A stretch of DNA of 45,680 bases, taken from assembly GCA_040757085.1 (NCBI GenBank), contig JBFLXJ010000025.1:1-45680 (forward strand), written 5' to 3'. Position 1 is the stretch's first letter; every line of letters begins with the position of its first letter. This stretch comes from Bacillota bacterium. Lineage in GTDB: Bacteria; Bacillota; Sulfobacillia; JACIYH01. Shown here piece after piece: positions 1 to 45,680 of this stretch. A program made the translations under genes and the position numbers. The notes beneath the pieces are model-generated. The model did no database searches. It was not told where the DNA came from and saw only the letters and a program-made list of their open reading frames with translations.

Positions 1-54
1 ACTCGTAGTGGGGCGCAAGCTCCAGCGCGGGTTCGAATCCCGCCCCCTCCGCCA
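1..54 (+). tRNA. 3' part of a class II tRNA, probably tRNA-Ser (truncated by window edge)
   Basis: The sequence ends in a T arm (stem GCGGG/CCCGC around TTCGAAT), a 7-nt acceptor strand CCCCTCC, discriminator G and an encoded CCA. Before the T arm is a long variable arm with stem GGGGC/GCTCC and loop GCAA, which limits the choice to Ser, Leu, Tyr or Sec. The G discriminator and the 7-nt acceptor over a 5-bp T stem favour Ser. The anticodon lies outside the window, so the isotype is inferred. Confidence 0.8.
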
Positions 55-59
55 GCCGA

Positions 60-300
60 ATAGGTTAGAGCGCAGCGGAAGGGGAAGCGGCCCGGAGGAT
101 CTGGTCAGTCGCCAGGGCCGCTTCTTTCTGTATTCCGGGCAGCACGTGGCTGGCGCAGTCCCGCAGCCAGCGCTCCGTGAACTCGCCCGCCGTGAGCTTC
201 TGGAGCTGGACGTACATGCCCCTTGTCTAGTTCCGCCAGGAGCCCGCGGAGGACCCTCCAGGCGTCCTCTTCGTCCCCCTGACGGACACCCACTTCTGCC
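60..300 (-). pseudogene. remnant of a tyrosine-recombinase (phage integrase) N-terminal region
   Basis: On the minus strand one frame reads DEEDAWRVLRGLLAELDKG, and after a one-base frame change near 217-220 it continues as MYVQLQKLTAGEFTERWLRD. Together these resemble the N-terminal region of phage-type integrases, which typically reads like ...LLAELDxGTYVxPxxxTVGEFLERWL. The catalytic domain with its R...HxxR...Y residues is absent, and the first residues of the family are missing too. The fragment lies right beside the 3' end of a tRNA gene, the usual attachment site for such recombinases, so it is read as the scar of an integrated element. The homology is recognised by eye only. Confidence 0.5.
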
Positions 301-311
301 TCCGTTTCCCA

Positions 312-1166
312 TCAGGGCCGCGAGGCAGCTCGACTACCACCGCCCACGTCGCCCTTCCATGCCGACGGAGTCCCTTCCTGTTGTGGCACGGAAACGCCAC
401 AGAATCGCGGATCGAGAGATGCGATCAGGCAGCCCACGCGCCCGAGAGGCCAGGACGCCATTACGTGGCCGTCGCGGCCGAACACCCACGCGCCGCCGAA
501 TGCACCCCCCTCCAGTTCAGGCGGGGCTAGGTAGTTCACCACCAGGGTGGTGGTGCCTGCCAGTGCCACCCGCTCCGCGTACTGGGGTAACTCCTCCGCG
601 TCCCAGCGAGCCTGATCCTCCGAGCCATCGCCGAAACACCGGGCCATGGGGACCAGCAACCAGTCGGGGCGCAATGAGCGCACGCTGGCCACGAGGCTGT
701 CGTCGAAAAGGTCCCCGCACAGCAGGAAAGCCACCGAGCCCAGGGCCGTCAGCGCGACCCCGACCCCCTCTCCGTGGCCGTAGACATCCGGAGAAGCCCG
801 GGGTCCGTGCCAACCGGGTGTGATTCGACGGTAGTGGAGGACAATGTCTCCCCGAGGGTCGAACAGCAGGGCGGCGTCAAACAGGCGATCGCCAGCGCGC
901 TCCAGCATCCCCACGGCCAGGTAGACGCCCAGTTCCCGCGCGGTGCCACCCAGCACGGTGGTTACGGGCCCCGGTATCTCCTGGCCTAGGGGTAGGTCGC
1001 GTGCCGGGTCATCCACGTTGAGGAGCCCCGTGGGAGCCGCTTCAGGGAAAAGCACCAACGCCGCTCCCTGGCGACGGGCCTCGCGGGCGAGGCCCACGAT
1101 CCCCGTCAGATTGAGATGGGGGTCCCGCGTGACTTCGTTAACCGCCAAGGCAACCTTCAAGACCAT
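312..1166 (-). CDS. carbon-nitrogen hydrolase (nitrilase/amidase superfamily), atypical active site
   Basis: A 284-aa protein of normal length for the nitrilase superfamily, which hydrolyses amides or nitriles with a Glu-Lys-Cys triad. Visible landmarks are the first strand MVLKVALAVN, the Glu region LFPEAAPTG (Glu42), and the Cys region FLLCGDLFDD (Cys150). The usual YRK motif that carries the catalytic lysine reads HYRRITPGW, with Arg114 where Lys is expected. Activity is therefore uncertain. The ATG at 1166 was chosen because GGGGAGG lies just upstream; the frame stays open further upstream only because it runs into a thi pseudogene. It is a single gene between relic sequences, with no clear operon partner. 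The substrate cannot be predicted. Confidence 0.75.
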   Translation of the reverse strand: MVLKVALAVNEVTRDPHLNLTGIVGLAREARRQGAALVLFPEAAPTGLLNVDDPARDLPLGQEIPGPVTTVLGGTARELGVYLAVGMLERAGDRLFDAALLFDPRGDIVLHYRRITPGWHGPRASPDVYGHGEGVGVALTALGSVAFLLCGDLFDDSLVASVRSLRPDWLLVPMARCFGDGSEDQARWDAEELPQYAERVALAGTTTLVVNYLAPPELEGGAFGGAWVFGRDGHVMASWPLGRVGCLIASLDPRFCGVSVPQQEGTPSAWKGDVGGGSRAASRP

Positions 1167-1199
1167 CAGCCTCCCCGTACCATGGATCGGCAGGACCCG

Positions 1200-1590
1200 G
1201 GCCGAGCCGCAGTGCTTCCAGCCGCGGGCAGCCAGAGGCACCCACGCGCCCGCTGACCGGGATACAGTCGCCGAGCCCGGCACCGCTTCGCCGTATGAGG
1301 TTCCGCAATCGCCCAGGAGGGTAAGATCGACCATCAGGCAGGAAGAACTGACGTTACTACCGGCGACATCCACCCCGTAGCGGGCTTCCTCCTCGGACAT
1401 GCCGTCGCACCCCCAGGGCGCGTTCCCCATCGCCGATGATATCCCGCTTCCCCGTGATGGCCACCACCGCTCCCCACCTGCGAGCAGGGTTCTGCGCCAC
1501 CGCCACCGGGTCCTCCACTCCCACAATGCTTTCCACGCCGGAGCGTGGGCAGGTACGATCCCTGCACACCCAGGGAATGCCGGCACTGCG
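1200..1590 (-). pseudogene. mosaic thi-operon relic: thiL', thiM' and cytX' fragments
   Basis: Three pieces of thiamine genes lie end to end in the same order and strand as the intact operon at 8.7-12.6 kb. About 1541-1578 matches cytX (reads GVQGSYLPTL; intact GMRGSYLPTL). About 1403-1540 matches thiM (GVESIVGVEDPVAVAQN, RRWGAVVAITGKRDI). About 1290-1400 matches the middle of thiL (CLMVDLTLLG), and about 1200-1240 matches the thiL C-terminus (VPLAARGW; intact VPLSARGW). The pieces are in different frames with large deletions between them, and thiE is missing. Nucleotide similarity to the intact genes is obvious by eye. Not functional. Confidence 0.75.
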
Positions 1591-1650
1591 CCCCAACCCG
1601 GCACGGCGAGGAAATCCAGCCAAGCTTAAAATCTATCGTCGGGAGGCATC

Positions 1651-1679
1651 TTGACACCGCCGGTGAGCCCGTATAGTTT
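1651..1679 (+). promoter_or_regulatory. sigma-A type promoter for the HEAT protein/antiporter pair
   Basis: TTGACA at 1651-1656 and TAGTTT at 1674-1679 are separated by 17 bp. The -35 is a perfect consensus and the -10 is weaker. It points toward the genes beginning at 1763. Confidence 0.5.
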
Positions 1680-1762
1680 TGTATAAGCGGGTGATGGAGC
1701 TCACCCTTAAATGCGCAGCGCGCTGATGGCTCCTACCAGATCCGACGAGGAGGTGGGAGCCT

Positions 1763-2290
1763 TTGCCATTCGATGATGAGGATCGGGGACCGACCCTTTT
1801 GAAATACAGCGGAAACGTAGTGAACCCCGACCGGGAGGAACCCACGCAAAGTCCTGATGACCCCTACCTGATCGCCTTGACAGAGGCGTTGTGGCACCCG
1901 GAACCGCAAACGCGGCAGGTTGTCGCCTGGATCCTGGGGCAAAAGAAGGCCGTCCAGGCGGTGTCGGCCCTGAAGATGGCCATCGCCCACTTCCGTGACA
2001 GCGATCCCTACTTCGTGGCGACCGCGGCCAGAGCACTCGGTGCCATCGGTGACCCGGAGGCTATCCCCCTTCTAGCCGAACTACTCGACGGCTCCTATCT
2101 AGCGGTCAGGCTGGCAGCCGTGCAGGCACTTGCAGACATCGGTAGCCCGCCCGCGCTGGAGGCGCTTTACCGTGCCCGAGCCGACCCCAGCCCCACGGTT
2201 CGCCAGGCCCTTGACCGCATCCCGGGCGTGCCCCCGCCCGACCGGACGGCCGGGGGACCCGGCTCAGACCCCGGGACGAACGGGCAGTGA
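1763..2290 (+). CDS. HEAT-repeat (PBS-lyase type) protein
   Basis: A 175-aa soluble protein built mainly of HEAT-like helical repeats. At least two are evident: ATAARALGAIGDPEAIPLLA and VRLAAVQALADIGSPPALEA, preceded by a more divergent copy around QVVAWILGQKKAVQAVSAL. The C-terminus is a Pro/Gly-rich tail. Such repeats mediate protein-protein contacts and occur in phycocyanobilin-lyase-like proteins, but no bilin role is expected here. The TTG start is set by AGGAGG about 9 nt upstream (1749-1754), and no better in-frame ATG is present. It is followed 18 bp later by a cation antiporter on the same strand and probably shares its promoter, so a regulatory or scaffold role for the antiporter is possible. 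Its specific function is unknown. Confidence 0.7.
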   Translation: MPFDDEDRGPTLLKYSGNVVNPDREEPTQSPDDPYLIALTEALWHPEPQTRQVVAWILGQKKAVQAVSALKMAIAHFRDSDPYFVATAARALGAIGDPEAIPLLAELLDGSYLAVRLAAVQALADIGSPPALEALYRARADPSPTVRQALDRIPGVPPPDRTAGGPGSDPGTNGQ

Positions 2291-2308
2291 CAATTCCAAT
2301 CGAGCGAG

Positions 2309-3502
2309 GTGGCAACGTTGCAAGCGACCTGGTTTTCGGCAGCAAGCTGGATGTGGCTCGCACTCCTGGCCGGAGTGCTCGCACGCCTCTCGGGTGTTTC
2401 GGTATCCCTGGTGGAAATCGGAGTCGGCGTCTTCGCCGGTAACTTCCTCGGCCTCACTCCCCCTCACTGGATGGATTTCCTGGCAGGGTTCGGCAGCATA
2501 ATGCTCACCTTCCTGGCGGGCGCCGAGGTCGACCCCGCGGTATTGCGGAGCAAAGCTAAAGAGAGCATCTCCATAGGTGTGGCTTCCTTCCTGGCTCCCT
2601 TCCTGGGAGCGATGGCCTACGCTCGCTACGTGGCAGGCTGGGATGTACGAGCCGCCCAGATCGCTGGTATTGCGCTCTCCACCACCTCGGTGGCCGTGGT
2701 GTATGCCGTCATGGTAGAGACCGGACTGAACCGGACCGAGATCGGGAAGCTCATACTGGCCGCGTGCTTCGTGACCGACCTGGGCACGGTGCTGGCCCTG
2801 GGTGTATTGTTTGCCCACTCAGGCTGGGGATTGCTTGGTTTCGCAGTTGTTACGGCCATCTCACTGCTACTGGCCAGCCACCTCTTCCCCAGGGCATTCC
2901 GCTACTTCCGTGACCACATCGCCCAACTCGAGGGGAAGGTGGTAACAGCCACCCTGTTCACCCTCGGCGGGCTGGCGCTGGCGGCGGGCAGCGAGGCAGT
3001 ACTGCCCGCCTACCTGCTGGGCCTGGCCATGGCAACCACCCTGTCTGATCGAGCCGACGTCCTGCACAGGCTGCGGAGCACGGCGTTCCTGCTCCTGACA
3101 CCCTTCTACTTTATGAAGGCCGGCCTGTACGTGTCTCTGCCAGCCCTGGCTGCCAGCCTGGCCACGATCATGGTCTTCCTGGCCGTAAAGGTCAGCTGTA
3201 AGTTCGTCGGCGTCTGGCCCCTTATTTCGCTGTTCAGATTCGAACGCCGGGAGGGAACTTACACCACGTTGCTCATGTCCACGGGGTTGACCTTCGGGAC
3301 AATATCCTCGCTGTACGGCCTGCAGCACGGCATCATCGACGAGTTGCAGTACACCGTGCTGGTTACCGTGGTCATGCTGAGCGCAGTGGTACCCACGCTC
3401 ATAGCCCAAGCCTTCTTCCGCCCCCGGTCGCCCGAGCTTCCGCCCCTACCTGAGGAAACTGAAAACCAGATGGTGGCATGGGACACCCCCACGCAGGTGT
3501 AG
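2309..3502 (+). CDS. cation:proton antiporter, CPA2 family (Na+/H+ exchanger domain)
   Basis: A 397-aa integral membrane protein with about 11-12 hydrophobic segments. It resembles the monovalent cation:proton antiporter-2 family (NapA/KefB-like). Family features include the early segment LLAGVLARLSGVSVSLVEIG, the FLAGAEVDPAVLR region and an unwound-helix region rich in small and hydroxyl residues (GIALSTTSVAVVY, then ACFVTDLGTVLALG with an Asp in the membrane). There is no C-terminal RCK/TrkA-N domain, so it is the short form. The GTG start follows GCGAGGT. The likely role is exchange of Na+ or K+ for H+ in pH or sodium homeostasis. It is paired with the upstream HEAT protein. The ion specificity is not determinable here. 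Confidence 0.85.
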   Translation: MATLQATWFSAASWMWLALLAGVLARLSGVSVSLVEIGVGVFAGNFLGLTPPHWMDFLAGFGSIMLTFLAGAEVDPAVLRSKAKESISIGVASFLAPFLGAMAYARYVAGWDVRAAQIAGIALSTTSVAVVYAVMVETGLNRTEIGKLILAACFVTDLGTVLALGVLFAHSGWGLLGFAVVTAISLLLASHLFPRAFRYFRDHIAQLEGKVVTATLFTLGGLALAAGSEAVLPAYLLGLAMATTLSDRADVLHRLRSTAFLLLTPFYFMKAGLYVSLPALAASLATIMVFLAVKVSCKFVGVWPLISLFRFERREGTYTTLLMSTGLTFGTISSLYGLQHGIIDELQYTVLVTVVMLSAVVPTLIAQAFFRPRSPELPPLPEETENQMVAWDTPTQV

Positions 3503-3667
3503 CGGCCAGGGTAGAGGAAGCAAGGAACAGTGGACCCGGACCAGTTGGGGGCGGTGAGCGGCCCGATCCTGGTCTCAGCCCTCCTCCACTTCCGCAAGGG
3601 CTACCGCCCGGCCGGCGAACGCTAGCCAGGGGCGCCGACTAACCTGATAGACGTGGAGGTGTCCTTT

Positions 3668-4183
3668 ATGGCGCAAGGGCACAAGGAGATCAAGGTGCGC
3701 GTATCAGGCGTGCTCGTTCGCGATGGCCGGATACTCACCATGCTTCACCGCAGGCAGGGCCGCCAGTACCACGTCCTCCCCGGAGGAGGACTGGAGCTGC
3801 AGGAGAGCATACCAGACTGCCTGAGAAGGGAGTTCAGGGAGGAGACCACGTTGCAGGTGAAGCCGGGGAGGCTACTGGCGGTGATCGAGACCATCCCGGC
3901 CCGGATAACGACGCACTGGCGAGATAACCGGCACGTCGTCGAGCTGGTCTACTGGATTGACGAGGCATCGGGCTACGCCCGCGAAGTGGCCGCGCTCAGC
4001 GTGCCTGCGTGGGTGGAAATCGCAGAACTCCTGTCCCTTCACCTGTACCCGCGGGTTAACGAGTGGCTGGCACGCGGGCTGAGCGAGGGTTTTGGCCCGG
4101 ACCCGGCCCACTTTGTCTTTCCGGTTGAGCCGGTGGGCACGAAGGACCCGCTGAGCTTCTGGCCTGACGACCAGCAGATGTGA
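3668..4183 (+). CDS. Nudix hydrolase
   Basis: A 171-aa protein with an almost complete Nudix box: GGLELQE, seven residues, then REFREETTL, matching GX5EX7REUXEEXGU except that the late Gly is Thr. The preceding strand region (VRVSGVLVRDGRILTMLHRR) is typical of the fold. Nudix enzymes cleave nucleoside diphosphates linked to other groups; the substrate here is unknown. The ATG at 3668 is preferred over the GTG at 3653 because GGAGGT at 3655-3660 gives 7-nt spacing. It stands alone on the plus strand, convergent with the DUF6062 gene. Confidence 0.85.
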   Translation: MAQGHKEIKVRVSGVLVRDGRILTMLHRRQGRQYHVLPGGGLELQESIPDCLRREFREETTLQVKPGRLLAVIETIPARITTHWRDNRHVVELVYWIDEASGYAREVAALSVPAWVEIAELLSLHLYPRVNEWLARGLSEGFGPDPAHFVFPVEPVGTKDPLSFWPDDQQM

Positions 4184-4380
4184 CCGGCTGTCTTGGTCGG
4201 ACTCGCGCAGGATGTGCGACACCCTCCCCCCAGGACAGCTACTTGCTGTTCTCCTGGCAGGCTCTCGTACCACTGCGCTACTTCCTCGATGACCTCCAGT
4301 TCCAGGTCAAATGCCACATTGGCCTCCATCCGCATCCTCCATCGCTTAATCACCGGGAACCGCGGTTCGGCCAACCACGT

Positions 4381-5190
4381 TCAAGCACCCCGGTGGCCCC
4401 GGCCAGCCAACTTCGTGCGGCCCGGGACCATTACACCACCCACCCTGTCAAGCAGACCCGAGAAGAGCTCTACGGCATCAAGGTATGCTGTCTGCTCGGG
4501 CCCCTTGGGTTCGTGGGCAAAGCGGTAGTCGGATTTACGGAAGTACTCGGCCAAGCTTGCCTCCAGGGCACTGAGCCTTCGCAAGAAGTCATTCAGGAGG
4601 AAGCTCGCCACAGGGGGCTCCGCCAGGAGGCAGACACGCACCAGATGGTCCCAGCAAAGCCCGTCAGACCGTGTGTAGTCGTCCCTACCTGCCTCTTGTT
4701 CCAGGAACTGGACGAGGTGTCTCGCGCCTAGCTCAGCCCGCCTCACCGACGCGACGCAGACAGGGCACGGTTCCTTGCGCTCGAGCACCCGCATCACCAC
4801 TGCCTGCCAGCGGCGGGCCCTCCAGCGCACGGGCGAACCGGCCCCCGTGCTTACCGCCAGAGCCCTCCTGACCCTCTCCTTAGCCTCACGCACCAGCACG
4901 TCGTAGGTGGCAGCCAGCCTCTGGCCCGCCAGTTGTGCCATCCGCCACGCGTGCACGCGGCAGAAGCCGCCGCGGTTCAACACCTCGAGCGTGGCAGCAG
5001 AGTAGTAGTTCTCGAGGATGAACCAGGTGCAGTAGGTTTGTTCCGCCAAGTGCTCGAGTCTGCACAGGGCACATCCGGGCAGCCGCAGGGCCTCTCTTAA
5101 CTCCGCTTCCACAAGGGACACTAGAACTCCGCTTCCACGATCGACGCCGCAGCGTTCAACTCCCGTATGGCGCGCAAGACGCATGGTCAT
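4381..5190 (-). CDS. DUF6062 family cysteine-rich protein
   Basis: A protein of up to 269 aa with paired cysteine motifs: [14 protein letters not shown] near the N-terminus, then [22 protein letters not shown] and GLCWDHLVR. The pattern of CxxC pairs followed by C-x2-H segments, plus the ENYYS helix, matches the uncharacterised DUF6062 family. The four motifs could form a metal site, but this is inference. The first ATG (5190) abuts the stop codon of the pyrophosphatase gene, suggesting translational coupling; a GTG at 5121 has a GGAG ribosome site about 6 nt upstream and would give 247 aa. A 14-bp direct repeat (5099-5112 and 5125-5138) lies in this start region. Function unknown. Confidence 0.7.
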
Positions 5191-7140
5191 TCACCGGACG
5201 AACAGGGGACCGAAGACCAGCGCGACGATGGACATCAGCTTGATAAGGATGTTCATGGAAGGGCCTGCCGTATCCTTGAACGGGTCGCCCACCGTGTCGC
5301 CCACCACCGCAGCCTTGTGGGCCGGCGAACCCTTGCCGCCCAGCGCCCCTCCCTCGATGTACTTCTTGGCGTTGTCCCACGCGGCCCCCGCGTTGGCCAT
5401 GGTCACAGCCAGGAGGAACCCCGATGCCAGAGCTCCCGCAAGAAGTCCCGCCAGCGCCTCCGTACCCAGGACCACGCCTACGGCTATCGGACTGACCACC
5501 GCCAGGACGGCCGGTCCAACCATCTGGTGAATGGCCGCTCGTGTGCTTATGTCCACGCACCGAGCGTAATCGGCACGCACAGTCCCCTCCATCAGGCCCG
5601 GGACTTCGCGGAACTGATGCCTCACCTCTTCCACCATATGGAGCGCAGCCCTACCCACTGCGTCCAGAGCCATGGATCCAAACAGGAACGGTAAGACTGC
5701 ACCCAGGAACAGCCCGATCAGGGTTGTATGCTTGCCGAGGTCGATCCCTGCCAGACCCACTGCCTTGCCGTATGCGGAGAAAAGGGCCAGGGCAGTCAAA
5801 GCAGCAGAGCCGATCGCGAACCCCTTGCCGATGGCCGCCGTGGTGTTGCCCAGAGCATCGAGCCGGTCGGTGATGCGACGCACTTCTTCCCCCAACCCGG
5901 ACATCTCGGCGATGCCTCCCGCGTTGTCGGCAACCGGCCCGTAGGCGTCCACGGACATTACCATGCCAATGGTGGCCAGCATCCCCACACCGGCCAGGGC
6001 AATCCCGTACAGCCCTCCCAGGGCGAAAGAAACGTAAATCGCAGCCGCGACGAAGAGTACGGGCACGGCTGTGCTCCGCATCCCCAGAGCCAGCCCCGAG
6101 AGGAGATCGGTAGCGGCCCCGGTAGTGCACGAAGTCGCCAGGGCTCTGACGGGGGGGCCCGAGGTGTAATACTCGCTCACCAGGCCAATGGCGATCCCGG
6201 TGGCGAGCCCTGAGACGATAGCCCCCACAAGGCGCACGTCGCCGGTGAAGAAAGCGGTCAGCGCGCAGGCCGCCACTGCAAACAACCCGGCTGAAACGTA
6301 GGTGCCCCACCGCAGGGCGGACTGCGGATCGGAACTCCCCACCCAACGAACATACAGTACTCCCGCCACCGAAGCCAGGGTCCCTGCCGCGATCAGAGAC
6401 AGCGGAAGCAACACGAACCCGCTTCCCAGACTCACTCCCAGGACCATGGCCGCAACAACCGACCCGACGTAGGACTCGAACAGGTCGGCTCCCATCCCGG
6501 CCACGTCCCCCACGTTGTCCCCCACGTTATCGGCTATCACCGCGGGGTTGCGCGGGTCATCTTCCGGGATGCCCGCTTCGAGCTTTCCCACCAGGTCCGC
6601 ACCCACGTCCGCTGACTTGGTGTAGATGCCCCCTCCCACCCGCGCAAACAGGGCAAGGGAACTGGCCCCGAACGAAAACCCCGTCACTACTTGCGGCACG
6701 CGGAAGATGGCTAACACCACCGAAAGCCCCAACAGGCCCAACCCCGCGACGGCCAGGCCCATGACCGCACCCCCGGAAAAGGCCACGCGCAACGCCTGAG
6801 ATTGACCACGCCTCGCTGCTTCTGCCGTGCGGGCATTCGCATGGGTGGCCGCGCTCATCCCGACCCAGCCAGCCAGGGCAGAACACAGCGCACCCAAAAG
6901 ATAGGCCAAGCCAGTCTGCCAGGACATCACCGCCGCGAGGACGACCGTGACCGCGAGCACAAAGACAGTTACCGTCCCGTACTCACGCCTCAGGAACGCG
7001 GCTGCTCCTTCGTGGATGGCCTGAGAGATTTCCCGCATCTTCTCCGTACCGGTTGGTAGTCTCGATATGGTCCGCCACGTCATGGCAGCTATCCCTGTAG
7101 CCACTAACCCCACGCCGATGCACCATGCTTCCCAGCTCAA
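5191..7140 (-). CDS. hppA: membrane-bound K+-dependent-type ion-translocating pyrophosphatase
   Basis: A 649-aa polytopic protein that couples hydrolysis of cytosolic pyrophosphate to pumping of H+ or Na+ across the membrane. Signature segments are [20 protein letters not shown] (metal-PPi loop), [34 protein letters not shown], and the C-terminal [20 protein letters not shown]. The [14 protein letters not shown] segment has Ala, not Lys, after GNTTA, which in this family marks the K+-dependent subgroup. Whether the ion is H+ or Na+ cannot be decided by eye. It is slightly shorter than many relatives, mostly at the N-terminus. TTG start, with GGAGGG 6 nt upstream. It fits energy-limited anaerobic metabolism. 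A terminator-like hairpin sits in its leader. Confidence 0.92.
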
Positions 7141-7163
7141 TTTCCACCCTCCTTAACGCAAAA

Positions 7164-7189
7164 GGCTCCTGGCGCATTCGCCAGGAGCC
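7164..7189 (-). terminator. terminator-like hairpin in the hppA leader
   Basis: A perfect 11-bp inverted repeat (arms GGCTCCTGGCG and CGCCAGGAGCC, 4-nt loop) is followed on the minus strand by TTTTGCG, then 12 nt later by the hppA ribosome site. It could be the end of an older upstream unit or an attenuator for hppA. Confidence 0.55.
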
Positions 7190-7324
7190 ATCAGTTGCCG
7201 CAGCAACGCAAGGCGGGCTCCATCGCCTATTCCGTTCATACGATTAATTTCTCCGGCAAGAGGTTCTTTCCCTTCCTGCACAGGACGCGGCGCTCAGGGG
7301 ATCGGGTTCCAGCGGCAAACGCCT

Positions 7325-7458
7325 ACTGGTGGCCGTTGCCCACGCCCAGCTCCCTCTCCCCGTCGGCAACAATATCCCGCTTGCCATTCGCGACGCCATG
7401 ACTTCCTCCCCCCGAGCCGTCTTCGAGCGAGACGCCGTATTCGCTTACCCCCATTCGA
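7325..7458 (-). pseudogene. second thi-operon relic: thiM fragment plus thi riboswitch/promoter edge
   Basis: Minus-strand 7325-7392 encodes GKRDIVADGERELGVGNGHQ, almost identical to intact ThiM (GKRDIVADGERVLGVDNGHQ). About 40 bp further, 7428-7458 matches the 5' edge of the TPP riboswitch and its -10 region at 12835-12862 (shared forward string TATTCGCTTACCC preceded by CGAGACGCC). Everything between them in the intact operon is missing. This fills most of the gene-free stretch 7190-7579; nothing else was recognised there. Confidence 0.7.
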
Positions 7459-7579
7459 CCCGCGTCTTCAGTCACTACCAACCATGAGAGTGCCCCGGGA
7501 ATGCTGCCCGGCGGCATCTTGATACCCGGGAGGAGGAAGTTGCCCGCCGGCCGGGGAACATGCGCAATCGGTGGTTTGC

Positions 7580-8041
7580 ATGTACTTTACCACCCACGCC
7601 TTGGTGGGTGCTGCGCTGGGAGCCAGAATGGGGTCACCGGCAGCGGCGGTGGCCGCAGGGCTGCTCTCTCACGCGATCCTGGACGCGGTGCCGCACCACG
7701 ATGCAGCCGGCCCCCGGGATGCTCTGGTGGACGTCGCCCTGGGTTTGGTAGGCCTGTTCTTGCTCCGCCGCCACATGGGGCCTCTGGCGTGGTGGGGTGC
7801 GCTGGCTGCCACCCTCCCCGACGTGGAGGTCGTGCTGCGCTACTACGGGGTCCTGCACCCGTCTCCCTGGGGGTTCCCGAGCCATAACTGGGCTTTCCTG
7901 CATCACCGCTCGCCCCCGCCCGGGGGCGTCCTTGTGCAGGCGCCCTTTTTGCTCCTGGCCTTGCTTTCCCTCGTGAGCCGGGCCCAACGGTGTTCACCAG
8001 GATGCCGTATTTGGCGCACTCGCACGCCAGGGCGCGGGTGA
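7580..8041 (+). CDS. small membrane protein, YdjM/DUF457-like (membrane-bound metal-dependent hydrolase family)
   Basis: A 153-aa protein starting MYFTTHALVGAALG. The His near the N-terminus, the GLLSHAILDAVPHHD motif and the PDVEV segment resemble the LexA-regulated YdjM family of inner-membrane putative metal hydrolases. Three or four hydrophobic segments are visible, the last being FLLLALLSLV. The ATG at 7580 fits the family start better than the GTG at 7571. The last ~20 residues are Arg-rich and are encoded by DNA that, read on the other strand, is an SDR relic. The native C-terminus may therefore have been replaced. Function unproven. Confidence 0.6.
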   Translation: MYFTTHALVGAALGARMGSPAAAVAAGLLSHAILDAVPHHDAAGPRDALVDVALGLVGLFLLRRHMGPLAWWGALAATLPDVEVVLRYYGVLHPSPWGFPSHNWAFLHHRSPPPGGVLVQAPFLLLALLSLVSRAQRCSPGCRIWRTRTPGRG

Positions 8042-8060
8042 GGATCATGACCCCACCCGG
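7975..8060 (-). pseudogene. fragment of a short-chain dehydrogenase/reductase gene
   Basis: The minus strand encodes LTRALACECAKYGILVNTVG, which matches the helix after the catalytic YxxxK and the strand ending in VNxVxPG of classical SDR enzymes. Neither the Rossmann GxxxGxG region nor the YxxxK motif is present nearby. It overlaps the 3' end of the plus-strand membrane protein gene. The rest of 8061-8200 shows nothing recognisable. Confidence 0.55.
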
Positions 8061-8206
8061 CACATGCCGCAGCCGGGCCTGCATGCAGCGCCCAGGCCAG
8101 CGCTTCTGGATCCGCCCCCAGGGCACGAGATAGGCCAGCCAGAAGGTGCAGCGTGAGCTGACGTGGTGCAGCAAGAATCGGCACCCCCTGGTGAACGGAC
8201 GATCTA

Positions 8207-8235
8207 TTGCAAGGGAAAGCCCGATCGGATACAAT
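8207..8235 (+). promoter_or_regulatory. promoter of the RRM protein gene
   Basis: TTGCAA at 8207-8212 and TACAAT at 8230-8235 with a 17-bp spacer, about 107 bp before the start codon. This leaves a leader of roughly 100 nt. Confidence 0.65.
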
Positions 8236-8255
8236 GCTGGGCGGCCAACGCAGTT

Positions 8256-8301
8256 CGAGAGGATTTCTCGGGGGAGGATCGCTCGAAACGCGGTCCTCCC
8301 C
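8256..8301 (+). promoter_or_regulatory. structured 5' leader of the RRM protein gene
   Basis: Two consecutive hairpins: a short one (CGAGA/TCTCG, 8256-8270) and a strong 12-bp one (GGGGAGGATCGC 8271-8282, loop 8283-8289, GCGGTCCTCCCC 8290-8301, with one G-U pair). The ribosome site AGGAGG follows about 30 nt later. There is no T run after the hairpin, so it looks like a stability or translation element rather than a terminator. The role is inferred. Confidence 0.45.
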
Positions 8302-8341
8302 TTCGTTCTGAGAGGGCCAATTTGAACGAGGAGGTCAAGAG

Positions 8342-8620
8342 ATGACAACCCTGTACGTCGGCAACCTGAGCTGGGGAACCACGGAGCAGGACCTGCGGGA
8401 GGCGTTTGCCGCCTTCGGCGAGGTGCTGGGATGCCGGGTGGTAACCGACCGGGAAACCGGGCGCTCGCGGGGCTTCGGCTTCGTCGAGGTCAACAGCGAG
8501 GACGCCTCGCGCTTCATCGACGCGCTCAATGGCGCCGAACTCGACGGCAGAGCCATCGTGGTCAATGAAGCCCGGCCGCGGCGAGAACACGATACCGGCG
8601 GCCACAGGCGCAGATACTGA
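8342..8620 (+). CDS. RNA-binding protein with a single RRM domain
   Basis: A 92-aa protein consisting of one RNA recognition motif plus a short basic tail. RNP2 is LYVGNL (residues 4-9) and RNP1 is RGFGFVEV (about 43-50), both with their aromatic RNA-contacting residues. The tail PRREHDTGGHRRRY is Arg/His-rich. It resembles the cold-induced Rbp proteins of cyanobacteria and similar small RRM proteins in other bacteria. ATG start, with GAGGAGG upstream. It has its own promoter and a folded leader, and is convergent with the thi operon. Probable role: RNA chaperone or post-transcriptional regulator, inferred from the family. Confidence 0.92.
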   Translation: MTTLYVGNLSWGTTEQDLREAFAAFGEVLGCRVVTDRETGRSRGFGFVEVNSEDASRFIDALNGAELDGRAIVVNEARPRREHDTGGHRRRY

Positions 8621-8672
8621 GCCGCACGGAACGGCACCCGACCCTGACCCGAAAGCGAACCATAGACCCTGG

Positions 8673-9776
8673 TCAGAAGTGCGTCCATCCGCGTGCGCTG
8701 AGAGGGACTTCCCCGCCGCCGGAGAGCACCAGCCTGCAACCTGCGCCGGCTTCCGTGATTTCGCCTATCACGGAAACGGGGGTGCCAGTCGCTCCCAGTA
8801 CCGCCGCACGAATCACCTCGACCCCATGGGGCGGCACGCAAAACAGTAACTCGTAGTCCTCGCCGCCGCCCAGGGCCCAATCCAGGGGATCTAGCCCAAC
8901 CGCTTGTGCCAAGCGGCGGGTGGGGGCATCGATGGGGATCGTGTCAGCCCAAAGGCGAGCCCCCACGCCGCTGGCATCGCAGATGTGCCTTAGGTCGGCG
9001 GCCAGCCCGTCGCTCACGTCGATCATGGCTGTGGCCTGCCCGGTTGCGGCGATGGCATGCGCTTCGTGCAGGCGCGGCGTGGGAGTCTGATGGGCAGCCA
9101 GGACGCTATCCCTGTCCCGCTCGTCCACTCCCAGCGACGGATCCAAGAGCAGTGCGAGGCCGGCCGCAGACGCTCCCAGCCGGCCGGTGACCATGATGCG
9201 GTCACCGGGGCGCGCACCGTTTCGGCGCAAGAGCCGGGTGGGGGTCACCTCGCCCAGCAGGGTCAGATCGACCATCAGGCAGGCGGACCTGCTCATGTTG
9301 CCACCGATGACGTCCGCCCCGAAACGGGTCGCTTCGTCGCATATACCGTCGTAGAGGGCTTCCAGGAAGAAAACGGGGGTGTCAGCCGGGAGTGCGAGCG
9401 AGACGAGAAAGTGGGTGGGCCTCCCCGCCACTGCCGCGACGTCGCTCAGGTTGATGGCAGCCACCTTGCGGCCCAGGCGATAGGGATCGCACCTGTCCGG
9501 CAGGAAGTGGACGCCGGCCACCTGCACATCACACGTGGCCAGCAGGTAGCGATCGGGCGCGACCGCGATCACGGCCACGTCGTCTCCGATTCCCACCACC
9601 ACGTCGGGGTTGGGAGGCCTCAGGCGACGTGCCAGCCGCTCGATGAGGGGAAACTCGCCCAGGTCGGCAACTCGCAGGATGGGGCCCGAGTCCCGGGATG
9701 GCACGATCTCCGCGATGTCCGGCGACTTGTGGGATTGGTCTGGCCGACCCCTACCCCGCGACCTACGGGACGGCAT
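8673..9776 (-). CDS. thiL: thiamine-monophosphate kinase
   Basis: Phosphorylates thiamine monophosphate to thiamine diphosphate with ATP, the last step of the pathway. It has the AIR-synthase-like fold. Recognisable are the N-terminal LGEFPLIERLARR, the Mg/ATP motif GIGDDVAV, DPYRLGRKVAAINLSDVAA, the GGNMSRSACLMVDLTLLGEV segment and the C-terminal GGGEDYELLF. The start is uncertain. The ATG at 9776 has AGGGG upstream and overlaps thiM by 14 nt; a GTG at 9704 would give 343 aa, closer to the family's ~330. Last gene of the TPP-riboswitch operon. Fragments of a second copy lie at 1.2-1.4 kb. Confidence 0.93.
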   Translation of the reverse strand: MPSRRSRGRGRPDQSHKSPDIAEIVPSRDSGPILRVADLGEFPLIERLARRLRPPNPDVVVGIGDDVAVIAVAPDRYLLATCDVQVAGVHFLPDRCDPYRLGRKVAAINLSDVAAVAGRPTHFLVSLALPADTPVFFLEALYDGICDEATRFGADVIGGNMSRSACLMVDLTLLGEVTPTRLLRRNGARPGDRIMVTGRLGASAAGLALLLDPSLGVDERDRDSVLAAHQTPTPRLHEAHAIAATGQATAMIDVSDGLAADLRHICDASGVGARLWADTIPIDAPTRRLAQAVGLDPLDWALGGGEDYELLFCVPPHGVEVIRAAVLGATGTPVSVIGEITEAGAGCRLVLSGGGEVPLSARGWTHF

Positions 9777-10605
9777 GGTCCGACCCCTGCCCGGCGAGTA
9801 CCACCACACGGGCGCCGTTCTCCAGTTGCTCGGGTGTCATGTTGTACAGTGCGTCGAACAGGGCCGCCTTGAAGGAAGCGGGACCACGCGCGTGCGGGGC
9901 GGCCATCTCGGCAGCGAGCCCGAAGCAGGCCAGCCCGGCGGCCGAGGCAATCAGGTGGTCGGGCTCTACCGCGGCAAATGCTGCCACCATGGTGGTCGAC
10001 ATACATCCGGTACCTGTGAGCGTGGTCAGCCACTGGTGCCCGTTGTCAACGCCCAGCACGCGCTCGCCATCTGCCACGATGTCACGCTTGCCGGTAATGG
10101 CCACGACTGCACCCCACCGACGCCCCGAATTCTGCGCCACCGCGATCGGGTCCCGGACGCCTTCCACGCTCTCCACGCCCCTTACTACCCCCCCCGCACC
10201 GGACAGGCTACCGACTTCACCGGAGTTGCCCCGCACGATAGACACACGGATCTCGCTCAACAGGCGCAGATTCGTCTCCGTGCGGTAGGGGGTCGCCCCG
10301 GCCCCCACGGGGTCGAGCACGACGGGGATGCCGCGTTCGTTGGCCCGCCGGCCGGCCAGCACCATGGCTTCCACCCAGTCAGGCTCCAGCGTGCCGGGAT
10401 TCAACACCAGCGCGCCCGCCAGCGCAACCATGTCCGCCACCTCTTCCCTGGCGTGAGCCATGACGGGCAGTGCCCCCACGTGCAGGGTGACGTTGGCCGT
10501 GTCGTTCATCACCACCAGGTTGGTGATATGGTGGACGAGGGGCTTTCGCGAACGAATGCGCTCCAGTGCCTCGGCAAATCGTCTCCGGAGATCCTGCTCC
10601 TTCAT
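9763..10605 (-). CDS. thiM: hydroxyethylthiazole kinase
   Basis: Phosphorylates the thiazole alcohol 4-methyl-5-(2-hydroxyethyl)thiazole for salvage into thiamine. 280 aa, normal for the family. Landmarks: PLVHHITNLVVMNDTANVTL near the N-terminus, LVLNPGTL, PVVLDPVGAGATPYR, AVVAITGKRDIVADG and the active-site loop TLTGTGCMSTT with its cysteine. The start overlaps the thiE stop by 4 nt (ATGA type), indicating coupled translation. Together with thiE and the transporter it suggests salvage of both halves of thiamine rather than full synthesis in this operon, since thiC, thiG and thiD are not present here. Confidence 0.96.
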   Translation of the reverse strand: MKEQDLRRRFAEALERIRSRKPLVHHITNLVVMNDTANVTLHVGALPVMAHAREEVADMVALAGALVLNPGTLEPDWVEAMVLAGRRANERGIPVVLDPVGAGATPYRTETNLRLLSEIRVSIVRGNSGEVGSLSGAGGVVRGVESVEGVRDPIAVAQNSGRRWGAVVAITGKRDIVADGERVLGVDNGHQWLTTLTGTGCMSTTMVAAFAAVEPDHLIASAAGLACFGLAAEMAAPHARGPASFKAALFDALYNMTPEQLENGARVVVLAGQGSDHAVP

Positions 10606-11252
10606 CTCTTCGACTCCTTTCCTGCGCTCACGATGGCGCGCAACTCGCGCGCGGCCGCAGTGACATCCGGGGCGGCCATGATGGCCGAAACCACGGCTAT
10701 ACCCGCCACCCCGCAGGCCATTACGCCGGAGGCATTGTCCGCATTTATCCCCCCGATGGCCACCACGGGGATGCTGACCGACGCCACCAGCCTGCGCAAC
10801 CCGTCCAGCCCGAGAGGCGGCCCGGTATCGGTCTTGGTCGGGGTAGCGAACACCGCGTTACAACCCAGGTAGTCAGCCCCGTCGGCCTGGGCCTGACGGG
10901 CCTGGGCCTCGTTGGCCGCCGTCACCCCCAGGATCTTATCGGGCCCGAGCAACCGGCGGGCCAGCGCAGCGGGCATGTCGTCCTGACCGACATGGACGCC
11001 ATCGGCATCCGCCGCCAGAGCAACATCAAGCCGGTCGTTGACGATGAAGATGACGCCCGCCTCCCGGGTGATGGCCCGCAGGGCCTGCGCCAGTGCGACG
11101 TAGTCGCGGGTGGTGACGTCTTTCTCCCGTAGTTGGATGGCGGTGACACCACCGGCGATGGCGGCCCGGACGACCTCCTCAAGGGGCCGTCCCCGGGCCA
11201 GCTGACGATCGGTGACCAGGTACAGCGAGAGATCGAAGTGCTTGCGATTCAT
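10602..11252 (-). CDS. thiE: thiamine-phosphate synthase
   Basis: Joins HMP diphosphate and thiazole phosphate to thiamine monophosphate. 216 aa TIM barrel of typical length. Motifs include LYLVTDRQLARGRPLEE, GVTAIQLREKD (diphosphate binding), IFIVNDRLDVALAADADGVH, VGQDDMP, YLGCNAVFATPTKTD and VVAIGGINADNA. ATG start overlapping the transporter stop by 4 nt. Second gene of the riboswitch operon. Confidence 0.97.
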   Translation of the reverse strand: MNRKHFDLSLYLVTDRQLARGRPLEEVVRAAIAGGVTAIQLREKDVTTRDYVALAQALRAITREAGVIFIVNDRLDVALAADADGVHVGQDDMPAALARRLLGPDKILGVTAANEAQARQAQADGADYLGCNAVFATPTKTDTGPPLGLDGLRRLVASVSIPVVAIGGINADNASGVMACGVAGIAVVSAIMAAPDVTAAARELRAIVSAGKESKR

Positions 11253-12637
11253 CGGGACTCATCCTTTCGGCGGTGCGGGGACAACCGGCGGTGCCGGGAA
11301 GCCTGGCGGTCAGGGACCATCCTGCTCAGTGCCAGATGGGCGACGGCGGAAACCAGGAAAGAGGGTAGGGAAGCACCCACGCCGGGCAGGTACGTTACCA
11401 GCAGGCGATAGGCGGCAAATCCTAGCGCCCACGCCGCCAGGGCCCGGGCGTTGACGCCCTGCCCGTACCAGTATGCACCGCCGGGGCGATACATCTCGGC
11501 CGTCTCGTAGCCCCGGCGCAACGCGAAATAGTCGGCTGCGAGCACACCAAACAGGGGGACGAAAAGGGATCCGATCAGGAACAGGAATCCTTCGTACGCT
11601 GCGGTGGGAACGCCGGTGGAGATCCACCACGCCACCAGGAAACACGTGCCACCGGTGAGCACCGCGAGCACCCACTGAGGCGTGCGGCTGAGTACGTTTT
11701 GAGCGGAAACCGCCGTCGAGTAAATGTTCGCGAAGGCGTTGTCCGTCTCATCCACCAGGATGAGCACCAGGGCCAGCCAGCCTCCTGCCAGGCTGAGGAT
11801 GGCCGGGATGAGTTCCTGGGTCCCCAGGGCAAGCACGAACAGTGCACCCAGGGCGTAGAACCACACGTTGGCCACAAAGTAACCCAGGTACGTGCCCCAG
11901 AAGGCTTGTCGATCATCCCGGGCGAACCGGTTGTAATCGGCCACAAGTGGCATCCACGACACGGGCATGGCCACGACCAGGTCCACGGCAGCCCAAAACG
12001 TCAGGCCCCCCGTGCCGGGGCGTGCGAACAGGGCACCCATGTCGTGGTGGGTGAACAGGTAGACGGTAAGGTAGATGGTGCTGAGATACACCAGCCATAC
12101 CGCGAATTTCTCTATCCACTGGCGGACCACTGCCAGCGGCCCGCTCACCGCCAGCGCGGTACAGATGGCGGTGAAAAACAGGGCCCAGGCCATGAAGCTG
12201 GAGGCGCCGAACACCTGGCGGGCGATGCCGTGTGCGGCCTGGGCCATGATGAAGATCTCGAAGGCACCCCATCCCACCAGCTGGAGCACGTTCAGGAGCG
12301 TGGGCAGGTACGAGCCCCGCATGCCCAGGGCCGGCCGGAACAGTACCATCGTGGGGACACCGGTCCGGCTGCCCATGAATCCGACCAGCGCCAGCAGGGC
12401 ATTACCGATCAGGGTACCGATGATGATGGCGAGCAGCGCCTGCACCAGGCCCAGGGCAGGGACGAGCAGGGTACCGGCCAGCAAGACCAGAAGCCCCACC
12501 CCCAGGCTGGACCAGAGCGCAAAGTAATCCAGGAACCCCAGCACCCGGTGGGTGCCCGGGACGGGTTCGATGCCCCATTGCGGCGGCGCCTGGATACGCG
12601 GCAGGCCGGTCGACCCCGGCCTTTTTCGCAACTCCAT
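11249..12637 (-). CDS. cytX: NCS1-family transporter, probable hydroxymethylpyrimidine permease CytX
   Basis: A 462-aa membrane protein with about 12 transmembrane segments, of the nucleobase:cation symporter-1 (cytosine/purine permease) family. Characteristic are the N-terminal PPQWGIEPVPGTHRVLGFLD, the FRPALGMRGSYLPTLLNVLQ helix region, and AVDLVVAMPVSWMPLVADYN. NCS1 members placed behind TPP riboswitches and before thiE/thiM are annotated as CytX, predicted importers of HMP or a related pyrimidine; that context is present here. ATG at 12637 follows GGGGGGAGG by 7 nt. First gene of the operon, so it is directly exposed to riboswitch control. Confidence 0.88.
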   Translation of the reverse strand: MELRKRPGSTGLPRIQAPPQWGIEPVPGTHRVLGFLDYFALWSSLGVGLLVLLAGTLLVPALGLVQALLAIIIGTLIGNALLALVGFMGSRTGVPTMVLFRPALGMRGSYLPTLLNVLQLVGWGAFEIFIMAQAAHGIARQVFGASSFMAWALFFTAICTALAVSGPLAVVRQWIEKFAVWLVYLSTIYLTVYLFTHHDMGALFARPGTGGLTFWAAVDLVVAMPVSWMPLVADYNRFARDDRQAFWGTYLGYFVANVWFYALGALFVLALGTQELIPAILSLAGGWLALVLILVDETDNAFANIYSTAVSAQNVLSRTPQWVLAVLTGGTCFLVAWWISTGVPTAAYEGFLFLIGSLFVPLFGVLAADYFALRRGYETAEMYRPGGAYWYGQGVNARALAAWALGFAAYRLLVTYLPGVGASLPSFLVSAVAHLALSRMVPDRQASRHRRLSPHRRKDESR

Positions 12638-12706
12638 CGATTCGCCTCCCCCCGAAACCCGTCTTCGCCGCCGGACGGCGCGGAGCGCCCTGTTACTAAC
12701 GTAAGA

Positions 12707-12725
12707 GCCACCCGACCGGGGTGGC
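12707..12725 (-). promoter_or_regulatory. expression-platform hairpin after the TPP aptamer
   Basis: Inverted repeat GCCACCC/GGGTGGC with a 5-nt loop, between the aptamer and the cytX ribosome site; only TCTT follows, so terminator strength is doubtful. It may switch between alternative pairings with the aptamer or with the ribosome site. Confidence 0.4.
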
Positions 12726-12742
12726 CCTGTGATGCGCTGTAG

Positions 12743-12840
12743 GTCTCGTTCCCTACGCTGGCATTACCCAGGTCAGGTTCCACGGGTCGAGGGCATCACC
12801 AGCCCTCCTCTCAGCCCGGTTAAACCGAGCTCCCCGAGAC
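12743..12840 (-). promoter_or_regulatory. TPP riboswitch (THI element)
   Basis: Read on the minus strand it begins GTCTCGGGGAGCTC and ends with GGAACGAGAC, so the ends pair as P1 (GTCTCG/CGAGAC). Inside are the conserved cores GGGCTGAGAGG, GACCCGTGGAACCTGA and GGGTAATGCCAGCGTAGGGA, the family hallmarks. Binding of thiamine diphosphate would reduce expression of cytX-thiE-thiM-thiL. Confidence 0.97.
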
Positions 12841-12858
12841 GCCTATTCGCTTACCCAC

Positions 12859-12886
12859 ATTCTATTGCATCCGCCTCTCCTGTCAA
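12859..12886 (-). promoter_or_regulatory. promoter of the TPP-riboswitch operon
   Basis: Minus strand TTGACA (12886-12881) and TAGAAT (12864-12859), 16-bp spacer. The -35 overlaps the stop codon of the upstream oxidoreductase gene, so the two units are tightly packed. Confidence 0.65.
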
Positions 12887-14742
12887 TACCACCAGAACGT
12901 CAAGCCCAGCCGGTCCAGGGTGGCGGGAAGGGGGCGTCCGGTTTCGGGGTCCCAGCCCCGCATGGCATAGTACGTGCGCACCGCCTCGCGGAAAGCAGAA
13001 CCATCGATGCCGGGATGCCCGCCTGCCGCACCCTCGACGAACCTGGCGGGCAACCGGTCGTCGGCCGCGCCCATGCCTTCCCGGTAGTTGAACAGGCGCG
13101 CCATCACGTTGGCCCTCTCGCCCGCCTGCATGAGTTCGTACAGGCTGGTCTCCCAGCCCGTGGCATAGCGCACCGAATCCACCACCATGCCCACGGGCAG
13201 CAGGCTGCGCGGCGCCACACAGAAGAAGCAGATCCCCAGCGCCTTGAGGGTGTCCCACCAGATTTCCAGAGTGGCGAAATGCCGCACCTTGGCCGGACCC
13301 AGGTCGCGGGCATCCACCGGGTCAAGCAGGCCGAAAGGAGCTATCCGCTCGAGGGGATAGGCGCCCCGCTTGAGGAACATGGTGTCGTGAGCGGCGACCA
13401 TGTGATCCGCCCCGTGGGCGGCCAGGGCGTACCCGAGACCCACGCTCACCTTCCCCCGGGGATCGTGCATGGCCGCCTCCAGCCCTTTGACTTGCACGGC
13501 CAGGGAGGGCGCCGGCCCGCCTATCTTCTCGGCCAGTCTCTTTGCCCCCTCCGCCAGGTCCGCCCCGAACCCTTCCCGCCGGGCGATGAGCCCCACCAGG
13601 TCCCGGACCGGCACCCGACCGAAGCGCAGCTCCAGGCCCCCCGTGTCGTCCCGGGTAAGCAACCCCCTTTCGAAACACTCGGTGACGAAGGCCAGGGTTA
13701 CTCCCGTCGAAATGGTGTCCAAGCCCAGATCATTGCACAAGCGGTTCACTTCCAGGATGGACGCCAGGTCGCTGCTGCCCAGGTTGGAACCGAAGGCGGC
13801 AATGGTCTCGTACTCGGGCCCTCCTACCTCGATCCCGTCCAGCCGCACGGTGCGCTTGCACCGCACCGGACAGGCGTAGCATCCCCACCTGTCCACCACA
13901 AACTGCTTCTCATACGTCTCCCCGGCCAGGGACTCCCATCCTTCGAAACTGCCTCCGGAGAAGTTGCGGGTGGGCAACATGCCCGTGGCGTTGAGGCCAC
14001 CCAGCAGGCCACCCGTGCCCAGGTCGTGCAGGGCCCGGGTGAGGGGGTTGTCCCGGTAATTGTCCCGGAACCAGCGGACGATGCCCAGCACAGCCTCGCG
14101 GTCTGCCAATTCCGGCTTCCCCGTGCCCCGCACGGCCACGGCCTTGAGGCGCTTGGACCCCATCACCGCCCCCAGCCCGCAGCGACCGGCGGCATTGCGC
14201 CCCTCATGCATGACACAGGCGAAGCGCACCAGGTGCTCTCCGGCGGGGCCGATGGTGGCCACCCGCACCCGCGGGTCTCTCAACTCCTCCCGGATGGCCT
14301 TCTCGGCTTCGAAGGTGCCCAGGCCCCACAGGTGCGAGGCGTCGTGGATCTCGGCCTCCCCATCCCGGATGAGGAGATACACGGGTGCTTCCGCAGCCCC
14401 GGTCACCACCACGGCCTCGAAGCCGGCGAACTTCAGCTCGGGAGCCAGGTAACCTCCTGCCTCCGCCTCCCCGTATCCCCCCGTGAGCGGCGACTTGGCC
14501 GCCACAGTAAACCGCGAGTAACCCGGAATGGGCAGGCCACTCACCACGCTCCCGGCCAGCACCAGGACGTTTTCCGGACCCAGGGGATCGGCTCCGGGGG
14601 GCACGTCTGCCAGCAGGTAGTGGCCGGCGAACCCCTTGCCACCCAGGTACATGCGGTAGAACTTCTCCCCGGGTTCTTCCACTGCTACCTTCTTTTCCGT
14701 GAGATCCACCCGCAATATTCTGCCCGGATACCCTGCAGGCAC
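12883..14742 (-). CDS. tungsten-type aldehyde:ferredoxin oxidoreductase
   Basis: Oxidises aldehydes to acids (or the reverse) with ferredoxin, using a tungsto-bispyranopterin cofactor and a [4Fe-4S] cluster. 619 aa from the GTG at 14742. Order of landmarks: GYPGRILRVDLTEKKV, YLGGKGFAGHYLL, SVVSGLPIPGYSRFTVAAKSP, the cluster motif CYACPVRC, GPEYETIAAFGSNLG, NDLGLDTISTG, and a late cysteine in LGICFFC. The start is set by GGGGGG about 7 nt upstream; an ATG at 14784 would add 14 unlike residues. It lies downstream of yedF and selD and precedes the thi operon promoter. Substrate is open: the family includes AOR, FOR and GOR types. Confidence 0.93.
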   Translation of the reverse strand: MPAGYPGRILRVDLTEKKVAVEEPGEKFYRMYLGGKGFAGHYLLADVPPGADPLGPENVLVLAGSVVSGLPIPGYSRFTVAAKSPLTGGYGEAEAGGYLAPELKFAGFEAVVVTGAAEAPVYLLIRDGEAEIHDASHLWGLGTFEAEKAIREELRDPRVRVATIGPAGEHLVRFACVMHEGRNAAGRCGLGAVMGSKRLKAVAVRGTGKPELADREAVLGIVRWFRDNYRDNPLTRALHDLGTGGLLGGLNATGMLPTRNFSGGSFEGWESLAGETYEKQFVVDRWGCYACPVRCKRTVRLDGIEVGGPEYETIAAFGSNLGSSDLASILEVNRLCNDLGLDTISTGVTLAFVTECFERGLLTRDDTGGLELRFGRVPVRDLVGLIARREGFGADLAEGAKRLAEKIGGPAPSLAVQVKGLEAAMHDPRGKVSVGLGYALAAHGADHMVAAHDTMFLKRGAYPLERIAPFGLLDPVDARDLGPAKVRHFATLEIWWDTLKALGICFFCVAPRSLLPVGMVVDSVRYATGWETSLYELMQAGERANVMARLFNYREGMGAADDRLPARFVEGAAGGHPGIDGSAFREAVRTYYAMRGWDPETGRPLPATLDRLGLTFWWY

Positions 14743-14866
14743 GATGAGCACCCCCCGGTTTCGTCTTACCCGGTGATTCGTCAACCACGTGGCCTTCCCC
14801 CTGCCGGGGGGTGACCGCGTTCGATACCGGGCCGTCCCGGCGTGAGCACCTGGCGTTGATCGGCGC

Positions 14867-15568
14867 CTAAAGCGAGAGCACCCGCCCCGGGGAAAGCAGC
14901 TTCTCGGCGATCTCGTACATGTTGGTCACCCGCCCCACGGCCAGCCTCTCCTTCAACTGGAAGTACTCCAGGCAGGTGCCACAGGACAGGATCTCCGTGC
15001 CTTTGTCCTGGAGTTGCGTGAGTTCCTCCAGCACAGGGCTGCCCTCCGTGGTGAGGTACACCCCGGAGTTGACGAAAATGAGGGTGTCCGGCGGAGAAGG
15101 AAGCTGGGTCAGCGTGTACAGGAAACTCCGCATGAGCACGCCGCCCAGTTCGTCCGACCCCCGCCCCAGCCGGTCCGTCCCCACCAGGATTACCTGGCCG
15201 TCGGCCACCTCCGCGTGTGGGCCCGCCTCGGTTGTGCGGGCTGCCTGCTCGCGTGGGCCAACTACCGCGGGCTCTCCGCCGCCCCCTCCCGGCCGGGCAG
15301 CCCGGAGCGGGGGACCGCCGGCGGGCGGCACCGCGTCGTCCCCCGGAGGCTCGTCAGGGGCGCGGGTAATGGTGAGGCGCCAGGTACCTGCTTCCTGTAC
15401 CACGTCTACGTGGTAACCCTGGCTGCGGGCAAACCGAGCCACATTCTCACGGGCGGCCTCGTTATCGACGATGCACACCACCGGGCCCTCGCCTTCCATA
15501 AGGGCCCTGCGCGTGTTGATGACGGGCTGGGGGCAGGGTAACCCCCGGTTATCCACCACTCTCTTCAT
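14867..15568 (-). CDS. yedF: sulfurtransferase-like selenium metabolism protein YedF
   Basis: A 233-aa two-domain protein. The N-terminal ~70 residues are a TusA-like domain with the reactive-cysteine motif GLPCPQPV. A Gly/Pro/Ala-rich linker (about 73-115) follows, then a DsrE-like domain with VILVGTDRLGRGSDELGG and a second cysteine motif ILSCGTCLEYF. This TusA-DsrE architecture defines the YedF family found with selenium genes. It sits 33 bp after selD on the same strand. The inferred role is to carry or deliver persulfide/perselenide between the desulfurase and SelD; no direct biochemical role is shown by the sequence. Confidence 0.92.
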   Translation of the reverse strand: MKRVVDNRGLPCPQPVINTRRALMEGEGPVVCIVDNEAARENVARFARSQGYHVDVVQEAGTWRLTITRAPDEPPGDDAVPPAGGPPLRAARPGGGGGEPAVVGPREQAARTTEAGPHAEVADGQVILVGTDRLGRGSDELGGVLMRSFLYTLTQLPSPPDTLIFVNSGVYLTTEGSPVLEELTQLQDKGTEILSCGTCLEYFQLKERLAVGRVTNMYEIAEKLLSPGRVLSL

Positions 15569-15601
15569 CCCGGGTAGCCTCCCTTACCACAAACACCGCA
15601 A

Positions 15602-16645
15602 TCACCCCGGGGGCTGTAATTCCAGGGCCCAGGGTTTGCGGTCAACCGCCTCGCCAATCACCGTGGCGTCCACCCCCCGCTCCCGCAAGCGGTCAAGAGC
15701 GCGCTCCACCTCGGCGACGGGCAGGGCCACGAGCAGCCCGCCCGAGGTCTGGGGGTCGCACAGCAGCAAGACGTCTGTGTCGTCCACGCCTTCTGCCCGC
15801 AGACGCGGCCGGATCCATTCCCGGTTCCTGTAGGCACCCCCGGCGAACATCCCCATGGCTCCCAGTTCCCGGGCGCCTTCCAGGAGCGGAATGGCACCAA
15901 CCCGGAACACCAGGGTCACCCCGCTCGCCTCTGCCATCCCGGCAGCATGACCCAGGAGGCCAAAGCCGGTCACATCGGTGCAGGCACTGACCTTTACGCC
16001 CCGGAGGGCATCGCAGGCTCGGGCATTGAGGGTCCTCATGGTCTCAATGGCCCGCGACACCACCTCCGGAGGTGCCATCTCCGCTTTGGCGGCCGTGTTG
16101 ATGACACCGGTGCCCAGGGGCTTGGTGAGCACGAGGATGTCTCCCGGGCTCGCGGTGGAGTTGCGCCACAACTCGCCCGGATGAACCAGGCCGACCACCG
16201 CCAGCCCGTACTTGGGCTCGTCATCCTGGAGGGTGTGCCCACCGGCAAGGATGGCACCGGCCTCGGCCACCTTGTCCGCACCCCCCTTGAGGATGTCGGC
16301 CAACACCTCCACCGGCAGGCAAGAGGGAAACCCCACCAGGTTGAGGCAAACCAGGGGCCGGCCGCCCATGGCGTAGACGTCGGACAGGGCATTGGCGGCC
16401 GCGATCTGCCCGAAAGTGTATGGGTCATCCACCACGGGCGTGAAGAAGTCCACAGTGGCGACGAGAGCCCTTTCCTCGTCCAGAAGGTAGACGGCAGCAT
16501 CGTCACCCGTGTGTGGCCCCACCAGCAGGCGGGCATCTTCCGGTAGCGACAAGTGTCGCAGCACGTGCGACAGGGTCTCGGGACCCACCTTGGCCGCTCA
16601 ACCTGCTGCCTTGGTCATCTGCGTTAACCGGAACAAGCCGTCCAC
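15602..16645 (-). CDS. selD: selenide, water dikinase (selenophosphate synthase), selenocysteine-containing
   Basis: Makes selenophosphate, the selenium donor for selenocysteine. Read with UGA as stop, the gene seems to start at a GTG at 16588 and lacks its active-site motif. The frame continues upstream through UGA at 16600-16598 and reads LFRLTQMTKAAG-U-AAKVGPETL, which aligns with the canonical SelD N-terminus RLTQxxxxxGCxxK, with Sec at residue 16 in the catalytic cysteine position. The GTG at 16645 has GGAGG 6 nt upstream and overlaps the desulfurase stop, giving 347 aa as in the family. The rest is typical: HTGDDAAV, VDFFTPVVDDPYTFGQIAAA, ALSDVYAMGG, AGGHTLQDDEPKYGL, DPQTSGGLL. Lys at residue 19 follows the Sec as expected. 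Confidence 0.95.
16555..16600 (-). promoter_or_regulatory. UGA selenocysteine codon and candidate bacterial SECIS hairpins of selD
   Basis: The UGA is 16600-16598. Two hairpins follow in the coding RNA: a 5-bp stem GGGUC/GACCC with loop CCGA (16586-16573), whose loop starts about 17 nt after UGA, and a 6-bp stem GUCGCA/UGCGAC with a 5-nt loop CGUGC (16571-16555), whose loop starts about 33 nt after UGA. Both fall in the range known for bacterial SECIS elements. Which one SelB uses is not decided. Confidence 0.55.
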
Positions 16646-17856
16646 CCCCTTCCTCCCGGCCTCTCTCGCCGCAGGCGAGCGGCGACGCGGGCCACCGCGC
16701 TCACGACGTAGTCCACCTCTTCCAGGGTGTTAGAGTACCCGAGGCTGATGCGCACCGTCCCTGCCGGATAAGTACCTGCGGTACGGTGGGCCCAGGGAGC
16801 GCAGTGCAGCCCGGTCCTCACCATCACCCCGAAATCGGAGTCCAGGAGTTCCCCCACCCGGGCGGGGTCGGCCCCTGCCACGGTGAAGGAAACCAGGGCG
16901 ACCCGGGCCTGGGCGTCCGGCGGACCGTGCACCCTCACCCCCGGGATGTCCCGCAGCCCGTCGAGCAGCCGCGACGCCAGTCCCAGTTCGTGCTGGCGCA
17001 CCGCATCCGTACCCACATCCGCCAGGTAGCGCACGGCGGCGCCCAGCCCGGCCAGACCCACCCCGTTCAGGGTACCGCTCTCGTAAACATCAGGCAAGAG
17101 GTCGGGTTGTTCTTCCAGATGGGATAAGCTCCCCGTCCCTCCCCGCACCAGGGGTCGCGGGCTGATGCCCTCACGTATGTAAAGGCCCCCCGTCCCCTGC
17201 GGCCCCAGCAGAGCCTTGTGCCCGGTGAAGGCGACGAGGTCGAGATCCATCCCGGTCACGTCCAGGGGCAGGCAGCCGGCGGTCTGGGCGGCGTCCACCA
17301 GGACGAGGGCCCCCTCCTCGTGGGCGAGCCGGGCCGCCGCGGCCACGGGCAGGATCGTCCCCGTTACGTTGGAAGCGTGGGTAAGCACTACCAGCCGCGT
17401 GCGGCGACCGAGGGCCCGCCGCAGATCATCGAGGTCAAGGTGACCCTCGGGACTGCACCTTACGCGGGTGACGTCTACCCCCCGTGCCCTCAGGTCATAA
17501 AGAGGCCGGGCCACCGCATTGTGTTCCACGGTGGATGTGACCACGTGATCCCCCGGCTCGAGTAGCCCGTATAGAGCCAGATTAATGCCCCAGGTGGCAT
17601 TGGGGCCAAATACGATCCGGGCCTCGTGGCTACACCCCAGGAACCGCGCCACGGCCTGCCTGGTGGCAAACACGGCCCGGGCTGCGGCCACGGCCAGCCG
17701 GTGGGCCGACCGGCCCGGGTTGGCTCCCGCCTGCTCCAGGTAATCCACCATGGCCCGCGCCACCGGGGGCGGCTTGGGCCAGGAGGTGGCGGCATGGTCC
17801 GCATACACTATCCGGCCGTCGAGGCTTCCCCGGCAGGCCCGCAGCCCCGCCCCCAT
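16624..17856 (-). CDS. cysteine desulfurase / selenocysteine lyase-type class V aminotransferase
   Basis: A PLP enzyme of 410 aa that removes sulfur (or selenium) from cysteine (selenocysteine) as an enzyme-bound persulfide. Landmarks: IVYADHAATSWPKP, NPGRSAHRLAVAAA, the PLP-contacting VDAAQTAGCLPLDV, the lysine motif FTGHKALLGPQGTGGLYI and the catalytic cysteine in RTGLHCAPWAHRT. The sequence resembles the class V subfamily commonly placed beside selD, rather than IscS/NifS. The ATG at 17856 overlaps the DUF3343 stop (TGATG) with GGAGG 9 nt upstream; its own end overlaps selD. Probably supplies selenium to SelD. Confidence 0.92.
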   Translation of the reverse strand: MGAGLRACRGSLDGRIVYADHAATSWPKPPPVARAMVDYLEQAGANPGRSAHRLAVAAARAVFATRQAVARFLGCSHEARIVFGPNATWGINLALYGLLEPGDHVVTSTVEHNAVARPLYDLRARGVDVTRVRCSPEGHLDLDDLRRALGRRTRLVVLTHASNVTGTILPVAAAARLAHEEGALVLVDAAQTAGCLPLDVTGMDLDLVAFTGHKALLGPQGTGGLYIREGISPRPLVRGGTGSLSHLEEQPDLLPDVYESGTLNGVGLAGLGAAVRYLADVGTDAVRQHELGLASRLLDGLRDIPGVRVHGPPDAQARVALVSFTVAGADPARVGELLDSDFGVMVRTGLHCAPWAHRTAGTYPAGTVRISLGYSNTLEEVDYVVSAVARVAARLRRERPGGRGWTACSG

Positions 17857-18113
17857 CAGCATTCCCCTCCGGAGCACCCCGGCGTGTTAGCCGGCGGTTC
17901 CACGGGAAACACCCCCGCCACCTGCACCTCGCCGCGGGTCGCCAGATCCAGTGCCCGTTCCCGGTACTCGTCCTCAAGGGCGATCGCCACGCCACAGGCC
18001 TCCGAAATCCAGCGGGGAGTGGGGATCAGGCTGTGGGGGATGCGCTCGTCGCTCAGGATGGCATCGAGCTTAATGGCATTGTGGGGGTTGGGGAAGACGA
18101 TGCAGATTCGCAT
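17856..18113 (-). CDS. DUF3343 protein, putative Se/S carrier
   Basis: An 85-aa protein beginning MRICIVFPNPHNAIKLDAIL. It has the RIPHSLIPTPRWISEACGVAI segment in which Pro-Thr-Pro-Arg and a following Cys are characteristic of DUF3343. The C-terminus carries two more cysteines (GCSGGEC). The family is repeatedly found with selD, yedF and class V desulfurases and has been proposed to carry sulfur or selenium; that role is an inference. It lies 3 bp after gltX and overlaps the desulfurase start, so all are in one transcript. Confidence 0.9.
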   Translation of the reverse strand: MRICIVFPNPHNAIKLDAILSDERIPHSLIPTPRWISEACGVAIALEDEYRERALDLATRGEVQVAGVFPVEPPANTPGCSGGEC

Positions 18114-18116
18114 CCC

Positions 18117-19610
18117 TCAGGCAGGCTGGTGGGCACGGATCCAGGATATGGCCCGGTCCAGCCGGGCCACGGTTTCCTCCCGGCCGAGCAGGGCCATGAT
18201 GTCGAAGAGGCCGGGCCCCACCGTGCGACCGGTGAGGGCCAGGCGGGTGGGATGGATTACCTGCGCGGCAGCGACCCCGCGCTCCTCGGCCAGCGACCGG
18301 TAACAGTGCTCTATGGCGGCGGCGTCCCACCCGGGCACGGCACGCACCCGTTCCCGAGCTGCCTCCAGGAGGTCGGCCACTCCCGGGCGACTGAAATGCT
18401 TGGCCACTCCCTTTTCGTCATAGGCGAAGTCGTCCCTGAAGAAATAACGGGTTGCCTCGGGGACCTCGGCCAGGGTGCGCACCCGCTCGCGCATGGCCAG
18501 CATGATCCCTTCCAGCCACCGGCGCACCTCGGGCTCCGGGTCCCGGTCGGGAAGCAGCCCGGCCTGCCGCCAGAAGGGCAGCGCCCATTCCACCAGTTGA
18601 GCGGGGGGAGCCATACGCAGGTACTGGGCGTTCATCCAGGTTAGCTTCTCGTTGTCGTAGATGGCGGCACTCTTGGACACTCGCTCCAGGCTGAACTGGC
18701 GGATCATTTCTTCCCGCGAGACGATCTCTTCACCGCCCTCGGGGGACCACCCCAGGGTAGCCAGGTAGTTTACCAGCGCGTCCGGCAGATACCCCCGCTC
18801 GCGGTATTCGTGTACAGAAGTGGCACCGTGCCGCTTGCTAAGCTTGCTGCGGTCGGGAGCCAGGATCATGGGCAGGTGTGCGAACTCGGGGATGGGGTAC
18901 CCCAGCGCCTGGTACAGAATGACCTGCTTGGGAGTGTTGGAAAGATGCTCCTCTCCCCGGATGACGTGGGTGATGTGCATGGTGGCGTCGTCCACCACGC
19001 AGGCGAAGTTGTACGTGGGCATGCCGTCCGATTTCACCAGTACCCAGTCATCCAGGACGGCATGCTCGAAAGCCACTTCGCCCCGGATGAGGTCCCTGAC
19101 CACCGTCACCCCTTCCAAGGGCATCTTCAGCCGCAGCACAGGCCGGCGGCCCTCCCGGGCGAGGGCATCCTGCTGGGCCGGAGAGAGGTCCCGGCAGCGG
19201 CGGTCGTACCGGGGCGGCAACCCCCGGGCGAGGGCCTCTTCCCGGCGAGCCGCCAGCTCCTCGGGCGTGCAGTAGCACCGGTAGGCATGGCCGCTTTGCA
19301 ACAGGCGGGCGGCGTGAGCCGCGTACAGCTCCAGACGCTGGGACTGGAAGTAGGGACCGTACGGACCTCCCACTTCCGGCCCCTCGTCCCAGTCGATGCC
19401 CAGCCAGCGGAACGCCTCCAGCATGGGGCGAACCAGTTCCTCCCGCGACCTCTTGAGGTCAGTGTCCTCCATGCGCAGGATAAACCGTCCCCCGTGGTGG
19501 CGCGCAAACAGCCAGTTGAACAGGGCAGTACGTGCTCCCCCGATATGCAGTTCTCCCGTCGGGCTGGGAGCAAAGCGCACCCTTACCAGCCGCAACACCT
19601 CCCACCGCAA
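18117..19610 (-). CDS. gltX: glutamate--tRNA ligase
   Basis: Charges tRNA-Glu (and often tRNA-Gln in Bacillota). Class I synthetase, about 490 aa. Motifs: RFAPSPTGELHIGGARTALF (HIGH region), the KMSKS-like DRSKLSKRHGATS, and the anticodon-binding C-terminal half. A zinc-like cluster CYC is seen at YRCYCTPEE. The start is unclear. The first TTG (19610) and the TTG at 19595 have poor ribosome sites, while a CTG at 19589 lies 8 nt after GGGAGG and would give the canonical MVRVRFAPSPTG. It sits between the por genes and the selenium genes, all on the minus strand with short gaps. Confidence 0.95.
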   Translation of the reverse strand: MRWEVLRLVRVRFAPSPTGELHIGGARTALFNWLFARHHGGRFILRMEDTDLKRSREELVRPMLEAFRWLGIDWDEGPEVGGPYGPYFQSQRLELYAAHAARLLQSGHAYRCYCTPEELAARREEALARGLPPRYDRRCRDLSPAQQDALAREGRRPVLRLKMPLEGVTVVRDLIRGEVAFEHAVLDDWVLVKSDGMPTYNFACVVDDATMHITHVIRGEEHLSNTPKQVILYQALGYPIPEFAHLPMILAPDRSKLSKRHGATSVHEYRERGYLPDALVNYLATLGWSPEGGEEIVSREEMIRQFSLERVSKSAAIYDNEKLTWMNAQYLRMAPPAQLVEWALPFWRQAGLLPDRDPEPEVRRWLEGIMLAMRERVRTLAEVPEATRYFFRDDFAYDEKGVAKHFSRPGVADLLEAARERVRAVPGWDAAAIEHCYRSLAEERGVAAAQVIHPTRLALTGRTVGPGLFDIMALLGREETVARLDRAISWIRAHQPA

Positions 19611-19702
19611 ATTTCCCGGGAGCCAGGGGGCAGGACAGGCCCGGCACTAGCGCCTCGACCCGGCGGCCCCCCGGCAGCCTAACCCGGCACGATCCGTCAA
19701 GG

Positions 19703-20626
19703 CTAGATTTCTCCGCAGCGCTTGAGAAGTTCCTCCCACTTGCGGTCCACGTAGGCCTGGATCTCGTCGATGATGTGGCGGTTTTCGGGCCGGAAGAGGT
19801 GGCGGAAGCGACCCTGCATCTTCAGCCACTCCTCCACCGGCTTCTTCTCGCGGGGCTTGTAGGTGAGGCGCCATTTGCCGTGGTCCACTTCGTACAGCGG
19901 CCAGTAGCAGGTTTCCACCGCCACCCTGGTAACCTCGACGGTGAGCGAACCGTCGTGGCGCCAGCCCCGCGGGCAGGGGGCGATGGCGTTGACAAAGGCC
20001 GGACCTTCGGCATCGAAGGCCTTCTTCATTTTGGTGACCAGGTCGTTCCAGTGGCTGGGGGAAACCTGGGCCACGTAGGGGATGTCGTGAGCGGCCATGA
20101 TGGCGGTGAGATCCTTCCGGTGCTGGCGCTTGCCCGGGATCACCTCTCCCGCCGGAGTGGTGGTGGTCTCCGCTCCCAGGGGCGTGGCGCTGGAGCGCTG
20201 GATGCCGGTGTTCATGTAGGCCTCGTTGTCGTAGCAGATATACACGAACCGGTGGCCCCTCTCGGCCGCCCCCGACAGGGACTGGAAGCCGATGTCGAAG
20301 GTGCCCCCGTCACCACCGAAGGCGACGAAGCGAAACTCGCCCGGGATCTTGTCCTGCCGCTTGAGCGAGCGGTAGGCAGCCTCCACCCCCGAGATGGTGG
20401 CAGCGGCGTTTTCGAAGGCACTGTGGATCCACGAGCACCGCCACGCGGTGTACGGGTAGATGGCGCTGGCCACCTCCAGGCAACCGGTGGCATTGGCAGC
20501 CACCAGGGGCACGTCCAGGGCCTTGAGGGCCTGGCGCACCACTATGGGTGCCCCGCACCCGGCGCACAGGCGATGTCCTCCGGTGAGGATCTCGGGTTGA
20601 CGGGAAAGTTCCTTAAGGCTGGGCAT
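19703..20626 (-). CDS. porB: pyruvate:ferredoxin oxidoreductase, beta subunit
   Basis: The thiamine-diphosphate and [4Fe-4S] subunit of the four-subunit oxidoreductase that interconverts pyruvate + CoA and acetyl-CoA + CO2. 307 aa. Seen: the cluster start LCAGCGAPI, NATGCLEV, the TPP-binding GDGGTFDIGFQSLSGAAERG, YDNEAYMNTGIQRSSATP (typical of the pyruvate enzyme) and a further Cys in IAPCPRGW. It directly follows porA (6-bp gap). Depends on the thiamine diphosphate made by the nearby thi operon. Confidence 0.95.
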   Translation of the reverse strand: MPSLKELSRQPEILTGGHRLCAGCGAPIVVRQALKALDVPLVAANATGCLEVASAIYPYTAWRCSWIHSAFENAAATISGVEAAYRSLKRQDKIPGEFRFVAFGGDGGTFDIGFQSLSGAAERGHRFVYICYDNEAYMNTGIQRSSATPLGAETTTTPAGEVIPGKRQHRKDLTAIMAAHDIPYVAQVSPSHWNDLVTKMKKAFDAEGPAFVNAIAPCPRGWRHDGSLTVEVTRVAVETCYWPLYEVDHGKWRLTYKPREKKPVEEWLKMQGRFRHLFRPENRHIIDEIQAYVDRKWEELLKRCGEI

Positions 20627-20632
20627 GATGTT

Positions 20633-21832
20633 TCACTCCCTGACGCCGAGGTAAGTCACCAGCCGGGTAACCCGGCCTTCGTCTTTGATGTGCATGAGGT
20701 CGCCGAATACTCCCTCGATGTCCTCCAGGGCGACATCCCGGCCGCCCAGCCCGTAAATGTAGTCCACCACCACGGGCCGGCTGGGACGATCGTACAGGGC
20801 GGACCTCACTTCGGCAAAAAGCGGGCCGCCCAGGGTGGAAAGCCCGTCGGCCCGGTCCATGACCCCCACCACCCTGGCCGCGGCCAGGGCCTCCCCTATT
20901 TCCCGCCAGGGCCAGGGCCGGAAAACGCGCACCTTCAGGACCCCAGCCTTAATTCCCCGACCGCGCAGGGCGTCGGCCACCGCCTTGGCACTCCCCGCGG
21001 CGGAACCGATGGCCACCACGGCCACCTCGGCATCCTCCAGCCGGTGGGCCTCAAAGAACCCGTATTCCCGCCCGCTCAGGCGGCCGTATTCCTTCCCCAC
21101 CTCCAGGATCACGGCAGGAGCGTGCTCCATGGCATCCGCCACCTGGCGCCGGGCCTCGAAGTAGTAGTCCTGCAGGGCCAGCGCCCCGTAGGTAACAGGG
21201 TGATCGGGGTCAAGCAGAGGGTAGCCAGGCACGTACTCGCCCACGAACTCCGCCACCGCCTCGTCGGGGAGAACCTGCAAGTTCATGAGGGAATGGCTGA
21301 TAACGAAACCGTCCTGGCACACCATGACCGGCAGGCGGACATCGGGGTGCTCTGCTATGCGCACAGCCTGGATGGTGTTGTCATATGCCTCCTGGGCGTT
21401 CTCGCTGTACAGCTGTATCCATCCCGAGTCGCGGGCACCCATGGAGTCTGAGTGGTCGCAGTGGATATTGATGGGGGTAGAAAGGGCCCGGTTCACCACC
21501 GGCATCACGATGGGGAGCCGGAATCCGGCCGCGATGTACAGGACTTCCCACATGAGGGCCAGTCCCTGCGAGGAGGTGGCGGTCATCGTGCGCGCACCCG
21601 CCGCGGCGGAACCCACGCAGGCGGACAGTGCCGAGTGCTCGCTTTCCACGGTGACGAATTCAGTCTTTACCTTACCGTCGGCCACAAAGGTAGAAAAGTA
21701 CTGCACAATATCGGTCTGGGGAGTGATGGGATAGGCGGCCACCACGTCGGGGTTGATCTGCTTCATAGCCATGGCCACCGCCTCGTTCCCGGTCAGGGCC
21801 ACCTTCTGCTGGGTCACCATCTGTACCGCCAT
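20633..21832 (-). CDS. porA: pyruvate:ferredoxin oxidoreductase, alpha subunit
   Basis: 399 aa. N-terminal domain with LTGNEAVAMAMKQINPDVVAAYPITPQT, the VTVESEHSALSACVGSAAAGAR segment, TSSQGLALMWEVLYIAAG, and the pyruvate-type RALSTPINIHCDHSDSMGAR. The C-terminal half carries the domain that swaps against the other subunits (GSAAGSAKAVADALRGRGIK). It starts almost at the porD stop. Forms the catalytic core with porB. Confidence 0.95.
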   Translation of the reverse strand: MAVQMVTQQKVALTGNEAVAMAMKQINPDVVAAYPITPQTDIVQYFSTFVADGKVKTEFVTVESEHSALSACVGSAAAGARTMTATSSQGLALMWEVLYIAAGFRLPIVMPVVNRALSTPINIHCDHSDSMGARDSGWIQLYSENAQEAYDNTIQAVRIAEHPDVRLPVMVCQDGFVISHSLMNLQVLPDEAVAEFVGEYVPGYPLLDPDHPVTYGALALQDYYFEARRQVADAMEHAPAVILEVGKEYGRLSGREYGFFEAHRLEDAEVAVVAIGSAAGSAKAVADALRGRGIKAGVLKVRVFRPWPWREIGEALAAARVVGVMDRADGLSTLGGPLFAEVRSALYDRPSRPVVVDYIYGLGGRDVALEDIEGVFGDLMHIKDEGRVTRLVTYLGVRE

Positions 21833-21833
21833 G

Positions 21834-22142
21834 TCACTTCACCTCGGTGACTTCCTCTTCAGGAACCATCTTGATGGCCTTCACCCTGGGGGGGCACTCG
21901 TGGGCACATATCCCGCATCCCTTGCAGTGTTCGAAATCGAACCCGGTGATCTTGCCGTCCTTCACGATGATGGCCCCGTCCGGGCAGAACACCCAGCACA
22001 GCAGGCAATGAATGCACTTCTCCCGGGACCATTCCGGACGCAGGGAACGCCAGTCTCCCGTCTGGTACCGGGTGGCGTTTCCCGCCTCGGTGATCACCGC
22101 CCCCGTGGGCATTTCCCTCCACCCCAGCGGCTTGTCTGTCAT
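21834..22142 (-). CDS. porD: pyruvate:ferredoxin oxidoreductase, delta (ferredoxin) subunit
   Basis: 102 aa with two [4Fe-4S] motifs, CIHCLLCWVFCPDGAI and CKGCGICAHECP, each CxxCxxCxxxCP. The N-terminal 40 residues (GWREMPTGAVITEAGNATRY) match the delta-subunit extension. Transfers electrons from the TPP site to external ferredoxin. The ATG overlaps the gamma-subunit stop by 4 nt. Confidence 0.95.
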   Translation of the reverse strand: MTDKPLGWREMPTGAVITEAGNATRYQTGDWRSLRPEWSREKCIHCLLCWVFCPDGAIIVKDGKITGFDFEHCKGCGICAHECPPRVKAIKMVPEEEVTEVK

Positions 22143-22720
22143 TCCCCCCTGACCTCCTCGTAACCCCGCTGGATAGCCTTGACGTTAGCCTGTACTACTT
22201 CCGGTCGGTTGCGGAACTTGTGGTGCAACTGCTCTTCGGTGACCTGCAAGAACTGCTCATAATCGATGAGTCCCGACACCCGCATTAAAGCCCCCATCAT
22301 GGGCGTGTTGGGGATGTCCCTCCCCAGGGTGTCCAGGGAAATCCGGCTGGCGTCCACGGTGTAGACCTTCCCCCGGCCGGGGGCCAGCTTCAGCCGCGCC
22401 CGCATTTCGGCCGCCTCCCGGGCCGTATTTATGAGGACGATGCCGTCGTCAGGCAGGCCTGCCGTCACGTCGCTCTTTCCCACCAGGGTGGGGTCAAGGA
22501 CGATGACCACCCGGGGGGACTTCACACCAGAATACACGTAGATGGGCTCGTCCCCGATGCGGTTAAACGCCAGCATGGGTGCGCCCATCCGCTCCGGACC
22601 ATACTCGGGGAAACCCTGCACGTACTTGCCCGCCGCCGCTGCCGCCTCTGCCAGGAGCACTGCTGCCGTCTTGGCACCCTGTCCACCCCGTGCGTGCCAC
22701 CTGATCTCCGTGGTGGGCAC
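22139..22720 (-). CDS. porG: pyruvate:ferredoxin oxidoreductase, gamma subunit
   Basis: 193 aa from the GTG at 22720; the frame is open further upstream but those residues do not fit the family. Landmarks: TEIRWHARGGQGAKTAAVLLAEAA, FPEYGPERMGAPMLAFNRI, VIVLDPTLVG and RDIPNTPMMGALMRVSGL. First gene of the por operon (gamma-delta-alpha-beta). Confidence 0.94.
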   Translation of the reverse strand: MPTTEIRWHARGGQGAKTAAVLLAEAAAAAGKYVQGFPEYGPERMGAPMLAFNRIGDEPIYVYSGVKSPRVVIVLDPTLVGKSDVTAGLPDDGIVLINTAREAAEMRARLKLAPGRGKVYTVDASRISLDTLGRDIPNTPMMGALMRVSGLIDYEQFLQVTEEQLHHKFRNRPEVVQANVKAIQRGYEEVRGE

Positions 22721-22776
22721 CGGCCTCACCCCTTTTCCTCTGACGGAATTATCTCCATTTTCCCTAAGAACGTTAA

Positions 22777-22850
22777 GACCGGGCGACATGCGGCCCGGTC
22801 CCCCAGGACCCACCAATCTTTATCGTACCCCTTGTCTTCCATCCCGTCAA
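22777..22850 (-). promoter_or_regulatory. por operon promoter and leader hairpin
   Basis: Minus-strand TTGACG (22850-22845) and TACGAT (22827-22822) are 17 bp apart. About 20 nt into the transcript is an 8-bp hairpin with arms GACCGGGC/GCCCGGTC (22800-22777) followed by TTAACGTTCTT, which could act as a weak attenuator. The rest of the gap up to 22948 shows nothing else. Confidence 0.55.
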
Positions 22851-22948
22851 GGAAAATCGGTGCCGCTCGTGCCGCTCGGTGGCGTGGAGCCCATCACGGA
22901 GGGCCGACAGCCCGGCTCCTATCCCTGCAGCACCCGGTAAGGCTCAAG

Positions 22949-23212
22949 TCAGCGGACGCAGAATTGCAGAGCGGCCACCATGAGGAAACCGGGAATGCCC
23001 AGGTACCCCACCGCCAGTGCGGTTACCGGGTTCAGGGGCAGGTGGAGCCCGAACAACGCCCCCGCCAGGTTCACGGCCCAGAGCGCCAAACCCCCCAGCA
23101 CCGCCCTGTATGCCGCCACCCCCACCCAGCGCAGGGGACGGTAAAACAATCTGACCACCACGTAAAGCAAGAGCAAACCGAACCCGTAGGCAGCAAGAAG
23201 CTGGGGGTCCAT
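22949..23212 (-). CDS. bofA: pro-sigmaK processing inhibitor BofA family protein
   Basis: 87-aa membrane protein with three hydrophobic segments (LLAAYGFGLLLLYVVVRLF, AVLGGLALWAVNLAGALFG, AVGYLGIPGFLMVAALQF). The asparagine-containing LALWAVNLAG, HLPLNPVTALAVGYLGIPG and the C-terminal end are typical of BofA, which holds the SpoIVFB protease in check during spore formation in Bacillus. ATG preceded by GGAGGG. It follows yaaL, the normal Bacillota order recR-yaaL-bofA. Implies an endospore former or a descendant of one. Confidence 0.9.
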   Translation of the reverse strand: MDPQLLAAYGFGLLLLYVVVRLFYRPLRWVGVAAYRAVLGGLALWAVNLAGALFGLHLPLNPVTALAVGYLGIPGFLMVAALQFCVR

Positions 23213-23260
23213 GTTCCAACCCTCCTGCCCTACGGTATGCCCGGCTGGCCAGACCCAGAA

Positions 23261-23521
23261 CTAGCCCGCCATCCTGCCCTGCCGCGCCAACTTCAACAGG
23301 TACGAGTACCGCTTCTGAGCCGCCTCCAGCAGGTAGCAGGCATGATCCACCAGGTCGGGATCGGAAACGTTTTCGAAATATGCCCTGGCCGCCTCTAGCT
23401 CTCGCTGGGCCTTCCTGACCAAATCTTGCACCCCGGGATCACCCTCAGAAGCTCCCTCCACCCCACCGTCCCGCATCCTGGTCTGCCACCAGTACCGCAG
23501 CCTATCCCACGGTTGTCGCAC
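23261..23521 (-). CDS. yaaL: YaaL-like DUF2508 protein
   Basis: 86 aa, predicted mostly helical and charged: RKAQRELEAARAYFENVSDP and DLVDHACYLLEAAQKRYSYL match the short DUF2508/YaaL family found between recR and bofA in Bacillota. GTG start. The function is unknown in the family; position is the strongest evidence besides the helical pattern. Confidence 0.8.
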   Translation of the reverse strand: MRQPWDRLRYWWQTRMRDGGVEGASEGDPGVQDLVRKAQRELEAARAYFENVSDPDLVDHACYLLEAAQKRYSYLLKLARQGRMAG

Positions 23522-23671
23522 GTCGGCAATCTTCCTCCCGAAGGCTGCGCCGCCCCCTACTCTATATGCCGGCCGCCTTCCGGAGGATATTATTGACCCG
23601 GGAATATTCTTCCATGCATTCCCGCCAGAGCACGGCAGTCTCGGGGTGCCCCGGCGCCGATACCGGACCTC

Positions 23672-24265
23672 TTACACTTCTCGCCGCCCCTCCAGGGCCC
23701 GGGCCAGCGTGAGCTCGTCTGCGTACTCCAGGTCGGTGCCCACCGGCAACCCGTGGGCCAGCCGGGACACCTTCACCCCCAGGGGCTTCAGCAGCTTGAC
23801 CAGGTAAAGGGCGGTGGCCTCTCCTTCCACGTCGGGGTTGGTGGCCAGGATAACCTCGCGCACCCCGCTCCCCAGTCGGTTCAGCAGTTCGCCGATGTGC
23901 AGGTCGTCGGGCCCCACGCCGTCCAGGGGAGAAATGGCCCCCTGCAGGACGTGATACAGCCCCCGATACTGGCGAGTGCGCTCCATGGCGGCCACGTCAC
24001 GGGGATCTTCCACCACGCAGATGACCCCCCGGTCCCGGTCAGGGGACGTGCAGATGGGACAGGGGTCCACGTCCGTGAGGTTGCAGCATACCGAACACAG
24101 GACCACCCGGTCGCGTGCTTCCCGCATGGCATCCGCCAGTTGGTAGACTTCTTCCCGCGGCCGCCGCAAGAGGTAAAACGCCAGCCGCTGGGCGGTCTTG
24201 GGGCCAATCCCGGGGAGGCGGTTCAGTTCCTCGATCAGCCGTGCGATGGGAGGAACGAAGCTCAT
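23672..24265 (-). CDS. recR: recombination mediator protein RecR
   Basis: 197 aa. Works with RecF/RecO to load RecA on gapped DNA. Contains the helix-hairpin-helix [20 protein letters not shown], a four-cysteine zinc motif C-S-V-C...C-P-I-C, and the Toprim segment [20 protein letters not shown] with [15 protein letters not shown]. Located immediately after ybaB (1 bp gap) in the conserved dnaX-ybaB-recR array. Confidence 0.97.
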
Positions 24266-24266
24266 C

Positions 24267-24590
24267 TCAGAAGATCCCCGGGAGGGACAGGCCCCCCGTC
24301 ACCTTCGCCATCTCCTGCTGGGCCATTTCCTGAGCCCGCCGCAGCCCCTCGTTCACGGCGGCCATGACCAGGTCGGCCAGGAGTTCGGGATCGTCGGGAT
24401 CGATGGCCTCGGGGCTGATCTCCAGGGCCTTGACCTCCAGCCTGCCGCTCACCACGGCCCGCACGGCACCTCCTCCAGAGGTGGCCTCGACGGTCTTTTC
24501 CGCCAGCTCCTCTTGCACGCGGACCAGTTCCGCCTGCATCTTCTGCACCTGCTTCATCATCTTGGCCATATTGCTCGGTCCAAAGCTCAC
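24267..24590 (-). CDS. YbaB/EbfC family nucleoid-associated protein
   Basis: 107 aa. N-terminal amphipathic helix [20 protein letters not shown], then the strand region [20 protein letters not shown] and [20 protein letters not shown], all hallmark YbaB. Binds DNA as a tweezer-like dimer in homologues. The GTG at 24590 overlaps the dnaX stop (GTGA). Confidence 0.95.
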
Positions 24591-26404
24591 CGGGCACCCT
24601 CTCCTTCCAGATCCAGGATATAGCCTCCCCACTCCCGCCAGGCTCTCTTGACTACCTCGTCCAATTCCGGTTCCGACCGCGGCCCCGCGCACCCCTCGGC
24701 ACCTCCGGCCCCGCGCCCCGCACCATCGGGTCCACCTCCCGCATCGCGACCGGCAGCCACCCCGACGGCCACGCCCCCATCGGGAATACCCCTGTCGGCC
24801 ACTCCTCTGCCGGGGAGGTCACCTCCCGGTGCTTCACCTCGCGGTCCTGCGGCAGCACGGTCCGTCAGCTCGCGACACACCAGGCGGCACTCGTGCCCCA
24901 GCACCTTGGCCAGGGCCTGCTCCACCAGGTCCCGGTAGCCGTGCTCCAGTTGCTCACGGTGGTACGCAAACTGCGGTGAAAACCCCACCAGGAAGCGTTT
25001 GCCCTCCAGGCCCAGGGGTGTACCCTCCTGCAGGCAGGCCGCTGCCAGCTTGCTCCGCCCGCGGGCGCGGTTGAGGACGGCCAGAACCTTCTCCCACACC
25101 TCTTGTGGGGGTACAGCCCCGGTGTCATCTCCCTGCACTTCTCTCTGCGGGGCAGCCGGGGGCGGCTCCACCCCGGATCCGCCGGTGAGCGGGGCGGTAG
25201 CTGCGGGGGGCGGCGCAGCGGCCGGGGCAGTTGGGGCGGGCGACGTTGCTCCAGCGGCGCGGGGCGATGTGGCCACGACCGGTTCGGGATGCGGGGCCGG
25301 CTGCGGGGCCGGCTGCGCGCGGTCGGCCACCAACCGGAGCAAGGCCAGTTCCAGGGCCAGGCGCGGCTGGGAGGTCCAGCGCACCTCCCCCTCCGCCTGG
25401 GCCAGGGCGGTGGCCAGTTCCCACAATCGGCCCGGCGAGAAACGACCTGCCTCTTCCCGGGCCCGGCCGGCCTCTCCGGGCGGGAGGTAAAGCAGGGAGG
25501 CCCGGTCGCCGCAGGTGGCCAGTACCGAGAGGTCACGGAGATAAGCGGCCACGTCACGCAAGACCTGACGCATGTCCAGTCCGCGCGCTGAGGCCTGCTC
25601 CACCAGGTCGAGGGCCAGGACCGCGTTCCCTTCTGCCAGGGCCCTGCCCATCTCCCTCACCAGGTCGAGCGGGGCACGGCCCAGCACCGCCCACACCGTC
25701 TCCTGGGTGATCCCCGTGGTGGAATACGCCATCAACTGGTCAAGGAGGCTGATGGCATCCCGCAAGGAGCCTTCCGCATACCGGGCCACCGCCCCCAGAG
25801 CATCTTCCGAGGCGGGTATCCCCTCCTGCCGCGCCACCTCCCGCAACCGCTCCACCATTTCCCGCGTGTCCAGCCGCCGGAACTCAAAGCGCTGGCAGCG
25901 CGATGTTATGGTGAGGGGCAGGCGATGGGCCTCCGTGGTGGCGAGCACGAAAAGCACATGCCGGGGCGGCTCCTCCAAAGTCTTGAGGAGGGCGTTAAAA
26001 GCCTCGGTGGTGAGCATGTGCACCTCGTCCACTATGTAAACACGGGTACGACCCTGGGCCGGTGCCAGACCAACGTTTTCTCGCAGGTGGCGGATCTCGT
26101 CCACGCCCCGGTTGGAGGCTGCATCCATCTCGATGACATCCAGGCAGGTCCCCGCCGCAATGGCCTCACAGATGTCGCATTCGAGGCAGGGTTCGGGGGC
26201 CGGGCCCCGCCGACAGTTCAACGCTTTGGCCAGGATGCGGGCGACGGTGGTCTTCCCCGTCCCCCGCGGGCCGGCAAAGAGGTAGGCGTGGCCTACGCGC
26301 CCCTGCGTAATGGCCCTCTGCAGGGTGAGCACCACATGGCGCTGGCCCACCACCTCGGAGAACTTCTGCGGCCTCCACCTGCGGTACAGAGAGACGTACT
26401 CCAC
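24587..26404 (-). CDS. dnaX: DNA polymerase III subunits gamma and tau
   Basis: 605-aa clamp-loader ATPase. P-loop GPRGTGKTT, four-cysteine zinc motif C-R-R-G-P-A-P-E-P-C-L-E-C-D-I-C, Walker B YIVDEVHML, and the sensor region ATTEAHRLPLTITSRCQRFE. A Pro/Ala-rich linker (about residues 370-430) precedes the tau-specific C-terminal domain (NRARGRSKLAAACLQEGTPL). GTG start behind GGGGGGTAGGGG. I saw no poly-A slippery site for a programmed frameshift. It lies just after the SRP RNA terminator, so it needs its own transcription start. Confidence 0.96.
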   Translation of the reverse strand: MEYVSLYRRWRPQKFSEVVGQRHVVLTLQRAITQGRVGHAYLFAGPRGTGKTTVARILAKALNCRRGPAPEPCLECDICEAIAAGTCLDVIEMDAASNRGVDEIRHLRENVGLAPAQGRTRVYIVDEVHMLTTEAFNALLKTLEEPPRHVLFVLATTEAHRLPLTITSRCQRFEFRRLDTREMVERLREVARQEGIPASEDALGAVARYAEGSLRDAISLLDQLMAYSTTGITQETVWAVLGRAPLDLVREMGRALAEGNAVLALDLVEQASARGLDMRQVLRDVAAYLRDLSVLATCGDRASLLYLPPGEAGRAREEAGRFSPGRLWELATALAQAEGEVRWTSQPRLALELALLRLVADRAQPAPQPAPHPEPVVATSPRAAGATSPAPTAPAAAPPPAATAPLTGGSGVEPPPAAPQREVQGDDTGAVPPQEVWEKVLAVLNRARGRSKLAAACLQEGTPLGLEGKRFLVGFSPQFAYHREQLEHGYRDLVEQALAKVLGHECRLVCRELTDRAAAGPRGEAPGGDLPGRGVADRGIPDGGVAVGVAAGRDAGGGPDGAGRGAGGAEGCAGPRSEPELDEVVKRAWREWGGYILDLEGEGAR

Positions 26405-26471
26405 CCCTACCCCCCTGGTTCAATTTTTCTGCGCCGGACCCATGGGAACCTGCGGCACCTGGGCGTCCATC

Positions 26472-26498
26472 AAAAAAGGAGCCGGCTTTTCCGGCTCC
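26472..26498 (-). terminator. Rho-independent terminator after the SRP RNA
   Basis: Perfect 8-bp hairpin GGAGCCGG/CCGGCTCC with loop AAAAG, followed by six T on the minus strand. It closes the tRNA-tadA-SRP RNA transcript. Confidence 0.9.
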
Positions 26499-26507
26499 CC
26501 TTTCCTG

Positions 26508-26777
26508 GGCCGTGCACCCGCCCCCGACCGCTTCCTCCGGGCGGTACCGATGCAGCCGGCTCCGACCAGGTGACCCCGCGGCACACGGAAGTGCCCGCTT
26601 ACCGCTGCTCCCTCCCGGGCCTGACGGGGTTCACGGGTTCCCGTTGCGCGGGACCCAGCCTTCTTCACCACTTACACCGGCCGGACCCCACAGCAAGACG
26701 GCCTCAGACAGGAATTCAACCCCGCTATAGCGGATTGCGGGTTACAGGGCACCGCTACCTCCCCGTCTAGCACGGCC
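26508..26777 (-). ncRNA. ffs: signal recognition particle RNA, large (Alu-containing) bacterial type
   Basis: About 270 nt. The ends pair perfectly (GGCCGTGC at 26777-26770 with GCACGGCC at 26515-26508). The conserved domain IV core reads GTCAGGCCCGGGAGGGAGCAGCGGTAAG, divided by the hairpin loop, and the 5' Alu-like part (GGTGCCCTGTAACCCGC, CGCTATAGCGGGG) matches the long SRP RNAs of Bacillus and clostridia. It sits 6 nt after tRNA-Ser(GGA) and ahead of dnaX, its usual neighbour in Bacillota. Confidence 0.93.
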
Positions 26778-26783
26778 AAACTC

Positions 26784-26877
26784 TGGCGGAGAGAGTGGGA
26801 TTCGAACCCACGAGGCAGGTTTTGGCCCGCCTACACGCTCTCCAGGCGTGCTCCTTAAGCCACTCGGACATCTCTCC
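26784..26877 (-). tRNA. tRNA-Ser(GGA)
   Basis: Class II tRNA of 94 nt with encoded CCA. Acceptor GGAGAGA/TCTCTCC, anticodon loop CTGGAGA giving GGA, long variable arm, T loop TTCGAAT, discriminator G. Reads UCC/UCU serine codons. Confidence 0.97.
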
Positions 26878-26897
26878 GCTAAACATGCCAAAATCCC

Positions 26898-26990
26898 TGG
26901 CGGAGAGAGTGGGATTCGAACCCACGAGGCACCTTTTGGGCGCCTACCCGTTTTCGAGACGGGCCCGTTCAACCGCTCCGGCATCTCTCC
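26898..26990 (-). tRNA. tRNA-Ser(CGA), overlapping the 3' end of tadA
   Basis: Class II tRNA of 93 nt with encoded CCA. Acceptor GGAGAGA/TCTCTCC, anticodon stem CCCGT/ACGGG with loop CTCGAAA giving CGA, long variable arm, discriminator G. Its 5' half (26990-26944) is also the last 16 codons, including the stop, of tadA on the same strand. Confidence 0.97.
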
Positions 26991-27432
26991 GCAACCGGGC
27001 AAAAAACTCGTGCAGAAGCTCCCGGCTTTCCGCCTCGCGCACACCTGCCGTCACTTCCACCCGGTGGTTGAACCGAGCATCCCTCACCAGGTCCACCAGG
27101 GAGCCGGCCGCGCCCGCCTTGGGATCCGCTGCCCCGTAGACGAGACGGTCGATCCGTGCCTGCACCATGGCTCCCGCACACATGGGGCAGGGTTCCATGG
27201 TCACGTACAGCGTGCATCCGGTCAGGCGCCACCCTCCCAGCATGCGGGCAGCTTCCCTGATGGCCACCATCTCGGCATGGGCCGTGGGGTCCCGGTCGGT
27301 CTCCCGCCGGTTGTGCGCTCGTGCCACGATGTATCCATCCTTCACCACCACGGCACCCACGGGCACCTCACCGATGGCCATAGCCAGGCGTGCTTGCGCC
27401 AGGGCTTCCCCCATCCAGAAGTGATCGTCCAT
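26944..27432 (-). CDS. tadA: tRNA-specific adenosine deaminase
   Basis: Converts wobble A34 to inosine in tRNA-Arg(ACG). 162 aa with the zinc and catalytic motifs HAEM (His, Glu) and PCPMCAGAM (two Cys), plus NRRETDRDPTAHAEMVAI and the substrate loop ARIDRLVYGAADPKAGAAG. ATG preceded by AAGGAG at 4 nt. The C-terminal tail ARLRRDAGAVERARLENG is encoded partly by the tRNA-Ser(CGA) gene, and the stop TAG lies inside that tRNA. It is flanked upstream by its own substrate tRNA gene. Confidence 0.96.
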   Translation of the reverse strand: MDDHFWMGEALAQARLAMAIGEVPVGAVVVKDGYIVARAHNRRETDRDPTAHAEMVAIREAARMLGGWRLTGCTLYVTMEPCPMCAGAMVQARIDRLVYGAADPKAGAAGSLVDLVRDARFNHRVEVTAGVREAESRELLHEFFARLRRDAGAVERARLENG

Positions 27433-27462
27433 GGCACTCCTTGCAGGTTGTCAAGGTAGGAC

Positions 27463-27539
27463 TGGTGCGCCCGAGACGACTCGAACGTCCGACACGCGGT
27501 TTAGGAAACCGCTGCTCTATCCACCTGAGCTACGGGCGC
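27463..27539 (-). tRNA. tRNA-Arg(CCT)
   Basis: 77 nt including CCA. Acceptor GCGCCCG/CGGGCGC, D arm TAGCTCAGGTGGATAGAGCA, anticodon stem GCGGT/ACCGC with loop TTCCTAA giving CCT, T loop TTCGAGT, discriminator A. Reads AGG. Confidence 0.97.
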
Positions 27540-27568
27540 ACCTGCAAATGTGATCTATTTGGCCGAGA

Positions 27569-27645
<77 letters not shown>

Positions 27646-27660
27646 GCTTTCGCAACCTGT

Positions 27661-27689
27661 ATGATAGCACAGGCCGCCCGACCACGCAA
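27661..27689 (-). promoter_or_regulatory. promoter of the tRNA-Arg/tadA/tRNA-Ser/SRP RNA unit
   Basis: Minus strand TTGCGT (27689-27684) and TATCAT (27666-27661) with 17-bp spacing, ending 16 nt before tRNA-Arg(ACG). No other strong promoter or terminator was seen before 26498, so one transcript may carry all six genes. Confidence 0.6.
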
Positions 27690-27714
27690 CCCCGCGGCCG
27701 CAGGGCGCCTGGAT

Positions 27715-30088
<2,374 letters not shown>

Positions 30089-30116
30089 ACCAACCCCTCC
30101 CCGTGGTGTCCCTGGC

Positions 30117-30413
30117 AAAAGAAGGTGCCTCCCGTCGCAGGGACGAGAGGCACCGGCTCCCGCGTTGCCACCCTGGTTGACATGCACTGCCCGGATTACC
30201 CGCCCATCCCGACGCCGGATCCGGCCCCGGGTCACCAGGGGTGGCCCCGGTATTCCGGTAGCGCAGGCCCACCTCTTAGCTGTAACGGGCTGTCCCGGTG
30301 CGGCTCATCGCCGTCGGCTCCGGGGTGGATTCGCTGCCGACCCCACCGGTTCGCAGCCACCACCGGCTCTCTGTAAGGATCCGCATCAGCTACTAATCCC
30401 CATCCTCGCCTGT
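30117..30413 (-). promoter_or_regulatory. T-box riboswitch upstream of mtnA-serS
   Basis: Minus-strand leader of about 300 nt. It has the AGAGAG motif followed by a GGTGGCTGCGA-type distal loop, the conserved CCCGGAGCC region, and the T-box sequence AGGGTGGCAACGCGG (30174-30160). It ends in a terminator hairpin with GGTGCCTC/GAGGCACC arms (30154-30124) followed by TTCTTTT. Uncharged tRNA would favour the antiterminator and read-through. Serine is the expected amino acid because serS is in the operon; I could not place the specifier codon with confidence. Confidence 0.88.
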
Positions 30414-30420
30414 AGTCCGC

Positions 30421-30449
30421 ATTGTACCACAGCCGTGCGTTCGCAGCAA
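30421..30449 (-). promoter_or_regulatory. promoter of the T-box/mtnA/serS operon
   Basis: Minus strand TTGCTG (30449-30444) and TACAAT (30426-30421) with a 17-bp spacer, directly ahead of the T-box leader. Confidence 0.65.
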
Positions 30450-30470
30450 CTGCCCGAGCCGCCCGCCGCC

Positions 30471-31046
30471 CTAGGCCGTGCCTGCAGCGAGGCGCAGGAA
30501 GTAAGAGTGTAATCGAGTATCTTCGGTGAGCTCGGGATGGAATGCTGCCGCCAGCAACTTTCCCTGGCGGTAAAGGACGATGCGTTCACCCAGGCGGGCC
30601 AGCACCTGGACCCCTTCTCCCACCTGGGAAGCGTAAGGTGCGCGGATGAACACGGCCCGGAAGGGATCATCGCCGAGGACAGGGATCTCCAGGTCGGCCT
30701 CGAAAGACTCCCGCTGGCGGCCGAACCCGTTTCGCTCCACGCTGGCATCCATCAGCCCCAGGCGGGGCTGCTCACTGCGCGCGATGTCGCGGGCCAGCAG
30801 GATCATCCCCGCGCATGTCCCGAAGATGGGGAAGCCGTCCGACCCCATGGCGCGCAGGGCGTCCAGGAAACCGTACTCGTCCATGAGACGACCGATGGTG
30901 GTGCTCTCCCCTCCCGGGATTACCAGGCCATCCAGCCCCGCGAGATGACCCACCTTTTTGACCCGCACCGCCTCGGCCCCTGCTTTCTCCAGACTGCGCA
31001 CGTGCTCGGACACCGCCCCCTGCAGGTCCAAAACACCTATCTTCAC
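30471..31046 (-). CDS. pdxT: pyridoxal 5'-phosphate synthase glutaminase subunit
   Basis: 191-aa class I glutamine amidotransferase that passes ammonia to PdxS. MKIGVLDLQGAVSEHVRSLE, PGGESTTIGRLM, the nucleophile in FGTCAGMILLA, and the His/Glu in FHPELTED are all present. The GTG at 31046 is preferred over the ATG at 31061 on ribosome-site spacing and family start. Follows pdxS by 15 bp. Confidence 0.96.
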   Translation of the reverse strand: MKIGVLDLQGAVSEHVRSLEKAGAEAVRVKKVGHLAGLDGLVIPGGESTTIGRLMDEYGFLDALRAMGSDGFPIFGTCAGMILLARDIARSEQPRLGLMDASVERNGFGRQRESFEADLEIPVLGDDPFRAVFIRAPYASQVGEGVQVLARLGERIVLYRQGKLLAAAFHPELTEDTRLHSYFLRLAAGTA

Positions 31047-31061
31047 CGCCACGCCCCCCAT

Positions 31062-31943
31062 TTACCAGCCGCGCACCTGCATCTTCTGGGAATCCGGAAT
31101 CGCGGATATCTCCAGGCCCGGCATGGCCTCACCCAGGTCTCTGGACACCTCGGCCAGGATGTGGGGATCGTTGTAGTGGGTGGTGGCCAGCACGATAGCC
31201 CGCGCCCGAGCCGGAGGATTCTTGGACTTGAAAATGCCAGAACCCACGAAGATGCCGTCGGCTCCCAGTTGCATCATCAGGGCAGCATCGGCCGGGGTGG
31301 CGATGCCCCCGGCAGCAAAGTTCACTACCGGCAGGCGCCCCAACCTGCGCACCTCCTTCAGCAACTCAACGGGCGCTCCCATCTCCCTGGCCAGGGCGAC
31401 CAGCTCTTCTTCAGGGGCGGCGCACACCTTCCTGATCTCGTCGTTCACAATGCGCATATGGCGCACCGCTTCCACCACGTTGCCCGTCCCGGGCTCGCCC
31501 TTGGTCCTGATCATGGCCGCTCCTTCCGCGATGCGGCGCAGGGCCTCACCCAGGTTACGGGCACCGCAAACGAACGGCACCGTGAAGTTGTGCTTGTCAA
31601 TGTGGTACTGTTCGTCCGCCGGGGTAAGCACCTCGGACTCGTCGATATAGTCCACCCCGAGCGCCTCCAGGATCTGCGCTTCCACGAAGTGACCGATACG
31701 CACCTTGGCCATAACGGGGATGGTCACCGCGTCCATGATGCGCAGAATCACCGTGGGGTCGGCCATACGGGCCACGCCGCCTGCGGCCCGGATGTCGGCC
31801 GGCACCCGCTCTAGCGCCATCACCGCCACCGCCCCCGCCTCTTCAGCGATCCTGGCCTGCTCCGGGGTGGTGACGTCCATGATCACGCCGCCCTTAAGCA
31901 TTTCCGCCAGACCCTTTTTAACCCGCCACGTCCCTTGTTCCAT
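31062..31943 (-). CDS. pdxS: pyridoxal 5'-phosphate synthase lyase subunit
   Basis: 293 aa, the usual PdxS length. Makes PLP from ribose 5-phosphate, glyceraldehyde 3-phosphate and ammonia. Landmarks: [15 protein letters not shown], the active lysine in [32 protein letters not shown], the second lysine and phosphate loop in [12 protein letters not shown], and [23 protein letters not shown] at 31943 behind GAGG. It has a strong promoter and forms a two-gene operon with pdxT. Confidence 0.97.
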
Positions 31944-32001
31944 TGCCACCTCTGCCACCTGGCTCACCCCTCGCGTGCCGGCGGTACTCTGCTTGAGCCG
32001 C

Positions 32002-32030
32002 ATAGTAGCACTGCCCGGCAAACGTGTCAA
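32002..32030 (-). promoter_or_regulatory. promoter of pdxST
   Basis: Minus strand TTGACA (32030-32025), 17-bp spacer, TACTAT (32007-32002): nearly ideal sigma-A promoter about 60 bp before the start codon. Confidence 0.75.
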
Positions 32031-32103
32031 CACGCGGCCGCCCCGCGTTACAGTCCCGGGCCCGGAGACCACTTGGCCGCAACGCGTCTCGGGCGGCCAC
32101 CCG

Positions 32104-34950
32104 TTAGCCTTTGATGACGCCGATGGGCCGCAGGCGCACCACCTTGCCCGCCAGCCCGGCGTTGTGCATGACTTCCACCACCCGGGACACGTCCTTGTAA
32201 GCCTCGGGGGCCTCCTCGGCCAGCCCGGCGTCGGAAGCGCCCCGCACCACGATCCCTTTTTGCAGCAACTCCTTCTTGAGTTCGGAGCCGCGGGTGCCCT
32301 TCTTGGCCTGGGCCCGCGACTTCACCCGCCCCGCCCCGTGGGAAGCACTCCCGAAGGTCTCGGCCATGGCCCCGGGGAGCCCCACCAGCACGTAGGAGGC
32401 CCTCCCCATGTCCCCCGGTACCAGTACCGGCTGGCCCACCCGGCTGTACGCGGGCGGCAGGGCGGGATGACCGGCCGGGAAGGCCCGGGAGGCTCCCTTG
32501 CGGTGCACACACAGGCGGCGCCGCTTCCCCTGCACCTCGTGCTCCTCGAACTTGGCGATGTTGTGGGCCTGATCGTACAGAAGGGACAGGTCCAGGTTTT
32601 CCGGCCGAGTACGGAAGAACCGGGCCAGCGACTCCCGGACCCAGTGGGTAAGGATCTGGCGGTTGGCCCAGGCGAAGTTGGCAGCCGCCGCCATGGCGGC
32701 GAAGTAATCTTTCCCTTCACGGGAACCGAGAGGTGCACATGCCAGCTGCCGGTCGGGCACCTTGATGTCGTACTTCGACAGCGCCTGGTCCATCACCGCC
32801 AGGTAGTCCGTGCACACCTGGTGCCCCAGACCTCGGGATCCGGTGTGCACCTGCACCACCACCTGGCCCGGGAACAGGCCGAAAGCCCGGGCAACCTCCT
32901 GGTTGAACACCTCGTCCACCACGGAAAGCTCGAGGAAATGGTTACCCGAACCCAGGGTGCCCAGCTGGGGGGCCCCGCGCTGCTTGGCCCGCTGGCTCAC
33001 CCGGGTGGGGTCAGCACCCGCCAGGCTGCCCCCCTCTTCGATGAAGGCCAGATCCTCGGGGCGGCCGTATCCCTTATCCACGGCCCAGGCAGCCCCCCGC
33101 ACCAGCACCTGGTCCAGTTCCGCGCCTTTCACCGTAATGCGTCCTTCGGAGCCCAGCCCGGCCGGCACGTCCCGGAACAACTGGTCGACCATCTCTTTCA
33201 GCCGGGGACGCACGTCCTCCTCGCGCAGGCTGGTACGCAGGATGCGGACTCCGCAATTGGAGACCACAAAACCGTTGGCGATGAAGTTGTGATGTGGGTC
33301 GTTCACCGTGAAGTCATACACGGGCTCCTGCCATGCAACACGTTCCTTCCGGATGACACGGTCCCACACCTGACCTGTCGTACCCAGGTCCTGCGTCCGC
33401 TCAGAAAGAAATGTAGCAAAGTCGACGAATTCCGTGCCGGCGGGCACGGGCCCCTCCCGGCTCTCCCACAGCCTGCGGAGCCGCAAGTACTGCGCCGCCG
33501 TATTGCCAAGCCATTGTTTGCGGCGGCTGTACTCAAAGCCCACGCGGGCCCACAGCGAGATCAGGTTATCGGGTTCGCCGGAGATCTGCAGCCGAAGCCT
33601 GACCGATGCCTGTCCGTCTTTGCGATCGTACGCATCGAGCTCCCCCAACACAGTGCTTGCGATGCCGAATTCGGAAAGCAATTTCTGGATATCCTTGAGG
33701 TACCGCTGCCCCTCTTCGCGCCGATCACCGAGCACGCTCATGGCCAGCACTGGCGTGTGAAAGCCGGAGGGGTTGCCAGTCAAGGTTTGAGGAGCTGTCA
33801 GTTCGGCCCCAAATAGAGCTGCCAGGAACAACCGTTTCATCCATAGGGGTGACCTGTGCAGCCACCCTGGGACCGCGAGCCCGGGCTGCACCTTGTCCCC
33901 GGCCGTAGCACCCAGGCAGGCCAGGAGAAGGGCGAGGGCTGCAGACCCACACCGAACCCACGATTCAGTGCGGTCAAAACGTACAGTGCCGTGCCCGGCC
34001 TGGATCCGACCGGAGCGATGACGCCTGTAGATGCGCGAAGGGATAAAGCCCAGCCTCCTTATGTCCTCCTGGATTCGCTCCAGATCCTCAGGCTGGCCGT
34101 AAAACACCAGCAAAGGGCCACCGGATTCCAGGGGCTGCAAGCCGCCTTTTCCCTGGAAATAACCCAAGAGCTTGACCAGGTAGGGTAGAAGGGGGTGGTT
34201 CATGCGGAGGGGCAGGAGCTCTCGCTCCGTGAGCACCCGGAGGATCCGCCCCAGGCCCGGGGCTGGTCCCCGGTAGGCCGCCTCCACGTCCACCTCCGTC
34301 ACCAGGATCTCGTCCCCGGGTTGCTCGTAGGGGACGCCTTCGAAGGGGTACACCGAGACTGCGTCACTGATATCCAGGTCACCCAGTGCGACCATCCCTT
34401 TCCTGGTGAGGAAGGGGTGGTCAGCCGTCGCGACGATTTCCCTTCCCGATTCCGTGGTCACCTTGAACACGGGAGACCTGGGAGGGTACTGCTTCAGAAA
34501 CGCGAGGATGGATGTGTCCCGCACCTCGGTGTGGGGATTGACGCAGCGAACCCGCTCGTGCACCCAACACCGGTCGAAGGCTGTGATGGGACGATGGTAA
34601 CCGAACTCGTGCAGGACGCGCACTTCCCCGGCGAGGCAATTTATGTCAAACCCGATGCCCCCGGGGGAGATCACGCCACCATCGACCGACGTAGCGGCCA
34701 CGCCGCCGATGGGAAACCCGTACCCCCAGTGGATGTCGGGCATGGCCAGGGAAGCCGCCACGATCCCCGGCAGCGAAGCCACGTTGGCCACCTGCTCGGG
34801 GGCCTGATCGTCCCTGATCTCCTCCAGCATGTCAGAAGATGCGTAAATGATGCCGGGGACGCGCATGAAGCCGCGGTAGGAAACGGGGATGCGCCACCTA
34901 TACGCATCCAGGCGCTCAAGGGGACCTTCCCATCGCTTGCTCACCGCCAT
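32104..34950 (-). CDS. rtcB: RtcB-type RNA ligase interrupted by an intein
   Basis: 948-aa precursor. N-extein residues 1-104 end in [14 protein letters not shown]; the intein is residues 105-565; the C-extein resumes [10 protein letters not shown] and runs 383 residues. The spliced ligase would be 487 aa, normal for RtcB, which joins RNA 2',3'-cyclic phosphate and 5'-OH ends using Mn2+ and GTP. The C-extein carries [31 protein letters not shown] and the GTP-linked His region [16 protein letters not shown]. The insertion is exactly before the Mn-binding cysteine of DINCGVR. ATG behind GGGAGG. It follows archease, its activator, by 12 bp. Confidence 0.95.
33256..34638 (-). mobile_element. intein in RtcB, with degenerate LAGLIDADG endonuclease
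   Basis: 461-residue in-frame insertion starting at Cys (CLAGEVRVL) and ending in Asn before the +1 Cys of the host. Splicing block B is present as TADHPF (intein residues 71-76), and block F as [17 protein letters not shown]. The penultimate residue is Ser (VVSN) rather than the usual His. The two LAGLIDADG-like helices read LLGYFQGKG (157-165) and [10 protein letters not shown] (271-280); the acidic catalytic positions are Lys and Gly, so homing activity is probably lost. The same RtcB site carries inteins in archaea such as Pyrococcus. Confidence 0.9.
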
Positions 34951-34962
34951 CCTCCCTCCCCA

Positions 34963-35400
34963 TCACAGATCAAAGACTACCTGCACCGCCATCCGCTTCC
35001 CCTTCCTGGCCAGTTTGAGACCGTGCAGGGTGGCCGCCTTTATCTCCCGACGCAGACGGTGCCGGGAACGGAGGGGTTCGCCCCGCGCGACCGCCCGCAA
35101 CACCAGACCGCCGGCGGGGTCTTCCCCCACCGTCACCCGCTCCAAGTCTCGCCACACCACCCTTTCGGTCTCATGCCGGAAGATCAACTCGTTCAGGAAG
35201 TTGACCAGTGCGGACTCGGGGTCCCGGCCGCGGGCCTCCACCTCCCACTCCTGCTCGGGGCGCACGCCCCGGCGGTCCCACGACAGGGACCACAGCCCCA
35301 GGGCGGCAGCCCGTACCACATCTTCCAGGCTGTCACCCGTCACCGCCAGGGCCAGATCGGCAGTGTGGGGTACCAGTCTCCACCTGGCGCCCGTCGTCAT
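34963..35400 (-). CDS. archease
   Basis: 145 aa. Archease speeds guanylylation and turnover of RtcB. Recognised by HTADLALAVTGDSLEDVVRA at the N-terminus, ESALVNFLNELIFRHE in the middle, and the C-terminal IKAATLHGLKL with Asp in VVFDL. These carry the acidic metal-binding residues of the family. It ends 12 bp before rtcB and starts 8 bp after the gyrA stop, so it may be transcribed with either. Confidence 0.94.
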   Translation of the reverse strand: MTTGARWRLVPHTADLALAVTGDSLEDVVRAAALGLWSLSWDRRGVRPEQEWEVEARGRDPESALVNFLNELIFRHETERVVWRDLERVTVGEDPAGGLVLRAVARGEPLRSRHRLRREIKAATLHGLKLARKGKRMAVQVVFDL

Positions 35401-35408
35401 CGTCGCGG

Positions 35409-37844
35409 TCAGGCGGCCACGTCGCCGTCGATGAGGGCAACGGCCGCCACCTCGTCCCCCTCTTCCAGCCGCATCAGCGTGACTCCCTGGGCCTCGCGGC
35501 CCTGCACGGGAATGTCTTCCACCTTCACACGGATCACGATGCCGGCGGCGGAAATGAGCAGGGCCTGATCCCTGGGACCTGCCATCCTGATCCCCACCAC
35601 GGGCCCGTTCCGGCGGCTAACCCGTACGGCCCGCATGCCCTTGCCCCCGCGGTGGTGGGGGCTGAACTCCTCCAGCAGCACCCTCTTGCCCATGCCGCGG
35701 GCGGTCACCACCAGCAGGGCGGCCCCCTTGCGGTACACGGTCAGGGAGACCACCTCGTCCCCCTCCTCCAGGCGGATACCGGTGACACCCCGGGCCGTGC
35801 GCCCCATGGGGCGGACGTCGGTCTCCGGGAAGCGCAGCACCTGGCCCTGCCTGGTGGCCAGGAATATCTCGTCTTCTCCTCCCGTCAGCCGCACGCCCAC
35901 CAGCTCGTCTCCCTCTTCCAGTTGGACGGCCCACAGGCCGGTGCGACGGGCGGTGGCGAATTCGGCCAGGGGAGTCTTCTTCACCAGCCCGCGGCGGGTG
36001 GCGAAGAAGAGGAACCGGTCGTCGGTGAATTCGCGCACCGGGATCATAGAGGCCACCTGCTCGTCCGGAGAAAGGGCGCACAGGGCCGATACGAGCTGGC
36101 CCTTGGCGGCGCGGCTTCCCTCCGGTATCTCGTGGACGCGCACCCGGTACATGCGCCCCTGATTCGTGAACAGGAGCAGGTGATCCAGGGTGGAGGCCAC
36201 GGTCAGGGCGCCCACGGAGTCATCCTCGCGGGTGGCGGTCGCCATCACCCCTCTCCCGCCCCGCCGCTGGCTGCGGTATGCGTCCAGGGGCTGGCGCTTG
36301 ACGTACCCGTCCCGGGTAAGGGTAATCACCATCTCCTGGTCGGGCACCAGTTCCTCCAGTGTGGGCTCGTCCGGGGCCGGTACGATGCGGGTACGCCGGG
36401 GATCAGCGTGGCGCTCCTTCACGTCCAGGAGCTCCTTGCGGATGATGCGGTACACCATGGACTCGTCCGCCAGCACCGCCCGGTAGTACTCGATGTCCCT
36501 GAGCAGGCCCTGGTACTCCTCCTCTATTTTGTTCCTTTCCAGGGCCACCAGTCGCTGCAGCCGCATGTCCAAGATGGCGTCGGCCTGCTTCTCGGTGAGG
36601 CCGAACTTCTGCACGAGCCCGCTGCGGGCCTTGTCCACTGTGGGGGAATTCCTGATCAGGCGGATGACCTCGTCCAGGTGGGCGAGGGCGATGCGCAGGC
36701 CTTCCAGGATATGGGCCCTGGCCTCGGCGCGGGCCAGGTCGTGGCGGGTGCGGCGGACCACAACGTCCTTCTGGTGGTCGAGGTAATGGCGGACCATGTC
36801 CCGCAGGGTGAGGACCTCGGGGATGCCGTCTACCAGGGCGAGCATGATCACGCCCAGGGTCTGCTGCAGGGCGGTGCGCCGGTAAAGCTGGTTCAGGACC
36901 ACCTGAGGGGAGGCGTCTCGCCGTAACTCGATCACCACCCGCATCCCCTGGCGGTCGGTTTCGTCACGCAAATCGACGATGCCCTCGATTTCCCTGTCGC
37001 GCACCAGTTCGGCGATCTTTTCCACCAGCCGGGCCTTGTTCACCTGGTAGGGCAGTTCGCTCACCACCAGCCGGGTGCGCCCCCCGGGCGCGCTCTCCAC
37101 CTTCACCTGCGCCCGCATGGTGATGAGGCCCCGGCCGGTAGTGTAAGCTTCCTTGATCCCCTCCGTCCCCAGGATCAGCGCCCCGGTGGGGAAGTCGGGG
37201 CCCGGGATGTGGTGCATGAGTTCCTCACTGGAGATATCGGGGTGCTCGATCATGGCCAGCACCCCGTCGATCACCTCGCCCAGGTTGTGCGGGGGGATGT
37301 TGGTGGCCATCCCCACCGCGATTCCCGCCGAGCCGTTCACCAGCAGGTTGGGGAAACGGGAAGGCAGCACCAGGGGCTCGCGGTACTCTCCGTCGAAGTT
37401 GTCGCCGAAGTCAACGGTCTCCTTTTCGATATCGGCCAGCATCTCCATGGCCAGGGGCGTGAGGCGGGCCTCGGTGTACCGCATGGCCGCCGGCGGGTCA
37501 CCGTCCACGCTGCCGTAGTTGCCCTGGCCATCAACCAGGGGATAACGGGCCGCGAAATCCTGTGCCATCCGCACCAGGGTCTCGTACACGGGCTGGTCGC
37601 CGTGGGGGTGATACTTCCCCAGCACCTCGCCCACGACGCGGGCGCACTTCTTGTAGGGTTTGCCGGGCTCCAGCCCCATTTCGTACATGGCCCACAGGAT
37701 GCGGCGCTGGGCGGGCTTGAGCCCATCCCTCACGTCAGGCAGGGCCCGGCTCACGATGACGCTCATCGAGTAATCGATGTACGAGCGCTGCATCTCTTCT
37801 TCGATGGGTATGGGGATCACTTTGCCCAGCGCGGCCAAAGGCAA
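35409..37844 (-). CDS. gyrA: DNA gyrase subunit A
   Basis: 811 aa. Introduces negative supercoils with GyrB. The catalytic tyrosine is Tyr123 in [13 protein letters not shown] GyrA box, QRRGGRG, in the C-terminal beta-pinwheel distinguishes it from ParC. In the quinolone-determining region the sequence [20 protein letters not shown] has Gln84 and Glu88 at the positions of E. coli Ser83 and Asp87. TTG start with GAGGAG just upstream. It follows gyrB by 24 bp. Confidence 0.97.
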
Positions 37845-37868
37845 TCACTCCTCGGTAAGGTCAGCTTC

Positions 37869-40065
<2,197 letters not shown>

Positions 40066-40161
40066 GCCAGTCACCCCTCCGTTATCTTTTACCGCCGACC
40101 CGCAGCTCACCTTGCCCGCGAGCGCGGGCGGGCAGCGCACCTGCCTTGCGCCGGCTGCCGT

Positions 40162-41133
40162 TCACTTGCCCTGGGGCTGACTTGCCCTGCGGCTCGCCTG
40201 CCACAGGGGCAACAGGTCGCCCAGGGCCCTCTTCATCTCATCCTCACCGATGCGGGCCAGGGGCAGTCCGGTGGCTACGAGCACCAGCTCCTGCGCCCGC
40301 GCGCGCCACCCCGTCCAGTCCGCCCTGGGACCGGCCTCAAGGAGACCGGTGGCTTGTTGCCGTAAATCCTCCCGTATTGCATCCGCAGCTGCCTGACGGG
40401 CCAGCCGCAACTCCGGCCCTCGCAAGCCAGACACTTTGCCCGCCAGATCCTGCTCGGAGATCCAGGGGACCGAGCGTAAGGTGAGGGCCGCTTCCCGCAC
40501 GCGAGCGGCAGCTCCCGCGTGGTGGCAGGTAGGACACAGAAAGGGCAGGGACACCCCCTCAACGGCGGGAACGAGGGCGGGATCGGCCCAGGAGCCACAG
40601 AGGGAACAGCGGTTCCACCCTCGCGCCACCAGTTCCTGCCGACGCCGGGCCGCCGCCGCCCGCACCCGGTACCACCGCCTCCGCGCCTCACTTCCCAGGG
40701 CCATCTCCACGTCGCGCCCCTCGTCTTCCCACTCCACGCTGGCCTCGTTGCCGGGCAGCCCGAGCGCCGCGCCGGAATCCACCACGGGGAGGACGTCTGC
40801 CGCGGCGCCCCCGGCGGCCCGGGTCCTGGCCAGAGCGGGGTCAACGGCGAAGCGGATGTCCCGGATCACCTCGCCCCCCAGCCGATCGTTGAGCCGGGCG
40901 ACGAGGTGCGCCCGCATGAGGGATAGCTCCTGAGCCCAGGTGGAACTGGACACCTGGACCAGCAGTTCACCCCTTCGTACCAGTACCGGCCGGGTGTTCC
41001 TGGCCGCCGGGGCGCCCACCACCTCCCCCCAGATCACCAGGGCCATGCGTTCGCGCACCCGGCGGGCAAGGCCCAGCCGCTTCAATGTGCGCTCCAGCGT
41101 AACTCCCACCTGTTCCATGCCGCGCCTGGCCAC
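40162..41133 (-). CDS. DUF721 (DciA-like) protein with C-terminal zinc-ribbon extension
   Basis: 323 aa. Residues 1-95 match DUF721/DciA: LERTLKRLGLARRVRERMAL, VIWGEVVGAPAARNTRPVLV, GELLVQVSSSTWAQELSLMR, LNDRLGGEVIRDIRF. DciA proteins load or aid the replicative helicase in many bacteria. Unlike the usual ~100-170-aa members, this one continues with a charged segment, a four-cysteine motif (CSLCG...CPTC, about residues 185-210) and a helical C-terminus. Starts with GTG after GAGAGGTGATC. Lies between recF and remB, a position where DUF721 genes are common in clostridia. Confidence 0.8.
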   Translation of the reverse strand: MARRGMEQVGVTLERTLKRLGLARRVRERMALVIWGEVVGAPAARNTRPVLVRRGELLVQVSSSTWAQELSLMRAHLVARLNDRLGGEVIRDIRFAVDPALARTRAAGGAAADVLPVVDSGAALGLPGNEASVEWEDEGRDVEMALGSEARRRWYRVRAAAARRRQELVARGWNRCSLCGSWADPALVPAVEGVSLPFLCPTCHHAGAAARVREAALTLRSVPWISEQDLAGKVSGLRGPELRLARQAAADAIREDLRQQATGLLEAGPRADWTGWRARAQELVLVATGLPLARIGEDEMKRALGDLLPLWQASRRASQPQGK

Positions 41134-41199
41134 GGACGATCACCTCTCATCGCGCGGAGTTCGCTTTATTCACACGCACTGCCCGGGGCACGGGGCCGG

Positions 41200-42351
41200 T
41201 CAATGGCCTGGCAACTGCGGGGGAATCGCATCCACACCTTGCGGCTGCACGTTGCCGGCCATCACCCGGAAGTAGTGGGCGGACCTGCCCGGCCACGGGG
41301 GAAGCCGGTCAGGGCGCACGCAGGTCAGGAATGCCTGTGCGGAATCGGGCAGGCCGGTGGTGAGGGCCCGCTGGCGCCTTTCGTCCAGCTCGGCAAACAC
41401 GTCGTCCATCAGCAGCACCGGCTGGCACCCCAGCCGCTCGCCTAACAGGGCGAATTGCGCGAGCCTGGCGGCCAGCACCACCGAGCGTTGCTCGCCTCGC
41501 GATCCGTACTGCCGCACCTCCCGGCCGCGCACAGTGAACCAGAGCGAATCGCGGTGCGGACCGGCCAGCGTGATCCCGTACCTGACCTCCTCGCGGCGAC
41601 GCCTGACCAATTCCTCGCGTAGCGAACGCTCCCACGCCCGCGGGTCGCTGGAACCGTCTACCGGGGGAATGTCGCTCAAGGCGGGGACCCAGGCCAGGGC
41701 CGCACCGCCCTCGCCCAGATCCCGGTAACACTTTTCCAGGAGGGGATTGAACGCTGCCAGCACCTGGTGACGGGCACTCCACAACCTGCCCGCCAGGTCC
41801 CCCATTTCCTCGTCCCAGGCCTCCAGCAAATCACCGTGCAGGTGGCGGGCCTGAGCCTCGCGCAGCAATTCGTTGCGCTGCATGAGCACTCGGCCGTAGC
41901 GAGCGAGGGTCCTCTGGTATCCGGGGATGAGTTGAGCAGCCAGCTCGTCCACGAAACGGCGCCGGACAGAGGGCTGCCCGGAAGCAAGCTCCAGATCCTC
42001 GGGAGCAAAAAGCACCAGGGGTAAGATCGACGCCGCGGTCCGGGCTGAGGTCGCCGACTCCGGGATGCTCAGGGTGCAGCCCCGCTGGGCCTGGTAAGAG
42101 GCTTTGAGCCAGGCAGTACCGGTGCCGCGCAGGTCGGCCCGGATGGTGAAGGCGTCCTTTCCCCAGGCCACCAGGTCTCCGTCTCGGGGCGTGCGGTAGG
42201 AACGGCCTGTGGAGAGGAAGTACATGGCTTCGATCAGGTTGGTCTTTCCCGCTCCGTTGGGCCCGTACAAAACGTTCAGGCCGGGCCCGGGTTCCAGTTC
42301 AAGGGCCACGAAGTTACGAAAGGAGGAAAGGAAAAGCCGGGTTACCTGCAC
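41200..42351 (-). CDS. recF: DNA replication and repair protein RecF
   Basis: 383 aa. SMC-like ATPase: Walker A LYGPNGAGKTNLIEAMYFLS followed by TGRSYRTPRD, signature region YGSRGEQRSVVLAARLAQ, Walker B PVLLMDDVFAELDERR. The GTG at 42351 matches the family start (VQVTRLFLSSFRNFVALEL); an upstream GTG at 42378 would add nine residues. It overlaps the S4 gene by 10 nt. Acts with RecR, encoded elsewhere in this window, in gap repair. Confidence 0.95.
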   Translation of the reverse strand: MQVTRLFLSSFRNFVALELEPGPGLNVLYGPNGAGKTNLIEAMYFLSTGRSYRTPRDGDLVAWGKDAFTIRADLRGTGTAWLKASYQAQRGCTLSIPESATSARTAASILPLVLFAPEDLELASGQPSVRRRFVDELAAQLIPGYQRTLARYGRVLMQRNELLREAQARHLHGDLLEAWDEEMGDLAGRLWSARHQVLAAFNPLLEKCYRDLGEGGAALAWVPALSDIPPVDGSSDPRAWERSLREELVRRRREEVRYGITLAGPHRDSLWFTVRGREVRQYGSRGEQRSVVLAARLAQFALLGERLGCQPVLLMDDVFAELDERRQRALTTGLPDSAQAFLTCVRPDRLPPWPGRSAHYFRVMAGNVQPQGVDAIPPQLPGH

Positions 42352-42584
42352 TGCTCTGGGGGCGACCCCACCCGCCACCTCCCTCGTCCCCTCACCTCGA
42401 CCCGATCCCCCGGAGCCAGCATCCTGGTCCGCCTGGTCTCCACCTGGTCGTTGACCAGCACCTGCCCCGCCTGCACGAGGAGCTTAGCCTGCCCACCGGT
42501 GGGTGCAGCGCCACACCACTTGAGAAAGCTGTCCAGGGCAATAGCAGGCGTGTGGATAGCCACTTCCCGCCAGGGTTGATCCAT
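42342..42584 (-). CDS. S4-domain RNA-binding protein (YaaA type)
   Basis: 80 aa. The S4 fold is visible as LDSFLKWCGAAPTGGQAKLL, VQAGQVLVNDQVETRRTRML, APGDRVEVRG. ATG (GAT) at 42584 lies 6 nt after GGAGG. It has the conserved place between dnaN and recF of Bacillota YaaA. Thought to bind RNA, possibly at the ribosome; its cellular role is poorly known. Confidence 0.92.
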   Translation of the reverse strand: MDQPWREVAIHTPAIALDSFLKWCGAAPTGGQAKLLVQAGQVLVNDQVETRRTRMLAPGDRVEVRGRGRWRVGSPPEQCR

Positions 42585-42594
42585 TCCCATCCTC

Positions 42595-43698
42595 CTACTG
42601 CCGCAACGGCAGTACATAGTAAGAGTAGCGGGCGGCGTCCGCGTCCCGAAGCATGCACACAGCCTGGGGTCCTGAGGCGGCAAAGAGCAAATCCTGACCC
42701 TCCAGAGCTTCCACGCCGTCAAGGAGGAGGTTGGCGTTGAATACGATTTCCAGTGGCTTGCCCTCGATCTCGGCCTCCACCTCTTCTTCGGCCCGACCCA
42801 CAGCGGGAGAACTGGCTGCCACCAGCACGCGACCTTCCCCTATCTGCAGTCTTACCACCGGGAATCCGTCACGAGACATCAGGGCAGCTCGCTGGCACGC
42901 TCCCCGGAAGGCAGCCCGGTCCATGCGCACCCGACACATATATTCCCTCGGCATGACCTGCCTGTAGTCCGGGTAGGGGCTGGCCAGCAGCCGGCACACC
43001 AGGAAGGCTGAACGCCATTCGAACCAGACGTGGCTGGGACCGACCCGCACCGTCACTTCCCGTTCCCCGGAGGGCATGCGCAACAGCTGCTGCATCGCCC
43101 GGGCCGGCACCACCATGCTGCTGCGCTCCTGCCCCAGGGGGATGGCATCGGCTTCCCGGTAAGCCAGCCGGGTGCCATCGGTGGCCACCAGGCGCAGAGC
43201 GTCGTTCCCTGCCTCCCAGAGGACGCCGGTAAGCGCGGGCCGCGACATATCCTGCGCGGCAGCAAAGACAGTCTGTCTGCTCCACAGCCTGAGCTGGTCA
43301 TCGGGGACCCGGACCCCCTGGCCGGTGGGAACTGAAGGCAGCACGGGATAGGAGGCCGGGTCGTACCCGTTGATCTCGTATCGCCCCCGGCCGGACTGCA
43401 GGGTGGCCGCAAAGCTGGTTGCATCCACCTGCAGATGCAGCTCCGGCTCCGTAATATGTCGTATGATGTCACAAAAGTACCGGTAAGGGAGAACGGCGTC
43501 GCCGGGCTCTTCGACGATGGCTGCCAGGGAGACGCGAATGGCCATGTCCAGATCGGTGGCGGTGACGTACATGGTGCCGTCTTCCGTTGCCTGCAGCAGG
43601 ACGGACGAGAGGGTGGGCACCGTAGTGCGGGCGGGGACGGCGTGGCCGGCGAGGGAGAGCGCGGCGGCGAGTTCCGGGGGACGGACGGTGAGGCGCAT
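42595..43698 (-). CDS. dnaN: DNA polymerase III beta sliding clamp
   Basis: 367 aa with three repeated clamp folds. Seen: MRLTVRPPELAAALSLAGHA, TVPTLSSVLLQATEDGTMYV, TATDLDMAIRVSL, ALTGVLWEAGNDALRLVATDG with TRLAYRE, and the C-terminal ARYSYYVLPLRQ (normally ...YVLMPMR). ATG behind GGGAGG. Follows the origin element and dnaA. Confidence 0.97.
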   Translation of the reverse strand: MRLTVRPPELAAALSLAGHAVPARTTVPTLSSVLLQATEDGTMYVTATDLDMAIRVSLAAIVEEPGDAVLPYRYFCDIIRHITEPELHLQVDATSFAATLQSGRGRYEINGYDPASYPVLPSVPTGQGVRVPDDQLRLWSRQTVFAAAQDMSRPALTGVLWEAGNDALRLVATDGTRLAYREADAIPLGQERSSMVVPARAMQQLLRMPSGEREVTVRVGPSHVWFEWRSAFLVCRLLASPYPDYRQVMPREYMCRVRMDRAAFRGACQRAALMSRDGFPVVRLQIGEGRVLVAASSPAVGRAEEEVEAEIEGKPLEIVFNANLLLDGVEALEGQDLLFAASGPQAVCMLRDADAARYSYYVLPLRQ

Positions 43699-43740
43699 GT
43701 TCTTGCCTCCCTGTGGGTATATGGTTTGGAAACCTGGGTG

Positions 43741-43800
43741 TTAGAGATTAATCGTAGTAGTCGTAGGGGCTGTGTATATTGTGGATAACTCGGTGAACAA
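43741..43800 (-). other. oriC unwinding element: DnaA boxes, GC-rich spacer and DnaA-trios
   Basis: Read on the minus strand: TTATCCACA (43788-43780), then a second box-like TATACACAG, a short CCCC block, then TAC-GAC-TAC-TAC-GAT-TAA in register (43767-43750). This matches the order DnaA box-GC spacer-DnaA-trio of the basal unwinding element in Bacillus subtilis oriC, which also lies between dnaA and dnaN. A candidate dnaN promoter (TTGTTC 43800-43795, TATACA 43778-43773, 16 bp) overlaps the box. Another box-like TTATCCCCA lies at 43937-43929. Confidence 0.75.
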
Positions 43801-43894
43801 CTTGAGACGGCGGGGTTTGGGGCTGGGGAAAACCTGGGGGAAGGTCGAGGGCGGGGGGAAGTTTGTCGACAGGTGGGGAGGGAGCGGGAAGAAA

Positions 43895-45301
43895 TCAACT
43901 GCTGTCCCCAGGCTGTCCACCGTCGTTGTGGGGATAACGCTGGGAGAGGGTCTGGGTGCGCAGGCGCTCACTGAGGGCGGCGATGGTGGCTGCCAGGTCC
44001 GGGTCCTGCTGCATCTGGCGGGAGACCTTGTCGCAGGCGTGCAGAACGGTGGTATGGTCTCGGCCGCCGAATTCCTCCCCGATGCGGGGGAGAGAGAGGT
44101 CGGTCAGTTCGCGGCACAGGTACATGGCGACCTGGCGAGGGAAGGCGACGGCCTGGGTGCGTTTCTTGGCGGTGAGGTCAGAGAGGCGGATCCCGTAGTA
44201 TTCCGCCACGGCCTGCTGAATGGTGGCAGGGGTGATCTTGTGGGGGCGCTCGGCGGGGTAGAGGTCGCGCAGGACGGTTTCAGCGAGGGACACGGTGATG
44301 GGAAGGCGGTTGAGGGAGGCGAAGGCCACGGTGCGGATGAGGGCGCCTTCAAGCTGGCGGATGTTGCTTTCGATCTGGGTGGCGATGTAGAGCATGACGT
44401 CGTTGGGGACCGAGAAGCCCTCCAGTTGGGCCTTCTTCCTGAGGATGGCCACCCGTGTTTCCAGGTCGGGGGGTTGGATGTCCGAGGTGAGGCCCCACTC
44501 GAAGCGGGAGCGGAGGCGTTCTTCGAGGGTCGGGATGTCACGAGGGGGGCGGTCGCTGGAGATGACGATCTGCTTGGAGGCCTCGTAGAGGGTGTTGAAG
44601 GTGTGGAAGAACTCCTCCTGGGTGCGTTCCTTGCCGGCGAGGAACTGGATGTCGTCCACGAGGAGGACGTCCACGGCGCGGTAGCGGCTGCGGAACTGGG
44701 CGGTAGAGGCGTCGCGGATGGCGTCGATGAGGTGGTTGCTGAAGGTTTCGGTGGAGATGTAGAGGACGCGGAGGCGGGGGAAGTTGGTGGCGACCACGTG
44801 ACCGATAGCATGCATGAGGTGGGTCTTGCCCAGGCCGACGCCGCCGTAGATGAAGAGGGGGTTGTAGACCCGGCCGGGCGACTGCGCTACGGCCTGGCAG
44901 GCGGCGTGGGCGAAGCGGTTGCAATTTCCCACCACGAAGGTGTCGAAGGTGTATTTGGGATTGAGCCGGCAGGAGTCATCGGCAGGGGTGACCTGACGTT
45001 GTGGGGATGAGGGCGGCGGGGGGGCGGCGGCAGCAGCAGCTTGCTGGTCTGTTTCAGGGACGACGAGTTCCAGGCGCAGGGGGCGGGACGCCGCCTGCGA
45101 GAGAGCGCGGCAGATGGGGTTGCGGTAGCGGGGACGTATGTAGTCGCGGGTGAACTCGTTGGGAGCGGCCAGGACGACAGTGTCGTCGGCCATGGCCACC
45201 GGGACCAGGGGTTTGATGAAGCGTTCGATGGTGGGCGGGCCGAACTCGCGCTCAAGCAGGGTTAAGGCGCGATCCCACAACTGGTCCAGTTCAGCCGTCA
45301 C
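43895..45301 (-). CDS. dnaA: chromosomal replication initiator protein DnaA
   Basis: 468 aa. Domain I from [20 protein letters not shown]; a Pro/Ala-rich linker (about residues 88-105); domain III AAA+ with [18 protein letters not shown], Walker [17 protein letters not shown], Walker [21 protein letters not shown]; domain IV DNA-binding helix [19 protein letters not shown]. The GTG at 45301 was chosen because GGGGGG lies 6 nt upstream; the frame remains open beyond it by chance. Binds the boxes on both sides of the gene. Confidence 0.97.
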
Positions 45302-45359
45302 GGTATTCCCCCCAAGGTCAGGTGTGGTGGATGGTGTGATTGCATGGTTGGTATAACGG

Positions 45360-45476
45360 TGTGCATAAGGTGAGCGGGAGAGCAGGCGATGAGCGGGTAC
45401 GGCTGGTGGTGGGGAGCAGGGCATCGTATAGCGTATCAACAGCTTGTCCCCAGGGTTATCCACAACCTGTGCATAA
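45360..45476. other. DnaA-box cluster upstream of dnaA
   Basis: Three candidate boxes: TTATCCACA at 45456-45464 (+), and TTATGCACA on the minus strand at 45476-45468 and 45368-45360. They lie in the dnaA leader and probably form part of a bipartite origin and autoregulate dnaA. Confidence 0.65.
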
Positions 45477-45519
45477 GACAGTTACGCGGGGAGCCGAACC
45501 GAGGCTTCCCGCACCCCGT

Positions 45520-45549
45520 ATGATAGCAGAGGGAGGGACGAGCTGGCAA
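45520..45549 (-). promoter_or_regulatory. candidate dnaA promoter
   Basis: Minus strand TTGCCA (45549-45544) and TATCAT (45525-45520), 18-bp spacer. It would give a leader of roughly 210 nt that spans the DnaA boxes. Confidence 0.5.
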
Positions 45550-45554
45550 GGGGT

Positions 45555-45624
45555 CGCGTTGCCTCACGTAAAAAGTACTCGAAGCGAGGTCGTTGCCTCA
45601 AAACCAAAAGGTACTCGAAGGAGG
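45555..45624 (+). repeat. two tandem imperfect 35-bp repeats upstream of dnaA
   Basis: Units 45555-45589 and 45590-45624 share CGTTGCCTCA and, after an A-rich spacer, GTACTCGAAG and GAGG. They are directly adjacent with no gap. Role unknown. Confidence 0.7.
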
Positions 45625-45649
45625 CGACGGCCAGATGTTTCGAAGCCTA

Positions 45650-45677
45650 GACCATCCGGAATCGACGGGGGATGGTC
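45650..45677. repeat. inverted repeat at the right edge
   Basis: Arms GACCATCC (45650-45657) and GGATGGTC (45670-45677) around a 12-nt loop. Too close to the window end to tell whether it is a terminator or part of a neighbouring gene. Confidence 0.4.
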
Positions 45678-45680
45678 AAA

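Follow-up and report, generated by a model that had tools for sequence, protein, structure and literature searches.

Sequence evidence for a standard selenocysteine-type selD gene, with UGA at its catalytic codon, in a bacterium of the Bacillota

The window analyzed here (that is, the whole stretch of 45,680 nucleotides) carries, in minus-strand order, gltX, a gene for a DUF3343 protein, a gene of the cysteine desulfurase family, selD, yedF, and an aldehyde ferredoxin oxidoreductase gene (Table 1), with the end of the desulfurase gene overlapping the start of selD by 22 bases. SelD has been described since 2015 as associated with YedF, a selenocysteine lyase and DUF3343 (PMC5322559), and, as in that selenium cluster, all four genes are adjacent here; unlike in that cluster, the aldehyde ferredoxin oxidoreductase gene comes next, and a search of the genome for yqeB, a gene of the Se-dependent molybdenum hydroxylase trait, was negative. 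A TPP riboswitch (12733-12846) lies just 3' of the aldehyde ferredoxin oxidoreductase gene and shares its minus strand, and a fluoride riboswitch was detected at 1681-1742 on the plus strand. The window also contains a second, distant SelD/AIR-synthase-like match (8904-9623, minus strand; 91.8 bits, below the SelD cut-off), which is probably a relative of ThiL- or HypE-type kinases.

Table 1. Positions of the features of the selD locus within the window
Feature	Position	Strand	Basis
selD, full length, with UGA read as putative selenocysteine	15602..16645	-	GTG start at 16645; TIGR00476 (E 1.2e-118) and direct reading
In-frame TGA, putative selenocysteine codon at the catalytic position	16598..16600	-	alignment with Cys-type SelD; TGA conserved in relatives
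Ribosome binding site GGGAGGAAGGGG	16646..16657	-	direct reading
Candidate bSECIS hairpin, UGUCGCA-CGUGC-UGCGACA region	16554..16573	-	folding; conservation vs. synonymous shuffles
yedF, selenium-metabolism sulfurtransferase-like	14867..15568	-	TIGR03527 (E 4.5e-60); PF01206
Cysteine desulfurase family / selenocysteine lyase-like	16624..17877	-	TIGR01977 (E 6e-135); NF040779 SclA (E 1.2e-115, below its cut-off)
DUF3343, putative Se/S carrier	17856..18113	-	PF11823 (E 5e-16)

Read directly on the minus strand from GTG 16645, the gene begins GTG GAC GGC TTG TTC CGG TTA ACG CAG ATG ACC AAG GCA GCA GGT TGA GCG GCC AAG GTG GGT CCC, and this frame translates as MDGLFRLTQMTKAAG-UGA-AAKVGPETL... The read-through product matched TIGR00476 at 395.9 bits (cut-off 125) over profile positions 1-307 of 311; that is, it is a full-length SelD match above the curated cut-off. 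Its N-terminal loop contains the catalytic Cys/Sec position and the Lys three residues on, with G-U-A-A-K aligning with G-C-G-C-K and G-C-A-A-K, and hence the in-frame UGA stands opposite the Cys of homologues and is flanked by coding sequence on both sides, the pattern by which bacterial selenoproteins are recognized. This site is the equivalent of Cys17 in E. coli SelD. The initial annotation, which had proposed a selD with an in-frame UGA at the catalytic position, was correct to the base in both sequence and coordinates; its reading of RLTQMTKAAG-UGA-AAKVGPE as the conserved SelD N-terminus agrees with a profile match that begins at position 1, and the extended protein aligns with both Sec- and Cys-type SelD. 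The good ribosome site it had assigned to GTG 16645 is also there, immediately 5' of the start and with its GGAGG core 6 nt ahead.

Mechanical ORF calling, as the same annotation had stated for the conventional reading, instead starts selD at GTG 16588 (15602-16588, a product of 328 aa). Were this output taken at face value, the true product would be a truncated SelD that lacks the catalytic loop, and the similarity upstream of it would be a remnant. However, no obvious Shine-Dalgarno sequence precedes GTG 16588, and the region upstream of it encodes the essential Sec/Cys and Lys. Further evidence against a start at 16588 came from the relatives of the source organism. Specifically, a TIGR00476 search of 101 genomes (its own and 100 relatives of the class, nearly all from other families) returned SelD matches above the cut-off in 69 genomes, and all of these matches except two (one in G021 and one in G072) contain exactly one in-frame TGA. 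At the 30 loci read, the catalytic residue was U in 29, each within the motif RLTQxTxxxG-U-xxK-xGP, and C in the remaining one (L029). UGA is thus kept in nearly all relatives, across many families, and Sec-type SelDs are the norm among them. The three genus members compared share RLTQMTKAAG ahead of the UGA and AAKVGPETLSHVLR behind it without any difference in sequence; in the three pairwise comparisons, the ten codons preceding the UGA show 3, 4 and 3 codon differences and 0 amino acid changes, whereas the six codons ahead of those ten diverge freely (four of six residues differ). Such synonymous-only change, with divergence just ahead of it, indicates that the SelD protein that is translated and selected includes the segment preceding the UGA, and the ten codons are, judging from these comparisons, under purifying selection among the congeners. 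Taken with the missing Shine-Dalgarno sequence and the essential residues upstream, this makes a true start at 16588 very improbable, and we favor GTG 16645.

The recurrence of the TGA also bears on the possibility that it is an error of sequencing or has arisen only recently by mutation of a Cys-type selD. Cys-type SelDs in the same AAK context are known (L029, L056 and L086), which lends this idea its plausibility; however, two congeners with independent assemblies have the same TGA, as do most relatives, which rules out sequencing error (the objection the initial annotation had raised against itself), and a SECIS-type hairpin is maintained through synonymous choice (below). Hence, we regard an error or recent mutation as having practically no chance of being correct, and retain a selenocysteine codon as the reading of the TGA. 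As for the two SelD genes without TGA (L029, on contig C218 of G021, and one on contig C132 of G072), their genomes also carry a Sec-type selD, and the catalytic loop of L029 reads GCAAK. Several other relatives (e.g., G042, G019, G066 and G081) have two Sec-type selD genes.

Folding of the 50 nt after the UGA gave a hairpin, GUCGCA-CGUGC-UGCGAC, whose loop starts about 32 nt past the UGA and has G at its second position, followed by U. The published bSECIS model calls for a G at the first or second position of the loop and a spacing of 16-37 nt after the UGA (PMC13188914), and the selD hairpin fits it in both distance and loop G. In the window alone, the 50 nt downstream of the UGA were no better than shuffles (z -0.36), and 60 nt gave z -2.05. 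At the corresponding site in most relatives, on the other hand, stands GGCGCAG-GUN-CUGCGCC or a variant of it, and across 29 UGA genes the mean hairpin energy was -10.4 kcal/mol vs. -5.2 (sd 0.58) for synonymous-codon shuffles, with 6.1 of 7 positions paired vs. 4.7 (sd 0.19), an excess that is overstated to some degree because the shuffle null counts related sequences as independent. Of the hairpin tests, only this comparative one is strong. The canonical 7-pair hairpin is absent at this position in some relatives (L030, L031, L033 and L042), and the only Cys paralogue examined, L029, forms 4 of 7 pairs and has no such hairpin.

The initial annotation had made its reading depend on selA, selB and selC, and all three are present in the source genome (2.67 Mb, 98% complete), as befits a genome with a bacterial selenoprotein. 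Profile searches found selA (E 3e-168, above cut-off; contig C17) and selB (E 2e-102, above the curated cut-off; contig C12, with two matched segments summing to 384 bits vs. a cut-off of 242), and tRNA-Sec scored 75.7 bits (gathering score 47; contig C23), with UCA as its anticodon according to ARAGORN; the three thus lie on different contigs. A specific tRNA-Sec(UCA) together with selA and selB argues against a general suppressor or a change of code that would give the TGA another amino acid, and so does the normal termination of this very selD at a TGA (...CCGGGGTGA). We found no point in support of such decoding and give it next to no credence; selenocysteine remains the reading we adopt. 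Use of selenocysteine by the organism, as originally claimed, is accordingly supported by selA, selB, tRNA-Sec(UCA), the UGA in relatives and the bSECIS hairpin, and the organism should be counted among selenocysteine users.

The Sec machinery appears to serve more than SelD. An AhpC/TSA search of the genome revealed a TlpA/ResA-type redoxin that resembles a lipoprotein (L134; 1426-1977, minus strand, contig C18) with a single in-frame TGA, whose active site reads FWGTT-U-PACHTEM within a thioredoxin fold (PF00578, E 4e-29), that is, with UGA at the first active-site position, and with a SECIS-like hairpin with GU in the loop just downstream of the UGA. This gene is a probable second selenoprotein gene by sequence, and SelD is therefore probably not the sole selenoprotein. 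At the Sec position of the formate dehydrogenase-like catalytic subunit (L047), the residue seems to be Cys (RLCHASSV), five FlpD/MvhD-like domains contain no stop, selenouridine synthase (ybbB) was not found in the genome, and a GrdB search gave no match in any control genome.

Collectively, these results indicate that selD here is almost certainly a standard selenocysteine-type selD in which the UGA at codon 16 is read as Sec, and its annotation should run from 16645. Both the insertion of Sec and the selenophosphate synthetase activity of the product are inferences from sequence in our model. Under this model, the selD mRNA would be translated from GTG 16645, and the UGA would be decoded by tRNA-Sec (selC), charged via SelA and delivered by SelB, the latter binding the bSECIS hairpin just downstream of the UGA. 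The resulting selenide, water dikinase would convert selenide and ATP to selenophosphate, with its Sec located in a flexible N-terminal loop that handles selenium, and SelD synthesis would thus require SelD's own product. SelD probably receives its selenium from, or by way of, the neighboring DUF3343, desulfurase/Sec-lyase-like and YedF proteins, as far as their predicted roles suggest.

Compared with E. coli-type Cys SelD, the protein shares the fold family and the position of the catalytic Lys, whereas Sec replaces the catalytic Cys and Ala replaces the second Cys (GUAAK, not GUGCK); the two Cys of the E. coli protein are Cys17 and Cys19. A literature search for roles of Cys17, Cys19 and Lys20 returned nothing on SelD. 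We considered the absence of the second Cys as a special feature and rejected it, since it is common: at the Sec-form loci read, a sample biased to close relatives, this position is Ala in 24, Cys in 21, Ser in 6 and Gly in 1, and 7 of the 17 Cys-form SelDs read also lack the second Cys. It is conceivable, although we consider it unlikely, that GUAAK and GUGCK forms are functional subtypes, the former using another selenium hand-over (e.g., from the desulfurase, DUF3343 or YedF); the loop variation could give a modest clue to the way in which SelD acquires selenium.

Finally, the closest Sec-SelDs belong to the same family. The selD on plasmid pMM59_01 of Pusillibacter faecalis has its UGA at the same position in almost the same motif (LTQMTRAAG-U-AAKLGP), and chromosomal homologues such as that of Desulfovirgula thermocuniculi are likewise Sec-SelD / SPS2 proteins (TIGR00476) with UGA at that position. 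These proteins share about 52-60% identity overall with the protein described here, depend on selA/selB as here, and show no functional difference from it. The plasmid gene is publicly annotated at full length across its TGA; hence, the earlier expectation that gene callers truncate such proteins holds for simple ORF callers but not for every pipeline. Among prokaryotic selenoprotein families, Sec-containing SelD ranks second in how widespread it is, and lists of widespread selenoproteins have included it since at least 2005-2006 (PMC1273633, PMC1794560); in 2006, it and FdhA had the broadest distribution of all bacterial selenoproteins (PMC1794560). The UGA-containing selD of the window is thus not novel, being one more instance of a well-described family.
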